64,000 bases of DNA, from the NCBI GenBank assembly GCA_030595665.1, contig JAUVCV010000005.1, forward strand, positions 1 through 64,000, in the 5' to 3' direction. This document shows, piece by piece, positions 1 to 64,000 of the stretch. Source of the stretch: Methanogenium sp. GTDB lineage: Archaea > Halobacteriota > Methanomicrobia > Methanomicrobiales > Methanomicrobiaceae. How positions within the stretch are numbered: the stretch's first letter is position 1; each line of letters starts with the position of its first letter. The notes under the pieces were generated by a model that saw only the letters and a program-made list of their open reading frames with translations, did no database searches and was not told where the DNA came from. The position numbers were made by a program, and so were the translations under genes.

Positions 1-98
1 TCAGGACAGTCCAGTTTGAGGATGATCGTCTTTACGGTGAGCACAAGATATAGGTTCACTCAATAATGCATATTACTTGTTACGTAAACGCAATTCCT

Positions 99-118
99 CC
101 CCGGCCTGAAGACCGGGG
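99..118. repeat. GC-rich hairpin resembling the right end of an IS200/IS605-type element
   Basis: A 6-bp stem (CCCCGG/CCGGGG) with an 8-base loop sits in a pyrimidine-rich context, followed by a second G-run near position 130. This style of stem-loop (AATTC, CCCC-stem, loop with CTGAAG, GGGG) is familiar downstream of tnpB in IS200/IS605-family elements. No transposase reading frame is visible in the first 98 bases, so this is at most an element end or solo remnant. It could equally be a terminator for a gene left of the window. Confidence 0.35.
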
Positions 119-160
119 ACTCCTTGCGGGGATGTTGAATGGTGAATAATTCACTCATTG

Positions 161-913
161 TCATGAAATGTTTATGCGCTTTGCTTCATCACGTTTCCGG
201 CAGCGTGGACATATGTGAGATACCTCCGCCCCACAGGTATCTACCTTCTCAAGCTGCTCTTCGGTTGCGAAGTATTCACCACAGGAGGAACACTGAACAA
301 GTCTGAATTCCCGCCCCCAGATCTTACGAATATCTCCTTCCTCACGGACCTTTATCGCACCCGTCGGGCAGACCTCTGCACAGGCACCACATCCAAGGCA
401 TCCCACCGGGGGTTCATCAAAAGGAGGTACGATTGTACGGTCCCATCCCCGCCCGGCAAAACTGAGGCAGTTGTTGCCGAGTGCCGCACAGGCACGGACA
501 CACCGCCCGCACCGGATACAGAGATCATTATGCTCCGCAACAAAACGTTCATCCAGCGGTTCCACACCATACTCACGGGCAAGGTCCTGCAGGATTGTTG
601 CCTGAGGGCACCGGTTCAGGTGAAGCCGTATCACTGACCGCCGTGCATCCATGACACGGTCAGTATCCGTAAACACCTCCATCGGCCCACGGACCGGATA
701 CATGCAGGCGACGGCAAGCTTCCTTTTTCCCCGCTCCTCCACTTCTACCTGGCAGAGGCGGCAGTTGCCGTCCGGAGGAAGGGCGTCATGGTGACAGAGT
801 GTGGGAATTGCAATACCCAGCTCTTTTGCTGCTGCAAGGATCTTTGTACCCTTTGCAACGGTCACCTTCTTCCCGTCTATCGTTATCTCAATCATCTCAG
901 TTGTCTCAGTCAT
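161..913 (-). CDS. HoxU/NuoG-N-like iron-sulfur subunit of an NAD(P)H diaphorase
   Basis: The 250-residue protein begins with a plant-type [2Fe-2S] ferredoxin domain (about residues 8-85, with CHHD, CRLC and a later Cys in ACMYP). It continues with two [4Fe-4S] motifs ([11 protein letters not shown] and [12 protein letters not shown]) and ends in a short ribbon with CSSC and CPRC. This order matches HoxU or the N-terminal part of NuoG, which pass electrons from the flavin subunit to a partner enzyme. The usual His-Cys [4Fe-4S] ligand set of NuoG is not evident. I chose the ATG at 913 because GGAGGA lies 6 bases upstream and this start overlaps the stop of the flavin subunit in ATGACTGA; a TTG at 931 would lie upstream of that Shine-Dalgarno. 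It is the last gene of the operon visible here; the next gene, possibly the catalytic subunit, would lie left of the window. Confidence 0.8.
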
Positions 914-2777
914 CGGTCTTCCTCCGTTCAATCAGGATGGCATTAAACCTGCAGGCATCCACACAGGACCCACAGGTGATACAGACTTCCTGATCTATCT
1001 GGTGCACCTGCTTTTTTTCACCGGTTATGGCATTTGCCGGGCATACCCGTGCACACATTCCACATCCCGTGCATGTCTCCGGGTCGATTGAGACTGCATA
1101 CAGGCCAGAACAGACTCCCGAACGGCAGAATCCCTCCTTTTCATGCTCCTCATACTCTTCCATGAAGAACTCCATTGTCGAGAGCACCGGATTGGCTGAC
1201 GTCTGACCCAGACCACAGAGGGAGGTATCACGGACGTGTTCTGCGATCTCTTTCAGGAGTGCCACATCACCCGGCCGGGCCGTCCCTGAGGTCAGACCAT
1301 GAAGCAGAATCTGCATGGCATGCAACCCTTCCCGGCAGGGAGTACACTTGCCGCAACACTCCCCCACAAGGAAATCAATGAAATACTGGGCCACATTGAC
1401 CATGCAGGTGTGATCATCCATAATAATGAGACCGCCGGATCCCATCATGGCCCCTGCCTTTTTGAGTTGATCGAAGTCAACCGGTGTGTCCAGTTTGGAT
1501 TCCGGCAGACACCCGCCTGAAGGACCACCCGACTGCACCGCCTTGAATGCACGGTTATTCATCACCCCGCCACCGATATCAAAGATAATTTTACGCAGGG
1601 GTGTTCCCAGCGGCACTTCAACAAGGCCGCTGTTTTTTATCTTGCCAACAAGTGAGAAGACTTTGGTCCCGCTATTGTTCTCCGTCCCGATTCCCGCATA
1701 CCATTCAGCACCTTCAAGGATGATACGGGGAATGTCAGACCATGTCTCCACATTATTAAGCACTGCCGGGGCATCCCAAAGTCCTTTCTCTGTGGAACGA
1801 ATGTATTTCACCCGCGGCACACCCGGCATGCCTTCAATGGATGCCGTCAGGGCGGTTGACTCACCGCAGACAAAGGCGCCACCGCCACGGGTGATCTCAA
1901 TATCAAATGCAAACCCACTTCCGAGAATGTCGGTGCCGAGGAGACCAAGACGCTGCGCCTCCGCAATTGCCCACCGGAGATTGGATACAGCAAGGGGATA
2001 CTCTTCACGGACATAAATGTGGCCACTTCCGGCCCCAACAGCCCAGGCACCAATGATCATTCCTTCAATAATGCTGTGCGGGTCGCCTTCCATGAGACTC
2101 CGGTTCATGAAGGCACCGGGGTCACCCTCATCTCCGTTTGCAACTACATATTTTTGCTCGGACTCCACAATCCGGGCAGACTCCCATTTTACGCCGGTGG
2201 GGAATCCACCACCGCCACGTCCCCGGAGGCCGGATGCAATGACTTCTTTCACCACTGCTTCAGGTGACATGGAAAGTGCCTTGGCAAGCCCGGCATATCC
2301 TCTTTCACGAATATAATCATTGATTTCAGTCGGATCGATATGCCCATTCCGCCGGAGGACAATTCTCTGCTGGTGGGCATAGAATGGAATTTCTTCTTCA
2401 CTCCGGCACCGCTGTTTCGTGGCTGCGTCCCGGTAGAGCAGGCGCTGGACAGATTCACCTCCCACAATCGTCTTCTCAAATATCTCCGGGACATCATCCG
2501 GCTTTACATGCTGGTAGAAAATGTTTGCCGGGTCAATCTGTACAATCGGGCCGTTTTCACAGAAGCCGTGGCACCCGGTGGTACCGGCAGCAAAATCCAC
2601 ACCAATTTTCAGCCCATGGTGATCTGCTTCTGCTACAAATGCATCATAGACACCCTGACTCCCACTTGCAAGACAGCCTGTTCCTGCACATACACGAATA
2701 CGTACAGGAGCACCGCCCCCTATTGGCGGGAGGGAATTCCTATATTCATCCAGTGCCTGAGGGCTATTCAGTTTCAT
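906..2777 (-). CDS. NuoF/HndC-like NAD(P)H-binding flavoprotein with extra Fe-S domains
   Basis: The 623-residue protein has an N-terminal thioredoxin-fold [2Fe-2S] domain (C30, C35, C69, C73), then the NuoF core: a glycine-rich FMN/NAD site ([10 protein letters not shown]), the [12 protein letters not shown] motif, and a [4Fe-4S] site with [10 protein letters not shown] and the later CGLGQ. The C-terminus carries two ferredoxin motifs ([12 protein letters not shown] and [11 protein letters not shown]). This architecture is that of HndC/HymB-type subunits of NAD(P)-dependent hydrogenases and related bifurcating enzymes, which oxidise or reduce NAD(P) at FMN. It overlaps the NuoE-like gene upstream by 14 bases and the HoxU-like gene downstream by 8, so the three are almost certainly co-translated. 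Which nucleotide it uses and what it donates to cannot be read here. Cytoplasmic, no membrane segments. Confidence 0.9.
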
Positions 2778-3237
2778 CTTCTAAGACCTCCTGTATAATA
2801 TCAGGGACATCTTTTACCCGGACCTTTCCAAAGATACGGCCGTTCGCGTTCACTACCGGTGCCAGTGCGCAGGCACCCAGACAGTTTACTGTCTGCAGGG
2901 TGAACATGCCGTCAACGCTCGTTTCCCCGTTTTTGATTCCCAGTTCCTTTTCAAATGCCTTCAAAACCTCAGGGGACCCCCGGATATGGCATGCGGTCCC
3001 ATTGCAGATTTTAATGAGATTCTTTCCCAGAGGTACAAGACTGAGCGCCTTATAGAACGTGGCCACACTGTATACACGGCTTTCCGGGACATCCAGATAG
3101 GCGGCCACCGACCGCATCACATCCACAGAGATGTAATGCTCCTTCTCCTGAACATCCTGCAGAATGGCAAGCAGATACCGGGGTTCTACGGGATAGGAGG
3201 TTATTATTGTCTTTATTGATTCAGTAAGAGATTCCGT
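2764..3237 (-). CDS. NuoE/HndA-like [2Fe-2S] thioredoxin-fold subunit, start uncertain
   Basis: The C-terminal part shows the NuoE thioredoxin-like domain with four cysteines (CNGTAC and the later NCLGAC). NuoE partners with NuoF in diaphorase modules. The first ATG/GTG/TTG of the frame is the GTG at 3126, which gives only 120 residues. Upstream of it the frame stays open to a TGA at 3241-3243 and encodes sequence typical of the NuoE N-terminus ([18 protein letters not shown]), so the protein surely begins earlier. A strong Shine-Dalgarno match, GAGGTGAT at 3243-3250, sits 5 bases upstream of an in-frame ACG at 3235-3237. That start gives 157 residues, close to the family's usual length. I place the start there tentatively: either a rare ACG initiation or a changed ATG. 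A one-base sequence error joining it to the ATG at 3242-3244 is an alternative. Confidence 0.75.
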
Positions 3238-3349
3238 ATTTCATCACCTCATACATTCTTTCTGTTGCATGATGGAGCCAGATAAATTCTTCCTTCATGC
3301 CACGCAGTATTGAAATCCACAGCATTTCCAACAAGCATTCAAAGATCAT
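3221..3349 (-). CDS. Possible 42-residue leader protein upstream of the diaphorase operon
   Basis: From ATG 3347-3349 an open frame encodes 42 residues (begins MIFECLLEMLWIS, ends VMKYGISY) and stops at TGA 3221-3223, inside the start region of the NuoE-like gene. An AGGG sits 3 bases before the ATG. Composition looks protein-like: an amphipathic N-terminal half, then a charged half with EEFIWLHHATERM. Open frame continues upstream of the ATG to a TAA without another good start. The Shine-Dalgarno of the NuoE-like gene lies inside this frame, so translation of the two would be coupled. I do not recognise a family. Confidence 0.35.
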   Translation of the reverse strand: MIFECLLEMLWISILRGMKEEFIWLHHATERMYEVMKYGISY

Positions 3350-3384
3350 TGTCCCTATCCATGCACCTTCAGTCAGGCACTTGA

Positions 3385-3403
3385 TGTCCTGATATTCAGG
3401 ACA
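3385..3403. promoter_or_regulatory. Perfect palindrome beside the diaphorase promoter, operator candidate
   Basis: TGTCCTGA-TAT-TCAGGACA is a perfect inverted repeat with 8-base arms. It abuts the TATA-like stretch at 3405-3419. Read for the minus-strand operon, it covers the interval between TATA box and expected transcription start, where a bound dimeric repressor would block RNA polymerase. The regulator is not identifiable. Confidence 0.5.
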
Positions 3404-3404
3404 A

Positions 3405-3419
3405 CATATAATACTTTAT
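3405..3419 (-). promoter_or_regulatory. TATA-like element of the diaphorase operon
   Basis: The minus strand reads ATAAAGTATTATATG, an archaeal TATA-like stretch. Transcription would start about 25 bases downstream, near 3385, giving a short leader before the possible small gene at 3349. The plus strand of the same stretch could once have served the rhodanese relic at 3462. Confidence 0.4.
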
Positions 3420-3461
3420 CCCGACATCCATGCATTCAGCCATTTGATGGCGGTGATTTGG

Positions 3462-3639
3462 ATGGAGAGAAAAAAGATTGTTTTATGGGCGGCAGCAATT
3501 GCCACAATATGTGTAGTGTGTGCATGCGGGTGCACAGGCATTTGTTGATGCGGGGTTCAACCCGGTACACCGTCTCGAAGGCAACTATGCCGCATGGGTT
3601 GATGCCGACTACCCGGTGGCTGTCGGAAAAGAGATCTAA
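3462..3639 (+). pseudogene. Relic of a secreted lipoprotein-type rhodanese
   Basis: ATG at 3462 follows GGTGAT with good spacing and starts a signal peptide-like stretch (MERKKIVLWAAA, then hydrophobic, then CACGCTG resembling a lipobox). This frame hits TGA at 3546. In another frame, from about 3535 to the TAA at 3637-3639, the sequence encodes a typical rhodanese C-terminus (AFVDAGF, then LEGNYAAWVDADYPV). The middle of the domain, including the catalytic-cysteine loop, is missing. The simplest reading is an internal deletion that joined the signal peptide to the last 30-odd codons out of frame. Rhodaneses transfer sulfane sulfur; this copy cannot work. Confidence 0.7.
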
Positions 3640-3734
3640 CCAGCAAAAGGGTAGCAATCCACCTCCTGACACTGCTATGTACCAGGAGATACTGACCCGC
3701 ATAATTCCTCTTTTTTTCCGGTGCCCGTTGTTTT

Positions 3735-4721
3735 ATGCAGTATCCAGCCAATACTATTACCAGTTATATGGATAGTGAGAATGGGAAGACCGCCTGCACC
3801 AGCCCGGTCATACAGGCACGGGTCAGGGCAGGCATGACAGTGGCTGAACTGGTGGAAGAACTGGGAAAAGCCGGAGCGTACAACGGAGGATATCTCGCAC
3901 GGGCAACAGACATCTGCACAGAGATGTTTTCCGATCCTGAGACCACACGATTTGTTGGTCTCGCAGGGGCAATGGTTCCCGGTGGTATGGGTGGAATTGT
4001 GGAAGACCTCATCCATGATGGCTATGTGGATGTGCTGGTATCTACCGGCGCCAACATGACCCATGATACAATAGAGGCCATTGGGTGCCACCACTATCAT
4101 GGCACTGAGATCTGTGATGACGATGAACTCTATGAAGAAGAGATAAACCGGATTTATGATGTTTTCCTGCCATCAGACGCATTCGTATCATTTGAGGAGT
4201 TCATGCAGGAGACTCTGGGTAAACTAACCGACGGGACCACCCTCTCAATATCCGGTCTTCTGCGCCACATCGGAGAAAACCTTGACACTGGTATTCTTGC
4301 AGCAGCAGCAGAGGCAGACATCCCCATATACTGTCCCGCCATCCAGGACTCAATGATTGGCCTGCAGTACTGGCTCTTTAACCAGATGCACAAAGTGACG
4401 ATTGATGCGTTTGGCGATATGAGCCAGCTGATGGACACCTGTTTCACGGCAAAAAAGGCAGGAGCACTTCTTATTGGCGGTGGCGTCCCGAAGAACTACA
4501 TCTTCCAGAGTATGCTCATGACACCCAGGGGCTTTGATTACGCGGTCCAGCTGACCGGTGACCGACCGGATCTTGGCGGGCTTTCCGGGGCGACACTGAG
4601 CGAGGCGAAGTCATGGGGTAAGGTGACAGGCGAAGCACATTCCCAGACGGTCTATGGTGATGCAACAATAACGCTGCCCCTCATCATTGCCGCCATGCGG
4701 GAGAAAATGGAACATGCCTGA
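3735..4721 (+). CDS. dys: Deoxyhypusine synthase
   Basis: The 328-residue protein transfers the aminobutyl group of spermidine, using NAD, to a lysine of translation factor aIF5A. The sequence shows the family hallmarks: [10 protein letters not shown] near residue 78, the STGAN NAD-binding turn, the active-site lysine in GGGVPKNY (K253), and the C-terminal [14 protein letters not shown] block. Length fits archaeal members. The start at 3735 is preceded by a CGGTG; a second ATG at 3768 is possible. Its last 8 bases overlap pyrF, so the two are co-transcribed, a pairing without an obvious pathway link. Cytoplasmic. Confidence 0.92.
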
Positions 4722-5349
4722 TCTGATCCTTGCCCTCGATGTCCTCAGCCGCGAGGATGCGAAGCGTGTTGCAGAAGCGGCAGCTCCCCATCTGGATGCG
4801 ATAAAAATAGGCTATCCGCTGGTGCTTGCAGCAGGGCTTGGTATTGCAGGTCCCCTGAGCGAGTTCGGCATCCCTCTCATCGCTGACTTCAAGGTAGCTG
4901 ACATTCCAAACACCAACCGGCTCATCGCAGAACAGGTCTTTGCAGCCGGATTTTCAGCTATCATCTGTCAGGGATTCTGTGGAAGTGACTCTGTTGCCGC
5001 CTGTGTGGAAGCCGCAGATGACGCCGGTGGGGAATGCTATGTCGTGACAGAGATGAGCCATCCCGGTGCCCTTGAATTTTTAAGTGGGAAAAATGCAGAA
5101 CTTCTGGCACAGATGGCTGTTGATACGGGTGCCCATGGCATCATAGCTCCCGCGACCCGCCCTGAACGTGTGCAGACCCTGCGCACAATCATTGGAGATA
5201 AAAAAATACTCTCTCCTGGTGTCGGCGCACAGGGCGGTGACCCGGCAGTCATCGCCCCACTGATTGACGGAATGATCGTGGGGAGAGCAATTTATACCGC
5301 AGAGGATCCGGCAGAGGCAGCACAAGCCTATGCCAGATTTCGCCGATGA
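4714..5349 (+). CDS. pyrF: Orotidine 5'-phosphate decarboxylase
   Basis: The 211-residue enzyme makes UMP from OMP in the last step of pyrimidine synthesis. The catalytic D-x-K-x-x-D signature is present as DFKVADI (D58, K60, D63), followed by the substrate loop region [11 protein letters not shown] and the phosphate-binding VGRAIY near the C-terminus. Length is normal for archaeal PyrF. I start at ATG 4714, which opens with MPDLILALD, the usual N-terminus; upstream in-frame codons lie inside the deoxyhypusine synthase gene, whose TGA is overlapped. The stop codon lies within a possible C/D box RNA. Confidence 0.95.
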
Positions 5350-5415
5350 TGAGTGACCGATTCTGATGCAGGCCCCGTGGCCCGCAGGTGATGAACCCTA
5401 TGAGTCACCTGAGGC
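5342..5415 (+). ncRNA. Possible C/D box guide sRNA overlapping the pyrF stop codon
   Basis: The order of boxes fits an archaeal C/D sRNA: C box ATGATGA (5346-5352), D' box CTGA (5363-5366), C' box GTGATGA (5388-5394) and D box CTGA (5409-5412), closed by a 3-bp GCC/GGC terminal stem. Guide intervals are 10 and 14 bases. The D'-C' spacer of 21 bases is longer than usual but contains a small GC hairpin. I could not match the guide segments to rRNA or tRNA targets. Chance occurrence of these short boxes is possible. Confidence 0.3.
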
Positions 5416-5601
5416 AAACTCATTTTTATGCTACTGTTATCTTCTGTCACCCCATATTCCGGGAAAGCTGATAGACAATTTTTGTCTTCACTGCACATCG
5501 CGACACAAACCGGAAAATAGTGAATAGATGGTGGAAAAAGAGTACATAGCCATATTACCATACAAAGCAGAGATTTTCCTGATGGCTACACCAATAATTT
5601 T

Positions 5602-5991
5602 ATGTGTCCGGTCGCTGAGAATATTTCCATGAACTGGACGCAGGAACAACTCAGCCTCAAGAAAAAATACCCCACTCTTCAGGATATTCCAAATGAAGAA
5701 CGCAGGTACAAGTGCCATACCTGCCACCACGTTGTCGATGAAACACCGTGCCCCTGCTGCGGTGAGACACAACTTGAGATCATGTGCCCGCTTGACCACT
5801 GTCACTGCACCCACAATATCACTGAGACAATCGAATACTGTCCCCTCTGCGGCCAGCCAGTCTGTCCGGAATGCGGCAGTCATGACGTATCTCAGGTCTC
5901 CCGTGTGACAGGATACCTTGCAGATGTATCCGGATGGAACCAGGGCAAGCAGCAGGAACTCAAAGACCGGGCCCACTACAACGTTGCCTGA
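5602..5991 (+). CDS. Small Cys-rich protein with a free-standing NrdD-type glycyl radical domain
   Basis: The 129-residue protein ends with the C-terminal signature of class III (anaerobic) ribonucleotide reductase: two CxxC pairs (CPLC, CPEC), then SRVTGYL with G104 as the expected radical glycine, then NQGKQQELKDR. In NrdD this segment follows a catalytic barrel of several hundred residues, absent here. The N-terminal half adds more metal-binding candidates (CHTCHH, CPCC, CPLDHCHC), making 13 cysteines in all. It may be a spare glycyl-radical subunit for a split or damaged reductase, in the way GrcA serves pyruvate formate-lyase, or a protein that reuses the zinc ribbon. An alternative start is the ATG at 5629. 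Two downstream genes also carry Cys-rich or redox domains. Confidence 0.7.
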   Translation: MCPVAENISMNWTQEQLSLKKKYPTLQDIPNEERRYKCHTCHHVVDETPCPCCGETQLEIMCPLDHCHCTHNITETIEYCPLCGQPVCPECGSHDVSQVSRVTGYLADVSGWNQGKQQELKDRAHYNVA

Positions 5992-6058
5992 TATTCCCGA
6001 CAATTATCTTTTTTCAATTCACAGTGTTTTTCATATCAGATACAACATATACTCAGAT

Positions 6059-6961
6059 ATGCGGTATTTTCTCAGGGACAGGGCACTATTTATCCGCGGT
6101 GTATTCACTGCGGTTATGTCAGGCACACGGGAGACTGACAGAGACAGCAGAATCACTCATATATCAACAATCATCGCCACTCATCTGCCACAGACTAATA
6201 CAAAAGAGGATGCTGACTCCTATATCGAAAATCTCCTCAGGGAGAGCGGATATGATACTGATGCAGTCATTCTGCCGGTTCCAAACCACATAGACCAGCT
6301 TCGCATCTTTGCATATGATGGAATCATGGTATTTGTTCTCGCACGGCCGGGTAAACAGGGAGAGCGTCCAGCCCCTGTTACCATCATTGTCTGTTGCCGT
6401 GAACCACTCCCTGAAGCAGGCCTCAGAACTCTTTTAGTTACCGCCAGTGAGGCAATACACCAGGCGTTCATCACAGCCGGATTCCCTGATGAATCTGAAA
6501 AGGATGTTGCCCTCATCTGTTGTGAAGAAACAGAAGAATTACCCGATGTTCATGAACGTCTGGCACGGGCGCAGGCTCTTGTGACTGAGACAATAGCATA
6601 TGGCATCCCTGAAACATGGGCAGCCAGTGAGACACAAGTCCTCAGAAAACCACCATTTTATATCCATAGTTCCATCGGCGGCGAGCGCTGGACACGATGG
6701 AATCCTGACGGATGTCCGTATTATCCCTGTCATCCATCCTGCGAAGGCCAGCGGTGTGATTTTTGTTACTGCCCATTATACCCTTGTGGCGATGAATCAC
6801 AGGGAAAATGGCTGGAACGAGAAAATTCCGGGAAAATATGGTCTTGTGAAGGATGCACACTCGTCCATGAACCAACCGTTGCAGACTATCTGATCCGGCA
6901 CCCCGAGGCATCCCTCGAAAAACTCAAATATATACGAAAAAAAGGAAAGGATAACGAATAA
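6059..6961 (+). CDS. CbiZ-like adenosylcobinamide amidohydrolase fused to a Cys-rich domain
   Basis: The first 190 or so of 300 residues resemble CbiZ: an opening RDRALFIRGVFTAV, a central YDGIMVFVLAR, VTIIVCCREPLPEAGL, and TASEAI in the place of the family's TATEAK. CbiZ cuts adenosylcobinamide to cobyric acid for corrinoid salvage. The TDAV-type segment is weak (EKDVALICCEE), so activity is uncertain. From about residue 215 follows a small Cys-rich domain (CPYYPCHPSCEG, CDFCYCPLYPC, CEGC), probably binding metal. I start at ATG 6059 because the homologous N-terminus begins there; the longer frame from 5918 runs through the upstream gene. No other cobamide genes are near. Confidence 0.55.
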   Translation: MRYFLRDRALFIRGVFTAVMSGTRETDRDSRITHISTIIATHLPQTNTKEDADSYIENLLRESGYDTDAVILPVPNHIDQLRIFAYDGIMVFVLARPGKQGERPAPVTIIVCCREPLPEAGLRTLLVTASEAIHQAFITAGFPDESEKDVALICCEETEELPDVHERLARAQALVTETIAYGIPETWAASETQVLRKPPFYIHSSIGGERWTRWNPDGCPYYPCHPSCEGQRCDFCYCPLYPCGDESQGKWLERENSGKIWSCEGCTLVHEPTVADYLIRHPEASLEKLKYIRKKGKDNE

Positions 6962-6967
6962 TATTTC

Positions 6968-7159
6968 TTATTCTTCCATACCCAGAGCTTCAAGAAGCTC
7001 ATCCAGGGGAATTCCGTGACCAAGTGCTGCCTGCCTCATCGTCTCTCCGTTCGCAAGAGCGCAGCCGATACATCCCATTCCAAATCTGAAAAGAATATCT
7101 GCTGCTTCTGGCTTTTCTTTTAACAAGTCTGCTATTGTACTATCTGCGGTAACAGTCAT
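6968..7159 (-). CDS. DUF1858 redox-disulfide domain protein
   Basis: A 63-residue protein with the DUF1858 pattern: an N-terminal TADSTIADLLKEKPEAADILFRFGMGC stretch and the motif CIGCALANGET, a candidate redox-active cysteine pair. Members of the family accompany hybrid-cluster and sulfur-related proteins; their exact role is unknown. I prefer the ATG at 7159 to the one at 7177 because the TATA box centred near 7190 predicts transcription start near 7163, which the upstream ATG would precede. The mRNA would then be nearly leaderless. It converges with the CbiZ-like gene. Confidence 0.75.
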   Translation of the reverse strand: MTVTADSTIADLLKEKPEAADILFRFGMGCIGCALANGETMRQAALGHGIPLDELLEALGMEE

Positions 7160-7183
7160 GGGCCTTCTGTTTGGCATCCGAAG

Positions 7184-7197
7184 TATTTATAAATATA
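7184..7197 (-). promoter_or_regulatory. TATA box of the DUF1858 gene
   Basis: The stretch TATTTATAAATATA lies about 30 bases upstream of ATG 7159, the spacing expected for a leaderless archaeal transcript. Confidence 0.55.
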
Positions 7198-7342
7198 TCT
7201 ATGTTCCCAATATTTAGATTACTTTCACTCCACACGGACAGATATTAATAACCTATCACAGACACCCACTATCATACCAATCAGGTATTATGTATCGCAT
7301 GATGAACACTAAATAATTAGAAAAAAACCACGGAGATGTATT

Positions 7343-9655
7343 ATGGATTCAATTACTCAAACAGCAGAAAGAATCTCCAGAACAATTGAAGAACGGGGGG
7401 GTAAGCCGGAAACAGAAAAGATCGAGGCCAAACTCCGCCTCCTCATCAACGAGTTTCTGGTCCCGGAAGAAGACGCCGAACGTCAGGTGACAAGTGAAGT
7501 AATGCGCGAACAGCAGATCACCGTACCACGTGAAGCGGAAGATAAAAAGCAAATATCCGAGCTTCAGCCGAATGACTGGGCCACTATTGAAGGAAAAGTT
7601 GTAATGGTTGCTCCCGGAGGCAACTCTTCAATCGCACAGCGGGGAATCATTGCAGATGAAAATGGGGCAGTAGAGTTTGTCATCTGGGAAAAAGCTCAGC
7701 TCACACCACTTGAAGAGAATGCATGGTACAGGATAGAGTCCTGTGTTGCGGATGAATACAAAGAAAAACTCAGCATCAAACTGCACTCCGGTACAAAGAT
7801 AATACCAGTACCGGGAATGAGCCGGATTGTCAGCCAAGAATGGCATTCGATTGCAGAGAAGATGGCTGCATCATCCGGAGACTCATCAGAACTGAGAACC
7901 ATTGCATCTCTAAAACCCGATGAATGGGTCACCATAGAAGGAAAGGTGACTATAGCATCAGAGGGGGGGAATCCTGCAATTTCCCAGCGAGGGATTATTG
8001 CAGATACAACAGATGCAATTGAATTTGTCATATGGACTAAAGCGCAACTTCCACCCCTGGAAGAAGGGAACTGGTACAGAATTGAGTCTGCTGTAGCGGA
8101 TAGCTATAAGGAAAAAATGAACCTGAAACTTCATTCAGGCACGAAAATAACTCCAATTTCAGATACAGACAAAACCATTTCATCAGCAGCAGATGAGATG
8201 GGAGCGACACTGAAAACCGGATCAGGTAATCTAGATGAAATCCGTGATATTTCATCATTAAAACCCGATGAATGGGTCACCATAGAAGGAAAGGTGACTA
8301 AAACATCAGAGGGAGGGAATCCCGCAATTTCCCAGCGGGGAATTATTGCAGATGCAACAAATGCCATTGAATTTGTCGTCTGGAGTAAAGCAGATCTCCC
8401 ACCCCTGGAAGAAGGGAACTGGTACAGGATTGAGTCTGCCGTAGCAGATAGCTATAAGGAAAAAATGAACCTGAAACTTCATTCAGGCACGAAAATAACT
8501 CCAATTTCAGATACAGACAAAACCATTTCATCAGCAGCAGATGAAATGGCCGCGACACTGAAAACCGGATCAAACAATACTGATGAAGTCAGCGAGATCG
8601 CATCCGCAAAGCCAGATGACTGGGTGACTGTGGAAGGAAAAATTGTCGCCCTTCAGCCTTCACCCAGCCCTTCAATTGCACAAAAAGGCATCATTGCAGA
8701 CGGGAGTGGTGCAATGGAATTTGTTGTCTGGGAAAAAGCCGGGGCAGAGACACTTGAAGAACACAAGTGGTACAGAATTGAGAGTGCAACCATCGATGAA
8801 TACCGGGGAGCTCCAAATATGAAAATCCACTCCGGTACAACAATCACGCCAGTTACCGAAGACCGCTCCTTAATGCCGGTTATCGTCCCCCTTGCAAACC
8901 TCACCCCTGGTGTTGCCTGTGTGCGGGTGAAAATGCTCACCAACTGGGAGGTGCGTTCAGACCACATGCTCCAGACAGGCCTTGTCGGCGATGAAACCGG
9001 CCGGATGAAATTTGTCATCTGGAAGAGCCGTGATGAGAGTGCAGATGAAACCGTCCTTGAAGAAGATAAGGTCTACAGCATCTATTATGCAGGTGTTGAC
9101 GAGTACAACGAACGATACTCCCTCGATCTTTCCGGAGCAACTATCCTTGAAGAAGAAGGTGAGGACATTGAAGTTGGAAGTGACGGACGCGATGAAACAA
9201 TCACTGGTGCTGTTGTGCAGATGAGCACAGGGTCCGGTCTAATTAAACGCTGCAGGGTGGAAGGATGCAATCGGGCACTATCCCGCCAGAACTTTTGCCC
9301 GGTTCACGAAATGCAGCAGGAATTCCGGTATGATCTTAGGATAACCGGTGTCGTCGATGATGGCATCACTGCAAAGAACATCATCATGCAACGGGACGCT
9401 GTTGAGAAAGTAACCGGCCTTACCCTTGAGAAAGCAATTGAAATTGCAGAAAATTCACCGCTCGGACCGGATGACGTTTATATGCAATTCCAGGACCGCC
9501 TAATGGGGAGATACATTACCTGCAATGGCCCGGATATTGACGGAACTCTCCTTGTCCGTGATGCTGAATCTGTTAACCTTGTTACCTATGACCAGGGAGA
9601 ACACGCGATGATAATAAACCGAGCTGAAGGACAAAAAGAAGGTGATCTCTTATGA
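7343..9655 (+). CDS. rpa: Replication protein A, multi-OB-fold single-stranded DNA-binding protein
   Basis: The 770-residue protein coats single-stranded DNA in replication and repair. It starts with a helical region (about 1-70), then OB folds beginning near residues 75, 191, 307 and 423 (each with a D-x-W-x-T-x-E-G-K entry strand), a more divergent one near 515, and a C-terminal OB fold after a zinc finger (C-x4-C and C-x2-H near residue 636). Four or so OB folds are usual for euryarchaeal RPA; here two are near-copies of each other. GGAGATG lies 5 bases before the ATG. The stop overlaps the next gene by ATGA, so RPA and its partner are made together. Confidence 0.9.
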   Translation: MDSITQTAERISRTIEERGGKPETEKIEAKLRLLINEFLVPEEDAERQVTSEVMREQQITVPREAEDKKQISELQPNDWATIEGKVVMVAPGGNSSIAQRGIIADENGAVEFVIWEKAQLTPLEENAWYRIESCVADEYKEKLSIKLHSGTKIIPVPGMSRIVSQEWHSIAEKMAASSGDSSELRTIASLKPDEWVTIEGKVTIASEGGNPAISQRGIIADTTDAIEFVIWTKAQLPPLEEGNWYRIESAVADSYKEKMNLKLHSGTKITPISDTDKTISSAADEMGATLKTGSGNLDEIRDISSLKPDEWVTIEGKVTKTSEGGNPAISQRGIIADATNAIEFVVWSKADLPPLEEGNWYRIESAVADSYKEKMNLKLHSGTKITPISDTDKTISSAADEMAATLKTGSNNTDEVSEIASAKPDDWVTVEGKIVALQPSPSPSIAQKGIIADGSGAMEFVVWEKAGAETLEEHKWYRIESATIDEYRGAPNMKIHSGTTITPVTEDRSLMPVIVPLANLTPGVACVRVKMLTNWEVRSDHMLQTGLVGDETGRMKFVIWKSRDESADETVLEEDKVYSIYYAGVDEYNERYSLDLSGATILEEEGEDIEVGSDGRDETITGAVVQMSTGSGLIKRCRVEGCNRALSRQNFCPVHEMQQEFRYDLRITGVVDDGITAKNIIMQRDAVEKVTGLTLEKAIEIAENSPLGPDDVYMQFQDRLMGRYITCNGPDIDGTLLVRDAESVNLVTYDQGEHAMIINRAEGQKEGDLL
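7913..8608 (+). repeat. Tandem 348-bp repeat inside rpa
   Basis: Two head-to-tail units of 348 bases (116 codons; residues 191-306 and 307-422) each encode one OB fold plus linker. They are nearly identical at DNA level, including a tract of about 95 bases without difference (from AGCTATAAGGAAAAAATGAA onward in both). Flanking OB folds are much more divergent, so the duplication is recent or kept uniform by gene conversion. Confidence 0.9.
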
Positions 9656-10230
9656 GCACACCAAAAGAGAGCCAACGCCGTTACATGCGTGAACCCGCCC
9701 GGAGAGCATTTGCAGCAGAAGTGCGGGAAGTCCGCCTCACCTTCAAAGACGGAGAAGACGAGAAGAGTCCGGTCTATGTCATGCTCCCCAGTGGGATACG
9801 CTGCAACCGCATCTTCTTCTGTGGCCAGATGATACGAAAAGAGCTGAAAGGAGAGGAAAATCCATTTTACTCCGTGCGGGTCCAGGATCCGACCGGGATA
9901 TTCTTTATCAATGCCGGCAGTTACCAGCCTGAAGCAAAGCAGCAGATATCGCGGATTGATGAGAGTGCATGGGTAGCAGTCGTTGGAAAAGCAGTGGCAC
10001 GTGACACCCCTGATGGTACAACCTTTGTCTCAGTCCGGGCGGAAGCTGTCGCGGAAATTGACGAGGATACCTACCGGAAATGGGTGGACGAAACAGCAGC
10101 CCAGACGCTTGACCGTGCTGATACCTTTGGTCAGACTGAAGACAGCAGAAAGGCACATGAGTTCTATGCAAATGACCCGGAAACCTACCGTCAGATGGCA
10201 CTCCATGCACTCCAGCAGATAACATTCTAG
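9652..10230 (+). CDS. RPA-associated OB-fold protein (COG3390 type)
   Basis: A 192-residue protein whose centre (about residues 40-130) reads as an OB fold (GIRCNRIFFCGQM, YSVRVQDPTGIFFINAG, AWVAVVGKAV). The gene sits directly after rpa with a 4-base overlap, the arrangement of the RPA-associated proteins of haloarchaea and methanogens, which form a complex with RPA. The C-terminal 60 residues are helical and charged. It is probably co-translated and stoichiometric with RPA. Confidence 0.8.
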   Translation: MSTPKESQRRYMREPARRAFAAEVREVRLTFKDGEDEKSPVYVMLPSGIRCNRIFFCGQMIRKELKGEENPFYSVRVQDPTGIFFINAGSYQPEAKQQISRIDESAWVAVVGKAVARDTPDGTTFVSVRAEAVAEIDEDTYRKWVDETAAQTLDRADTFGQTEDSRKAHEFYANDPETYRQMALHALQQITF

Positions 10231-10235
10231 AACCC

Positions 10236-10243
10236 TTTTTTTT
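10236..10243 (+). terminator. Poly-T terminator after the rpa operon
   Basis: A run of eight T begins 6 bases after the stop of the RPA-associated gene. T-runs without a strong hairpin are the normal archaeal terminator. Confidence 0.5.
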
Positions 10244-10524
10244 GTGCAACATATTGAATGATGAGTAACCTCTGTCGTGCATCTCATCTGAGAGGGGTCA
10301 ACTATACGCATCACCCGGTCTGCCAGCAGATCCTATACGTTCTCACCATACGTATTACTGCGACAGGGTTCCGGCATACCTGATATTCAGAGATGATAAT
10401 AAAAAAGAGACAGACAGCACAGAAAGCAATATCCGGGTGATATCACAGGAGAATCAATCGTTGAATATTTGTTATTGATGCATATCCCACAGATACGATT
10501 GGAGATCTATGAGAATATGCAGAT

Positions 10525-11157
10525 TCATTTTCCCGGTGAAACAGGCCCCTTCCATTCACCTTTCAGTTCGGGATAATCACGAAGGATCTTGCTCACTGTG
10601 CTCCGGGAAACACTGAATATACGACACACCTCACCAATGGTCTTTCCTGACCGCCGTGCCGCCAGGAGATCAGATATTCCCTTCTCATCCAGAGCTTTTG
10701 GACGTCCGGGCCGCCGGCTGGAAACACCAACGCTTTTTTTCCCTCGTTTCCCCTTTGAATGCTGGACTGAAAACTGATCCAGATAATGGTAAAAAGCAAT
10801 TACCGCTTCCCGCCGTTCATCAGTATCATACCCACCGGAGATAAAATCTCCCTGGGCCCAGTAGGGAATATACCCGGCCTTCAGGACCATCGAGAGGTCA
10901 GTGATGAATGTATCAGGGATTTTTAGTGTGACATCCAGATTATGGAATATAATATTGGAAATACCTTTATCTTCACAGTAATTCAGCATTTCAATAAATT
11001 CAGGACGATTTGAGGCAGGAATCGCAGGAGATTGATTATCATGAAAAATCCGGTCAATATCAAACCGATATTTACAAAAATGTTCAATCTCTATCTTTTG
11101 TGTCTCAAAATCAGCAGTTTTACGGCTGTTAAGATATATCACTGACTGTTGTTTCAT
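10525..11157 (-). CDS. Serine-recombinase-like DNA-binding protein lacking the catalytic residues
   Basis: Residues 1-125 can be aligned to the resolvase N-terminal domain (VIYLNSRKTADFETQ at the start, IFHDNQ, IIFHNLD). However the residues matching the nucleophile Ser10 and Arg8, Arg68 and Arg71 of gamma-delta resolvase are R12, N10, V and K, so it should not cut DNA. A basic linker (KGKRGKK, RRPGRPK) leads to a Hin-type helix-turn-helix (about 160-200: KTIGEVCRIFSVSRSTVSKIL). It is likely a regulator derived from a recombinase. It stands alone, with 294 bases of non-coding DNA on the downstream side where no other gene is seen. Confidence 0.65.
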   Translation of the reverse strand: MKQQSVIYLNSRKTADFETQKIEIEHFCKYRFDIDRIFHDNQSPAIPASNRPEFIEMLNYCEDKGISNIIFHNLDVTLKIPDTFITDLSMVLKAGYIPYWAQGDFISGGYDTDERREAVIAFYHYLDQFSVQHSKGKRGKKSVGVSSRRPGRPKALDEKGISDLLAARRSGKTIGEVCRIFSVSRSTVSKILRDYPELKGEWKGPVSPGK

Positions 11158-11232
11158 GACATCACATCAAAGGCTGGATATGATATATTCTTCGACAACC
11201 ATATAAATAAATTTGGTTACATTAAACTGACA

Positions 11233-12354
11233 TCATTTCCCTGCGACGATGTGTCCGCACCACCGTCGGATATGTGTGCTGTATTTGCCGGAAAATGAAC
11301 CAACACACGACGTTATAACAACCATTGCAGCAACGACCGGAACAACGGCAGGGGACCCATATAACATTGCCAGGAGGATCGAAAATTCTCCACGGGATGC
11401 CGTGTCCGCCCATATATCTATTCCAGAGTAAATCCTTCCATGAATGACTTTCCCTATTACCAGACCTGAAATTAATTTGGTTATAATTGCAAGAACAATC
11501 ACAGACGTGACAATGACAAAAGAGGGTACACCGGAAAAACTGACCGATATTCCGAAAAATACAAAAAATATGACCAGAAACACCTCCCTGAACGGACGAG
11601 CAACCACTTCGGCACGGTCAGCTGCTGCAAGAGAGATAGCAGAACCAAGAATAATAACAAACAGACTGTCAGGGACACCCGTTACTTCTGATACCGCGAC
11701 TGCCAGTACTACAGCCAAAAATACAGCAAGTATCGGAAGTTCATCCTCTCGTGCAAAGAACTGCCGGAGGCGCCCCCGGAATTTCCACACACAGGTAAAG
11801 GCTGCTGCCGCAACACAAATGATTATTCCAATAATGCGGAACGGTGATACATCCTGTGCCGTAAACAGGATCAACAGTGCTACCAGCATAATATCTTCAA
11901 AGACCATCAGCCAGATCACAGTATCAGATTCACGAAACCCAAGTTTCCGGTTGTCAATCAACGATGAGAGCGCGATAGCTGAACTTGAGATATAAAATGC
12001 TCCGGCAAGCACCACTGCATCATAGAAGGGCAGTCCGATAAGGAACGCCACCGCAAACCCGGCAGTAAAGTTGATGACGAGATCAATGAGTCCTGCTGTG
12101 AGAAAAGAACCACGCCTCTTTGCCACTTCACCCGGATGAAGATGAAGGCCCATTGTAAAGAGAAGAAACAAAAGGCCCATATGGGCAATCCATTCTGAAA
12201 TTTCAGACGTCCCTACAATGCCAAGGCCCGCAGTCCCCAGAAGCAGGCCGGTTATAATATAGAATGGAATTGGAGGGAGGGCATACCGACGGCAGATGAG
12301 TGCCACTACTACACATACTGCCAGCGCAATGGCAATTCCTTCCATTCCGTCCAT
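11233..12354 (-). CDS. CPA2-family K+(Na+)/H+ antiporter membrane subunit, KhtU-like
   Basis: The 373-residue protein is strongly hydrophobic with about 11-12 membrane segments, and has the CPA2 hallmarks GLLLGTAGLG near residue 40 and AGAFYISSSAIALSSL near residue 145. Such proteins exchange K+ or Na+ for H+ across the cytoplasmic membrane. The gene lies 5 bases behind a KhtT-like regulatory protein, and the pair matches the bacterial KhtTU system. The TrkA-N domain of KefB is absent. Ion specificity is not readable. Confidence 0.85.
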   Translation of the reverse strand: MDGMEGIAIALAVCVVVALICRRYALPPIPFYIITGLLLGTAGLGIVGTSEISEWIAHMGLLFLLFTMGLHLHPGEVAKRRGSFLTAGLIDLVINFTAGFAVAFLIGLPFYDAVVLAGAFYISSSAIALSSLIDNRKLGFRESDTVIWLMVFEDIMLVALLILFTAQDVSPFRIIGIIICVAAAAFTCVWKFRGRLRQFFAREDELPILAVFLAVVLAVAVSEVTGVPDSLFVIILGSAISLAAADRAEVVARPFREVFLVIFFVFFGISVSFSGVPSFVIVTSVIVLAIITKLISGLVIGKVIHGRIYSGIDIWADTASRGEFSILLAMLYGSPAVVPVVAAMVVITSCVGSFSGKYSTHIRRWCGHIVAGK

Positions 12355-12359
12355 TCCTT

Positions 12360-12842
12360 TTACTCCATGAACTCCTGCTCAAATACCCGGATCTGATCAG
12401 ATTCACCAATAACAACAACGGCATCACCTGACATAAACCTAAAATCAGGGCGTGGGTTCACGGTATTCTTCCCATCCCGTGAAACTGCAAGAATCGTCAC
12501 TCCGGTACGGGAACGGATATCAAGATCAGTTATTGATTTTCCGGAGAGTTGATCACGGATGATATAGGTGTGCACCACAATCCTGAGGTCTGCAAGAGCA
12601 GAGAATGCAATCTCAACTCCTTCCTCCTCTGCCTCCATAATGGCACCAGTGAGAACATTGCCCAGCCTTCGTGACTCCATCGGATTCAGATCTGCTGCAT
12701 AACAGTCCGGACATTGTGCCGGCTGAGTATACAACTGGACTCTGCCGTTTGGCATAAAGATGACAGAAATAATATCTCCGCTCTCTGTCTCCAGTTCATA
12801 CTTCGTCCCGATGCCGGGAAGCACCTGGTGAAAGAACCCCAT
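12360..12842 (-). CDS. KhtT-like regulatory subunit with TrkA-C (RCK-C) domain
   Basis: The 160-residue protein has an N-terminal domain seen in COG0490 proteins (GIGTKYELETESGD) and a C-terminal TrkA-C domain (about residues 85-158: SGKSITDLDIRSRTGVTILAV, then GDAVVVIGESDQI). In the KhtTU system this soluble protein gates the antiporter and senses nucleotides and pH. It is the first gene of a two-gene operon with the antiporter. A CPDC pair near residue 44 is an extra feature. Confidence 0.85.
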   Translation of the reverse strand: MGFFHQVLPGIGTKYELETESGDIISVIFMPNGRVQLYTQPAQCPDCYAADLNPMESRRLGNVLTGAIMEAEEEGVEIAFSALADLRIVVHTYIIRDQLSGKSITDLDIRSRTGVTILAVSRDGKNTVNPRPDFRFMSGDAVVVIGESDQIRVFEQEFME

Positions 12843-12943
12843 ACCTCAGGATATGGGACGAGAGCATTAATGTATACCGGTAAAGAAGTACTCAAAGGAA
12901 AAGCCGGGGCGTTTCGTGCACAATGCACCGGAGGAAAATATCA

Positions 12944-13666
12944 ATGAAACCACCAGCCGGAAAAAGACTGAAGACAGCAGATATCGCAGAGATTACGGGC
13001 CTCCCTGAAGAACAGGTCCGTGATATTTCCAGAAAGCACAGCAACCAGATTCCTTCACAGAAAGTGGGCCGGATTCAGGTATATGACGAAAAGGCAGCCG
13101 GGATATTCACTGCAATTGCACATGAAGACTGTAAAGACAGGACATCAACTCCACAAGACAATGAAGAGAGAGTCCAAACATCAGTGAAGAAGGAGGAGAA
13201 GGAGGAGAAGGAGGAGAAGGAGGAAAAGGGAAAAAACAGTGCCACATCCCGACTTAGCACTATTTCAAAAAAGCACGATGAAGAAGAGAAAGCAGTGAAG
13301 GCCACAGCCGGGGGGAGAGGTTCTTTACCTTCAGGCCGTGTACCGACTCAGCTCATCAATACCGTTGCGATGCAGGGACAGCAGTTCTCCCGGTTTGCAG
13401 ACAGGCTCACTGCGGTTGAAGGTGCAGCAACTGCTGATCGGGAAGCATTCAAAGAACAGATTGAACGACTCGAACGTCAGGTTGCTGCACTCCAGGAACA
13501 GATGGAAGCAGTGGACTCCTGGATACACTACGTTGACCAGAGACTGGATGCAGGAGATGCACAGACAAAAAAACTTGCCAAAGAGACGCATACATGGACG
13601 GAATATGTCAGACATGAGCTTACATACCTCAGGTTGTCATGGTGGAAACGAAGACAGCTAAAATAA
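12944..13666 (+). CDS. HTH protein with Lys/Glu repeat and coiled coil
   Basis: The 240-residue protein begins with a MerR-type HTH region (KTADIAEITGLPEEQVRDISRKH, about residues 8-45). A highly charged stretch of EEK repeats follows (about 85-105), then a coiled coil (about 150-205: LTAVEGAATADREAFKEQIERLERQ) and a basic tail ending WWKRRQLK. I start at ATG 12944 because GGAGGA lies 8 bases upstream; the earlier ATG at 12923 has none. I do not recognise a named family. The design suggests a DNA-binding protein that oligomerises through its coiled coil. Confidence 0.6.
   Translation: MKPPAGKRLKTADIAEITGLPEEQVRDISRKHSNQIPSQKVGRIQVYDEKAAGIFTAIAHEDCKDRTSTPQDNEERVQTSVKKEEKEEKEEKEEKGKNSATSRLSTISKKHDEEEKAVKATAGGRGSLPSGRVPTQLINTVAMQGQQFSRFADRLTAVEGAATADREAFKEQIERLERQVAALQEQMEAVDSWIHYVDQRLDAGDAQTKKLAKETHTWTEYVRHELTYLRLSWWKRRQLK
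13191..13230 (+). repeat. GGAGAA/GGAGGA microsatellite coding for Lys-Glu repeats
   Basis: Tandem 9-base units (AAGGAGGAG phase) encode KEEKEEKEEKEEK. Slippage here would change the linker length in 3-residue steps without breaking the frame. Confidence 0.7.
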
Positions 13667-13809
13667 TAGGTTCAATGACGAAAGGCCAGGACACAATATG
13701 AGAACGAACCGGACGATCGAATGACCAGTTATTATACCCGGAAACAGATGACAGGCAACATTCGGTGAATCGAACATTCAACATTCCGTGGAAAAAAAGA
13801 AAATTAAGA

Positions 13810-16800
13810 TTATTTCTTCTTCATTGCCGCATATCCGGCAATTCCAAAGACTGCACAGATAAGTGCAAGTGTTGTGAAGATGCTGCCTGATGCAGGAGTT
13901 TCTTCTACAGGTGCACTACTTCCTGTTGTAGTGGGTGCAGGTGTAATCTCTGTGCCCGTTTCTGCTGCACTGACTGCAACAAGACCATAGCCATCATAGA
14001 GCACAGGCGATTCCGCAATGAATACGCCCTCACTTGAGCCTGTCGTCGGAAGCAGGACTGCTGTCCCGTCAGGCTGGTAGCCGGCAACCATCACATTACC
14101 AGCACCACCACTGCTCTTAACCCAGAGTGAAGGCGCCGTGAGTGTCACGGTTACACTGTCTGCTGCCACAGGAGTTGAAAAGGAGAGTGGCATGATAAAC
14201 GCCACGTCACCTGCAATCTTTCCGGTAGACATTGCTGCCTTTTTCAGACCGTTTTCGACCGATGTAGGCACGTCTCCCTTAAGGGAGATGTGCAACTCGT
14301 TATCTGCGGAGGGCATAACAAGGAAGTCAAGCGTGATGCCACCCGTGACACCACCAATACCATTGAGCGTGGCAGTCATGGGATTCGCCACAAAGAATAC
14401 ACGGGTGACTTCACCGGAGATGAGATTGCCATCCTCGGAAATACCGGTGGCCTCAATGTGAAGTGTTCCGTTTGGCATGCGGATCTGCAATTCCTTACCG
14501 ACAATAACAACAGATGCATCATTTGCCTCTGCAACACGGCGGTCGATTGCGACCGCCTTTGTTCCGTCAGCAGTGCTGAACGTCACAGCTGAAGAGACAA
14601 TGGTATATGATTCAGCGGTTTTGACAGGTTTTGTGATGACAGGAGTTGGTGTAGGTGTCCACCCGGAATCGTCACTGTCGCCGCCACCGGAAACAGGTGT
14701 GAAAACTGCTGCCATTCCAAAGAGGGAAAGTCCGTTTGGTGAGAATGCAACAAATATCATCAGACCTTCTGCATCATAGCCGCTGAAGGTCGTTTCCAGC
14801 ACTTCTGTGACGCCCTCTTCTCCGTGGCGGATGATCTGAATTGCATTCACACCACCATGTGCAGTGACCCATTCAGGTGTCACTGCCATTCTGATGGTTG
14901 CATTGGTGATGTCATCACCGTTCGTGATGCCGGATTTCTGGATGTTCAGCGTGTATGCCACATCTGTGATGCCTTTGCCTTCTTCTGATACAGCAAGCTG
15001 GAAGTATGAAAGCATCTCAGATGAGGGATCCTTTGAAATCATTGATGTAATGGTTGCATTATCACCTGGCATGCCAGTCAGATTAACAAGGAATCCTGCA
15101 GTGACATTTCCAACTTCAGGAACAGTGCCTGATACAGGAACGCCTGTTGCAATCACACCGGTAACACTACCGGTTGCTGCAGTTGCATTCTCTGTAACTC
15201 CGTTTGTCCTAATGAGCATGCTCTCCCAGCCATTGCCGGCAGGGAATAGTGCGATGTTGGAACCGTCAACATCTACATTGTCACCGGTAAGGTCGACACA
15301 GACAGTATCGCCGTCAGATTCTACACAGGGAGGAACACCATCACATTCTTCCTCTGAAATTGGCAGGCTACCAATCGGGAAGGTCAGGTCAAGTGCGACT
15401 GTTTGTGCACCGGTGAACGTTGGGTGTTCGAGTGCTTCTACGCCGTCCACGATGAAGGTGATTGGTTCACCAACGAGGTCCCAGGTGCCGGTAACGGCAA
15501 AGGTAGCGCCTTCGGTTGCGTATATATTCATGTCAGCCATGACACTCTCTCCTGCTGCAATGCCGCCAATAAACGCCTGAACAGGTGCTCCGGCTGCGAT
15601 GTCGCCCCAGTCGGCGGTCACGCTACCGGAATACTCATCCGGCAGATACGGGATGTCAAGGATGATCTTCACGATGTTTCGTACACCCTTCACACCGTCA
15701 TATTTAGCGGTGACGTTTGTTCCGACAAGGCGCAGCGGCCAGCCGGTATCATCCTCGGGCCGCATCAACTGGCCATCAAGTGTGTTTGCAATGATGTAGT
15801 TGTTGTTTCTGATTGTATCGCGACTGTCAATAACCGTTTCATAGCCATCTTCAGCGATGATATGGATATCATAGCCCTGTTCAGCGAGCGTCTGGTTGTA
15901 TGACTTACCAACGTGTGAGTTTGCATCGTCCACAAATCCGCAGATTAGCCAGAGCGGCATACCTTCCCATTCTCTGTCTTTGGTGTCTGTGTAGGTCGCC
16001 TTGTGGTTGCCGGCCATGGTGCATGCCATTGCAGACTCATAGAATCCCTTGGAGAAAGTGGCCGGAATGGCACCGACAATGCTCAGATTCCAGGCAGGAG
16101 CTGCATAGCTGGTGAGTTCAATCCTGGTCACCATCTTTGCGGAAAGGCCCGCACAGGAGGGGAGACCGGAGTTGTAGTGCCAGTATTCAGATGGAATACC
16201 TTCATGCATATCCCACTGACCAAAGATTGCGTCATCGGTTGCAAAGAAGATGCGGAATCCGTCACCATAGTCTGGCATCGCACCGCCCCAACCTTCACTG
16301 TACCATGCAAGGACCGGTTCACCGACACAGTCTGCCGGTTCACAGATCACACTGTATGGGAATTTGTTTATCCAGCCATCTGTTGCAATGAATGCAACCT
16401 CTGTTCCGGGGTCCACTCCTCCTGCAAGGTCACAAAGCTCACGAATGGAGGTGCCTTTCATCTTTTCGGTGATCTTGAATCCACTGGGATATGTTTCGTT
16501 CATATCCCAGGGGTCGTCCCCAAAGCAGAGCCCTTCAAAATTATATTCGGTAACACCATCGCCATAGACCAGCAGGTTGTCTGCCATCCAGTCCCAGGTG
16601 ACAGTCACATTCTCAAGCTCGGTGACACCGTCATCGGCGTACTTCACGATGGTCAGTGGTGTTGAGGTTTCCAATTTACAGAAGTCGGTCAGTTCAATCT
16701 TCGCGAGATTGCCGACGCCATAACTTGCCTCCGGCAGGGCGGGGCCAACCAGACGCAGCGGGAAACTCTCATCAAGGGCTGAACCATTCAGGGTGTTTGC

Positions 16801-19158
16801 GACAATAAGTCCATTGTTGCGGGCAACGAGAGCGCTCGGAAGACTCTTGGAATATCCGTCTTCTGCAGTGACGATCACGGTGTAGCCAGCAAGTGCAACG
16901 GCATCGTTGAAGCCGTCAGCGCCATGCGGCATGCGGTCATCGACCCATCCGGCAAGAACCCAGAGTGGAATACCGCCCCACAGTTCACCGGTCTCTTCAT
17001 TCAACCAGGTCTGCTGATGGTGGCAGGCAAGTCCGTATTCAAAGAATTCCTCGGTAATAACACTGGAGATAACTCCCTTCGTCAGGAGGTTGTAGGAACC
17101 CTCGGCAGGTTCGGGCGGAATCAGTTCGACCAGATCAATGGTGGTGATATTTGCAATCGCTGATCCGGTGAATTTCCCTTCGGTTTCATCCCATACTGCC
17201 GGTCCTACCAGCCGCAGGGGGTATGGAACCTTGTCGCCTTCGCGGGAGAGGGGTTCGCCGTTGCAGATGCTTGCGATGATGTAGTCATCCGAGCGTGCCA
17301 TGTCTGCACTGGCAAATTCATGAGAGAATCCGTCACCGGCGATGATACGGACGGTGTATCCGTTTGCTGCCGCGGTGTCATCGAAGGTCCAGTGGGTCTT
17401 TGACTCATAGTTGTCAGAGACAGAGGCCATGACCCAGAGCGGGACTCCTTCCCAGACATCGCCGTTTCCATCAGTCCAGGTGACATTGTGCATGCAGAAG
17501 TCATTGAACTCTGCTTCTGTCGCCACATCGGAGATAAGGCCGTTGACGGCAAGTTCCCAGCCCGCGGAAGGTTCGGGGACACCGATGAGTTCGATAGTGG
17601 CAATGTTGCCAACGAGTTTGCCTGCAGAGACCTCGGAACCGGACATCCGGAGTGGCCAGCAGAGTTTGTTCTTCTCACCAATGACCGTCGGGAGTTCGGC
17701 ACCGTTGAGGGTGTTTGCTGCGAAGATATTCTCATTGTCTACAATGTCTGCGGATTCAAAGTTGATTGAATATCCATCTCCGGAAGTCACTTCAACAGAA
17801 TAACCTTTTGCTGCAAGTTCACGGTTGAAAGCATCAGCACCATGTGAATTATCGTCATCGACAAGCCCTACAAGGAAGTAGAGCGGCATGCCGGCCCATG
17901 TGCCGTCTACATCAGTATATGATGCAGAATGACCACAGCCAACGCCTGACTCAAAGTATGCCTTGTCAACGGTGAATTCACGGGCACCGTTCTTTACCAC
18001 AATGCTCCAGTCCTCACCGGGTGTCGGGCCACTGCCGAAGGTTACATCAATCGTAATAATTGCAACTGCATTGTCGGTTGTCTGGTCGTCCTTTGGACCG
18101 TAGTAATACGTGATGACATCACCGTCTGCAAGACCTGCGAAATTCGAGATGCCGGTTTCTGTTGAATAGTAGTCCTGATAGACACCGTTCACCAGATAAT
18201 TCCAGCCAACTCCATTATCTTTACTGAAGTTGTACCAGGTGTCATCTGCAAAAATATCATTCATAAGAGCGGTATTTCTCGTTTCTTTCCATGATCCAAC
18301 ATAGGCAAATCCACCATCAGTTGCAGCGGCATCAAGTGCACCGTGCGGAGTCCGGCAGGAAACATCATAGGAATCTCCATAGGAATCAGTCCATGAGAAC
18401 GTTTCATCAGCGAGGGACACTGTGCCATCAAAAATGGTCACGGGTGCCACAGGTGCCGGTTCATCCGTGAGGATCTTAATCTGGTTGATGTTCTGCACAC
18501 CCAGACCTGTTGTTGCAGGATATACACCAGAGAAATAATGCCAGTAATCTTCCGGCATTGTCTCATGCATATCCCAGTTACCATAGACATGCTTTCCCTC
18601 CGGGTTTGTAGAGGTGTCAGCAAAGAAAACATTGCGCATACCATCTGAATAAGAGTCACCAGTCACAGAATTGCCGTTTTTCTCCCAGGTTAGCACAATC
18701 GAACCCTGACGATCCTGTGGATTATAGACATTCTCATAGGGGAATGATTTTGAAAATCCATCTGCCGCACGGAGGAAAATCACATCTCCACTTTCGGCAC
18801 CATCGACAAGTTCACAGAGGTCTTTAATGTCAGTACCCCTGACTGCACCCATGTCCTTGCCTTCCCAGTTTACCGTCTCTGTTTCGTCCCAGAGAGGATT
18901 GGGATCAAAGGATGGGCCCTGTGCGTAGTAGTGCGTTGTTCCATCTCCCATAACGGGGAGATTATTTTCCATCCAAGCGGCAGTGACAGTCTTCTCATTG
19001 AGGACTGTTGTGCCGTCCACCGCAATCTTTTGCACTGTTACTTCTGTTGTGGAAGCAGCACATGCCGGAACGGCACATACCACTGCCACCAGCAACAGGG
19101 CAAAAAAGAGGGGCAGACTCCTTTTGTTAATCATATCAACTAAACTCATATTTATCAT
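13810..19158 (-). CDS. Giant surface protein with sulfite-oxidase-fold-like repeats
   Basis: This 1782-residue protein has a signal peptide (hydrophobic PLFFALLLVAVVCAVPACA) and a C-terminal Thr/Pro-rich stalk, hydrophobic segment and AAMKKK tail, so it is secreted and anchored. Between them I see seven or so repeats. Two longer ones (about 40-235 and 865-1040) contain KDLCELV, ADGF and KSFPY, WDMHE...YWHY. Four shorter ones (about 380-530, 530-690, 690-830, 1045-1190) share the order G-P-L-W, DGY/DGF, ANTLNG and WPLRLVG. That order recalls the molybdopterin-binding fold of sulfite oxidase. A DUF4430-like segment lies near 240-375 and a PGF-pre-PGF-like domain near 1290-1500. I see no conserved Mo-ligand cysteine, so a binding or structural role is more likely than catalysis. 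The start may instead be ATG 19149 or 19134. Confidence 0.75.
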   Translation of the reverse strand: MINMSLVDMINKRSLPLFFALLLVAVVCAVPACAASTTEVTVQKIAVDGTTVLNEKTVTAAWMENNLPVMGDGTTHYYAQGPSFDPNPLWDETETVNWEGKDMGAVRGTDIKDLCELVDGAESGDVIFLRAADGFSKSFPYENVYNPQDRQGSIVLTWEKNGNSVTGDSYSDGMRNVFFADTSTNPEGKHVYGNWDMHETMPEDYWHYFSGVYPATTGLGVQNINQIKILTDEPAPVAPVTIFDGTVSLADETFSWTDSYGDSYDVSCRTPHGALDAAATDGGFAYVGSWKETRNTALMNDIFADDTWYNFSKDNGVGWNYLVNGVYQDYYSTETGISNFAGLADGDVITYYYGPKDDQTTDNAVAIITIDVTFGSGPTPGEDWSIVVKNGAREFTVDKAYFESGVGCGHSASYTDVDGTWAGMPLYFLVGLVDDDNSHGADAFNRELAAKGYSVEVTSGDGYSINFESADIVDNENIFAANTLNGAELPTVIGEKNKLCWPLRMSGSEVSAGKLVGNIATIELIGVPEPSAGWELAVNGLISDVATEAEFNDFCMHNVTWTDGNGDVWEGVPLWVMASVSDNYESKTHWTFDDTAAANGYTVRIIAGDGFSHEFASADMARSDDYIIASICNGEPLSREGDKVPYPLRLVGPAVWDETEGKFTGSAIANITTIDLVELIPPEPAEGSYNLLTKGVISSVITEEFFEYGLACHHQQTWLNEETGELWGGIPLWVLAGWVDDRMPHGADGFNDAVALAGYTVIVTAEDGYSKSLPSALVARNNGLIVANTLNGSALDESFPLRLVGPALPEASYGVGNLAKIELTDFCKLETSTPLTIVKYADDGVTELENVTVTWDWMADNLLVYGDGVTEYNFEGLCFGDDPWDMNETYPSGFKITEKMKGTSIRELCDLAGGVDPGTEVAFIATDGWINKFPYSVICEPADCVGEPVLAWYSEGWGGAMPDYGDGFRIFFATDDAIFGQWDMHEGIPSEYWHYNSGLPSCAGLSAKMVTRIELTSYAAPAWNLSIVGAIPATFSKGFYESAMACTMAGNHKATYTDTKDREWEGMPLWLICGFVDDANSHVGKSYNQTLAEQGYDIHIIAEDGYETVIDSRDTIRNNNYIIANTLDGQLMRPEDDTGWPLRLVGTNVTAKYDGVKGVRNIVKIILDIPYLPDEYSGSVTADWGDIAAGAPVQAFIGGIAAGESVMADMNIYATEGATFAVTGTWDLVGEPITFIVDGVEALEHPTFTGAQTVALDLTFPIGSLPISEEECDGVPPCVESDGDTVCVDLTGDNVDVDGSNIALFPAGNGWESMLIRTNGVTENATAATGSVTGVIATGVPVSGTVPEVGNVTAGFLVNLTGMPGDNATITSMISKDPSSEMLSYFQLAVSEEGKGITDVAYTLNIQKSGITNGDDITNATIRMAVTPEWVTAHGGVNAIQIIRHGEEGVTEVLETTFSGYDAEGLMIFVAFSPNGLSLFGMAAVFTPVSGGGDSDDSGWTPTPTPVITKPVKTAESYTIVSSAVTFSTADGTKAVAIDRRVAEANDASVVIVGKELQIRMPNGTLHIEATGISEDGNLISGEVTRVFFVANPMTATLNGIGGVTGGITLDFLVMPSADNELHISLKGDVPTSVENGLKKAAMSTGKIAGDVAFIMPLSFSTPVAADSVTVTLTAPSLWVKSSGGAGNVMVAGYQPDGTAVLLPTTGSSEGVFIAESPVLYDGYGLVAVSAAETGTEITPAPTTTGSSAPVEETPASGSIFTTLALICAVFGIAGYAAMKKK

Positions 19159-19506
19159 TACCCCTAAAGCAAATCACTTTTATTAGGTACAACAGTTTCA
19201 GCACGGGGCTCATAAATAGATTGCCAAAACGGGATTTGTTAACCATAAAAAGTTAATAATTTGTTATATAGGGCCCTTTCAGACAATCCGGAAAAATATT
19301 CCCATAATTATCCTGCGTATCATTCATGCCCTACAATCCACTGATTAAATGGGAGACACCACACCGGCCACCAGAGAAAAAGAAAATATATAAAAATTGC
19401 AGACGCATCCGGGATTTTGGTGGCAATCACGACGAGATACAAAAACAGATATAAACACCGGATCTTCAAGGAGAATTGCATGTCGCAGGGATCTCCCAGA
19501 TCTGTT

Positions 19507-19520
19507 GGAAGGAACATTCC
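19507..19520. promoter_or_regulatory. NrpR-type nitrogen operator
   Basis: GGAA-GGAACA-TTCC fits exactly the GGAA-N6-TTCC consensus bound by NrpR, the nitrogen repressor of methanogens. It lies 10 bases upstream of a TATA box and about 100 bases before the glutamine synthetase-family gene, a classical NrpR target. The repressor gene is not in this window. Confidence 0.6.
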
Positions 19521-19530
19521 TGGTTACAGA

Positions 19531-19542
19531 TTAAATATATTT
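19531..19542 (+). promoter_or_regulatory. TATA box of the glutamine synthetase gene
   Basis: TTAAATATATTT is a good archaeal TATA box; start of transcription is expected near 19562, giving a leader of about 55 bases. A second candidate is AAATATAAAA around 19554. Confidence 0.45.
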
Positions 19543-19617
19543 CTACAACCAGCAAATATAAAATGTTCAATAATACCTAATTAGGAATTTATACGAAAAT
19601 AGCACAAATATTACTAG

Positions 19618-21123
19618 ATGAAAAATTCTGAAATTCTGATGAACCCGAACAGTCTTGTTCAGTTCCTCAAAAAATCCCCCGCTGAATTCACCAAGGAAGA
19701 TATCATCTATTTCTGCGAAGAAAATGAGATTGAAATGATAAACCTCCGGTATGTCGCAGAAGACGGCAAACTGAAGACACTGAACTTTATCATTTCTTCA
19801 AAAGAGCACCTGAACACCATCCTTGCAGACGGTGAGCGTGTTGACGGCAGCAATATGTTCTCATTTATTGATGCAGGAAGCAGCGATCTGTACGTTATCC
19901 CCCGGTACCGCACTGCATTTGTAAACCCCTTTGTTAAAGTGCCAACCCTTGAGATACTCTGTTCGTTCTACGACAACGATGGAAAGCCACTGGAAAGTGC
20001 ACCCGGATACGTCCTCAGCAAGGCAAATGAAGAATTCACAAACCAGACCGGTGCAACCTTCAAGGCCCTCGGTGAACTGGAATACTACGTCATAAGTGAA
20101 AAAGAAGAACTCTACCCCGGTCTTGACCAGAGAGGCTACCACGCGTCAGAACCCTTCGCAAAGTTCGAAGACCTGCGTGTCGAGGCAATGAAACTCATCG
20201 CTCAGGCAGGCGGAAAAATAAAATACGCCCACTCCGAAGTCGGCTGTTTCACAAGTGGTGACAAATACTATGAACAGCATGAGATCGAATTCCTCCCAAC
20301 AGAGGTTGAAGAGGCAGCAGAACAGCTGATCATCGCCAAGTGGATCGTCCGTATGCTTGGATTCAGGTATGGTGTTGACGTCAGCTATGCACCAAAGATC
20401 ACCGTCGGAAAAGCAGGAAGCGGTCTGCACTTCCACATGCTCGCTGAAAAGGACGGCAAAAACCTGATGGTCGAAAACGGTGCCCTCTCCCCGATGGCAC
20501 GCAAGATGATCGCAGGTGTCCTTGATGCCGGTGATGCAGTCACTGCGTTCGGAAACTGCATCCCGACCTCATACCTCCGTCTGGTCCCACACCAGGAAGC
20601 CCCGACAAACATCTGCTGGGGAGACCGCAACCGCTCAGTTGTTGTGCGTGTACCGCTCGGATGGATTGGCGGCCAGAACATGGCCCATGACGCAAACCCC
20701 AATGACTGCGGCTGTGACGAAGAGAGACCTTCAAAGCAGACATTTGAATACCGTGTCGCTGATGGTTCCGCAGACATCTACCTGACCCTTGCAGCCCTTA
20801 TCACATCCGCTCTCCACGGTATCAACATGCCAAACGCACTCGAATCTGCTGAGTCACTCTATGTTGACGCAAGCATATTCAAACCGGAGAACAAGGAAAA
20901 ACTCGAGCAGCTCAGACAACTTCCTGCTTCATGCTGGGAATCTGCAGAAGTGCTCGCAGAAAAGCGCGGCATCTTCGAGAAGAACGATATCTTCCCCGCA
21001 GGAATGATCGACAATCAGATTGCCACCCTGAAGGCATTTGAGGACAAGGGTCTGAGCGAAAAACTATACGGCAAGAACGACGAGATCGGTGAACTTGTAG
21101 CGTCCTATATTCACATTGCATAA
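19618..21123 (+). CDS. glnA: Glutamine synthetase family protein
   Basis: The 501-residue protein carries the family blocks: an N-terminal beta-grasp domain (to about 110), GELEYYV and HEIEF metal/glutamate residues, GSGLHFHM (matching GSGMHxH), TSYLRLVP, the arginine-rich NRSVVVRVP, and FEYRVADGSADIYL near 380. Such enzymes join ammonia and glutamate at the cost of ATP. Some blocks differ from bacterial GlnA (for example ICWGDRNRS), so a specialised member of the family cannot be excluded. The NrpR-type operator upstream supports a role in ammonia assimilation. ATG 19618 has no Shine-Dalgarno; ATG 19639 is an alternative. Confidence 0.82.
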   Translation: MKNSEILMNPNSLVQFLKKSPAEFTKEDIIYFCEENEIEMINLRYVAEDGKLKTLNFIISSKEHLNTILADGERVDGSNMFSFIDAGSSDLYVIPRYRTAFVNPFVKVPTLEILCSFYDNDGKPLESAPGYVLSKANEEFTNQTGATFKALGELEYYVISEKEELYPGLDQRGYHASEPFAKFEDLRVEAMKLIAQAGGKIKYAHSEVGCFTSGDKYYEQHEIEFLPTEVEEAAEQLIIAKWIVRMLGFRYGVDVSYAPKITVGKAGSGLHFHMLAEKDGKNLMVENGALSPMARKMIAGVLDAGDAVTAFGNCIPTSYLRLVPHQEAPTNICWGDRNRSVVVRVPLGWIGGQNMAHDANPNDCGCDEERPSKQTFEYRVADGSADIYLTLAALITSALHGINMPNALESAESLYVDASIFKPENKEKLEQLRQLPASCWESAEVLAEKRGIFEKNDIFPAGMIDNQIATLKAFEDKGLSEKLYGKNDEIGELVASYIHIA

Positions 21124-21846
21124 GATTTCAGAACATGTCCCCCGACATTCTCTTTTTTTATGGGGGCAAGCAGAACATTTTTTGACAAATATCGGCTCTG
21201 TAGAAATTCTCTGGGAAAACAGAGACCGCAAAAGAGAATAATAGGACCGATAACAGGCGTTACCCCCGCTACCCGGCAGGAGGATGATTCCACTCATTCT
21301 TTGCTGGCTTATTGGCTGCCCTCATATCTTGTTTTTCAACCGTGGAATGCAGGCTATCTTTCCAGGGGGTGTTGGTACCCGGATATGCCGTTTGTTCACT
21401 TCTGCAAACAGAGGAATATGGTTCTCGTTACTTTGCGCAAAAATCCCTTCTTCGGTTTAAACAATGTTTAAATAACCATTAAAATGGCCTGCGCCTTGGA
21501 AAAACACGTCCACACAGAAGCCCTGAGTGGGCCGATCTCAGTCGGGACACCCGACACATCCTCCCCAAAATGCCCGACAATAGCAACCGCTTATTAGTCC
21601 ACAATCGGTCATCACTTTAGCAAAGGAAAGGCATTACAACCATATTTTTCCGGCAGAAAAACAGAGCCGAAAATACGTCCATTTTACTCCCCAATTCCCA
21701 AACACAGGGAATCTAAAAGGGTGGATAAAGGGTAATAAACAGGAGTGGTGCATTATAACCACCGTTTCCAATATTTATCCAGCCTGCACATTTACGTACG
21801 TCTTTTTTCACTTTGCAGCATTTCTACTAAGCCCATTGTTCGTTCT
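21124..21846. other. 723 bases without a recognisable gene
   Basis: The stretch holds a T-run after glnA (21150-21157, likely terminator), a small hairpin GTCGGG-ACA-CCCGAC (21541-21555) and several weak inverted repeats. No frame has both a plausible start and a protein-like sequence. It adjoins the cupin relic and may hold further decayed DNA. Confidence 0.5.
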
Positions 21847-22315
21847 TTAGTCCGGCAGCTGCACAAACGCTGCACAAACATCCACGGTGCCGATTACCCG
21901 TGTGACATGACCCTTCCCACCGGTATCCTCAAGGAGTATGATACTTCCCGGGGCCAAACCAGCGCACCTCCCCATCGCTGACCATGACCTCAATCTCTCC
22001 GGCAGACTGGAAGAAGAACTGTTTCCGGGGAGCCGGATGCCAGTCACCAAACCAGCAGGAGGGGAATCTTCCAAAGGCATACTGATCAGCCGAATAAAAC
22101 ACCGAGAGGAAAAGCGGAGGGGCCTGAGGAGCGTAGGCAACGGGCGTGAGCGCAAAAGAACCGTCCTCAAAATGTGATTCACCATAGTTGTCCGTATAGA
22201 TTATCGGACATACTTCATCGCAACCATTGGCTACCCTCAGGAGATTGAGGCGGTTATACTTTTCTCAGATATGGAGCTGCCCCATTCGATACAGATCAGT
22301 GCCCGCATTCAGCAT
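21847..22315 (-). pseudogene. Decayed cupin-domain gene
   Basis: Reading the minus strand from ATG 22313-22315 gives MLNAGTDLYRMGQLHI, then an in-frame TGA (22295-22297). A long clear cupin-like frame follows (IYTDNYGESHFEDG, FPSCWFGDWHPAPRKQFFF, GEIEVMVSDGEVRWFGPG). At GGCCCCGGGAAG (about 21944) one extra base shifts the frame; after it the sequence continues in the next frame (SIILLEDTGGKGHVTRVIG to the TAA at 21847). One nonsense codon and one frameshift in the same short gene argue for a true pseudogene rather than a sequencing slip. The intact protein would have about 155 residues. Confidence 0.75.
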
Positions 22316-22379
22316 CCCGCAAAGGTGCAGGACAGCCCACTCACATTTTGCAAAAATGGTATTGGAAAACTATTGAGAT

Positions 22380-22571
22380 CTAATGAAATAACTGTGATAA
22401 CTGAAGAAAATCATCCAGATGTTCCTTGCACCACTTCTGGAACCGACACCATAAACTCCCCGAGGAATCTGCCTGCTGCCCGGATTTTCTTTTATCTATT
22501 GCAATAAAGGCAATAGCAACCAGCAGGATAATTGCCATAACAACCGTTCCCACGAATATCAGATCAACCAT
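22380..22571 (-). CDS. Possible 63-residue single-span membrane protein
   Basis: The frame encodes an N-terminal membrane segment (VDLIFVGTVVMAIILLVAIAF) followed by a basic DKRKSGQQ and a Cys-containing tail (WCRFQKWCKEH). GGGAG lies just upstream of the ATG, with very short spacing. I recognise no family. The positive-inside pattern fits a cytoplasmic tail. Confidence 0.4.
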   Translation of the reverse strand: MVDLIFVGTVVMAIILLVAIAFIAIDKRKSGQQADSSGSLWCRFQKWCKEHLDDFLQLSQLFH

Positions 22572-22704
22572 TACTCCCGTTTGTTTGACATATTACAATG
22601 TAAACATAGTTTTCATGACCTCCGGGTGGCTATCCGCCCATGATAAAGACAGCAGACCATACGATGCTACGCACATCTAAAATCACCACAAAAAAGAAAA
22701 TGCA

Positions 22705-22778
22705 TGGGCCCGCGGAGATTCGAACTCCGGACCTCCGCCGTGTGAAGGCGACGTCATAACCAACTAGACCACGAGCCC
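22705..22778 (-). tRNA. tRNA-Val (anticodon CAC)
   Basis: The minus strand folds into a complete cloverleaf of 74 bases: acceptor GGGCTCG/CGGGCCC, anticodon stem TCGCC/GGCGG with loop TTCACAC (anticodon CAC, reads GTG), and T-arm with GTTCGAATC. The CCA end is not encoded and no intron is present. Confidence 0.95.
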
Positions 22779-22923
22779 TTTAACCTGCATAGTTAGGGTG
22801 TCCAGATGGATAAGGTTTTTGAAACGATGAAATAAATGTGACCCGAATCTGCGAAATCCAAAGGTGAAATGTGCCGGAAAAAATGGTTAATAATTATGGC
22901 CAGGAATACGGCGCCCCGGTGCA

Positions 22924-23925
22924 TCACCGGACAGACAGGGCGGAGTCAACCCCGGTAATCTCGCTCAGATAGACCCCTGACCCCAGCCACCATTCATCAT
23001 TCACCGGGAGCACATATCCAATCTTGAGTTCATCCAGATTGCCATTATCGGGGTTCGGCCAGACAAAGACCACAAACCCACCACCATCTGCCGCTGTCTC
23101 TGAGAGGGCACGGATATTTTCCATCCCAAAGGGCCCTTCCCTGCCCATCAGGTTGTCACCCACCCGGTCACCGAGATACGGATGAGCAATCAGTGTGCCA
23201 TTGTAGTCATAGGCATACAGGTAGTGTCCGTTTTTGTCCACAAACTGCCCGGAGGCATTACCAATCTCAGCGAGTGCTGCATCCGTCCCTTTTGCCTCTG
23301 CATACGCGGCCCCTGCCCCAACAAGGGTGATCATCTCAGTGACGGCACCCGGGTACTGCCCATCACCCTCTGCTGTCAGATTCCCAAAATATACTCCAGA
23401 ACCCACCCACAGATCATCACCTGCAGGATAGGCGTAGCCAACCTTCGGCTCATAGGTCTCACCAGCAGATTCATTGATGACCCCTGCTGTGGGTGCCGGA
23501 TAGAGATAGACAATATATCCGCCACCGTTTGCCACCGTCTCCTGTGCGATACGGATCACCGGAAGGCCACGGACATCCGTCCAGTTACCACGTGAGGTGC
23601 CGACCACATCCTGTCCATACGGATGGGCACGCAGGATGCCTGCATAATCGTAGGCATACACATACCAGTCGCCCTGTATAAACTGCCCGTCGGGGGCATC
23701 AAACTCATTTAAAGCTGCCTCAGTACCGGAAGTCTGCACATATCCTGCCGCGTCCTGCACATATTCAGCAAGATCAGCCATTGATGACGGGTCATAGACA
23801 TTCTTCTCCTGCTGTGATGTGCATCCGGCAAACGTAACCGCCAGAAGCACGCACACACAGATTAAAAAAACTGACATACGCTTCTGCATAGACTGTGGAT
23901 TACACCTGAAATCAAAAAAAGACAC
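22924..23925 (-). CDS. Lipoprotein with two tandem Cache-type sensor domains
   Basis: The 333-residue protein has a signal peptide ending in a lipobox (VTFAGC), so it is lipid-anchored on the outside of the cell. Two similar domains follow (about 45-185 and 195-330), each with the sCache pattern: YVYAYDYAG/YLYAYDYNG, HPYGQDVVG/HPYLGDRVG, GGGYIVYLYP/GGGFVVFVWPNP, and VGYAYP...WVGSGVYF/IGYVLP...WLGSGVYL. Cache domains bind small ligands such as organic acids. There is no transducer domain, so it would act as a binding or accessory protein. GTG 23925 is preferred because GGGAGG sits 5 bases upstream. Confidence 0.85.
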   Translation of the reverse strand: MSFFDFRCNPQSMQKRMSVFLICVCVLLAVTFAGCTSQQEKNVYDPSSMADLAEYVQDAAGYVQTSGTEAALNEFDAPDGQFIQGDWYVYAYDYAGILRAHPYGQDVVGTSRGNWTDVRGLPVIRIAQETVANGGGYIVYLYPAPTAGVINESAGETYEPKVGYAYPAGDDLWVGSGVYFGNLTAEGDGQYPGAVTEMITLVGAGAAYAEAKGTDAALAEIGNASGQFVDKNGHYLYAYDYNGTLIAHPYLGDRVGDNLMGREGPFGMENIRALSETAADGGGFVVFVWPNPDNGNLDELKIGYVLPVNDEWWLGSGVYLSEITGVDSALSVR

Positions 23926-24029
23926 CGAAACCTCCCGAACGATGAGATATCAAAAAATGAATCAGAAAAATCCCAGTGCACTAACATCAGAATAAAAAAA
24001 CAATCCAGGAAAGCGGGAACAAAATCAGA

Positions 24030-24100
24030 TGCACCGACCGGGAATTGAACCCGGGCTATTGGCTTGGAAGGCCAAAGTCATACCACTAGACCATCGGTGC
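24030..24100 (-). tRNA. tRNA-Gly (anticodon TCC)
   Basis: The minus strand gives a 71-base cloverleaf: acceptor GCACCGA/TCGGTGC, anticodon stem TTGGC/GCCAA with loop CTTCCAA (anticodon TCC), and T-arm with GGTTCAATTCC. No encoded CCA and no intron. Confidence 0.95.
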
Positions 24101-24174
24101 GCACATCATATCCCTGTGCCTAGCAACATTGTCTCTGATTCTTAATAAAGACCTATTATCTGAAAAGGGGGAGA

Positions 24175-25059
24175 TCAGGAGAAACCCTTCATCTCCTGTT
24201 CTATTTTTTCAAGTGCCTCGAGGCGCTTTTCAAACGGTGGATGGGTGGAAAAAAGTTCCTTTAAACCCTTTCCTGAGAGAACAGGAAGGATATAAAACAT
24301 ATTTGCACCAGACATCTCCTCTTTTTTCTTCACAGGGACCTGATCCATCCTGCCACTTATTTTGATAAGTGCAGACCGGAGCGCCGCAGGGTTTCCGGTG
24401 ATATAGGCACTTCCACGATCTGCCGCATATTCACGGTAGCGCGAGAGACTCATCATGAGAATGGTTGCAACCAGCCAGACAAAAACGGAGACAATCCCTG
24501 CAATAATCCATGCACCACCGCCCTCACGGTTGTTAAACATAGAGTAAAATATTGCATTCTGCATGATCATTGACGCAAGCATTGCAATAAAGGATGCCAC
24601 CGTCATGGTGAGGATGTCACGATTCTTCACATGGGAGAGTTCATGGGCAAGCACTGCCTCAAGTTCTTCTCTGTTCAGTGTCCGCATAATGGAGTCCGTG
24701 ACCGCAACCACTGCATTTTTGGGATTTCTTCCGGTCGCAAAAGCATTTGGCACCGGTGATGGCATCACTGCTATCTTCGGTATCGGAAGATCCGCTTCCT
24801 GGCAGAGCTTCCCTATCATCTGATGGAGCTCAGGGTATTCATCTTCTCCCACTACCCGCGCATGGGTGGTCATCAGAACAAGTTTTGCGGAGAAGAAATA
24901 CTGGATTAATCCAAATACAACAACAAATGCCAGCAGCATCCCAAATGAATTCGGCAGAACCAGATTGAGGAACCCAAGGAAGAACAGGTACACTAAGAGG
25001 AGCAATGCCCAAGTCATAAAGACACGACGGGTCAGCCCCCAGTCTCTCTTCCATTTCAT
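24175..25059 (-). CDS. htpX: HtpX-like M48 membrane metalloprotease
   Basis: The 294-residue protein has two N-terminal membrane segments (about 10-30 and 33-55), the zinc motif HELSH (near residue 139, in VLAHELSHVKNRD), two more hydrophobic segments, and the third zinc ligand region REYAADRGS. HtpX degrades misfolded membrane proteins with its active site facing the cytoplasm. Length is usual. It stands alone downstream of tRNA-Gly in reverse order. Confidence 0.92.
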   Translation of the reverse strand: MKWKRDWGLTRRVFMTWALLLLVYLFFLGFLNLVLPNSFGMLLAFVVVFGLIQYFFSAKLVLMTTHARVVGEDEYPELHQMIGKLCQEADLPIPKIAVMPSPVPNAFATGRNPKNAVVAVTDSIMRTLNREELEAVLAHELSHVKNRDILTMTVASFIAMLASMIMQNAIFYSMFNNREGGGAWIIAGIVSVFVWLVATILMMSLSRYREYAADRGSAYITGNPAALRSALIKISGRMDQVPVKKKEEMSGANMFYILPVLSGKGLKELFSTHPPFEKRLEALEKIEQEMKGFS

Positions 25060-25550
25060 AACCTTTAATGTTTCATCGCCGATCAGATATAGGTATTTAG
25101 TGTGACAATATCCCGCAACCCCATCACATCGTCCTCCATATACCCGGATTGAATAACAGATTCACGCATGGGGCGAAAAGAACCCGACGAAGTGATAATC
25201 TGCGGTGCAATTGTCCAGGAGCAGAAAACGATAGCGATGGACTACCCGGACCACGATTTTATAGTCGCCCATAAGAAAAAAAGGAAGGACATGCCCCCAT
25301 CGCAGGGGAAGGATTCAGATGGGCCGACCATGGCGAAGCAAATATCCTCAAACACATAAAGTTCCGGGACGTATTGTCACAGGCAGGGCAGCAATGCTGT
25401 TGCAGGAGAGATACGCATGGGCACCATCTTTGGTGGCATGCCCCCCCAGGAAGACGTGCGGCAGAACGTGTGATAAAACACCTATCCTAACTTTTTTTCC
25501 CCACAATAAAATCGAGTGGTATAAATGATACCGGGTTAAAATCGAATACC
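25060..25550. other. 491-base gap, one doubtful small frame
   Basis: A 63-codon frame at 25168-25359 on the plus strand (starts MGRKEPDEVIICGAIVQEQK) is the only candidate; it lacks a Shine-Dalgarno and any family resemblance. A T-run at 25492-25499 and the TATA-like GGTATAAATG (25518-25527) belong to the promoter of the following gene, whose start at 25551 lies about 28 bases downstream, suggesting a leaderless mRNA. Confidence 0.4.
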
Positions 25551-26198
25551 ATGGACACCGAAGGGGAGGCACTTGCAGACGTTGCCTACGGGCTCTTTGA
25601 GGTTTTCCTGAACAAAGAACTTCGCAAACAGGGACAGACTTCATTTGAACTGATTGAAAACAACACTGAATTTTCTGCAGCATTCACCGAAATTTTCGCA
25701 TCATTTTCCGCAGATTATCCCTTCCTGGCCGATGCACTGACGGATGAATACAGATCGATTGATGCCATTTATCTCCTTTTCACCGAAGGAGAGGGCATTA
25801 TTCCAACAAAAACAACAAAGATATTCTGGATATTTCTTGATGCACCAGGATATGACCCCGGATGTGCAGATGCGGAGAAGGCAGGAAAATGGCTCATATT
25901 CCTGGAACCAAATCAGACAGACATAATCTGGAAGAAGATTCGCAATGCAACCGCAATGGGAGAACTCGGCATATCAGCCAAGGTATCAACAGCAAAAGAG
26001 AATTCGGAGTCCAGAGACGAGCGAATGGTCATCTATGTCTACACCCGCGACTGGGAAGAGGAAGAGGATGTCATGCGCACCCGTGATGTACTCAGAAACC
26101 TTGGCGTCACTGACATAATCGGCTACAAACGTAACATCGAGACATTCCTGGGAGAATACAGCGAAAAAGGAAAAAAGGTCACATACTATACGGCGTGA
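25551..26198 (+). CDS. DUF1917 / putative phosphothreonine-lyase-like protein
   Basis: The C-terminal half of this 215-residue protein (about 105-213) follows the pattern of the DUF1917/BLES03 family: GKWLIFLEP, WKKIRNATAMGELGISAKVST, VIYVYTRDWEEEEDVMRTRDVLR, LGVTDIIGYKRN and ending with KKVTYYTA. Databases describe this fold as a putative phosphothreonine lyase, but no activity is established. The N-terminal half is acidic and helical and unlike the family core. The promoter spacing suggests a leaderless transcript. Confidence 0.65.
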   Translation: MDTEGEALADVAYGLFEVFLNKELRKQGQTSFELIENNTEFSAAFTEIFASFSADYPFLADALTDEYRSIDAIYLLFTEGEGIIPTKTTKIFWIFLDAPGYDPGCADAEKAGKWLIFLEPNQTDIIWKKIRNATAMGELGISAKVSTAKENSESRDERMVIYVYTRDWEEEEDVMRTRDVLRNLGVTDIIGYKRNIETFLGEYSEKGKKVTYYTA

Positions 26199-26243
26199 CC
26201 ATACCATAAACGGGGTTTTGCAGACAAAATACCCCAAAAAGGA

Positions 26244-26390
26244 TTATCCTTTCCGTTCTTTGTTTTTCGGACGGAGATTCTTATATCCACACTTGCGGCA
26301 CATCGTTGCCCGCGGTGCATTGCGTGCATTGCAGCGCATGCAAATTTTTTTATCAAGGAGGCGTGCCTCTGCTTCTGGAAAACGTGCCAT
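26244..26390 (-). CDS. rpl40e: Large-subunit ribosomal protein L40e
   Basis: A 48-residue zinc-ribbon protein (starts [15 protein letters not shown]) with four cysteines in CMRCN and CRKCGY, and a basic C-terminus ending KNKERKG. This is the usual archaeal L40e. It is the last gene of the minus-strand information-processing operon, 53 bases after the XTP pyrophosphatase gene. Confidence 0.95.
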
Positions 26391-26443
26391 AATTGCTCTA
26401 ACCCTCGTAATGTTCAGTTCTTTATACGTTGCATTTAGGAGTA

Positions 26444-27019
26444 TTAAGAGTTTGGTTCTGATGGTTCCCCAATGGGCTCACCCGACACCAAAAAACGGCG
26501 CAGTGCCACAAGGGCACGCCCCCGGTGCGACATAAGTGCTTTCTCCGCAAGCGTCCGCTCAGCAAACGTCCTGCCATCCACTGAAAAGATAGGGTCATAC
26601 CCAAACCCTGCCTCTCCACGAGGAGAAACTATCGTGCCATCCACTATCCCACGGAAGACATGGATAACACCATCCCCATCTGCGTAGGCAATCGCCGTCT
26701 CAAAGTACGCAGACCGATCTTCTGCCCCTTCAAGGAGATGGAGAATGCCTCCCATGCCAACTGTATCCAGCACATATGCGGCATAAGGGCCGGGGAACCC
26801 GTTCAGTGCGGACACAAAGAACCCGGTATCATCGACAATGAGAGGGCAACGGAGTGCATCCCAGGCATACCGTGCCTTCTCCTTTGCAATAACCCCCACA
26901 TCATTATCACGGAACTCAGGAATCTCAAGAAAGGTATGTGCAACCTCAGCCACTCCCGCAAAGAAGGCCGCCACTTCCCGAGCCTTGTCAACATTACTCG
27001 TAACAACAGTTAATTTCAT
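26444..27019 (-). CDS. rdgB: XTP/dITP diphosphatase (RdgB/HAM1)
   Basis: The 191-residue enzyme removes ITP, XTP and their deoxy forms from the nucleotide pool. Motifs: the N-terminal [31 protein letters not shown] (family DDSGL-type metal site, near residue 62), GFGYDPIF (near 140) and the final SHRGRAL. Its start overlaps the stop of the Kae1-Bud32 gene by 4 bases (ATGA). Confidence 0.93.
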
Positions 27020-28596
27020 AAATATCTTCCACGCTGGTGGATTTCATCCACCCGTTTGATTACATCTGCTGCCCCGGAGAAGGTCATACAGTAGCCGCGC
27101 ACAAACTCATCTTTTAGACATTCTGCATTGGATGACGTACTCTCAAGCGTCTGGAAGAGAACATGGATATCCACACCCTGCGGTTCTATATCATCAGACC
27201 GATAGGAAAGCCCAAAGTCAATGAAAACCGGCACCCCGTCTGAGATGATGACATTACTGGTGGTAAGATCTCCGTGAATTATTCCCGCCCTATGCAGACG
27301 TCCCACACAGACACCTGCGTCATAGATATGATCCGGCGTGAGCACATGCTTCAGGAGCGCCCCTTCGATTCGCTCCATCCGGATGGTGTCGGCCGTCACA
27401 TCACGAATCACCGGCGTCCGAACCCCTGCCGCACGGGCAGCGGAAATCATCCGTGCCTCTGCACGGGTCCGCTCTGAGATCAGCCGGTGATCAAGTAAAG
27501 GAATCCGATAACCCTTCGGGAGACGCTGTTTCAGGACATCATCCCCCACCGACGTGACAACAGCCTCGGCACCACGTGCACCACCGCCACCCATCACATC
27601 GGCCAGGGCATAGGCAGCATCAGCACCAGCATCCCGCCAGCCCACTATAACTTCGTCAGACCGATATCCCGGATTGACTGCTGATTCAGCAACCGGAAGC
27701 GTCTGACCTGCCGCAAGCATCAGTGACCCGGTGTAGGCAATCATCGCGCCATTGTCACCGATGAACTTCCGCTCAGGCACATGAAACATAGCACCGCGTT
27801 CTTCACACATCATCCTGAGCATCTCCTGCAGGCGACCGTTTGCACCGACACCACCCACAAGAAGCACCTCATCCTTACCCGAGTGGGCCAAGGCACGCTC
27901 AGTCACCTCCACGCACATAGAAAAGGCCGTTTCCTGCAGACCCGCACAGACATCCTCCAGAGGTGCCCGAGCCTCCTGAGCGGCACTCACAACCCCGGAG
28001 AAGGCAAGATCCATTCCTTTGACGGTATAGGGGAGGGAGATTGGATCTCCCTCGCGTGCAAGTGCTTCTATCTGCGGCCCGCCGGGATGAGTCATCCCCT
28101 TTGCCCGTGCAAACTTGTCAAGGCCATTGCCCAGGCCAATGTCCAGTGTTTCACCAAAAATTCTGTAGCGGGTGCCCAGATATCCAAGAACCTGGGTATT
28201 GGCACCACTTGCATAGAGAACAATTGGGTCATCACAGTCACAGGCCCAGCGACCGATCTCCACATGCGCAACACAATGGTTCACACCGACAAGTGGCACC
28301 CCCAGAGAGACCGCAATCGCACGCGCGGCAGTTGCCACCGTCCGGAGGCAGGGTCCAAGGCCCGGTCCCTGCGAGAATGCAACGGCTTTTATCGCCAACG
28401 GGTCCGTAAGCACCTCTGAAATAACAGCCTTCATCTCACCTGCATGGTGCTGTGCCGCCTCACGCGGGTGAATTCCACCAGAGGGTGGCCTGTATGGAGA
28501 TGAATAAAGTGCGATGATCCGGTCATCGCCAAAAACAGCGGCACTGAGGTTCCATGCAGTCCCCTCAATACCAAGAATATGCCCAGTTTCAGGCAT
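27016..28596 (-). CDS. Kae1-Bud32 fusion: tRNA t6A synthase and associated kinase
   Basis: The 526-residue protein joins Kae1 (about 1-325) and Bud32 (about 335-526), a fusion common in euryarchaea. Kae1 makes threonylcarbamoyladenosine at tRNA position 37; its iron-binding HxxxH appears as HCVAH near residue 107, with GVGAN and GDNGAMIAY further on. Bud32 is a small kinase/ATPase of the KEOPS complex, with HGDLTTSNVI and IDFGLSY catalytic motifs. It overlaps rdgB downstream and follows S27ae by 3 bases, so the KEOPS core is made with ribosomal proteins. Confidence 0.96.
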   Translation of the reverse strand: MPETGHILGIEGTAWNLSAAVFGDDRIIALYSSPYRPPSGGIHPREAAQHHAGEMKAVISEVLTDPLAIKAVAFSQGPGLGPCLRTVATAARAIAVSLGVPLVGVNHCVAHVEIGRWACDCDDPIVLYASGANTQVLGYLGTRYRIFGETLDIGLGNGLDKFARAKGMTHPGGPQIEALAREGDPISLPYTVKGMDLAFSGVVSAAQEARAPLEDVCAGLQETAFSMCVEVTERALAHSGKDEVLLVGGVGANGRLQEMLRMMCEERGAMFHVPERKFIGDNGAMIAYTGSLMLAAGQTLPVAESAVNPGYRSDEVIVGWRDAGADAAYALADVMGGGGARGAEAVVTSVGDDVLKQRLPKGYRIPLLDHRLISERTRAEARMISAARAAGVRTPVIRDVTADTIRMERIEGALLKHVLTPDHIYDAGVCVGRLHRAGIIHGDLTTSNVIISDGVPVFIDFGLSYRSDDIEPQGVDIHVLFQTLESTSSNAECLKDEFVRGYCMTFSGAADVIKRVDEIHQRGRYL

Positions 28597-28599
28597 TGT

Positions 28600-28755
28600 C
28601 TATTGTTTAAATTCTGTATATCCGCACTTGCCGCATGAAACGCGGTCCTTGTGCTCTGCCATAAAGACAGCAGGACCACAGCGCGGACATGTTTTGCGCT
28701 GGGGAACTGCAATGTTTCCTTCAATGGAATAGTATTTACTGCGTTTTACGACCAT
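28600..28755 (-). CDS. rps27ae: Small-subunit ribosomal protein S27ae
   Basis: A 51-residue zinc-ribbon protein ([27 protein letters not shown]) matching archaeal S27ae. It begins 2 bases after the S24e stop codon and ends 3 bases before Kae1-Bud32. Confidence 0.95.
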
Positions 28756-28757
28756 CC

Positions 28758-29060
28758 CTATGCCTCCTCTGCTTTGTCACTCTCAGGAGCACTGCTGCGC
28801 TCGATAAGATATCCCGGCTCGGTTGCCTTCAGAGTTTCCGCATCTTCGTAAATACGTGCGTATCCGTTCAGATCCTGCTTACCAAAGCTTGTCTTGAGTG
28901 AATCAAGCACCACGCGATCCTCAGGCACATTCTGCAGAGCGCAGAGTTTCCCGAGAATCTGGCGGCGTGAGGGAGTTGCCCCCTCAAATGTGAGGAGGAA
29001 TTCAAGTTCTCTCCTCTTTAACAGCCCATTATATTCATCACGTGCAAATTCAAAATCCAT
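28758..29060 (-). CDS. rps24e: Small-subunit ribosomal protein S24e
   Basis: The 100-residue protein shows the S24e core: N-terminal [30 protein letters not shown] and [12 protein letters not shown]. The C-terminal 15 residues are acidic and Ser/Glu-rich ([12 protein letters not shown]). It is followed immediately by S27ae, the standard archaeal pair. Confidence 0.95.
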
Positions 29061-29124
29061 CGATATCCCTACAATATTGTTAATTGAGTTACTTAATAGT
29101 CGCGATCAAAAATCAATCAGCCAC

Positions 29125-29613
29125 TCATTCTGCCACAAAGAGACGAAAGAGCGTTTCAGCCTTATCACGAGCACCTTTGTCCACGATAATCACAACAACC
29201 CCTTCCCCTGGCTGCCCATAGAGCACACAGGCACCATCTGGTGCAGCACGTACAGCTGGAATCACCGCCAGATCTTCTTCACCATCCACACGAATCAGAC
29301 AGGAACCTGCATTCATTGCACCCTCTATCGCCCGGATGAGGGCGCCGGTGATCATTCCTGCAGGATTTGATACCGTAACCTCCGGCACCGGGAGAGACAG
29401 CACCCGGTTACAGGGTTCACGCATCGTACTGCCATCAATCACCGAAAGATCCGGCAAAATACCCGCATCCATAAGATTATGGGTGACAACATCACCGACT
29501 GCAATGATCATGTGGCCCGCAAATACAGACTCTGCTGTCGCAATATCGGGAAAAAGAGGGCCGAATGGATCCCGAAAATATTTTCGGCACCCATCAGGAA
29601 GGGTATAATCCAT
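29125..29613 (-). CDS. GTP-dependent dephospho-CoA kinase (DUF359 family)
   Basis: The 162-residue protein belongs to the former DUF359 family, shown in Thermococcus to phosphorylate dephospho-CoA with GTP, the last step of archaeal CoA synthesis. Visible conserved segments: AVGDVVTHNLMDAGILPDLSVIDG (about 36-60), SNPAGMI, IRVDGEEDLAVIPAV and YGQPGEGVVVI. The start overlaps the Spt4 stop (TAATG). The operon position between Spt4 and S24e is conserved in many euryarchaea. Confidence 0.9.
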   Translation of the reverse strand: MDYTLPDGCRKYFRDPFGPLFPDIATAESVFAGHMIIAVGDVVTHNLMDAGILPDLSVIDGSTMREPCNRVLSLPVPEVTVSNPAGMITGALIRAIEGAMNAGSCLIRVDGEEDLAVIPAVRAAPDGACVLYGQPGEGVVVIIVDKGARDKAETLFRLFVAE

Positions 29614-29810
29614 TACCGGACCTTCAGTGCCACCCGCCCGGGGACATCCACATTCATCTTTTTTGCAATATCTGAATTCTTTGGATCAATAATGACCAGA
29701 TACCCAGCCCAGTCCTGCGTCAGATTGGAAGAACCACACATCACACAAGACTCGCCGTCAACCACACGATGACAGCCGCGGCAGACATATGGTTGTTTTT
29801 TAGGCGCCAT
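29613..29810 (-). CDS. spt4: Transcription elongation factor Spt4 (RNA polymerase subunit E'')
   Basis: A 65-residue zinc protein with CRGCH and CVMCG, then DWAGYLVIIDP and VDVPGRVALKVR, as in archaeal Spt4/RpoE2. Spt4 pairs with Spt5 to make RNA polymerase processive. I start at ATG 29810, where the conserved N-terminus begins; it overlaps the rpo7 stop by 11 bases. Confidence 0.95.
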   Translation of the reverse strand: MAPKKQPYVCRGCHRVVDGESCVMCGSSNLTQDWAGYLVIIDPKNSDIAKKMNVDVPGRVALKVR

Positions 29811-30411
29811 TTTCTGCCTGCTCCGCTTCAAATTCTTCATCAAGCCAGGTTGTTGTACCAAGACCCGACTGGCGCATAGTAAGGCCAATCTTTGATTCGC
29901 GGGGTTCACGCTCAGAGAGAGAGAGGGCCACAACCCGTCCCCGCAATCCGTCACCAGTCTTTATCTGGCGCTGAGTATCCTGACAGGTAAGCATCCCATT
30001 CTTCTCATCATAATTGATGTAATCATCAGATATCTGGCTCACATGCAACATCGCATCAATTGGGCCCAGAGAAACAAATGCACCGAAACTGGTGGCCTCT
30101 ACCACAACACCTTCAATGACCTCCTGGTGGGCCAGACGCAAGACAATCGCCTCGAATGTAACGGAATAATATACCCCGCCATCACTAGGGATAATGTCTC
30201 CTACACCAACTTCGCAGATCTTTGTCACGGCAATATAGATACCAATCGCCTTGTCAATGCTCCCCTCAAGTTGTTCCTGCAGAACATCCAGAACAACGAC
30301 TTTAATGTGCTCAAGATAATCGAGATTATCCTGTTCATTTTTTATTTCTTTATCCCAAAGACGGCTGGGAGGTACCCGCACCTTGTCTTCAAGCGTCATT
30401 TTATAAAACAT
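29800..30411 (-). CDS. rpo7: DNA-directed RNA polymerase subunit Rpo7 (E')
   Basis: The 203-residue protein has the N-terminal RNP-like tip domain (to about 80) and an S1 domain (about 82-165: EVIEGVVVEATSFGAFVSLGPIDAMLHVSQI). Rpo7 forms the polymerase stalk with Rpo4, binds emerging RNA and helps open promoters. It lies 12 bases after the PIN-domain gene. Confidence 0.96.
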   Translation of the reverse strand: MFYKMTLEDKVRVPPSRLWDKEIKNEQDNLDYLEHIKVVVLDVLQEQLEGSIDKAIGIYIAVTKICEVGVGDIIPSDGGVYYSVTFEAIVLRLAHQEVIEGVVVEATSFGAFVSLGPIDAMLHVSQISDDYINYDEKNGMLTCQDTQRQIKTGDGLRGRVVALSLSEREPRESKIGLTMRQSGLGTTTWLDEEFEAEQAENGA

Positions 30412-30423
30412 GTAATCACCCGT

Positions 30424-30804
30424 CTATCCCCGAATAATTTCGAGCCTCTTTTTCTCACGCAGATATATCACATCAATATGCCGGCAGAGTAGTTCTTCCC
30501 GGAGGTGCCTGTCATTTGTCACCACAACACAACGGTGCTCTTCAGCATACCGGACAATCCGGTCATCCACCGCCACATCCTGGTGTGGGCTTTTCACCAC
30601 GCAACACCGTGCAGCGAGCGTGGCTCCAACCCGTGCCGCAGCCGCATCACGGCCACGACCTCGGGAAAGCCCGAGAAGTTCATCTTTCACATCCTCCAGT
30701 GTCACCGGTTCAAACGCTCCGATAAGTTCCTCCACCCCGGTGAAGACATCCACACCGAACTGAACCGGAATCATCAGTGCATTTGCATCGAAGAGAACGA
30801 GCAC
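30424..30804 (-). CDS. PIN-domain protein, FCF1/UTP24-like
   Basis: The 126-residue protein starts with LVLFDANAL and later has VDDRIVRYAEEHRCVVVTNDRHLR, giving the acidic residues of a PIN nuclease site (FDAN, DD, TND). Its relatives are the archaeal homologues of eukaryotic FCF1, which cut pre-rRNA, and this gene is regularly placed after aIF2-gamma. I start at GTG 30804, which overlaps the TAG of aIF2-gamma by one base and gives the conserved N-terminus. Confidence 0.85.
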   Translation of the reverse strand: MLVLFDANALMIPVQFGVDVFTGVEELIGAFEPVTLEDVKDELLGLSRGRGRDAAAARVGATLAARCCVVKSPHQDVAVDDRIVRYAEEHRCVVVTNDRHLREELLCRHIDVIYLREKKRLEIIRG

Positions 30805-32033
30805 TAAACCAGTGTCCCCATCCCAATCAAACGCCAGCGGCCACCAACCTGCCGTGATATTGCAATTTGTGAGCCAACAGCGGCACATACCTGTCGTTTC
30901 AGGACGACTTCCACCACATCTTTCTTGGTATTTACAACTACTCCGACGGTCACTGCAGTACCAACCGAAAGCATCAGGGGTTCTTTATGACGAAGTGGTT
31001 CAATCACGAATTCATCATCTGAACCAACAACCCGTTCCATCAGCTTTACGGTGAATGCAAGTTTGTCCCAGACCGGAGGAAGATGACCGATGTGGCCTGC
31101 TACCTGCCCGGAGAGAGCGTCACTCTTCGTCAGTGCCGGATCCAGTTTTGTACCCACACCAAGCAGGCCACCGGAGTTTGCCTCCTGCACCCGTTTGGAG
31201 CCAGCATTGATCGTGGTCACTTTTGTCTGAATTGGCTCCCATACGATCTGGTTTTCAACCTGCAACTTCAGACCGGGGCGAATCTCAATATCATCACCAT
31301 CGCGAAGGAGTCCCTGTGTCAGAGATCCTCCGATCACTCCTCCCTTTACATCACGCCAGCTACACCCCGGCTTATTGATGTCAAAGGAACGGGCGATCAG
31401 AAGAAGTGGCTCTTCATCCGGGTCGCGATCCGGTTCAGGTATATACTCATTGAGCGCCTGGACAAGTGCTCCGAAATTTATTTTTTTCTGTGCAGATACC
31501 GGGATCACCGGTGCATTTTCTGCGATTGTGCCATTCACAAACTTGCGAATTTGCCGATAATTCTCCATCGCATCAGCCTGCGAGACGACATCAATTTTAT
31601 TCTGGACAATCACAATGTTTTTGATACCCACAAGCTCAAGAGCCATCAGGTGTTCTTTCGTCTGTGGCTGTGGACACCGCTCATTTGCCGCAATAACGAG
31701 CACTGCACCGTCCATCAAAGCAGACCCCGAGAGCATGGTTGCCATCAGCGTCTCATGGCCGGGCGCGTCCACAAATGATATAGTACGGACAGGTTCACCC
31801 TTTGCACCACATTCGCATTTTTTGGACGTGGAATATGCCTCAGGACCTTTACACGACGGACACTGATAAAAAGTGGCATCCGCATATCCAAGCCTGATGG
31901 AGATCCCTCGTTTGATCTCCTCACTGTGCCGGTCCGTCCATAAGCCGGTAAGCGCAGACACAAGCGTAGTCTTTCCATGGTCAACATGTCCGACTACACC
32001 GATGTTGACACTGGGAATCAATGGATCACTCAA
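30804..32033 (-). CDS. eif2g: Translation initiation factor aIF2 subunit gamma
   Basis: The 409-residue GTPase brings initiator Met-tRNA to the small ribosomal subunit. It has the G motifs [10 protein letters not shown] (about 14), DAPGHE (about 90), NKID (about 147), a zinc knuckle between them (CPSC and CECG near 58-75), and the two C-terminal barrel domains. It heads the long minus-strand operon that runs to L40e. Confidence 0.97.
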
Positions 32034-32252
32034 TGAACTTCAAACCTCACTATTAGTATACAACCGCCCTACTTATACCTACTCGGTGTGTGATTTCGAT
32101 ATCACTTAGACACTGAAACACGACCCGGAACCGAACATCTTACCACATTCCCGAACATTATTACGCATAAATAACACAGAGTAAGAAAAATTTTAACCTT
32201 TGTAACTAATAAGTACAACAGGAGACACCTGAAATTTTTTGAGGAACACTAC

Positions 32253-32675
32253 ATGTCACATGAATCTGACCTATCACGAATCGGAATTTCCCTACCAAAG
32301 AATCTTCTTGACAGATTTGATGAAATCCTCGAATATCGAGGATATTCATCGCGTTCAGAGGGGATACGCGATGCCATACGGAATTATATAACCTATTATA
32401 AATGGATGTCCGATGTGACTGGTGAACGGCAGGGAGTAATAACTATGATCTATGATCATGAACAACGTGGCCTGTTGCAGGTTCTCACCGAAATCCAGCA
32501 TGAATATCTTGATGTAATCCAGTCATCCCTCCATTCCCATATAAGCCATGACAAATGCGTGGAGATCATTCTCCTTCGCGGGGACGGTGCAAAAATCAAG
32601 GATATCGCTGAACATCTGATGTCACAAAAAGGGGTGGAGTCCGTAAAACTTACCACCATCCCAATTGAAGAGTGA
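32253..32675 (+). CDS. nikR: Nickel-responsive regulator NikR
   Basis: The 140-residue repressor has a ribbon-helix-helix domain (RIGISLPKNLLDRFDEIL, about 9-26) and an ACT-like nickel domain. The nickel ligands H83, H94, H96 and C102 have the same spacing as in E. coli NikR (76, 87, 89, 95). Methanogens need nickel for F430 and hydrogenases. GAGGA lies 9 bases before the ATG. No nickel transporter gene is adjacent here. Confidence 0.93.
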   Translation: MSHESDLSRIGISLPKNLLDRFDEILEYRGYSSRSEGIRDAIRNYITYYKWMSDVTGERQGVITMIYDHEQRGLLQVLTEIQHEYLDVIQSSLHSHISHDKCVEIILLRGDGAKIKDIAEHLMSQKGVESVKLTTIPIEE

Positions 32676-32696
32676 CCTCATCCATTATTTTTTCGT

Positions 32697-32987
32697 TTAC
32701 CCGGCACCGACACCGGTAACCTGATCATAGGCATCCTGCATGTCTTCAGTGGATTCAATCTCCCTAAGGTGTTCATAATCTGTAATATCAGACGGATTAC
32801 GCACTTTTTTCACTTCTTCTATTTCCCCTTCAATAGGAACCAGCTGATCTGTCCGGTACAGAAGTCCTGTCGTATCAATCTCAGCAAACTCATTGCCACG
32901 AATCTCCTCAATCCGTACAACAGTGCCTGCCGTACCGGTGCGCGGGTACCGGACCCGCATCCCCGGACGTATGACCACATCTCCCAT
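32697..32987 (-). CDS. DUF2098 family protein
   Basis: A 96-residue protein beginning MGDVVIRPGMRVRYPRTGTAG, with a small beta-barrel look and an acidic C-terminal half. It belongs to the methanogen-restricted DUF2098 family of unknown function. I start at ATG 32987 because the shared TATA element is centred 29 bases upstream, indicating a leaderless transcript. It is divergent from the McrA thioamidation gene, so a link to methyl-CoM reductase modification is possible. Confidence 0.75.
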   Translation of the reverse strand: MGDVVIRPGMRVRYPRTGTAGTVVRIEEIRGNEFAEIDTTGLLYRTDQLVPIEGEIEEVKKVRNPSDITDYEHLREIESTEDMQDAYDQVTGVGAG

Positions 32988-33010
32988 ACACAAAAGAAAG
33001 GGTGGGCCAA

Positions 33011-33020
33011 GATATAAAAA
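33011..33020. promoter_or_regulatory. Single TATA element between two divergent leaderless genes
   Basis: GATATAAAAA is the only TATA-like stretch in the 57 bases between the DUF2098 start (32987, minus) and the YcaO start (33045, plus). Its centre is 29 bases from both ATGs, and neither ATG has a Shine-Dalgarno. Confidence 0.55.
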
Positions 33021-33044
33021 AACTGGATCGCAAATGTAGATACA

Positions 33045-34226
33045 ATGAACCGGTTTGAAGTCAGCCGACATGGATACGTCACCACATCTGGTGTCCCGCG
33101 CACCCGGACAGCCAAAGAGACGTATGATACTGCAGTTTCACTCACAGAAGAAACAGGGATTACAGACTTCCTGGAAATCACCGGAAAAGATCGCCTCGGG
33201 ATACCTGTCTGGTGTACCATCCGCCCGAAGGAACGGCGGGGAAAAATAACTGCCGGTGCAGGGATAACAACGGCAGACGCAAGATGCGCTGCGATGATGG
33301 GAACAATAGAACGCTACAGTTCAACATATTCCGGGGGCACCATGGATATTGCATCATACGAAGAAGTGGGACTGACACGTGCTGTTGACCCGGAAGAACT
33401 GATTCTCCCCCGTAAAACTGAGATAGGAGAGAAACTTCACTGGGTGCCGGGGCAGGACATCCTACATGACGAACAGGTCTACATCCCGGCAAATGCCGTG
33501 TATCATCCCTACGACCCGGTCGGCATGGCAAACCAGCTCTTCCGCAGTGATCCTAATGGTTTGGGAGCAGGAAATGTCGCAGAAGAAGCAATCATCCATG
33601 GCATCTACGAAGTCATCGAACGGGACGCACTGAGCCGTGGAGAAAAAAATAAATTATTGGGGGAGCACTTTCTTCCGGAACCCGGAACACCAGCGGAAAC
33701 ACTCATGGAGACTTTCGCTGCCGAAGGCATTGAAGTCACCATGTGGCTCCTGAATGATACCTATGGCATCCCAACTATTGCAGCTGTTGCTGATGATACC
33801 GTAACACAGGATCCCTTCATGATCATGATGGCTGCATCCACCCATCCGGATCCCGGTGTGGCAGCTGCATGCACACTATTGAAACTGGCACGAAACCGTG
33901 CTTCTCAAATATTTACAGAAGAAATCGGCATCCATTCAGGACGCTCGGCAATGGTGGAAAAAGCCGGGTATGAACGTTACAAACGAATCAACCGGGTCTG
34001 GTTTGCAGATGCACCGGAAATATCCGCAGAGGAGATCCGGGGGGCGCAGTACACGGCAACAGATGAAGAACTCCATGCAGCAATCACAGCTGTTGCCCCC
34101 CATACTGACCGCATCTGTGTAGTTGATCTTACCCGAACCATCCTGCCTGTCTGGCGGGTTGTCATACCAGGGTTTGAAGTTTCATATATTGATCCATCAC
34201 GAACAAAAAAGAACAATCTGTCCTAA
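33045..34226 (+). CDS. YcaO-type McrA-glycine thioamidation protein (methanogenesis marker 1)
   Basis: The 393-residue YcaO enzyme uses ATP to help turn a glycine of McrA, the catalytic subunit of methyl-CoM reductase, into thioglycine. Family segments: opening with HGYVTTSGVPRTRTAKET, the nucleotide-site residues in AAMMGTIERYSS (about 88), NGLGAGNVAEEAIIHGIYEVIERDA (about 170-195), and the C-terminal proline-rich end is replaced by SYIDPSRTKKNN. The partner TfuA-like gene is not adjacent. Marker proteins of this type occur in methanogens and other Mcr-containing archaea. Confidence 0.93.
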   Translation: MNRFEVSRHGYVTTSGVPRTRTAKETYDTAVSLTEETGITDFLEITGKDRLGIPVWCTIRPKERRGKITAGAGITTADARCAAMMGTIERYSSTYSGGTMDIASYEEVGLTRAVDPEELILPRKTEIGEKLHWVPGQDILHDEQVYIPANAVYHPYDPVGMANQLFRSDPNGLGAGNVAEEAIIHGIYEVIERDALSRGEKNKLLGEHFLPEPGTPAETLMETFAAEGIEVTMWLLNDTYGIPTIAAVADDTVTQDPFMIMMAASTHPDPGVAAACTLLKLARNRASQIFTEEIGIHSGRSAMVEKAGYERYKRINRVWFADAPEISAEEIRGAQYTATDEELHAAITAVAPHTDRICVVDLTRTILPVWRVVIPGFEVSYIDPSRTKKNNLS

Positions 34227-34247
34227 AAGGACAGAAAAATATTATTT

Positions 34248-36716
34248 TTAGATCTGTTTTCCTGACTGGATGTCAGATTCTGTGACCGTGAATGTCTGCC
34301 CGGTTCCGGTAATGGTATACGATCCGAGCGCAGTGACGCCGGACACCGTCCCATCTGTTGGATAAGGCACAACAAATGAACCGTTCACGCTCTCCTGCCG
34401 GTAGGTAAACTCACGGCCGGCATTGGTCTTCAGCGGGATCTCAATGATGCCATCCCCTTTGATTACTGCCCCAGGGACATACTCAAAGATCTTGACATAC
34501 TTCAGGTTGCCAATCTCCTTATTTCCAAAGGCATTGGTATCTGATTCATGAACCAGCCGGTAATGCTGCAGGGCAGCAACCGGTTTTACCGGGGACAGGA
34601 TCAGATAGCTGTATGTCTTTCCATTATTTTCAAATATGTAATTCTCATCCGGTTCTGCCATTGACCCGTCAAAATTATGCAGACGTGAGACCATGGTGTT
34701 GAAATATTCTTCGGCATATATATATCCCTCATTCCCGTTCTGGTCACGGTATGAACTCATATATGGGGCACCCCCAACATCAGGATCATACCAGGTAGCC
34801 ATTGCCCAGAATTTGCCGGTGTCCATCTGAATATCCGTGATGACATACCGTGTGCCGACATTGTCAAGGATAGTGTCTGCACCCGCTTCATTGTCCTGCA
34901 GGAAGAATGCGGCAGCACCATTCGATCCTGCTACACCATGCTGGAACGGATTAGCATTGGGAATCCGTTTTGAAACAAAGGTGATGTAATGTCCATAATC
35001 CCACCACGACATCACGCCATATGATTCAGGCGGATATGTGAAGGTTTCTTTATCATAGATTTCGTAGTAATCAACTCCGGGATCGGGGGAATTTTCCCCA
35101 AACCATTCAAGGGATGAGTACCAGTCCGGCTGCATCCCGCTGTGTGCCATGCTGTTTCCAATTTGAAGATCAGTCGCAACTGAGGATGAGATAAAGAGCA
35201 GGGAGAATATCACACCGACTGCAAACGGGATGATAACAGCAGATGACGGTACACCCTGTTTCGCCAATTTTGTCTCTTTCGACCCTTTCTTTGCATCATT
35301 TCGTTTCCCTTTTTTACCCTTTTCAACAGGAGACGAAGATTCTTCTGCTACTCCTTCATCCCTGCCGACACCTGCCATCTCCAGAAGCCGGCCCTGCGCT
35401 GCCCCAAGAGTCCAGTACATGAAGTAGGCAGAGAGGAGCGCAATATTTACCGCAACATAGTATTCATATCGCACATGCTGGATGGTCGAGAAGAGAATAA
35501 CAACAGACCATATCAGCACAAAAAGATGCTCTGCACGTCCTTTCCGGATAAACTGCCAGATAAGTGCAGCAAACCCGCCGAACATCAGGATGAGACCAAG
35601 GCCAAATGCATCCCATGCCAGTCCCGCTTCCCATGGGCGGGCTTCCTGGATGGTTGATACCGTTGCTGACTGCCCAAAGAAGGCGAAGAAGTTTCCAATC
35701 AGCATCTCATAAAATGCAGGTGCGATGAGATACAGGAGAACGGATATCACGGCACCTGCTCCTACAAGAATTCCCGGATAATAATACCATGGTTTTCCCC
35801 GTATAGCACGGGAGAGATACCAGAGCACACCTGTTGCAGCGATAAGGGTAAGATAGGCTACGACTTGTGCCGGAGAATACCGGCTCATTGACAGGCCCAT
35901 CGTGTTGAACCCGATTAAGAAAATTCCAATCACCGCACAGAGAAAGACAATGGCATTTACCAGAAGAAGACCATCATCATTTTGCTGTCTCCAGAAATCA
36001 TAGAGGTACTGGAAGAGGGTATACACAGCAACAATCATTGCAAAAATAATCATTGTCGGCATCACGGCAAGTCCTAAAATGTAGGCAACCCCTGTTCCCA
36101 GGGCAAATACTGCCGGCCTTTTCACCGTTTCAATATCTGAAAAATGAACCGGATTCTTTCTGATTTCAATTAAGGTGATGATATAACAGAGACAGAAAAA
36201 TAGCCCGAAAAGAGTCTCTGCGATGTGGTGATCCACAAATCCAAAGAGAGAACGGTAAAAAAACTGCCCTGATACAACTGCCCCAAACAAGGCTGCAAAA
36301 ATACCACATTTCCAGTCACCGATCTTCTCCCCTGCCAGATAAAGAACCGGAACCACAAGCATTCCCATCAATGGGGGCACCCATGAGGCCACATACATGA
36401 TCTCCGGGCGGGTCGCAGCACCGACAAGGATGCTTAGCCCGGCAATGATCTGGATGAAAAGCGGCCCCCAGTGAATCACATTTCCTGACGGATATTCCGT
36501 CATCGCATCAAACCAAAGATATGACGGGAAATTTTCTACCATCGACTCGACCTGACGAAGATTATACCAGGGGTCATTTCCCAGGAGATTGACTCCCTCC
36601 TCAGTCACAAGCCCTGCTGCCGGCAGCAGACGGAGCCAGAGCGCAATTATTGCAAGGAAAAGAATAATTGCAATAATTATATATGGCCGATATTTTGTTA
36701 TAGCCTCAGAATTCAT
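34248..36716 (-). CDS. aglB: Oligosaccharyltransferase AglB (STT3 family)
   Basis: The 822-residue protein moves a lipid-linked glycan onto asparagines of exported proteins such as S-layer glycoproteins and archaellins. About 12-13 membrane segments fill the first 470 residues, with the first catalytic acidic motif in GNDPWYNLRQ (about 43-52). The WWDYGHY signature lies near residue 570 in the extracellular globular domain. A Lys-rich cytoplasmic loop (KGKKGKRNDAKKGSKETK, about 460) is long. It leads the glycosylation region that extends to 44.9 kb. Confidence 0.95.
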   Translation of the reverse strand: MNSEAITKYRPYIIIAIILFLAIIALWLRLLPAAGLVTEEGVNLLGNDPWYNLRQVESMVENFPSYLWFDAMTEYPSGNVIHWGPLFIQIIAGLSILVGAATRPEIMYVASWVPPLMGMLVVPVLYLAGEKIGDWKCGIFAALFGAVVSGQFFYRSLFGFVDHHIAETLFGLFFCLCYIITLIEIRKNPVHFSDIETVKRPAVFALGTGVAYILGLAVMPTMIIFAMIVAVYTLFQYLYDFWRQQNDDGLLLVNAIVFLCAVIGIFLIGFNTMGLSMSRYSPAQVVAYLTLIAATGVLWYLSRAIRGKPWYYYPGILVGAGAVISVLLYLIAPAFYEMLIGNFFAFFGQSATVSTIQEARPWEAGLAWDAFGLGLILMFGGFAALIWQFIRKGRAEHLFVLIWSVVILFSTIQHVRYEYYVAVNIALLSAYFMYWTLGAAQGRLLEMAGVGRDEGVAEESSSPVEKGKKGKRNDAKKGSKETKLAKQGVPSSAVIIPFAVGVIFSLLFISSSVATDLQIGNSMAHSGMQPDWYSSLEWFGENSPDPGVDYYEIYDKETFTYPPESYGVMSWWDYGHYITFVSKRIPNANPFQHGVAGSNGAAAFFLQDNEAGADTILDNVGTRYVITDIQMDTGKFWAMATWYDPDVGGAPYMSSYRDQNGNEGYIYAEEYFNTMVSRLHNFDGSMAEPDENYIFENNGKTYSYLILSPVKPVAALQHYRLVHESDTNAFGNKEIGNLKYVKIFEYVPGAVIKGDGIIEIPLKTNAGREFTYRQESVNGSFVVPYPTDGTVSGVTALGSYTITGTGQTFTVTESDIQSGKQI

Positions 36717-36850
36717 TGAACCTCAATAAAACAATGCTACACGTGTCATTAAATACCTTTCAGAAAAGTCCTGTTGTTCTCCAAAATTGAATATTTTTAG
36801 GATCGAAAATATTTCACCATAATTCATCGTAAAACGCTTTTGACTCACAA

Positions 36851-37975
36851 TTAGAGATTATCCCCTTTTTTGGATGTACTCTCCCAGACACTCACATCAG
36901 CACCAAGTCGCAACATTCCCCGTAGCAGGTAATACTGATTTAAAACAAAACTCTGGGTAAACCTGCTGAAAACCAAAAAAACAAGAACTAAAACAATGCC
37001 TATTCCCAAATAGAAACCCGGAAGCGGAGATACGAAAATTCCAAGACCTATCATACATGCCCCGAGGAAGAAAAAAAACGGGGACAGTGTGACCATCATT
37101 ATTCGCATAGGAAAAAAATATCGTGAAAATGGACGTGAAATCGTCAAGACGTCAAGATTAGATAGTGTTGCTTCAATCAAACGGGTAGCACGCCGAATTT
37201 TTTGCCGTGACTGATCCTTAACATTTTCAGGGATTTCTTCAAAAACAACTGCAGTAGTCTCATAATATGCCCGAAAACCTCTTCTTATTGCTTCAAAGGC
37301 GGTGTTTGCATCATCTGCACCCTTTCCTTCCTTGATTTCGGAAAAAACCGTTCTCTTAAACGCAACAAGACCTCCATTGAAATTGTACGTAGAATCATGC
37401 GCACTTTCCCATCCACACATTTTCCCATAAACTGATCGATACTTCTGTTCATACTTCCCGGTCCGGTTTATCTCTGATGAGGGGAGGGGGAACATATCAG
37501 AACATACAGCAGCAATAGCATCATCAGAAACAAGGCGGGCAACCAGATTATTCAGAGCATTTTTTTCAAAGAATACATCAGCATCAGTCGTGACAATAAT
37601 ATCATAAGAAGCGCTCTTCATTCCACGATTATACGACCGATTTGTTCCACGACGTTCTTCATTTCGAATTAATTTAAAGGATATCTTAGCATCAGATAGG
37701 GCATTTTCTGCTATTTCAAGGGAATTGTCATCAGAACAGTCATCAATGAAAATCACCTCATACTTATCACAGGGATATGAAGATGAGACAATATTATCCA
37801 CTCGGCGCTGAATGACATTTGCTTCATTATATGCAGAAATAATTATCGAAATGGATGGAACGACATTCAATTTTGGAGGTGACGGTGTCTTTTTACCAAA
37901 AATTATGCCAAGTACATATACAATATATGGAAATGCTGAAACGAAAAGAAAAATACACCCCAAAAATATTAGCAT
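36851..37975 (-). CDS. Membrane glycosyltransferase family 2
   Basis: The 374-residue protein has an N-terminal membrane anchor, a GT-A domain (SIIISAYNEANVIQRRVDNI, the FIDDCSDDN stretch, TTDADVFF as DxD motif, and KIRRATRLIEA resembling the Q/R-x-x-R-W region) and three C-terminal membrane segments. This layout fits enzymes that make polysaccharides or extend lipid-linked sugars. Nearby AglB and sugar-nucleotide genes suggest the N-glycan or surface polymer pathway. Base composition is more AT-rich than the neighbours, as is the dehydrogenase next to it. Confidence 0.82.
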   Translation of the reverse strand: MLIFLGCIFLFVSAFPYIVYVLGIIFGKKTPSPPKLNVVPSISIIISAYNEANVIQRRVDNIVSSSYPCDKYEVIFIDDCSDDNSLEIAENALSDAKISFKLIRNEERRGTNRSYNRGMKSASYDIIVTTDADVFFEKNALNNLVARLVSDDAIAAVCSDMFPLPSSEINRTGKYEQKYRSVYGKMCGWESAHDSTYNFNGGLVAFKRTVFSEIKEGKGADDANTAFEAIRRGFRAYYETTAVVFEEIPENVKDQSRQKIRRATRLIEATLSNLDVLTISRPFSRYFFPMRIMMVTLSPFFFFLGACMIGLGIFVSPLPGFYLGIGIVLVLVFLVFSRFTQSFVLNQYYLLRGMLRLGADVSVWESTSKKGDNL

Positions 37976-38088
37976 TGATTAAATATTGGTTTAAGGGGCA
38001 TAATATATCATTCTCTTAGCCATGAACAACCGGCACATTTTATTCGAAAAGGGTTTGAAGTTCCCTGAATATATATCTACCATCATAC

Positions 38089-39435
38089 ATGAAAAATAAA
38101 ACAGAAGAGTTTCAAAAAAAAATACAATCAGGAAATGCAACGATTGGAATTATCGGACTAGGATATGTTGGTCTTCCGCTTGCAATTGCATTTGCCAGAA
38201 AATTACCTGTCATCGGTTTTGACACAAATGGCGACACCATCTGTACTCTGAACTCAGGTCATTCCCATATCCTTGATGTCTCTGACAAAGAGATCCAGGA
38301 CCTGTTATCATCAGGGATGCTCTCAGTGACCAATGAATCACACAATATTAAAAAATGCGATGCTGTCATCATCTGTGTACCAACCCCTCTAACAACAAAT
38401 AAAATACCCGATCTCTCATATGTAAAAAAATCCTGCATGACTGTCTGTGACAATCTCAAAAAAGGTCATTTGATAATTCTAGAAAGTACCACATATCCGG
38501 GCACAACAGAAGAAGTTGTTGTTCCAATACTCGAAAAATCAGGATTATCTGCAGGAATTGATTTTGGGGTGGCGTATTCACCGGAAAGAATAGACCCAGG
38601 CAATAAACGGTATACTGTTTCAGAGATTTCAAAAGTAGTTGGAGGCATTACACAGAAAGATACGGAAGCTGCAGTTTCACTATACCGGATAATAATTAAA
38701 GATGTTATTTCAGTTGCTGATACACGAACTGCAGAATCAGTAAAAATGATTGAAAATATCTATCGAAATGTCAATATCGCTCTTGCAAACGAGCTTGCCC
38801 TGATATTTGAACGTATGGGAGTTGATACCTGGGAGGCGATCAATGCAGCAGCGACCAAACCATATGGATTTATGCCATTCTACCCCGGTCCGGGAATCGG
38901 AGGACATTGCATACCACTTGACCCATATTATATGTCATACCAGGCAAAGCGTTATGGATTCATTCCCCGTTTCATTGAAACATCAGGGGAAATTAACACA
39001 TTTATGCAGATGCATGTCGTGAATCTCATTGAAGAAGGAATGAAAAAGGCAGGAATCAAAATGAGCGAGACCACTATTTCCGTCTTTGGTCTTGCATACA
39101 AAAAAAATATTGACGATACCCGCGAATCTCCTGCAATTCCGATTATCGAAGAGCTCCTCCGAAGAGGGACAACTCTCAAACTATTTGATCCATATGTCAA
39201 AGAGATTTATGCAAATGGACAGAACATTGGTTCTGAAACCGATCTCACCACTACATTAAACAGCTCAGAATGTGCTGTTTTTTTGACGGACCATGACCTG
39301 TTTAAAACACCTGATACACTCAGACAGATAGAATTATCATCAGTTCAGGTAATTATCGACGGCCGAAACATATTCCCAAAAGCACCAACCGGCAAAGTGT
39401 ATCTGGGAATAGGCAAACCCCATTGTCTGAAATAA
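38089..39435 (+). CDS. UDP-N-acetyl-hexosamine 6-dehydrogenase (WecC/WbpA type)
   Basis: The 448-residue enzyme oxidises C6 of a UDP-sugar to the uronic acid with two NAD. It shows the N-terminal Rossmann motif GLGYVGLPLA (about 22), CVPTPL (about 98), the ESTTYPGTTEEV block, and the catalytic cysteine in GPGIGGHCIPLDPYY (about 268). The sequence is closer in style to UDP-ManNAc/UDP-GlcNAc dehydrogenases than to UDP-glucose ones. Acetamido-uronic acids are common in methanogen N-glycans. Divergent from the glycosyltransferase. Confidence 0.88.
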   Translation: MKNKTEEFQKKIQSGNATIGIIGLGYVGLPLAIAFARKLPVIGFDTNGDTICTLNSGHSHILDVSDKEIQDLLSSGMLSVTNESHNIKKCDAVIICVPTPLTTNKIPDLSYVKKSCMTVCDNLKKGHLIILESTTYPGTTEEVVVPILEKSGLSAGIDFGVAYSPERIDPGNKRYTVSEISKVVGGITQKDTEAAVSLYRIIIKDVISVADTRTAESVKMIENIYRNVNIALANELALIFERMGVDTWEAINAAATKPYGFMPFYPGPGIGGHCIPLDPYYMSYQAKRYGFIPRFIETSGEINTFMQMHVVNLIEEGMKKAGIKMSETTISVFGLAYKKNIDDTRESPAIPIIEELLRRGTTLKLFDPYVKEIYANGQNIGSETDLTTTLNSSECAVFLTDHDLFKTPDTLRQIELSSVQVIIDGRNIFPKAPTGKVYLGIGKPHCLK

Positions 39436-39472
39436 ACAGGATGTCACTGAAAAATTTAAAACTGTTTACTAC

Positions 39473-41215
39473 TTATTCAACCGTCACACTCTTCGCGAGA
39501 TTCCGGGGTTTATCAATATCACACCCAAGGGCAAGCGCCGTATAATATGCAATCCGCTGCATGATGACTGTCACCGCAGCCACCTGCGCATATGCGTCCC
39601 CCTTGGGGACCGGGATGCAGACATCGGCTACATCCTGCAGGTCAATGTCGTCCCCATAGCCGATGCCGATGAGGGGCGTACCCCGTGCCTTCATCTCCCG
39701 GAGATTCCCCAGCATCGACTGATACCCATCCCCGGGCAGGCAAACAGCAACAGCAGGAGTCTTTTCTGAAAGGAGAGCAAAGGGCCCGTGTTTTATTTCA
39801 CCCGCTGCATACCCTTCTGCATGAATATAGGAGATCTCCTTCATCTTGAGTGCCCCTTCCAGGGCGACCGGATAAAAAATACCCCTGCCGACGTAGAAGA
39901 TCGTTGATGCCGGAGCACAGAGACTGACCGCCTCACTCACATCCGTGAGGAGGGACTCCTCAATGGCCTGCCCGACGGAACATTCCACAAAAGACGTTTC
40001 AGAACAGGTCATCCCTACAAGCAGTCCAACAAATGCTGCAAACTGTGCCATGTACGATTTCGTGGCAGCCACACTGATTTCCGGCCCGGCCCCGGTATAA
40101 ATGGTATGATCTGCGGCACGGGTAATCGAACTCCCCTGCACATTCGTAATCGCAATGGTCTGACAACCGGATGTGGCTGCCTTTTTCAGGGCTGACAGGG
40201 TATCGGCAGTCTCTCCCGACTGAGAAACCGCAATTACCACCTCATCTTCCGGGGTGGAGAGATACCGGTACTCTGAGGCCAGGTCCACCCGGACGGGCGT
40301 ACCACACTCTTTCTCAACAAAATACCGAAAGAGAAGAGAAGCATTGTAGGAAGTTCCGCAGGCGATCACTGAAATGCCATGTGCATGCTTAAGAAGGGTG
40401 CTGGTCCCCTGATGGCTGAGCGCCAACCGGAACGATTGCTGGAAGACATCAGACTGCTCAAAAATCTCCTTGAGCATAAAATGTGCAAATCCACCTTTTC
40501 GGGCCGCTTCAATATCATAGTCTATGTATGAAGCTTCACGGACGACTGCCTCACCCCCATTCTCCACTGCAACGGAACCACCACGTATCACTGCCATATC
40601 ACCGTCTTCAAGGACCAGAATATCCCGTGTATACACAACAATTGGGGTTGCATCAGAGCAGGCAAAGAATTCGCTGTCACCAAGACCGATCACAAGCGGG
40701 CTGCGTTCCCGTGCGGCAATAACCTCATCAGAACCTGCACAGAGAGCAAGAATCGCATATGATCCCTCCAGAAGCGGGAGGACACCACGGACTGCCGCCG
40801 CAAAATCGCCCTCCCATGCCTCCTCGATGAGATGCACAATCACTTCACTGTCCGTATCAGAAGTAAACCTGTGGTCGCGACTCTCCAGACCTCGCCTGAG
40901 TTCAGCATAGTTTTCAATAATCCCATTGTGAACGATGGCAAACTGTCCGGTACAGTCAGTGTGCGGATGGGCATTGCGATCATCGGGCTTGCCATGGGTC
41001 GCCCACCGGGTGTGACCAATCCCCCGGGTGCCATAGCAACCCACCACACAGTCCGCCTGTTCTGAGATACGTCCTTTCCGTTTGGCAACCATGATACGGT
41101 CTGTCCCGGTAGCAACACCGAATGAGTCATAGCCACGGTACTCAAGACTTTTCAGGCCCTCGACAATCACCGGTGCAGCATCACGCCAGCCAATGTACCC
41201 GACAATTCCGCACAC
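39473..41215 (-). CDS. glmS: Glucosamine-6-phosphate synthase
   Basis: The 580-residue enzyme makes glucosamine-6-P from fructose-6-P and glutamine. The N-terminal glutaminase domain exposes Cys after Met removal (MCGIVGYIG), with HTRWATHG (about 73); two SIS domains follow (GTSYNASLLFRYF near 290 and ISQSGETADT-type AVSQSGETADTLSAL near 335), and the C-terminus ends KPRNLAKSVTVE. Its GTG start follows the stop of the GlmU-like gene with no gap, and GGTGAT upstream provides a Shine-Dalgarno. It acts first in the UDP-GlcNAc route encoded by this cluster. Confidence 0.96.
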   Translation of the reverse strand: MCGIVGYIGWRDAAPVIVEGLKSLEYRGYDSFGVATGTDRIMVAKRKGRISEQADCVVGCYGTRGIGHTRWATHGKPDDRNAHPHTDCTGQFAIVHNGIIENYAELRRGLESRDHRFTSDTDSEVIVHLIEEAWEGDFAAAVRGVLPLLEGSYAILALCAGSDEVIAARERSPLVIGLGDSEFFACSDATPIVVYTRDILVLEDGDMAVIRGGSVAVENGGEAVVREASYIDYDIEAARKGGFAHFMLKEIFEQSDVFQQSFRLALSHQGTSTLLKHAHGISVIACGTSYNASLLFRYFVEKECGTPVRVDLASEYRYLSTPEDEVVIAVSQSGETADTLSALKKAATSGCQTIAITNVQGSSITRAADHTIYTGAGPEISVAATKSYMAQFAAFVGLLVGMTCSETSFVECSVGQAIEESLLTDVSEAVSLCAPASTIFYVGRGIFYPVALEGALKMKEISYIHAEGYAAGEIKHGPFALLSEKTPAVAVCLPGDGYQSMLGNLREMKARGTPLIGIGYGDDIDLQDVADVCIPVPKGDAYAQVAAVTVIMQRIAYYTALALGCDIDKPRNLAKSVTVE

Positions 41216-42376
41216 CTACATCACCACCGTATGATCCGGAATGACCCCTGAAATCGTCCGGCCGCCTGTCTCAAAAGCCACATTATTGCCGACAACAGCA
41301 TTTTTCAGAACAGTAAACGGTGCGGTCCCTACCCTGTCTCCCATGATTGTGCCAAACATTCCGGAGACAAACCGTCCCCGGACATTTGTTGTAAACTCTC
41401 CACAGACAACTGCAGTATGATCCGCAAGAGTGCAACCCTCCCCAATCACACTCTCTCTGATGCTGGAGTGTGACCCGACGGTCACATCATCCATCACGAT
41501 GCTGCGGGAAACATGCGAGAAAGGCCCTACCGTCACGCAGGACCCAATTGCCGTACCGGGTGAGATACAGGCATTTGGACCAATGGTGCAATTTGATCCG
41601 ATAACCGCAGGCCCGGTGATCACCGTACCCGGGAGAATCTCAGTCCCCTGACCAATTGAGACCCGTCCCTCAACCGTGGCATGCCGTGAAATCATACCTG
41701 CACTCAGAGAGACCGTCTTCTTCAGCAGTGATCTGTTCAGGGCGAGAAGGTCCCATGCAAAGACCGCGTCAGACCAAACCCCCATAATACGGTGCGCACG
41801 AATCTTCGTGCCATCGGCGATCATCCGGTTGATCATCCCGGGAAGTTCCAGCCCGGTTTCATAATAGCCAAACACCGAAGGGTCCAGTGAGAAGATACCG
41901 GTTGAAACAGTAGAGAATTCAGCCACGTCCGGCTTTTCCGTTATTTCCCTGACAAATCCATCATGAACCTCTACCACCCCGTAATCTGTCGCCCGGGAAT
42001 CTGTGGTTGTGAGAAGTCCGGGTCCGTCATGACAGAACGGGCGGAGTGCTGCTGCCGTGATGATATTGTCACCGGGAAGAAGAAGGAACCTACCGGATAC
42101 ATGCTCTTCTGCCGCTTTGAGGGCATTTGCCACCCCCAGTTGCCTCTCCTGTACGACAACATTCACCGGCACCGAAAGATCTGCAAGGCAATGAATGACC
42201 TGCTCTTTGCGATAACCGACGACAACAGTGATGTCCCTGACCCCCGCCTCCGTCAGTGCTTCGATGACATACTCCAGGGTGGGCCGGTTTGCCACCGGAA
42301 GTAGTGCCTTCGGGCGGTTGCGGGTCAGTGGGCGCAGCCGTGACCCTTCCCCTCCTGCAAGAACGACAGCCTGCAT
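41216..42376 (-). CDS. GlmU-like sugar-1-phosphate nucleotidylyltransferase/acetyltransferase (copy 1)
   Basis: The 386-residue protein has a nucleotidyltransferase domain (LAGGEGSRLRPLTRNRPKALLPV at the start; a GDN metal site near 105) and a left-handed beta-helix C-terminus with hexapeptide repeats (IGSNCTIGPNACISPGTAIG). Such archaeal enzymes make UDP-GlcNAc or dTDP-sugars and may also acetylate GlcN-1-P. The start at ATG 42376 agrees with the conserved N-terminus; the longer frame overlaps the next gene. It lies between glmS and a paralogue. Confidence 0.88.
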   Translation of the reverse strand: MQAVVLAGGEGSRLRPLTRNRPKALLPVANRPTLEYVIEALTEAGVRDITVVVGYRKEQVIHCLADLSVPVNVVVQERQLGVANALKAAEEHVSGRFLLLPGDNIITAAALRPFCHDGPGLLTTTDSRATDYGVVEVHDGFVREITEKPDVAEFSTVSTGIFSLDPSVFGYYETGLELPGMINRMIADGTKIRAHRIMGVWSDAVFAWDLLALNRSLLKKTVSLSAGMISRHATVEGRVSIGQGTEILPGTVITGPAVIGSNCTIGPNACISPGTAIGSCVTVGPFSHVSRSIVMDDVTVGSHSSIRESVIGEGCTLADHTAVVCGEFTTNVRGRFVSGMFGTIMGDRVGTAPFTVLKNAVVGNNVAFETGGRTISGVIPDHTVVM

Positions 42377-42380
42377 GGTA

Positions 42381-43586
42381 TCAGTTCCTCCCGAGAACAG
42401 ATTCATCCGCAATCGTACCACTGACCACAGTGTTCGGACCGACATGGACATCCCTTCCTATAGAAGCCCCCACATTAATCGAGCAGTTGATACCAAATAG
42501 GACGTTGTCACCAATAACGGCCCCAAATTTCTTGCGCCCGGTAGAGACACCCCCCACTTTCACATGCTCCTTGTCATGCCGAAGATTTGCCACCTTTGTG
42601 CCGGCGCCAAAATTACAGCCGGACCCGATGACACTGTCACCAATATAGGTGAAGTGCGGGATCTTTGTCCGGGGAAAGATCACTGAATTCTTCAGTTCAC
42701 TGGCATGACCGATGTGACAGTCGTTTCCAATGACCGTATTGCCTCTGATATAGACATGCGGACCAATGGTGCACCCCGACCCGATCATACAGGGCCCTTC
42801 AATATAGGTACCTGATCGGATGACACTGCCTTCTGCAAGTACCACCACACCTTTCAGGGTGACACCATCTTCCACTTCCCCCCGGATATCCGTGACCATA
42901 TCAGAGAGAGCATCTTCATTTGCTTCCAGGAGATTCCACGGGGCGCCAATATCACACCAGGACACAAGCGGCACCGCATGCAGTTCACTGCGGGATATGG
43001 CGGGTTTCAGTGCATCGGTCAGTTCATATTCTCCGCGGGGCGAGGGGACCAGGCGGTCCACCTCTGCAAAGATATCATCATCAAATAGGTAAATCCCCGC
43101 ATTGATCAGGTTTCCCGGCGGGTTCGGTGATTTCTCATATATGCCGGTGACCTTACCCCCGGTCTCTGTTATCACACCGTACTGTTCCGGATTCTCACTC
43201 TCAACAACACCGACTGCCGGTGCAGGAGACGCACAGATACTCCTGATATCACCTGCCGTTACGATCATATCACCGTTCATCAGCAGGAACCGTCCCTTCA
43301 CCAGTCCCTTTGCTACACGGAGAGCATCACCGGTGCCACTCTGGGTTCTCTGGACCGTGTAGTGTATCGAGACACCCCATCTCTCACCATCACCAAAATA
43401 GTCCCGGATCTCCTTCTCGCGGTATCCGACAACAATTATAAATGAATCTATACCTGCATCACGCACCGCACAGATCAGGTGTTCAATCATCGGGCGGTTC
43501 GCGACAGGAAGCATGACTTTTGGGCGGGTTGCAGTGAGGGGAGCCATCCGTTTCCCCTCACCTGCTGCAAGCAGGACACAAAGCAT
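42381..43586 (-). CDS. GlmU-like sugar-1-phosphate nucleotidylyltransferase/acetyltransferase (copy 2)
   Basis: The 401-residue paralogue of the neighbouring gene has LLAAGEGKRMAPLTATRPKVMLPV at the N-terminus, MNGDMIV as metal site (about 103), NLINAGIYLFDDDIF, and a beta-helix domain whose SVIGSGCNFGAGTKVANLRHD (about 335) matches the acetyltransferase active-site region of GlmU. This segment is absent in copy 1, so copy 2 is the better candidate for true GlmU. I start at ATG 43586 rather than the in-frame TTG at 43592. Confidence 0.9.
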   Translation of the reverse strand: MLCVLLAAGEGKRMAPLTATRPKVMLPVANRPMIEHLICAVRDAGIDSFIIVVGYREKEIRDYFGDGERWGVSIHYTVQRTQSGTGDALRVAKGLVKGRFLLMNGDMIVTAGDIRSICASPAPAVGVVESENPEQYGVITETGGKVTGIYEKSPNPPGNLINAGIYLFDDDIFAEVDRLVPSPRGEYELTDALKPAISRSELHAVPLVSWCDIGAPWNLLEANEDALSDMVTDIRGEVEDGVTLKGVVVLAEGSVIRSGTYIEGPCMIGSGCTIGPHVYIRGNTVIGNDCHIGHASELKNSVIFPRTKIPHFTYIGDSVIGSGCNFGAGTKVANLRHDKEHVKVGGVSTGRKKFGAVIGDNVLFGINCSINVGASIGRDVHVGPNTVVSGTIADESVLGRN

Positions 43587-43613
43587 AGTCAATCAAATCA
43601 CATTTGCCCTGTA

Positions 43614-44867
43614 TTAATGTATAGGTTCCGCCGAATGGAGAAGGGCTTCACCTTTCTGCGCCATTTTTTCCGCAATCTCTGCATCACGTCCTTCTGCAGT
43701 GATACGAACCTTTGGTTCCGTGCCACTCGCCCGGATCAGGCACCAGCCATCCTCCTCTTCAATGCGAATGCCATCTGTCGGATTATCTGCACCCAGCGCC
43801 ATAAGCAGGGCACGCCCATCTTCGCGGCGGAATGAACGGCGAATGAGAGGATAGTGAGGATATTCTGCCACCTTCTCTGCGACATCCCACTCTGCTGCCA
43901 TTGCACAGTAAAGCGCTGCTGCATACGGACCGTCCGGGCAAAGGGAATGGGCAGGGAAGATCCAGCTCCCGGACGGTTCACCGCCGAAATCACCACCGGA
44001 TACCAGCGCTTCAGATACAAACGAATCACCAACCGGTGTTCTTCTGACGGTCGCCACCTCTTCAATGGCCATAGATGCGTCCACCGTTGTCACTACACTC
44101 GCTGCACCAGTCCATTCAGCAAAGAGCATGAGGAGATGATCTCCGCTGATATAGTTTCCCTGATTGTCAAATGCCATGAACCGGTCAGCATCACCATCAT
44201 GAATAAGGGCCCCTGCAGCACCTGCCTGCTTCACCATTGCCGGGATATAGGGGAGGTGCTCTTCCAGAGGTTCAGATGGGCGTGCAAAAAAACCCTGCAC
44301 TGTGCAGTTAATACCAGTATACCGTATTCCCGCACGCCGGAGAAGGGCTGGCGTTACCCGTGATGCCGCACCGTTTCCACAGTCAAGCACAACATTCAGT
44401 CCTTCCGGGAGAGAGACGGCGTCCAGTATTGCGTCCAGATATGGCCGGATGATATCAACCCCATCTGTCTCCCCCTGTTCTTTCCAGCCGGTAATATGCG
44501 GCAGGATATAGGTATCCTCAATCTCCTGCTGGCGGTCCAGAGAGAAGGCAGAACCATCGGGGTTCACCAGTTTCAGCCCGTTGTATTCTTCCGGATTGTG
44601 TGAGGCGGTGATCATACAGCCGGCATTGTGGTGCTGTGCGGCATACGCCACGGTGGGTGTAGGGGCAACACCACCGGATACAACCCGGCATCCAGCCGCA
44701 GCGGCACCCGCGGTAAACGCTGCTTCCAGCAGGGGACCAGTCGTGCGTGCGTCACGACCGGTGACGATGGAAGAACTGGAGGCGCCGACACATCCGCCGA
44801 CCTCCAGCGCAGTCATTATCAGTTCAGGGCCGAACGGACGGCGTATTCCTGAAGAACCAAAGAGCAT
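43614..44867 (-). CDS. glmM: Phosphoglucosamine mutase
   Basis: The 417-residue phosphohexomutase has the phosphoserine loop TASHNPEEYNGLK (about 86), the metal loop DGDADRFM (about 223) and the sugar-binding GGEPSGSWIFP (about 297). It probably turns GlcN-6-P into GlcN-1-P between GlmS and GlmU; phosphomannomutase activity is possible. ATG 44867 is preferred to the TTG at 44897, since the family begins with the MLFGSSGIRR segment. Confidence 0.88.
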   Translation of the reverse strand: MLFGSSGIRRPFGPELIMTALEVGGCVGASSSSIVTGRDARTTGPLLEAAFTAGAAAAGCRVVSGGVAPTPTVAYAAQHHNAGCMITASHNPEEYNGLKLVNPDGSAFSLDRQQEIEDTYILPHITGWKEQGETDGVDIIRPYLDAILDAVSLPEGLNVVLDCGNGAASRVTPALLRRAGIRYTGINCTVQGFFARPSEPLEEHLPYIPAMVKQAGAAGALIHDGDADRFMAFDNQGNYISGDHLLMLFAEWTGAASVVTTVDASMAIEEVATVRRTPVGDSFVSEALVSGGDFGGEPSGSWIFPAHSLCPDGPYAAALYCAMAAEWDVAEKVAEYPHYPLIRRSFRREDGRALLMALGADNPTDGIRIEEEDGWCLIRASGTEPKVRITAEGRDAEIAEKMAQKGEALLHSAEPIH

Positions 44868-44916
44868 ACAGGTACCATGAAAAAGAGGAGTATTCAATCT
44901 ATCTGTTTAATGCCGT

Positions 44917-45522
44917 TCACCGGGCAAAGGGGCACCAGTGTTCTACATCCAGGAAGGTGGCAACACCTGCAGTGGAAGGCCCGATAAAGACCATCCGTTT
45001 TTTGCCCCTGTACTGGTCGGTTACTGCAAGGGAGTCAGCCGAAAAGAGACCGTCACCTCCCACCAGGATCACATCTGCATCTTCCGGTGAGGATACCGCT
45101 CTCTTTCCGAGTAGGCGGGTAAGGTCAGGCAGGTTCCCGTTCACATAGATCTTCTTGCCATCAAAGACAGAACATAAATTCGTGAAGCACTGCTCATGGT
45201 CGTTGGGATCACAGGCCTGAGCTTTCCGGCAGAGACAGAGGAATCGTGCAACAACACTCATAATCCCGCAGGCAGCAGTCCGCTTCTCCGGAGTCTCAAG
45301 CGGCGTACCGAACATAAAAGGAATCCGGGTTACCGTCTCTAACGGATATTGTGTGACCACATCCGATGCCGCCCCCCCAAACCCGAACCTGAGGTTGACA
45401 CCACACTCATACCGGCACGCCGGTGCATCTGGCTGGCGTTCAATCCTTACATTACAGTCGTGGCACCCGGTTCCCCGGGTTACCTTCTCCATCTCTTCTA
45501 CCGCATCGGTAACAATACTCAT
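44917..45522 (-). CDS. Uncharacterised Cys-rich protein with a Rossmann-like C-terminus
   Basis: I do not recognise this 201-residue protein. It has 11 cysteines in several groups (GCHDCN, CRYECG, CLCRKAQAC, CFTNLC) that could hold a metal or Fe-S cluster, and ends with a Rossmann-like pattern (DVILVGGDGLFS, KRMVFIGPSTAGV, EHWCPFAR). Its start overlaps the stop of the cyclase-family gene by 4 bases, so the two are co-expressed. Soluble, no signal peptide. A putative metal chelation role is only a guess. Confidence 0.6.
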   Translation of the reverse strand: MSIVTDAVEEMEKVTRGTGCHDCNVRIERQPDAPACRYECGVNLRFGFGGAASDVVTQYPLETVTRIPFMFGTPLETPEKRTAACGIMSVVARFLCLCRKAQACDPNDHEQCFTNLCSVFDGKKIYVNGNLPDLTRLLGKRAVSSPEDADVILVGGDGLFSADSLAVTDQYRGKKRMVFIGPSTAGVATFLDVEHWCPFAR

Positions 45523-46124
45523 ACATCCTCCTTTCGCACGATGACACGTGCCGGTGCCCCGTCACCGTCTCTGATCTTCAGTGGCAGTGCAATCATATAA
45601 TAGTCTCCCGCACTGACCCCACTGAGATCCAGATATTCAATAACGGGGATGCCTGCCCCCAGAATCCTGCGGTGCACATCACCGGTCCCGTCATATGCCT
45701 CAATGGACGGAGTATCGATTCCGATGACACGAATGCCGGATGCGGCAACAAGGTCTGCGGCATCCTGATCAAGACAGGCATATTCAGGGTCAAAAGACGT
45801 TTTTTCAGAATAACCGGTTTTAATGATAAGTCGCTCGGATCCTATCCCGGAACGAATACCCTCCGGGCGAATGGCTGAGCGCCGGCAACCCAGGTCAATA
45901 ATTGTCACCGGGCCGATAAAAGTCTCAGGCGGGATTTGGTCAATAGTCATCCCGTCTTCAATATAATGGGCAGGCGAGTCAATGTGAGTCCCGCTGTGAC
46001 TGCTTGCAACCAGCACTGAGACCCGATACCCGTCTCTTAAAGAGCTTCGGCATTCCGGGACACCGTCCCCGGGATACGTACAGGCTGGTTCAGGAAAGGA
46101 ACGGGTGAGGTCAATAAAAACCAT
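45519..46124 (-). CDS. Cyclase family protein (kynurenine formamidase-like)
   Basis: The 201-residue metallohydrolase carries the family signature HSGTHIDSPAH (about 43-53, three metal-binding residues) and GIDTPSIEA further on. Members hydrolyse N-formylkynurenine or other amides and lactones. No tryptophan-degradation genes are near, so the substrate is open. It lies between SufBD and the Cys-rich unknown in one minus-strand run. Confidence 0.88.
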   Translation of the reverse strand: MVFIDLTRSFPEPACTYPGDGVPECRSSLRDGYRVSVLVASSHSGTHIDSPAHYIEDGMTIDQIPPETFIGPVTIIDLGCRRSAIRPEGIRSGIGSERLIIKTGYSEKTSFDPEYACLDQDAADLVAASGIRVIGIDTPSIEAYDGTGDVHRRILGAGIPVIEYLDLSGVSAGDYYMIALPLKIRDGDGAPARVIVRKEDV

Positions 46125-46129
46125 ACCCT

Positions 46130-47239
46130 TCAGAACCCATCTTCTGCGGCATCAATCGCAGCATCAATCTGCCGTTGGAGTGATTCCGGCAGGCCCTGTA
46201 TCTTCACATCAAGGAACCCGCGGATGATGGTCGCCGTTGCCTCTTCCTCATTCAGGCCACGGGCCATCAGGTATTCAATCTCATCGTGGGCTATTTTACC
46301 CACTGCCGCCTCATGGGAGAGTTCGGTGTTTGTAAGCCGCCCCTCAATCTCCGGGATTGCATGGATAGTCCCGTCTTTAAGAATGAGGCCCTTACACTCG
46401 ATATGACCCCGTGTCTCTTCTGCCCCACCAATGATGTGGGCTCTTGTGATCACATTTCCCCCACGGGTAATCACACGGGACAGGAGTTCAGCACTTGTAC
46501 CCTTCGCTTCCAGAATGGCACGCTGGCCGAGGTCAAGTTCCGAACCCTCCGGTGCAAGCACAACCGAACTGAACCGGGCCACAGAATTTTCACCGGTTAA
46601 CCGGGCCTCAGGATACATCTGGACACGCTTCACCGGTTTCATGCTGATATAATTTGAGAGGAACGTGCCGTTCTCCTCCAGTTTGGCTGCACTCCGCGGG
46701 ACGACGGTTACATCCTCCCCCCAGGTGTGAATCATCGTTGTGCTGATAAGAGCATCTTTCCCCACATAAATTTCAGTGACACCGTAGTGTGAACCATGCC
46801 CTACAGAGTGGCTGGAGACACATCCGGTAATCAGATGCAGTTCTGCTCCTTCCTCAGCAATGATAATATTGTGTACAGTCTGGATATCATCCGTTGCCAT
46901 ATACAGGCAAGTCTGGAGGGGGAAGATGTTTTTACTGCCCTTCTTTGCAATGATGGTATATCCGCGTGGTTCCTGCGCTGCTACATACCGGGTGTATTCA
47001 TCCTTGTCCTTATCAACAAGATTCCAGTAATAGTCCTTGAGCCAGTCGTATTTTTTGAGTGCTTCTGCTGTCGGAAGCATCTCAATTCCTTCATATGTAC
47101 AGGATGTATGCCTGACATCCTGATCTGCCTGGAAAAAGCTTCCACACCTATTCTCTGAGGAAAGTATCATCCCGGATTGTTCAAGACGCTCCTTATCCTC
47201 TGGGGAAAGGTCTTCAAATCCGGTTATAGCTTTACGCAT
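46130..47239 (-). CDS. SufB/SufD-type Fe-S cluster scaffold protein
   Basis: The 369-residue protein is a SufBD family member: CGSFFQADQD near the N-terminus, a long beta-helix core (VGHGSHYGVTEIYVGKDALIST, TFLSNYISMKP) and the C-terminal LSHEAAVGKIAHDEIEYLMARGL segment with the conserved His/Glu pair. With SufC it builds Fe-S clusters, the simple archaeal SufBC system. I start at ATG 47239, which gives a normal N-terminus and overlaps sufC by 16 bases. Confidence 0.93.
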   Translation of the reverse strand: MRKAITGFEDLSPEDKERLEQSGMILSSENRCGSFFQADQDVRHTSCTYEGIEMLPTAEALKKYDWLKDYYWNLVDKDKDEYTRYVAAQEPRGYTIIAKKGSKNIFPLQTCLYMATDDIQTVHNIIIAEEGAELHLITGCVSSHSVGHGSHYGVTEIYVGKDALISTTMIHTWGEDVTVVPRSAAKLEENGTFLSNYISMKPVKRVQMYPEARLTGENSVARFSSVVLAPEGSELDLGQRAILEAKGTSAELLSRVITRGGNVITRAHIIGGAEETRGHIECKGLILKDGTIHAIPEIEGRLTNTELSHEAAVGKIAHDEIEYLMARGLNEEEATATIIRGFLDVKIQGLPESLQRQIDAAIDAAEDGF

Positions 47240-47955
47240 TCTATACACTCCCGATACCCTTTTTCCTGAATGACCTTCAGCATTTCCCGTGGGTTGCCAC
47301 GGCACCGGATCTCACCATTACAGAGCATGTGGCCGAGATCCGCCTCAAGATAATTCATAATATACCCGGTGTGGGTAATGATAAGACCGGATTTCTTGCG
47401 ATTTCTGATATGACGATCCTTATCGACAAGCTGGGCAATCGCTTTTCCTATGAGCGAAATGTTTTCAAGATCCACACCGCTCTCCGGTTCATCAAGCATG
47501 ACAAAATCAGGCTGCTGGACCATCAGCTGAAGCACTTCACTGCGTTTGATCTCACCACCAGAGAAATTTGCATTCAGGTCACGCTCCAGAAACGGACTCA
47601 TGTTCATCATTTCAGCGTATTCATGTGCCTTCGCAGGGGAGCCACCAGACATCACATCCAGAAGTTTGCCGAGTTTGAGGCCGGAAATGGTCGGTGGGCG
47701 CTGAAACATCATGCCCATGCCATAGCGTGCCCGTTCATACAGCGGAATTTCGGTGACATCGTGACCCCGGAAGATGACCCGTCCCTCAGTTATGGTGTAA
47801 TTACTAAATCCCATAATTGAACGAAGAAGGGTTGTCTTTCCGGATCCGTTCGGTCCCATCAGGATATGGGTTTCTCCCTCCGGGATCTTGAGATTAACTC
47901 CATGGATTATCTCTTTTCCCCCTATTTCAACGTGGAGATTTTCAACATTCAGCAT
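47224..47955 (-). CDS. sufC: Fe-S assembly ATPase SufC
   Basis: The 243-residue ABC ATPase has Walker A GPNGSGKTTL (about 34), the signature FSGGEIKRSEVLQL (about 132) and Walker B FVMLDEPESGVD (about 152). SufC drives cluster assembly on SufB/D. It is the first gene of the run and overlaps the scaffold gene. Confidence 0.95.
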   Translation of the reverse strand: MLNVENLHVEIGGKEIIHGVNLKIPEGETHILMGPNGSGKTTLLRSIMGFSNYTITEGRVIFRGHDVTEIPLYERARYGMGMMFQRPPTISGLKLGKLLDVMSGGSPAKAHEYAEMMNMSPFLERDLNANFSGGEIKRSEVLQLMVQQPDFVMLDEPESGVDLENISLIGKAIAQLVDKDRHIRNRKKSGLIITHTGYIMNYLEADLGHMLCNGEIRCRGNPREMLKVIQEKGYRECIECVKL

Positions 47956-48356
47956 AGCATCAACTCTATATCATCTATATCTGATCGGATGTGATATAGG
48001 GATGTCGTCATTACTTTGGATTAACTCTTCATCCCTTTAGAGAAGAAAGCACAGAGTCTAAACCTTCCATATCATGATACAGAACTCACTTTCACCCCCC
48101 ACACAGCTCAACACCATATACGTGATGATGCAATTCAGAAGTATGTCAGAGACATTTCAGTTCATTGCAACACGGGCAAAAGAACATCCGCAAATTATCC
48201 GGAGAAGCCAGATGTCGAAACAGGCATTCTTATCCAGCAGAACAACGGGCAAAAAGAGAACAGAATATTCCTATGCATTGACTCCCCGCACATCCCTTCC
48301 GATCATTTCTGTCTGACAGAGTCATTCTGAAAAAAATATGCAGAAGATGTGCAGAT
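47956..48356. other. Non-coding stretch between sufC and the lipoprotein gene
   Basis: About 400 bases with the sufC promoter (minus strand) and one 80-codon plus-strand frame (48074-48316) that has neither a Shine-Dalgarno nor protein-like composition. I see nothing else. Confidence 0.5.
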
Positions 48357-49487
48357 TCAGGTCACTCCATGTTCCCATGCAGTAACTGCCTCTGAGAGTC
48401 CGGGACGGTCATAGAGATGAGTGGCTACATAGTTGGTGAATTCTACATCTGTGAGATAGGTACCATAGCAGGTGCGGAATTCTTCCAGTACCTCATTGTA
48501 TTCTGCCACATGACCGTTGTAGTCTGAAACCGCAGCATTATATCTTCCTATGTCACCCGTACTCTTCAGGTGTGAGAGCAGGCCATTTTCCTCATCAAGT
48601 GCACGCTTCATCACATCGAGATTCTCTTCCATCACAACAAGGGACGCCTTCTCTTCCTCTGCACGGGCCCGCGCTTTGGCTGCTGCCCGATCAATCCGCC
48701 GCGTCTCATTTGCTTTTCCGTACCCCATTGTCCCATTCCCAACAGGGATAACAAACAGGTCTGATGTGAGCGTTACACCATTCTCAAATTTCACCGTTGG
48801 TATGCCAATCAGGCTCACATTGGTTGTTTCAACAAAGAGATATCCACTGTCACGGTATCCGGGTTCATCTGATGCAATACCCACCGCCATATGTGAATCG
48901 TCGGGGAAGAAGAAGAGTGAGACATTATACCCTTCCTGCGAGAGGAGGCCTGCCAGAAGGATGCTCTTATCATCACAGTCCCCCACAGTCTCAATCACCG
49001 TCTCAACCGGAAATTTAGGTCCTGTTTCATCCGGACGGGTATCATATGCCAGTGACTGCACATAGACCGCCAAAAGTTCAAGATATTCATCACTGTCCCC
49101 TGTCGTATCGGATCCAGCCCCCCTCAGTGCTTCAGCAGTGGAAGAATAAACCTGTTCCATCTCCGGATCCGTAAGAAACGAGAGATAATACCCGGTTGTC
49201 CAGTCGTCATCGTCTCCCCATTCACCCAGAAGAACCGCCCGTTTGTCAGCATCTGCCGCCGCCTCATACAGACCCTGTGGCACGATCACTGATACTGATA
49301 CGGAGCTCTCCTGAAACGGGAATGCCAGGGATGATGTGGCAAGCCTGCCATCATCCTCATAGGAACCAACCCCGGGGTATTCTGCCGAAGGACCAAAATT
49401 GAAGAGGGATGTGGTACATCCACATGCAGAAACAGAAATACCAAGGATTGCTATAGCAAGCAGATACTGCCAGTGAACCTGTTTCAT
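48357..49487 (-). CDS. Lipoprotein with transglutaminase-like domain
   Basis: The 376-residue protein has a signal peptide with lipobox VSAC (C22), so it is lipid-anchored outside. The core has the Cys-His-Asp layout of transglutaminase-like proteases: GDCDDKSILLAGLLS (about 168), HMAVGIA (about 200) and FVETT (about 222). A helical coiled region follows (about 270-330: AAAKARARAEEEKASLVVMEENL). Role unknown; likely envelope protein processing. No neighbour explains it. Confidence 0.82.
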   Translation of the reverse strand: MKQVHWQYLLAIAILGISVSACGCTTSLFNFGPSAEYPGVGSYEDDGRLATSSLAFPFQESSVSVSVIVPQGLYEAAADADKRAVLLGEWGDDDDWTTGYYLSFLTDPEMEQVYSSTAEALRGAGSDTTGDSDEYLELLAVYVQSLAYDTRPDETGPKFPVETVIETVGDCDDKSILLAGLLSQEGYNVSLFFFPDDSHMAVGIASDEPGYRDSGYLFVETTNVSLIGIPTVKFENGVTLTSDLFVIPVGNGTMGYGKANETRRIDRAAAKARARAEEEKASLVVMEENLDVMKRALDEENGLLSHLKSTGDIGRYNAAVSDYNGHVAEYNEVLEEFRTCYGTYLTDVEFTNYVATHLYDRPGLSEAVTAWEHGVT

Positions 49488-49603
49488 CTGTATCGATTCT
49501 GTCAGATATACAGAAAAGGTTCACCATCCTGCCCTCATTCGATTCACTTTCACCCTCCCCGGCATGCACTTTACCATTCACCCACTAAGAACCCATACAG
49601 AAA

Positions 49604-50671
49604 ATGTATGACGGGAAACTGAACACTGAAATTGCAAAGAGATGGGCTGGTGAAACGGCTGCCACATACGGAGCGGACCTGCGTATACCTGAACCACAGG
49701 GATGGTTCCCGGGGATATCATCCCCTACGACCGCTCACACTATGCAACGTGCCCTGCTGGCAGAGTACGAGGGCTGTACTGTAGAAGAGGTCTTTGATGG
49801 GCATGAAATTGAGACAGCACAGGGAACATGCTATGCTGTTGAGACCTCTGAAAAGATGAAAATCGCACGCCCGGATATATCCGTTCTATCAGATACCATC
49901 ATGCAGGAACTTCGTCTTATTCACGGTATTGGAGAGGTTACTGCGGAAAAATTTCAACGAAGAGGCATGCAGGATATTTCGGACCTCAGGAATCATCCCC
50001 GGTTTGGCACGGAGGCCCGTATCATTACAGATGCAGCAGATGCAGAGGACTGGGCATTTCTGGAAGCACACTGCCGCATGCGGCGCTCACCCTCTGACAA
50101 TCTCTCTTTGCTCTTCTCTCTTGTGACACCCACCTCTGATCTGCTCTTCTTTGATATTGAGACTCTGGGCATCTTCTCACAGCCTGCCATTCTCCTCGGA
50201 ACAGGCAGAATACGGGGCACACATATGAACATAACCCAGTACCTTCTGCGTGACATCAGTGAGGAACCCGCTGCCCTCACAGCCGTAATGGCAGATATCA
50301 CAGATCCCACCCGCCTTGTCACCTATAACGGCAGAGCAGTTGATTATCCGTTTTTCAGGGATCGTGCAGGCTACTATGGTATTCCCACTCCCGGAGAACC
50401 AGCACACACTGATCTCCTTCATCACGTACGCCGGCAGTGGAAAAAACGACTGCCTGACTGCCGCCTGGGAACTGTGGAAGGTGAAATTCTCGGCCAGTAC
50501 CGTAAAGAGGATCTGCCCGGCAGTCTTGTGCCATGGTATTACCAGACATACCGTCGTTTAGGTAATCCCGGCCCACTGGTCCCGATAACAGAGCACAACC
50601 GCCTTGACATCGCCAATCTTCCCCTGATCTACGAACGTCTTCTGGAGGGGTGCCTGTGCCCGCCACACTGA
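49604..50671 (+). CDS. MrfB/YprB-like RNase H-fold 3'-5' exonuclease
   Basis: The 355-residue protein contains a helix-hairpin-helix stretch (LIHGIGEVTAEKFQRRGM, about 105-125) and an RNase H-like exonuclease domain (about 180-345) with LLFFDIETLG, LVTYNGRAVDYPFF, DLLHHVRR and EHNRLDI, the DEDD residues. Such proteins (COG3359) pair with YprA/MrfA helicases in DNA repair. Downstream, only a stub of that helicase remains (next entry), and its ribosome-binding site lies inside the end of this gene. Confidence 0.85.
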   Translation: MYDGKLNTEIAKRWAGETAATYGADLRIPEPQGWFPGISSPTTAHTMQRALLAEYEGCTVEEVFDGHEIETAQGTCYAVETSEKMKIARPDISVLSDTIMQELRLIHGIGEVTAEKFQRRGMQDISDLRNHPRFGTEARIITDAADAEDWAFLEAHCRMRRSPSDNLSLLFSLVTPTSDLLFFDIETLGIFSQPAILLGTGRIRGTHMNITQYLLRDISEEPAALTAVMADITDPTRLVTYNGRAVDYPFFRDRAGYYGIPTPGEPAHTDLLHHVRRQWKKRLPDCRLGTVEGEILGQYRKEDLPGSLVPWYYQTYRRLGNPGPLVPITEHNRLDIANLPLIYERLLEGCLCPPH

Positions 50672-50805
50672 CAGACATAATCTGCAGAGACCCGGAATAC
50701 AGAGATCATGTGACGCACCGGGATGATTTAGCTGGCGTATTAGCTCAGTTTGCAGAGCCCGACCCCCGCTGGACAAGACAGGTGCTGCAGTGCTCCCTGG
50801 GATGA
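50656..50805 (+). pseudogene. Probable truncated N-terminus of the YprA/MrfA-type helicase
   Basis: GTG 50656 follows GGAGGGG and overlaps the end of the exonuclease gene. It encodes 49 residues: LTDIICRDPEYRDHVTHRDD, then LAQFAEPDPRWTRQVLQCSLG and a stop. The pattern resembles the first 50 residues of B. subtilis YprA (short helix, V-x-x-H, then a proline region and a helix before the Q motif). The partner helicase is expected exactly here. The remaining 700 or so residues are missing. Alternatively this is an unrelated small protein. Confidence 0.5.
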
Positions 50806-50871
50806 TGTGCACAACCGATAAATCTCCCACTGATGATGGAACCTCTTTCACATGTGACATTACAGAACAGA

Positions 50872-51855
50872 TTACTTCCCTGTCATGCAGCGACCATTCT
50901 GCATCCGGCACTCCATAAAGATACGTCGGTTGATGATGCGCCACACAAGAATCAGCTCCATCGCCTCAGTCGCGGTCACATACTCCCTCCCTGCATAGAG
51001 AGAGAGAGGTCCCACTCCTGTCTCCTCCTCTACTGCCTCCTCAAGCCGGCGAATCACTTCATAGCGGAAATCACCATCAAACCGGACGGCACCCATCGTT
51101 CTTCCATACATCTCTTCAGACTGAAACCCGATGAGAAAATCCCGCTCTGCAAGAGAAGTCATAGCAAAGAGGTCCAGGGGAAATACAATATTTTTTACCG
51201 TATTTTCAAACCGTTCCTGCAGGAGACTGACTGCATACATGCCCTGAGAACCAGATGTGTCAAAGACAGATGGTGAGATCCTGAGGATGGCATCGGCATA
51301 CTGTCTTTGGGGTGCCACATATGCCTCATAATCCGGTTTCCGTGCACAAATTTCTGCTGAAACCTGTTCCGGCGAATAGCCTCTGTCCCCGACATCGCGG
51401 GAAACCTTCCATGCATATTTCACCGCATCGTCCGGGTCGACATAACAGGTAAAATCAAAATAGTTCCGCATTATTTCTGTTGAAAACGGATGGAGTCCTT
51501 CCACAATGATAATTTTTTTGGGGGAAAACAGGATCGGTGCATCAAAGGTACCCTTTGTATGATTATAGGATGGTTTAAGAATCGTTTGCCCCCCTTTCAG
51601 GAGACGGAGATGCTCCTCAAAAAGGGAGAAATTGTTGGCATCCGGGTGGAGCGGGGTGATGCCACGCTCAGCACGGGCATCCCTGTCAAGAAGATGATAA
51701 TCATCCATAGAGAATGAGCAAACCAGTTCAGGCCCGAAAATTTCACGAAAGGCCCGGGTAAAGGTAGTCTTCCCCGACCCTGAGTCTCCTGCGACACCAA
51801 TGGTATAAATGCAGTCAGATGCCCGTATTGTATCCCTGAAGTTCCCGGTTTCCAT
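50872..51855 (-). CDS. prk: Phosphoribulokinase (methanogen type)
   Basis: The 327-residue kinase opens with a P-loop (GVAGDSGSGKTTF, about 20-32), then SMDDYHLLDRD (about 49), HPDANNFSLFEEHL, KPSYNHTKGTF, and IIVEGLHPF (about 113), the residues typical of phosphoribulokinases rather than uridine kinases. In Methanospirillum hungatei the homologue phosphorylates ribulose-5-P in the reductive hexulose-phosphate pathway with type III Rubisco. No Rubisco gene is in this window. The product is cytoplasmic. Confidence 0.87.
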   Translation of the reverse strand: METGNFRDTIRASDCIYTIGVAGDSGSGKTTFTRAFREIFGPELVCSFSMDDYHLLDRDARAERGITPLHPDANNFSLFEEHLRLLKGGQTILKPSYNHTKGTFDAPILFSPKKIIIVEGLHPFSTEIMRNYFDFTCYVDPDDAVKYAWKVSRDVGDRGYSPEQVSAEICARKPDYEAYVAPQRQYADAILRISPSVFDTSGSQGMYAVSLLQERFENTVKNIVFPLDLFAMTSLAERDFLIGFQSEEMYGRTMGAVRFDGDFRYEVIRRLEEAVEEETGVGPLSLYAGREYVTATEAMELILVWRIINRRIFMECRMQNGRCMTGK

Positions 51856-52077
51856 CTATGTATGTTACTCCTCACCGGAGAGTGAAAAGTGCACCGATCC
51901 AGGGTGATGATACAGGCAGAAACTGACCCGGGCAATCACCGGGAAAAATCTCCGGCATAATCAAGAAGATTATAATTCCCCCACCTGGAAGGCTGGTACA
52001 ACCCCCGGACATTTGAAAATAATGTGTGTGTGTCTGTGGGTGTCCCTGACATCCGCCAGGTCATCCACTCCTGCTTT

Positions 52078-53832
52078 TCAGCTCAGCAAAAAGTATACCA
52101 CACCAGTTGAGACGAACGCAAAGAGCATGATTATCAGGGCCACCGGCCAGACAATCCCGACACTCCCGGTAACAATGCCTGCAAGCTGGGTGATACGCTG
52201 TGACCCAAAGACCACCACATCTGCACAGTGTGCAGTTCCACCGGCACTCTCTGCGGGGGCCATATCCTCACGCGCAGAGTCCACCACCTCACGGACAAAT
52301 GGCAGAAAGAGAGGAAGGGGCACCTTCCACCCGACCGGATTTTTGCCGGACGCCATATTGACCACATGCGTGTCGCTGGTCGCAATTTCACACTCGGCAC
52401 ATTCCTGCAGGAAGAGATCCCTGAGTTTCTCACGGATACCAACATGGAGGTTGTTGCCATCAAAGACGAGCCATATCGTTTCACTGTCCTCCACCATGAT
52501 TACCATCGCCATCACCCCGAGATCTCCAAACCCCTCTTCATGCGTAAAGGGCACATCCGTCTGGGAAAAACCGATGGAATAGGGATACTGCGGCTCACCT
52601 GCAAGTGCCTCACACGCAAGAGCTGCCGCCTCCCGGTAGTCCTCGCCTATGCGGCTTCCGAGGAGGACAGGCGGAGGAAGGTCAATGAAACTGTTGTGGG
52701 CATCTGCAAGGACAACATGCCGAAACCACTGTTTGCCCTCCTCAATGATGGCAAGACCGACCGCATACTCGACATCATCGGTGATATCCGGTGAACGTGT
52801 TGCGGCAATGAAAATGGTATCTCCAAATGCCTGTGCAAGGACTGAGACAGACCCTGCCTGGTACCGCCGTGCATGGGTGGCGGTTGCATGCCAGTCCAGA
52901 GGTCCCTTTTGTGCATCACGGATGGAATCTGCAATTGTCTCCACTTCAGATGCAGAGACCGGATTAAAGTCATGGGTGGCCATCCCGTGGAATACCAGTG
53001 CCTGACCTTTCAGACTCTCCGTTAGCAACCGTGGAAGGGCCGAACCCCCAATCTCTCCGAGCGGCCCCGGGTGCAGATTAGGAGCAGTCACCGTCATGGT
53101 ATCGCACCCCTCCCGCCGAAAGATAAGCGTACCGAAGATGACAGTCACCGGATCTCCCATCTGACGAAAGAAATCTTCCAGAGCTGTTGAACCATAGACC
53201 ATATGGGCCATAAACGCATTGACAAACCCAAGTGGGGAGAGACCGAGTGCCTGTTTCATTGGCCGTTCCAGAATCCAGATGAAGGCCCAGGCAGCCAGGC
53301 CAAAGAAAATATGCAAAGGGATGACGAAGAGGGCGAATGCATCACCCAGAAGTAGGTAACCAAAGAGAGAGGCAACCCCCGTCTGTGTCAGGGCAGGAAC
53401 CAGGATATGCCGGAGGTGATGGTCAACAATCGCCCCTAAGATGAGAATGCGGAGAAAAAAAACGATCCCCAGCGATGTGGCAAAAAAGAGGACAACAAAA
53501 TCAGTTGCAAGAAGCAGTACCGGGGAGAAGGTGATGAGGATTGTTGCAACACAGCTGCCCAGCGCAATGAGCGCAGACCAGTCGAGTGTGATATTATTTC
53601 CACTTTTTCGTACAAGAGGAACAGTCACAAATGCGGCAAAAAGAGCCGGAACTGTGAATACAATAATGCCGGAATAGGCGACAAGTTCTGAATACCTTAT
53701 GCCGGCAAGGAGAAGCATAACCTCAATGGCACCGCCAAGAAGGAGGAGAAAGAGAACAGAACGGCGCCATGAGGGGGCCTGCATAATCAGTGCAGATAGT
53801 CCCTCAAGCTGGGATGAAGAATCAGCAACCAT
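52078..53832 (-). CDS. DUF2070 family membrane protein
   Basis: The 584-residue protein has about seven membrane segments in residues 20-210, a soluble domain (about 220-540) with MTVTAPNLHPGPLGEIGGS, VFHGMATHDFNPVS and VLADAHNSFID, and a final membrane hairpin (ITQLAGIVTGSVGIVWPVALII). It belongs to the archaeal DUF2070 family of unknown function. The conserved HPGP, HDFN and DAHN histidines and aspartates look like a metal-dependent hydrolase site on the membrane. Confidence 0.85.
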   Translation of the reverse strand: MVADSSSQLEGLSALIMQAPSWRRSVLFLLLLGGAIEVMLLLAGIRYSELVAYSGIIVFTVPALFAAFVTVPLVRKSGNNITLDWSALIALGSCVATILITFSPVLLLATDFVVLFFATSLGIVFFLRILILGAIVDHHLRHILVPALTQTGVASLFGYLLLGDAFALFVIPLHIFFGLAAWAFIWILERPMKQALGLSPLGFVNAFMAHMVYGSTALEDFFRQMGDPVTVIFGTLIFRREGCDTMTVTAPNLHPGPLGEIGGSALPRLLTESLKGQALVFHGMATHDFNPVSASEVETIADSIRDAQKGPLDWHATATHARRYQAGSVSVLAQAFGDTIFIAATRSPDITDDVEYAVGLAIIEEGKQWFRHVVLADAHNSFIDLPPPVLLGSRIGEDYREAAALACEALAGEPQYPYSIGFSQTDVPFTHEEGFGDLGVMAMVIMVEDSETIWLVFDGNNLHVGIREKLRDLFLQECAECEIATSDTHVVNMASGKNPVGWKVPLPLFLPFVREVVDSAREDMAPAESAGGTAHCADVVVFGSQRITQLAGIVTGSVGIVWPVALIIMLFAFVSTGVVYFLLS

Positions 53833-53930
53833 AGAAGTACGCGAACGTATCAGTTACACAGACAAATAGATTTCGAATCATAATTGATACGAAAAAGAAT
53901 TCAGAAAATACAGGGATAACATTAACCGTC

Positions 53931-54134
53931 GTGAACCGTAAGACCTGCATGATATCCATGGAGGGGCAATGGACGTATCTGGGAATAATGATTGTATGCA
54001 TTGCAATCAGCTGGGCAGGGGGGTATTATGGATTTTCATATTACTTTCAGAAACGGTTTCTTGCCGTGGCAGATGAATGCAGGGACGCTGATTCAATCGA
54101 ACCGCTCATTGATGAGCTGGAATGGCAGAGCTGA
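53931..54134 (+). CDS. Small single-span membrane protein (copy 1)
   Basis: Up to 67 residues: one N-terminal membrane segment (YLGIMIVCIAISWAGGYYGF) followed by YFQKRFLAVADECRDADSIEPLIDELE. The start may be GTG 53931 or one of the ATGs at 53949 and 53958; I see no clear Shine-Dalgarno. The cytoplasmic tail resembles that of the next gene. Family unknown. Confidence 0.55.
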   Translation: MNRKTCMISMEGQWTYLGIMIVCIAISWAGGYYGFSYYFQKRFLAVADECRDADSIEPLIDELEWQS

Positions 54135-54151
54135 ACGGAGGGATAAAAGAG

Positions 54152-54340
54152 ATGATTGATATATTTAGTGTAGGGCTTCTCGGGATAGTGTCACTCTGTT
54201 TCGGTCTCCTTGTGGGCATTCAGATTGCACATATCCATTACTCACGGCGCCTGACAAAACTCGCGAAACGCTGTATATATTCAAAGACAATTGCACCAGT
54301 TCTTGTTGCAGCAAAAGAGAGCCGTGCCGCAGAGGAATAA
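54152..54340 (+). CDS. Small single-span membrane protein (copy 2)
   Basis: A 62-residue protein: membrane segment (FSVGLLGIVSLCFGLLVGIQIA) then HYSRRLTKLAKRCIYSKTIAPVLVAAKES. The tail aligns with copy 1 (YFQKRFLAVADECRDADSIEPLIDELE), so the two are tandem paralogues. I start at ATG 54152, where GGAGGGAT lies 8 bases upstream, rather than at 54122, which overlaps copy 1. Confidence 0.6.
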   Translation: MIDIFSVGLLGIVSLCFGLLVGIQIAHIHYSRRLTKLAKRCIYSKTIAPVLVAAKESRAAEE

Positions 54341-54449
54341 ACGCAGCATAAAGAGAACAGAAAGACAAAATGACTGGATCCATAGCAGAAGCCAGGTGGA
54401 GGGGCACACCGCAGGAATTCTCCCGTCCTGTTTTTTATCATTTCCTTTT

Positions 54450-55724
54450 TTATTTTCGATACGATTTCCAGTGCCTGTACGCAGAAGGGGTTGTCAGCAG
54501 GAAGAAGACACCTGCGATGGCTGCAATAAAGACACCGATAAGGATGAAGACTGTATCCAACCCAAAAGCATCAGCAACGAGGCCACCTGCGAGAGGGGCG
54601 ATGATACCACTTGTGCCCCGGATGGAATTATAAATGCCCATCGTTGTTCCCATGCCATACACCCGCCCGGCTTCCACCATGGTGGCACTCACCGCAGGGA
54701 AAAAGAAAAGAGCCCCCGTGGCATTGAAAAATGACACCAGCAGAAAAGCGGTAAAAGTTGTGCAGAGGGGAAAGAGCGCAAGTGACACGGCAAAGATAAG
54801 GGCACCGGGAATGATCAGTGCACATCGGTTGTGTCTGTCACCGATACGACCGAAGACCATCTGGAGAATACCTGCCACAAACACATTCAGCGATATGATA
54901 AGACCCGCGCCTGCAGGAGATATCCCGAAGAGCGGGACAAATAAGGGGATGAAAACAAGGATGCCAATCATACCGAATTCACTCGCAAACGAGATCAGCA
55001 TAGTGCTGCCATACAGTGGGTGAAGAAGAAGGCTACGAAGTGTTCCCCAGTTCCACTTATCTTCCGTTTTGGAGTCTGGATTTCCGACATCTTCACCATC
55101 CGATACTGCCGCATCAGAAGACCGCAAAGTCCCTTCTTGGGGGAGAAAAAGGACTACAATCAGGCATGCAAGGGCGGAAAATGCCATGAGAGCATAAAAT
55201 GATGCAGAAAAGCCGAATTGATCATAGATGACGCCACCCATCAGCGGCCCTGCACCAAATCCAAAGAGCATCGATGCCTGAAACCGGGACATGATATGGG
55301 CTTCCTCACCTTTTCCTGCGATTCCACCCAGATACGCCATTGCAACCGGTGCGATCATCGCGGATGCAATACCATGCACAAACCGGACAATAGTGAGGAG
55401 AAAAACCGTTGGTGCGATGATGTACCCGAGTGAGATGATTGCATAGAAGAAGAGGCCTGCTGCCATCATGTACTTTTTTTCATACCGATCTGCCATCCGC
55501 CCGAAGACCGGCATACAGATTGTCCGTGAGAATGAAAATGCAGCAAATACCACACCAATCCAGAAGGATGATGCCCCGAGGGTATCGGCATATACCGAGA
55601 GAATCGGCACAACCATGCCAATACCCACGAGTGAGATAAAAACAGAAAGCGAAATAACAACGATGATGCGGGATTTTATGTGCCGGTTTATCAGGCACGG
55701 TGCTGCGGGTGTGGTAGTATTCAC
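54450..55724 (-). CDS. MFS transporter, drug-efflux type
   Basis: The 424-residue protein has 12 membrane segments in two halves, with the MFS loop motif PVFGRMADRYEKK between segments 2 and 3 (about 73) and a related MVFGRIGDRHNR in the second half. A hydrophilic central loop (about 205-230, rich in D/S) divides the halves. Substrate unknown; the type usually exports drugs or metabolites. The start is GTG 55724. Confidence 0.88.
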   Translation of the reverse strand: MNTTTPAAPCLINRHIKSRIIVVISLSVFISLVGIGMVVPILSVYADTLGASSFWIGVVFAAFSFSRTICMPVFGRMADRYEKKYMMAAGLFFYAIISLGYIIAPTVFLLTIVRFVHGIASAMIAPVAMAYLGGIAGKGEEAHIMSRFQASMLFGFGAGPLMGGVIYDQFGFSASFYALMAFSALACLIVVLFLPQEGTLRSSDAAVSDGEDVGNPDSKTEDKWNWGTLRSLLLHPLYGSTMLISFASEFGMIGILVFIPLFVPLFGISPAGAGLIISLNVFVAGILQMVFGRIGDRHNRCALIIPGALIFAVSLALFPLCTTFTAFLLVSFFNATGALFFFPAVSATMVEAGRVYGMGTTMGIYNSIRGTSGIIAPLAGGLVADAFGLDTVFILIGVFIAAIAGVFFLLTTPSAYRHWKSYRK

Positions 55725-55909
55725 GAGAATCTCTTCGGGAATTATATGAGTATATATCGTTCTCTTCTACCATAGCCGTAATCTCTCTTGCATAGCCGCA
55801 TCCAGGCACTATTAAAACCATAATTCTTTCAGACAAACCAGATCCCTGAAAATTAAGACCTGCCGGAGACAATCAGGATTATCTCTTTGGAATCAGATAT
55901 CTCCATCAT

Positions 55910-56214
55910 ATGCCCGTACCGCAGGAACGTACCTCCCCATCTTCTGGCACAGAGATACGGTTTATACACACCGCAGACCTTCACCTCGGGACGCCCTTTA
56001 CCGGGATTTCGAAATTCAGTCCTGAATTCGGAAAAATACTTGCAGATGCAACATACCAGGCATTTGAAGAGATTGTGAACCTTGCCATCAGAGAAGCTGC
56101 GAGGCCATTGCAGAATTATCTGAACAAAACCAGGTGATCATTTTTACCTGCCACCCGGATACGGCGCAGATGTTGCTGGACGCACGGCCGGATGCGAAAC
56201 TGATTGAACGGTGA
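55910..56214 (+). pseudogene. Fused relic of an Mre11/SbcD-like nuclease and its Rad50-like partner
   Basis: From ATG 55910 the frame encodes the N-terminus of a YhaO/SbcD-type exonuclease, including the first metal motif in IRFIHTADLHLGTPF and YQAFEEIVNLAIREA. Near 56100 the reading changes frame to EAIAELSEQNQVIIFTCHPDTAQMLL...KLIER and TGA 56214, which is the very end of a YhaN/Rad50-like ATPase (the conserved switch histidine in FTCHP). Such genes normally stand as a pair of 3-4 kb in this order. One deletion thus removed the rest of the nuclease and nearly all of the ATPase and joined the stumps. Confidence 0.75.
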
Positions 56215-56453
56215 ATATTCTTTTCATCTTCACTATTCTTCTTCTTCCCTACACCCTCTTTCCTTCAAGCAGACTAATCCAAACCCACCCTGAGTATTTT
56301 TGAGAATAGTTCCTCTTATTTCTTCGAATTTTCGCTATTTTTATTTATAAAGCATATTTTCACTCAAATTCTGTTAAAAATGAATGTTCATGCATATTTT
56401 GTCTTAATCACAATGTTCAAGTAAATTCAGTTTATATTAGGAATCGTGATACT

Positions 56454-57536
56454 ATGGGGTTTGATTTATCTAAATGCATATTTTCAGAGTGCGCAGGGGA
56501 ATGCCTGACTCACTGTCCATACATCTCATACGATGAACAACAGGCAAAAGAGGCAATCCGGACTCTTATTGCAGGAAAAACTGCACCAATTATGTCGGAG
56601 TGCATCACCTGTGCGGCGTGCAACGATTTCTGCCCACTCGGTGCGAATCCATGGGATCTCATTGCACAACGGCAGGAAGAAACAGGTATTCTGGGCATCC
56701 CTGAGGATGCGAAACCGGCAAGTGACTGGCTGATAAAGCCGGAGATTGTCATCCGCGGGAAAGAGGGGGGCCCCCTCATCTCAATGGGCGGTATCTATGA
56801 AGTAGTCCCGCAGACTGAATTCATGACCGGGACGATGTTTGAAGATGCAACCCTCATCGGCAGTGGCAAAATTGCCTGCGGATTTACGGAAACACATCTG
56901 GGACGGGCATCACGTCCACTGACATATCTCACGGAGTTCATTGCCAATCTCACAGCAGAAGCAGAAAAATACGGGGTGGACGAGATCGTCTTTACCCATG
57001 ACGCATGCTACAATGTGGCAACCACGATTGCCATGCGTGAACATACCGAGGTGCCATTCCGGCCGGTTCATATCCTCGAGTATATCCGCAACTGGCTCAG
57101 AGATCATCCGGAACAGATAACACCACTCAATCTCAAAGTCGCAATTCAGGGCGGATGCACCACGCGATATGCTCCGACAGGCGGTGACCATGAAATCTGG
57201 TCAGACTGGCTCAATGAGATCTTTGCGATGATTGGTGTTGAATCCGTGGAGGAAAAACGGACCTACACCGGGGATGACCGCCTCTGCTGTGGATCTGCAA
57301 TCTTCCATAAAGAGCATGAACGGACAATGGATATCCAGCATATGAACATACAGGATGCAATTGATGCTGGTGCCGAACGTTATGTCTTCATCTGTCCCGC
57401 CTGCATCTCGATTATGCGGGGCACGTGCCGGAAGATGAACCTCGAACCAGTGTATATCACCCAGCTTGTGAAGCAGGCTCTGGGAGAAGATCTTGGGAAG
57501 GCAGGAACCGCCGCATTCGGTTATCCAGTGAAGTAA
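56454..57536 (+). CDS. HdrD/GlpC-like iron-sulfur protein with CCG domains
   Basis: The 360-residue protein begins with two cysteine clusters (CIFSECAGECLTHCP and CITCAACNDFCP, about 8-65) for [4Fe-4S] centres. CCG-type halves follow; the second is complete (GGC near 226, LCCGSA near 278, CPACIS near 311), the first is degenerate (HDACYN only). It resembles heterodisulfide-reductase-related electron carriers that reduce disulfides or quinone-like acceptors. It leads a four-gene plus-strand run with two flavin-type proteins and a ferredoxin. GTGAT lies 4 bases before the ATG. Confidence 0.8.
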   Translation: MGFDLSKCIFSECAGECLTHCPYISYDEQQAKEAIRTLIAGKTAPIMSECITCAACNDFCPLGANPWDLIAQRQEETGILGIPEDAKPASDWLIKPEIVIRGKEGGPLISMGGIYEVVPQTEFMTGTMFEDATLIGSGKIACGFTETHLGRASRPLTYLTEFIANLTAEAEKYGVDEIVFTHDACYNVATTIAMREHTEVPFRPVHILEYIRNWLRDHPEQITPLNLKVAIQGGCTTRYAPTGGDHEIWSDWLNEIFAMIGVESVEEKRTYTGDDRLCCGSAIFHKEHERTMDIQHMNIQDAIDAGAERYVFICPACISIMRGTCRKMNLEPVYITQLVKQALGEDLGKAGTAAFGYPVK

Positions 57537-57579
57537 AATCAACAAAAAAGAGACAAAACGAAAAAACGGTGAAACAACA

Positions 57580-58065
57580 ATGGTTAAATTCACAGACGAA
57601 ATGAAGGAAGGGCTCAGGGTCCCCGGCAAGGGGGGAAGCCTCGTATATCTCTGCACATCCAGCCTTGACGGAAAACCGAACATTGCCGCGATGCGATTTG
57701 TGGCGACACATATGGAGGACAAGATCCTGATTGCAGACATGTTCCTTCTGAAGACAAAGATGAACATCAAGGAAAATCCCGAAGTTACTGTCGCCATTTG
57801 CCACCCACTTGATGAAGGACGCTGGTGGGCTTTCCGTGGCAAGGCAGTGGACATCGAGTATGGATTCCCACGGGACTTTGATTGGTATGGGGCAAATGCC
57901 ACAGACATTCTCAATGAATGGGGCGACTGGAACAAGTCAGAACCCCCTGACGAGGTGCCCCCGGACATTGTCTTCCCGAAGGCGGCACAGCGTGGTGTTG
58001 TCGTTATCCACGTTGAAGAAGCGTATTCCATCGAGCCAGGGCATGCAGGAGAGAAGATCCTGTAG
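57580..58065 (+). CDS. PNPOx-like flavin-binding protein (copy 1)
   Basis: The 161-residue protein has the split-barrel fold of the pyridoxamine phosphate oxidase family: YLCTSSLDGKPNIAAMRFV (about 23-41), ILIADMFLLKTKMNIKENPEVTVAICHP and WWAFRGKAVDIEYG. Members bind FMN or F420; the true ligand is unknown. It lies 43 bases after the HdrD-like gene and 13 before its relative, in the same operon. Confidence 0.8.
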   Translation: MVKFTDEMKEGLRVPGKGGSLVYLCTSSLDGKPNIAAMRFVATHMEDKILIADMFLLKTKMNIKENPEVTVAICHPLDEGRWWAFRGKAVDIEYGFPRDFDWYGANATDILNEWGDWNKSEPPDEVPPDIVFPKAAQRGVVVIHVEEAYSIEPGHAGEKIL

Positions 58066-58078
58066 GAGGCATGAAGAT

Positions 58079-58558
58079 ATGACCATACAGTTAACAGAAC
58101 GAATGCGGGCCTGGATTGAAGCGATGGGATGCCACCTCTGCGTGGCAACTCCCCGGGGAGTGCCTTTTGTCACGTTAGGGAGATATGCCAGCGTCACCGG
58201 TGACGATGAAGTGGCGTTTGCTCTTGCACAGGATGAATATGCCGTCATCAGCCCGGCACTCTCGGCAAACCCATGGGTCGCTTTTGGTGTCTCAAAACAG
58301 GGTGGCATCCGGGCATCATTCCAGTTCAAAGGGATCGGGCGGGCAGTCACCGAGGGCCCCCTCTTCACTGACATTGCAACAGTGGCACGGGATGTGCAGG
58401 GAATTGAAACCTATGCCGTCCTCTATGTGAAAGTCAGTGAAATATACTGCACCAAACCCGGTGCTGAAGCTGGGCAGCGGCTCGATATGCTGCCTCCTGA
58501 CGAAGTATGCGAATGGGAAAAACAGCGGTGGAAGGATATTCCCCACAAAAAAAGCTGA
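58079..58558 (+). CDS. PNPOx-like flavin-binding protein (copy 2)
   Basis: A 159-residue relative of the preceding protein: CHLCVATPRGVPFVTLGRYA (about 17-36), NPWVAFGVSKQG, FKGIGRAVTEGPLF, and YCTKPGAEAG near the end. AGGAGG lies 9 bases before ATG 58079. A heterodimer with copy 1 is plausible, since split-barrel proteins form dimers with the cofactor at the interface. Confidence 0.75.
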   Translation: MTIQLTERMRAWIEAMGCHLCVATPRGVPFVTLGRYASVTGDDEVAFALAQDEYAVISPALSANPWVAFGVSKQGGIRASFQFKGIGRAVTEGPLFTDIATVARDVQGIETYAVLYVKVSEIYCTKPGAEAGQRLDMLPPDEVCEWEKQRWKDIPHKKS

Positions 58559-58573
58559 ATAGAGAGAACAGCC

Positions 58574-58882
58574 ATGAGCAGTATTCCAGAGAGCAAGGAA
58601 GCAGAAACAACACCAGAAACAGAACACAAAATTCCCAAAAAATTTCCCTGGGTCATCCCTTTTTCCTGTGAGGGGTGCGGGGACTGTGTCGAAGCATGCC
58701 CCACCGGGTCAATCACCCTTGTTGACCTGGGGAAAAAAGTGGACAAGGCGTGGATAACCAGTCCGGATACATGCATCGGCTGTGGAAAGTGCGCCAGTGC
58801 ATGTGTGGTGTGTGCTGTCCAGATGACAGAATATGTGGAAAAAGCTCTCACCCGCTACCGGGAACATCCCACTCCAGAATAA
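58574..58882 (+). CDS. 2[4Fe-4S] ferredoxin
   Basis: The 102-residue protein has an N-terminal 28-residue acidic extension, then CEGCGDCVEACPTGS (about 32-46) and CIGCGKCASACVVCAVQ (about 67-83) for two cubane clusters; the second motif carries an extra Cys (VVC). It would carry electrons to or from the HdrD-like protein and flavoproteins. It ends the four-gene run. Confidence 0.9.
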   Translation: MSSIPESKEAETTPETEHKIPKKFPWVIPFSCEGCGDCVEACPTGSITLVDLGKKVDKAWITSPDTCIGCGKCASACVVCAVQMTEYVEKALTRYREHPTPE

Positions 58883-58918
58883 TTTTTTACATCCTGCACA
58901 CGGGAAAAATCCGGGATA

Positions 58919-59866
58919 TTATTGCACCCCGAATGAAGTGAGGAGCACCTCACTGTTGCGTTTGCCAAAGTGACGGACATCACCGGTTGTACAGTCATTG
59001 ATCGTTATTTCAGCCGGGGAAAACGCGAGATGGGAGTCAATACCCAGAAAATCATATCCTGCGTCCCGGAAGAGGGAATAGAACGGTTTTCCATAGTCAG
59101 GAGAGGTTGTTGAGGGCAGGGTTTCAAAGACCGGATCATATCCTTCTGTCGTGAGGCAGACCGACCCATAGTAGATATTACAGTCATTGGTTGTGCCCAT
59201 CGCCTCCATCATATCCTTTTTTATTGGTGCTATCGGAGAAGAGCCCGCAGCATGCCGAACCTTTGAGAGGTCATACCCTGCTTCTTCGAGGGTATGCATA
59301 ACCATGGTAACAATACGTCCGGAGATCTGAACCGACCCTACAAGACTCCGTATCGGTGCAACAAGAAGTGTCAGACGGGACACGTCAATCCCGCATTTTT
59401 CTGCAATATATTGAGCGGTATCAGCATCCGGCAGGGTGTCTGCCTCAAGGGCAAGAACCCCTTCATCTGCCGTATCCCCATACCCAATCGCACGATAGGT
59501 GCTCTTTGGCTGAAGGGCAAGCGCCCGTGCGGGCCCCGATGCCATCGCCCGGTACGAAGGGGCTTTTACAATCCACCCTGCCTTCTGGGATCCAAGACAG
59601 GCAATGACCGGGTGCTGAATCGTGAGGTGGAGAAATGGAAACGGGATACCACCGATGGATTCGATCATTATTTCTGTTGTGGCAAGACCCCCAAGACAGG
59701 CCTGCACATAGAGGGCACCCGCCCGGTAACTGCCACGCACATTCACTCCACAGTCAATGACAGTGGCACCGTTTTCAAGAGTGTGGGCCTGGATCTCAAG
59801 TGCCTCCTGTGTAGCGAGCATCTCTTCAATAACTGGCCGTACTGTTCTGTTAATGCTTATCACCAT
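58919..59866 (-). CDS. mch: Methenyltetrahydromethanopterin cyclohydrolase
   Basis: The 315-residue enzyme interconverts formyl- and methenyl-tetrahydromethanopterin, a core step of CO2 reduction to methane. Family segments: GGLATTEIMIE (about 74), IQHPVIACLGSQKAGW (about 98), YGDTADEGVLALE (about 145) and YDFLGIDSHLAFSPAEI (about 272). I start at ATG 59866 with GGAAGG upstream; the longer frame to 59914 adds an unrelated charged stretch. It is convergent with the ferredoxin gene. Confidence 0.97.
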   Translation of the reverse strand: MVISINRTVRPVIEEMLATQEALEIQAHTLENGATVIDCGVNVRGSYRAGALYVQACLGGLATTEIMIESIGGIPFPFLHLTIQHPVIACLGSQKAGWIVKAPSYRAMASGPARALALQPKSTYRAIGYGDTADEGVLALEADTLPDADTAQYIAEKCGIDVSRLTLLVAPIRSLVGSVQISGRIVTMVMHTLEEAGYDLSKVRHAAGSSPIAPIKKDMMEAMGTTNDCNIYYGSVCLTTEGYDPVFETLPSTTSPDYGKPFYSLFRDAGYDFLGIDSHLAFSPAEITINDCTTGDVRHFGKRNSEVLLTSFGVQ

Positions 59867-60007
59867 TCGCCTTCCCTCTCTGTCATCATTTGTCTGTTCC
59901 TGACGTAAATCCATGGATGAAACAGTATGGATGGATGAGACCGAATACGTTCGGTATCTCTGTGAACAGTTAACAGAAATCCAGAGTAATTCACAAAAAA
60001 ATAGATA

Positions 60008-60652
60008 TTATACCGGACTTTCCTTCATTTCCGGATTTTTAATAAAGAACCCAACGACAAAGACCAGGAGATAAAATGATGTCGCCCACTCTGACGCCAT
60101 GATAAATGCCGCACCGATGACGAAAAGGGATACTACAGACACCAGGAGGCCGCGGCGAATCCCGTTTCGTATTGCCGCATCAGGAATATCATCAGCAACC
60201 AGCCGATGTCCCCGTGTGGCATAGGCCCAGCTGATGGTATAGGACAGGCTAATAACCATGATATTTGCCGCATAAACGGCGACCGCCAGAGGGTATTCGG
60301 AAAAGTCAGAGTTCAGGTTTGTGGTGAACGGGACGAGCGTAATAAAAAAGAGGCTCACCATGTTCAGCCAGATATAGACACTATCAACATGCGAAATACT
60401 GTTCATCTGCCGGTGATGGACAGTCCAGAATATGGACAGCAGAAAAAATGAGAGCGCATAATTGAATATCTCGGGGATGGCATCACTGAGGGCGGGGTAA
60501 AATGTGCTGCCATCAACCGACCCTGAATAGAGCCCGGTTCCGATCATCAGAACGGACAGGGTGAGCACAATCGCATATATGCCGTCGGTAAGAGCTTCAA
60601 TACGATTCTTTTCAAGAAGGTTGTTAAATGCGCTGATATTCGGTCTCTTCAT
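60008..60652 (-). CDS. TMEM175-family potassium channel-like membrane protein (DUF1211)
   Basis: The 214-residue protein has six membrane segments and the family signature R-I-E-A-L-T-D-G-I-Y-A-I (RIEALTDGIYAIVLT, about 17-31; normally RxxxFSDGVFAI), with FWTVHHRQM (about 80). Bacterial and archaeal relatives are tetrameric K+-selective channels. ATG 60652 gives the normal N-terminus; AAAGGA lies about 9 bases upstream. Confidence 0.85.
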   Translation of the reverse strand: MKRPNISAFNNLLEKNRIEALTDGIYAIVLTLSVLMIGTGLYSGSVDGSTFYPALSDAIPEIFNYALSFFLLSIFWTVHHRQMNSISHVDSVYIWLNMVSLFFITLVPFTTNLNSDFSEYPLAVAVYAANIMVISLSYTISWAYATRGHRLVADDIPDAAIRNGIRRGLLVSVVSLFVIGAAFIMASEWATSFYLLVFVVGFFIKNPEMKESPV

Positions 60653-60851
60653 ATTTTGATTTCCTTTCACTTGTATGCCATTTTGTTTAATCATGCATGA
60701 TAAGAAATGTGACGGTTCAGTATCGGGACTCAGACTCTGCACCCCGGGGGATGTATCCACAGCAGAACGCCGCGGAGGTAGTATATTGCTCCACGACCCC
60801 CTCAGAGAAGAGAAGACATTTCGTTATCCGCCGGACCATTCGTCCCTTGTG

Positions 60852-60913
60852 ATTCCGGTCCGGAATGCCCTCTCCTGAAGATTCTGGAAATCCTGAAATA
60901 TTTAGGAATCTTC
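60852..60913. repeat. Two inverted repeats upstream of the channel gene
   Basis: A perfect 15-base palindrome ATTCCGG-T-CCGGAAT (60852-60866) is followed by a hairpin with 8-bp stem GAAGATTC/GAATCTTC (60877-60884 and 60906-60913). The 389-base gap between SepRS and the channel gene holds no other clear feature except a weak 67-codon frame ending at 60878. Confidence 0.55.
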
Positions 60914-61041
60914 ACACTGTTTCTTACCTAAACCGTAAGAATACGAACAGCACCAAAAACGATTTATTCCGGTTCCTTATGATTCTGAAAAAAAGAGAAA
61001 ATGAGATAATGAGAAAATTACGATGAATAATCTGACCCCGG

Positions 61042-62625
61042 CTATTCTTCCAGAACACTTCTGACGGTGACAAAAACCGGACCGCGGACATCAATCTTCT
61101 TGTTATTGTCATTGATTGTCCGCATCACATGGGTCTCAATTTTGAGATTCACGTCAGACGGAATCTTTGCCATCTTTACCTGGACACGGATGCCTTCACC
61201 GGCACAGGCTGCTTCTTCGATTCGTGCGGCGGCAAGATTTGCCACTGCTTCAAGGTATGAGATGCCGGCAGCAGCCCCATTCTCTCTCACCGTGGCAAAT
61301 TTTTTGGTATCCGGCACACCGAGGATTTTGCCGTCTTCTACATAGATATCATTGAAGACCGCGGGACCACAGAGGCGTGAATCCTCTTCATCTTCCTCGA
61401 CAAAGACACGGATCTTTGTTCCACAGCACTCTCCGTCCCATACCTCGAATGAACAGGGACTCTCCTCCTTTGCATGGACAGTTGCGACCTTTAAAATTGC
61501 CTCTGCCATGAGAATACCCGGTGTCGTCTGCGGGGTTTCCCGCAGACTGATGCCTGCTGCAAGATCCGAATCGGAAAAGACCGGCGGGAAGAACTGTGGG
61601 TAGGTGAGCTGACGGACATCATCTGCCTGATACTCAATCATCGCAAGACGTTCCACACCAAGACCCAGGTTCATCACCGGGACACCGACACCGTATTCAG
61701 CGAGAGCAGATGGTGAGTACATGCCAAAGGTAGCGACTTCCACCCAGCCATGCACCGGATGGCGGGCATACACTTCAGTCTGAGTGTCAGGAATATAATA
61801 TTTTGAGCGTTTCTCATCCGGACGAAACTCGAAGTTTTCAAACCCGAACGCTCCCAGAAGGGCTGCAACAACGGCTTTGCCATCCTCTATAGTCACATGC
61901 TCACCTGCAACAATACAGGAGGCGGAGTGATAGGTCATCAGGCGGGTTGGCCCCTCCTCCTGTTCCCGCCTAAAGCAGCGATCAATGGAGAACTGGCGGA
62001 TGGGGAGGGGCATACGATCCCACATTGCCCCTAAAGAAAGGAACCATCCAGAGGTCATGTGCGAACGCAGGGTGGTCCGGGAAGACTCTGGTACCAGTGC
62101 ACGAAACTCAGGGAAGACCTCGTCCATCATACGCACGACAAGGGCATCGTCACAGCCAAGCACCTTTGCAAGTTCATAGGTGAGTTCGTCGCCGTCAACT
62201 TCTGCCTTTTTATAGGCGTGCAGGGTCTCGCGGAGGTGCTCTTCACCCTCTTCACCCAGACTTTTGCCAAGGATACCCTCAATCTGGGAGATCCGTTCCC
62301 TGCCGATACCCACATTCGGACGTGGCAGGCCGCCAAGATAGAAGACACGGTCAAGAACTGCGGATGCTTCAGGCCCAAACTGGCGATAGACATCCTTCTC
62401 ATCGATAAAAAGCGGCACCCGTGCTTCATCAAACCCAATGGAAAGATAGGCTTCCCGCAGGCGTGCAGTGGTCTCTGCGACAGGGTGGCGACGGGCGGAT
62501 TTGTATCTGTACCGCGGATATTTGTTGTCTGCCCCAACCGGATCCAAAATCTCCGGTCCTTTATTCCAGGCATGTTCAAAGTCAGTACGTGCTAATTCCC
62601 GGTATTCATCTGGATCAAATTTCAT
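61042..62625 (-). CDS. sepS: O-phosphoseryl-tRNA(Cys) synthetase (SepRS)
   Basis: The 527-residue class II synthetase charges tRNA-Cys with O-phosphoserine, which SepCysS then turns into Cys-tRNA in methanogens. It resembles PheS but has the SepRS-specific segments: [18 protein letters not shown] (about 35), [24 protein letters not shown] (about 83), [22 protein letters not shown] (motif 2), [11 protein letters not shown] and [12 protein letters not shown] (motif 3). I start at ATG 62625 with CGGTGA 6 bases upstream; the Twy1 stop lies 2 bases before. SepCysS is not in the window. Confidence 0.95.
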
Positions 62626-62626
62626 T

Positions 62627-63526
62627 TTATTCACCGCGTGTGAGACAGACCACCCGTGAGATCGGGCTTTCATCGTGGACTTCGTAATCACAGTATTTCG
62701 TAATTTCGTTTGCAAAGGCCGCCACATACTCATGGGACGGCATATGCGCACGGGTAAGCCTGTTACGCGAGTAGCCAAGATACATGTATCCCTTCACTTC
62801 GACATAGACAGGACCCGCATCCTGAATCAGGCGGGCATAGCCTTCCGGACTGATGTCATTGAGCCCTTTTACAACCGTGATGCGTATGGCAGACCGCCTG
62901 CTCCCGAGAAGGGAGAGAGTTTCCAATACCTGTTCCCAGGAGTCCTCCATCGGGCGGCAGACACGCTTGTAGGTCTCCTCGTCCGGGCCGTCCAGGGAGA
63001 CATAGGTCTGGTACGGGCTGCATCTTTTGACCATATCAGGTCGGGTGCCGTTTGTAACGAGGAATGTCGTGAACCCGGCATCGTTCAGGAGGTCAAAGAG
63101 GCGGGGAAGCTGGGAGTAGAGCGTAGGTTCTCCGGAAAGGGAGACCGCCGCCATGTCCGGTGCAAGTGCTTCTTCCCAGAGTTTTTGGTCGATTTTACTG
63201 TTTGCGACCGGATTATACCCGGCAAGCGCCTTCTTCTGGAGAGGGTGCAAACGGTCCATGATGACCTCCGGCGGGCACTCCTCCTCTTCGACCACCTCAT
63301 ACTCCATCGACCGCCAGCAGAAGAGACAGCGCTGGTTGCACTTCAGGGTCGGGGTCATCTGGACACAGCGATGGCTCTCAATGCCATAGAACTGTGCCTT
63401 GTAACACATATCCCCACCACGGAGAGTACGCTTATTCCACATACACGGCTTGAGGGCCGCTGATGAACGGGGAGAAAAAAACTGATAGCCCTGTTTTATC
63501 AGGGCTCTACATGCTTCTGATTGCAT
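62627..63526 (-). CDS. taw1: 4-demethylwyosine synthase Twy1 (radical SAM)
   Basis: The 299-residue enzyme makes the tricyclic base precursor at G37 of tRNA-Phe. It has the radical SAM motif CNQRCLFCW (about 60-68), the family [12 protein letters not shown] just before it, LSGEPTLY (about 125), VTNGTRPD and [15 protein letters not shown] start at ATG 63526, which overlaps the end of argS by 20 bases and gives the family N-terminus ([10 protein letters not shown]); a TTG at 63535 is less likely. It ends 2 bases before SepRS. Confidence 0.94.
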
Positions 63527-64000
63527 CGACACCAAGGGTTTGGAGCACTTCGCTCAGGGTATTCTGTGCCGCCCGGACAAGAGTCAGTCGGGCATCCCGT
63601 ACTCCCGCCTCTGCCTTGAGGACCGGGTCAGCATGGTAAAACGCATTAAAGAGATCTGCAAGGTCACGGGCATATATTGCAAGGTGATGCGGACGGAGTT
63701 CATCCATCACGGTCTGCAATACTACCGGGAAGAGACCTATGTGCTTGGCAAGCGCGATCTCAGATTCTGTGGATAATGCATATGAGGGAGTGAACTCCCC
63801 CGCTTTTTCCAGGATAGAACAGGCCCGTGCATGAGAGTACTGAATATATGGGGCACTCTGGCGTTCAAAATCAAGTGCCTGCCGCCAGTCAAATACTGTG
63901 CTCTTCTCCTGGGAGACACGCACGATATCATAACGGACAGCCCCGACTGCAACCGATGCTGCAATGGCCCGGCGTTCCTCCTCAGGGAGTTCAGGGCGGC
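63507..64000 (-). CDS. argS: Arginyl-tRNA synthetase, C-terminal part (runs off the right edge)
   Basis: The frame is open to the window edge. The visible 164 residues include AVRYDIVRVSQEKSTVFDWRQAL, the end of the catalytic region, and the DALR anticodon-binding domain (PYIQYSHARACSILEKA, HHLAIYARDLADLFNAFYH, RLTLVRAAQNTLSEVLQTLGV). The C-terminus SM overlaps twy1. It is the first gene of the run argS-twy1-sepS, three tRNA-related enzymes. Confidence 0.95.
   Translation of the reverse strand, partial: RPELPEEERRAIAASVAVGAVRYDIVRVSQEKSTVFDWRQALDFERQSAPYIQYSHARACSILEKAGEFTPSYALSTESEIALAKHIGLFPVVLQTVMDELRPHHLAIYARDLADLFNAFYHADPVLKAEAGVRDARLTLVRAAQNTLSEVLQTLGVDAIRSM

What the first reader, a model, noticed from the sequence alone, without database searches (positions are those of the whole stretch)
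5602..5991. Free-standing glycyl-radical domain of anaerobic ribonucleotide reductase in a 13-cysteine protein
The protein has the zinc ribbon and the radical loop of NrdD (SRVTGYL, then NQGKQQELKDR) but no catalytic barrel, plus an extra N-terminal Cys/His-rich part. It could be a radical subunit of a split reductase or a repair piece for oxygen-damaged NrdD, analogous to GrcA for pyruvate formate-lyase. I know of no described function for such a protein in methanogens.
Basis: partly seen in the sequence, partly recalled or inferred. Interest (0 to 1): 0.62.

Follow-up and report, generated by a model that had tools for sequence, protein, structure and literature searches.

The report
Split anaerobic ribonucleotide reductase radical subunit
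In one whole order of methane-producing archaea the enzyme that makes DNA building blocks without oxygen appears to be cut into two genes, so the small piece that carries its reactive radical is a separate, exchangeable protein, and some viruses carry that piece on their own.

Summary
In detail: a free-standing glycyl-radical domain (GRD) of class III ribonucleotide reductase. Relatives place the start at 5629, giving 120 aa, 12 Cys and radical Gly at codon 95. This is order-wide (Methanomicrobiales): 31 listed NrdDs end at Pfam position 510-516 of 562, the GRD is in 121 of 135 genomes in one conserved locus, and the genus lacking it also lacks NrdD. Other families of the phylum mostly have fused NrdD. 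Best explanation: a split, two-component class III reductase with its radical on a detachable subunit. Also found: free-standing GRDs beside a complete NrdD (spare-part layout), a second lineage with truncated NrdD and its GRD in a provirus-like locus, and GRD-only genes in about ten viral contigs. Not shown: complex formation, radical, activity. No description was found in the held literature; key subscription papers could not be read.

The parts
5629..5991 (+). free-standing glycyl-radical domain protein (120 aa), proposed radical subunit of a split class III ribonucleotide reductase; start re-assigned from 5602
5911..5913 (+). GGA codon of the predicted radical glycine (codon 95 of the 120-aa protein; G104 of the 129-aa ORF), in SRVTGYL
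   Evidence: invariant in 55 of 55 homologues; aligned to the NrdD motif RITGYL of PDB 8p23
5839..5874 (+). CxxC-x4-CxxC zinc ribbon of the GRD (CPLCGQPVCPEC)
   Evidence: invariant Cys; PF13597 match at residues 72-126
5713..5814 (+). extra N-terminal Cys/His modules absent from fused NrdD: CxxC...CPxC ribbon plus C62/C69/H71 (proposed docking region)
5596..5605 (+). TATA-like element at -33 to -24 of the 5629 ATG (short-leader or leaderless transcript predicted)
   Evidence: column composition over 22 relatives
4687..5349 (+). pyrF (OMP decarboxylase), conserved upstream neighbour
   Evidence: PF00215 E 4.5e-42; found in 74 of 80 loci, some of them contig fragments
6056..6961 (+). CbiZ-like plus Cys-rich small domain protein, conserved downstream neighbour
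   Evidence: PF04071 E 7.4e-28; found in 76 of 80 loci

Best explanation
The gene encodes the radical-bearing subunit of a split (two-polypeptide) class III ribonucleotide reductase. The catalytic barrel is the C-terminally truncated NrdD encoded elsewhere in the genome. The small protein would dock where the covalent GRD normally sits, its extra zinc modules replacing the lost peptide link. NrdG would abstract a hydrogen from Gly95 by radical SAM chemistry, most likely in the docked complex, and the glycyl radical would generate the thiyl radical in the barrel for nucleotide reduction, with electrons delivered through NrdH as in other NrdD3 enzymes. Because the radical subunit is separate, an oxygen-cleaved radical piece could be replaced for the cost of 120 residues. 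Shown by sequence: the truncation, the complementary fragment, their shared distribution, conservation of the active-site motif and Gly loop, and presence of nrdH-like and nrdG genes. Inferred: docking, activation by NrdG, catalysis, the role of the zinc modules and the repair advantage.
For: In this genome NrdD matches TIGR02487 2-530 of 581 and PF13597 1-513 of 562; the small protein supplies 523-580 and 503-562. NrdD ends '...QIGYFAFTRDLTVSLKQFKEYKQEKNPKSSLSVADRRVEV' where a fused NrdD3 continues '...QIGYFAFTKDLTVCMDDFHVAAGLHEKCPNCGSENVDHLSRITGYIQAVSGWN'. The barrel is not decayed: 63-68% identical to fused NrdD3 of sister lineages over 727-733 columns, finger loop SCYQCCAYQF kept. All 31 order genomes with a listed large NrdD match end at 510-516, while nearly all matches in the other families of that sample reach 560-562. 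NrdD and GRD both present 40, NrdD only 2 (93%-complete drafts), GRD only 1 (fragmented draft), neither 12 (one genus): Fisher p 2.6e-9, not corrected for shared ancestry. Three genomes with no class I/II barrel match (G042, G174, G200) still have both pieces, so there the split enzyme may be the only reductase. An NrdG2 above cut-off and an NrdH-like ORF just upstream of nrdD are present.
Against: No biochemical evidence. The AlphaFold model of the small protein alone is only fair (pLDDT 76, pTM 0.51) and found no PDB match with E below 0.8. nrdD, nrdG and the GRD gene lie at three separate places, so there is no operon support. Most order members also have a class I/II barrel (PF02867 in 57 of 60 genomes), so the class III enzyme is not essential everywhere. 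Two drafts have NrdD without a detected GRD.
Confidence: 0.88

Rival explanations
1. It is a spare-part protein, like GrcA/YfiD, that only repairs oxygen-cleaved full-length NrdD.
For: Free-standing GRDs do occur together with a complete fused NrdD in several genomes of the G182 class, which is the layout expected for repair; YfiD and T4 Y06I set the precedent (PMC8683613).
Against: In this genome no full-length NrdD was found to repair; the barrel gene ends before the GRD. Strict conservation and order-wide presence fit an obligate subunit.
Confidence: 0.06
2. The two fragments are joined after translation by protein trans-splicing, so the mature enzyme is a normal fused NrdD.
For: NrdD genes of several order members carry large internal insertions that look like inteins (open frames near 1200 aa), so inteins occur in this gene.
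Against: The NrdD tails are only about 30 residues, variable and not intein-like, and the GRD begins with a short Met-started segment without an intein C-terminal motif. Judged by eye from the sequence; no intein profile was run.
Confidence: 0.02
3. The protein uses the GRD fold for something else, for example as a zinc-ribbon regulator or with another glycyl radical enzyme, and the truncated NrdD is on its way out.
For: Its locus is next to pyrF, a deoxyhypusine synthase and an RPA-like gene rather than next to nrdD; the extra zinc modules are unusual for a GRD.
Against: The Gly loop and the following motif are invariant; NrdD keeps its active-site motif and full barrel length across the order; both are absent together from one genus.
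Confidence: 0.04

Closest known systems
Class III ribonucleotide reductase NrdD, subtype NrdD3 of methanogens (fused)
   Same: Barrel 63-68% identical, same QCCA finger loop, GRD with the same Gly loop; an NrdH-like gene upstream. PMC9669993 describes NrdD3 as having a QCCR/A motif without Met or Glu.
   Different: GRD on a separate polypeptide with added N-terminal zinc modules; the barrel protein ends before the GRD.
GrcA / YfiD and phage T4 Y06I, spare-part proteins for pyruvate formate-lyase
   Same: Small free-standing glycyl-radical domain with an N-terminal extension, with one host and one phage version (PMC8683613). The GRD-only genes in viral contigs parallel Y06I.
   Different: Different enzyme family (NRDD, not PFL type); here the host barrel has no GRD of its own. 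PMC8683613 states that only the two PFL spare parts had been validated.
Split class II reductase NrdJa/NrdJb of Pseudomonas aeruginosa
   Same: A ribonucleotide reductase encoded as two polypeptides.
   Different: Class II, adenosylcobalamin dependent; [quoted passage not shown]

Membership tests
NrdD glycyl-radical domain (C-terminus of PF13597 / TIGR02487) | glycyl-radical motif R[VI]TGY followed by WNxGK...ELxDR | tested here: met
   Gly and flanking motif kept in 55 homologues; PF13597 503-562 E 1.2e-15
NrdD glycyl-radical domain (C-terminus of PF13597 / TIGR02487) | CxxC...CxxC zinc site just before the Gly loop | tested here: met
   C80xxC83 and C88xxC91 invariant; zinc binding itself not tested
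Class III ribonucleotide reductase | catalytic barrel with finger loop | tested here: met
   supplied by a second protein, finger loop SCYQCCAYQF
Class III ribonucleotide reductase | barrel and GRD on one chain | tested here: not met
   separate genes on contigs C2 and C51
Class III ribonucleotide reductase | radical SAM activase NrdG in the genome | tested here: met
   NrdG2 at G000:C49:33690-34256, 152.4 bits over cut-off 131.15
Class III ribonucleotide reductase | glycyl radical and dNTP formation | not testable with these tools
   needs EPR and an activity assay
GrcA-type spare part | coexists with a complete parent enzyme | tested here: not met
   no full-length NrdD found in G000; met in other genomes such as G101 and G369
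Subtype NrdD3 | QCC[AR] finger loop without Met or Glu | tested here: met
   definition from PMC9669993

The most novel reading that the evidence does not exclude
In methanogens the radical domain of class III reductase is a mobile, exchangeable subunit that can be obligate (Methanomicrobiales and family f29), spare (in genomes with a fused NrdD), or carried alone by viruses, which would use it to activate, repair or capture the host barrel for their own DNA synthesis.
Probability: 0.5. Interest if true: 0.85.

Novelty: new variant of a known kind. Interest (0 to 1): 0.74.

Why it matters
Ribonucleotide reductase is an essential enzyme family, and class III is taken to carry its stable radical in one chain with the catalytic barrel. 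A natural split makes radical installation, docking and oxygen repair separable and testable with two pieces. It gives a natural case for the proposed but unproven idea that glycyl radical enzymes other than pyruvate formate-lyase have detachable radical parts, and it suggests that viruses of methanogens may influence host dNTP synthesis with a gene of about 100 codons.

Tried and rejected
Structure route: AlphaFold of the small protein with 49 aligned sequences gave a fair model with no PDB match, so no structural claim is made. Operon argument: rejected, because the GRD locus is conserved with DHS, pyrF, CbiZ-like and RPA-like genes but not with nrd genes. Start at 5602: rejected. The Wei et al. 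papers on NrdD subtypes and on Methanosarcina barkeri NrdD (known to me from memory) are not held. The tree of free-standing GRDs is short (120 columns) with mostly open branches and is used only for two groupings. The phage collection holds no GRD-only match: its five hits cover a third of the query and lie in Enterococcus phage class III reductase genes.

Full report
Observation. The ORF 5602-5991 (+) is real. Pfam NRDD covers it only at profile positions 503-562 of 562 and TIGR02487 only at 523-580 of 581, so it is the glycyl-radical domain (GRD) alone. The best solved relative is the NrdD of PDB 8p23, aligned at the Gly loop. The true start is very probably the ATG at 5629: M10 is kept in 54 of 55 homologues, the nine codons before it are frameshifted in Methanogenium marinum, and a TATA-like element is conserved at -33 to -24 of that ATG. 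The protein is then 120 aa with 12 Cys and the radical glycine is codon 95.

The partner. In this genome a search with TIGR02487 gives two places: NrdD at G000:C2:6441-8168, matching 2-530, and the window protein, matching 523-580. The NrdD ORF ends about 30 residues after '...QIGYFAFTRDLTV', where fused relatives begin their zinc ribbon and Gly loop. Its finger loop SCYQCCAYQF is that of fused NrdD3 and it is 63-68% identical to fused NrdD3 proteins of sister lineages. An NrdH-like ORF precedes it. A radical SAM activase of the NrdG2 family lies on contig C49.

Distribution. In a sample of 197 genomes of the phylum, all 31 order members whose large NrdD match is listed stop at position 510-516, while nearly all matches in the other families reach 560-562. 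The GRD occurs in 121 of 135 order genomes at least 90% complete. Twelve of the 14 without it belong to one genus, g21, and all twelve also lack any NRDD match; the g21 members in the PF02867 search have a class I/II barrel. A contig of G032 (genus g14) has the same length and position as that of Methanocalculus taiwanensis, so g21, in the same family, is probably Methanocorpusculum (inference). The counts NrdD+/GRD+ 40, +/- 2, -/+ 1, -/- 12 give Fisher p 2.6e-9 without correction for ancestry. The named relatives from GTDB contigs are Methanomicrobiales or MAGs named only as Euryarchaeota, the nearest being Methanogenium marinum at 99%, so the window is from a Methanogenium or very near it.

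Locus. The gene order DHS, pyrF, GRD, CbiZ/Cys-rich gene, RPA-like gene is conserved in about 70 of 80 loci. No nrd gene is beside it. Differences at codon positions 1/2/3 of 0/1/17 against M. marinum show purifying selection.

Other states. A class-wide search outside the order found free-standing GRDs in seven genomes of genus g49, one of g35 and one of f30 that also carry a fused NrdD (in G386 that NrdD is broken over two frames), and in G106 a frameshifted GRD remnant next to a class I/II reductase gene. In f30 (L221) the GRD lies next to a virus-type primase gene. In family f29 (G315, G316) the NrdD again stops just before the GRD, at '...FAFTKDMTFCLSED', and the only GRD found sits in a locus with a Mu-like portal and a tail-tube gene. 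Whether that split is independent was not tested.

Viruses. Nine IMG/VR contigs carry a GRD with intact Gly motif and no barrel: L196, L197, L198, L199, L200, L240, L241, L244, L245; a tenth, L246, matches weakly, below the Pfam cut-off. L199 has terminase and portal genes downstream, L200 baseplate genes, L196 and L197 a replication module. No NrdD was found in the same records, seven of which are 42-64 kb, but they may be fragments. In the tree L196 groups with a Methanomicrobiaceae GRD (86/93) and L244/L245 with the g49/g35 GRDs (100/100), which suggests exchange between viruses and hosts.

Mechanism. Inferred by analogy with YfiD, which is activated only in the presence of its barrel and whose N-terminal half aids binding (PMC8683613). 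The extra zinc modules here may do the same. The core shared by the free-standing GRDs aligned is a C62-type Cys, CxxC-x4-CxxC and the Gly loop; the first ribbon (C38/C41/C50/C53) is missing in some.

Novelty. [quoted passage not shown] Searches of the held library found no description of a split class III reductase. Subscription papers could not be read, so a prior mention cannot be excluded.

Noticed in passing
L196, L197, L198, L199, L200, L240, L241, L244, L245 (L246 weak): GRD-only genes in viral contigs, without an NrdD barrel gene in the same records (fragments possible).
   Followed up: partly
L213-L221, L224: Free-standing GRDs in other methanogens that also have a fused NrdD, and a frameshifted GRD remnant next to a class I/II reductase gene in L224.
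   Followed up: partly
L222 1445-1741 (-), L223 4514-4810 (-), L233 2784-4910 (+): Family f29: truncated NrdD whose only GRD found lies in a provirus-like locus with portal and tail-tube genes.
   Followed up: partly
G029, G011, G044, G032, G037; L202 1710-5132 (+): NrdD open frames near 1200 aa with the match interrupted in the barrel, probably inteins.
   Followed up: no
window 7343-9655 (+): RPA-like protein with at least four similar OB-type repeats, conserved downstream of the GRD locus.
   Followed up: no
window 6056-6961 (+): CbiZ-like segment (weak, below cut-off) joined to a Cys-rich small domain (PF04071), conserved neighbour of the GRD.
   Followed up: no
G042, G174, G200: No class I/II reductase barrel found (PF02867) although both pieces of the split class III enzyme are present.
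   Followed up: no
L213 5394-5690 (-): Ferredoxin-thioredoxin reductase catalytic chain two genes from a free-standing GRD.
   Followed up: no
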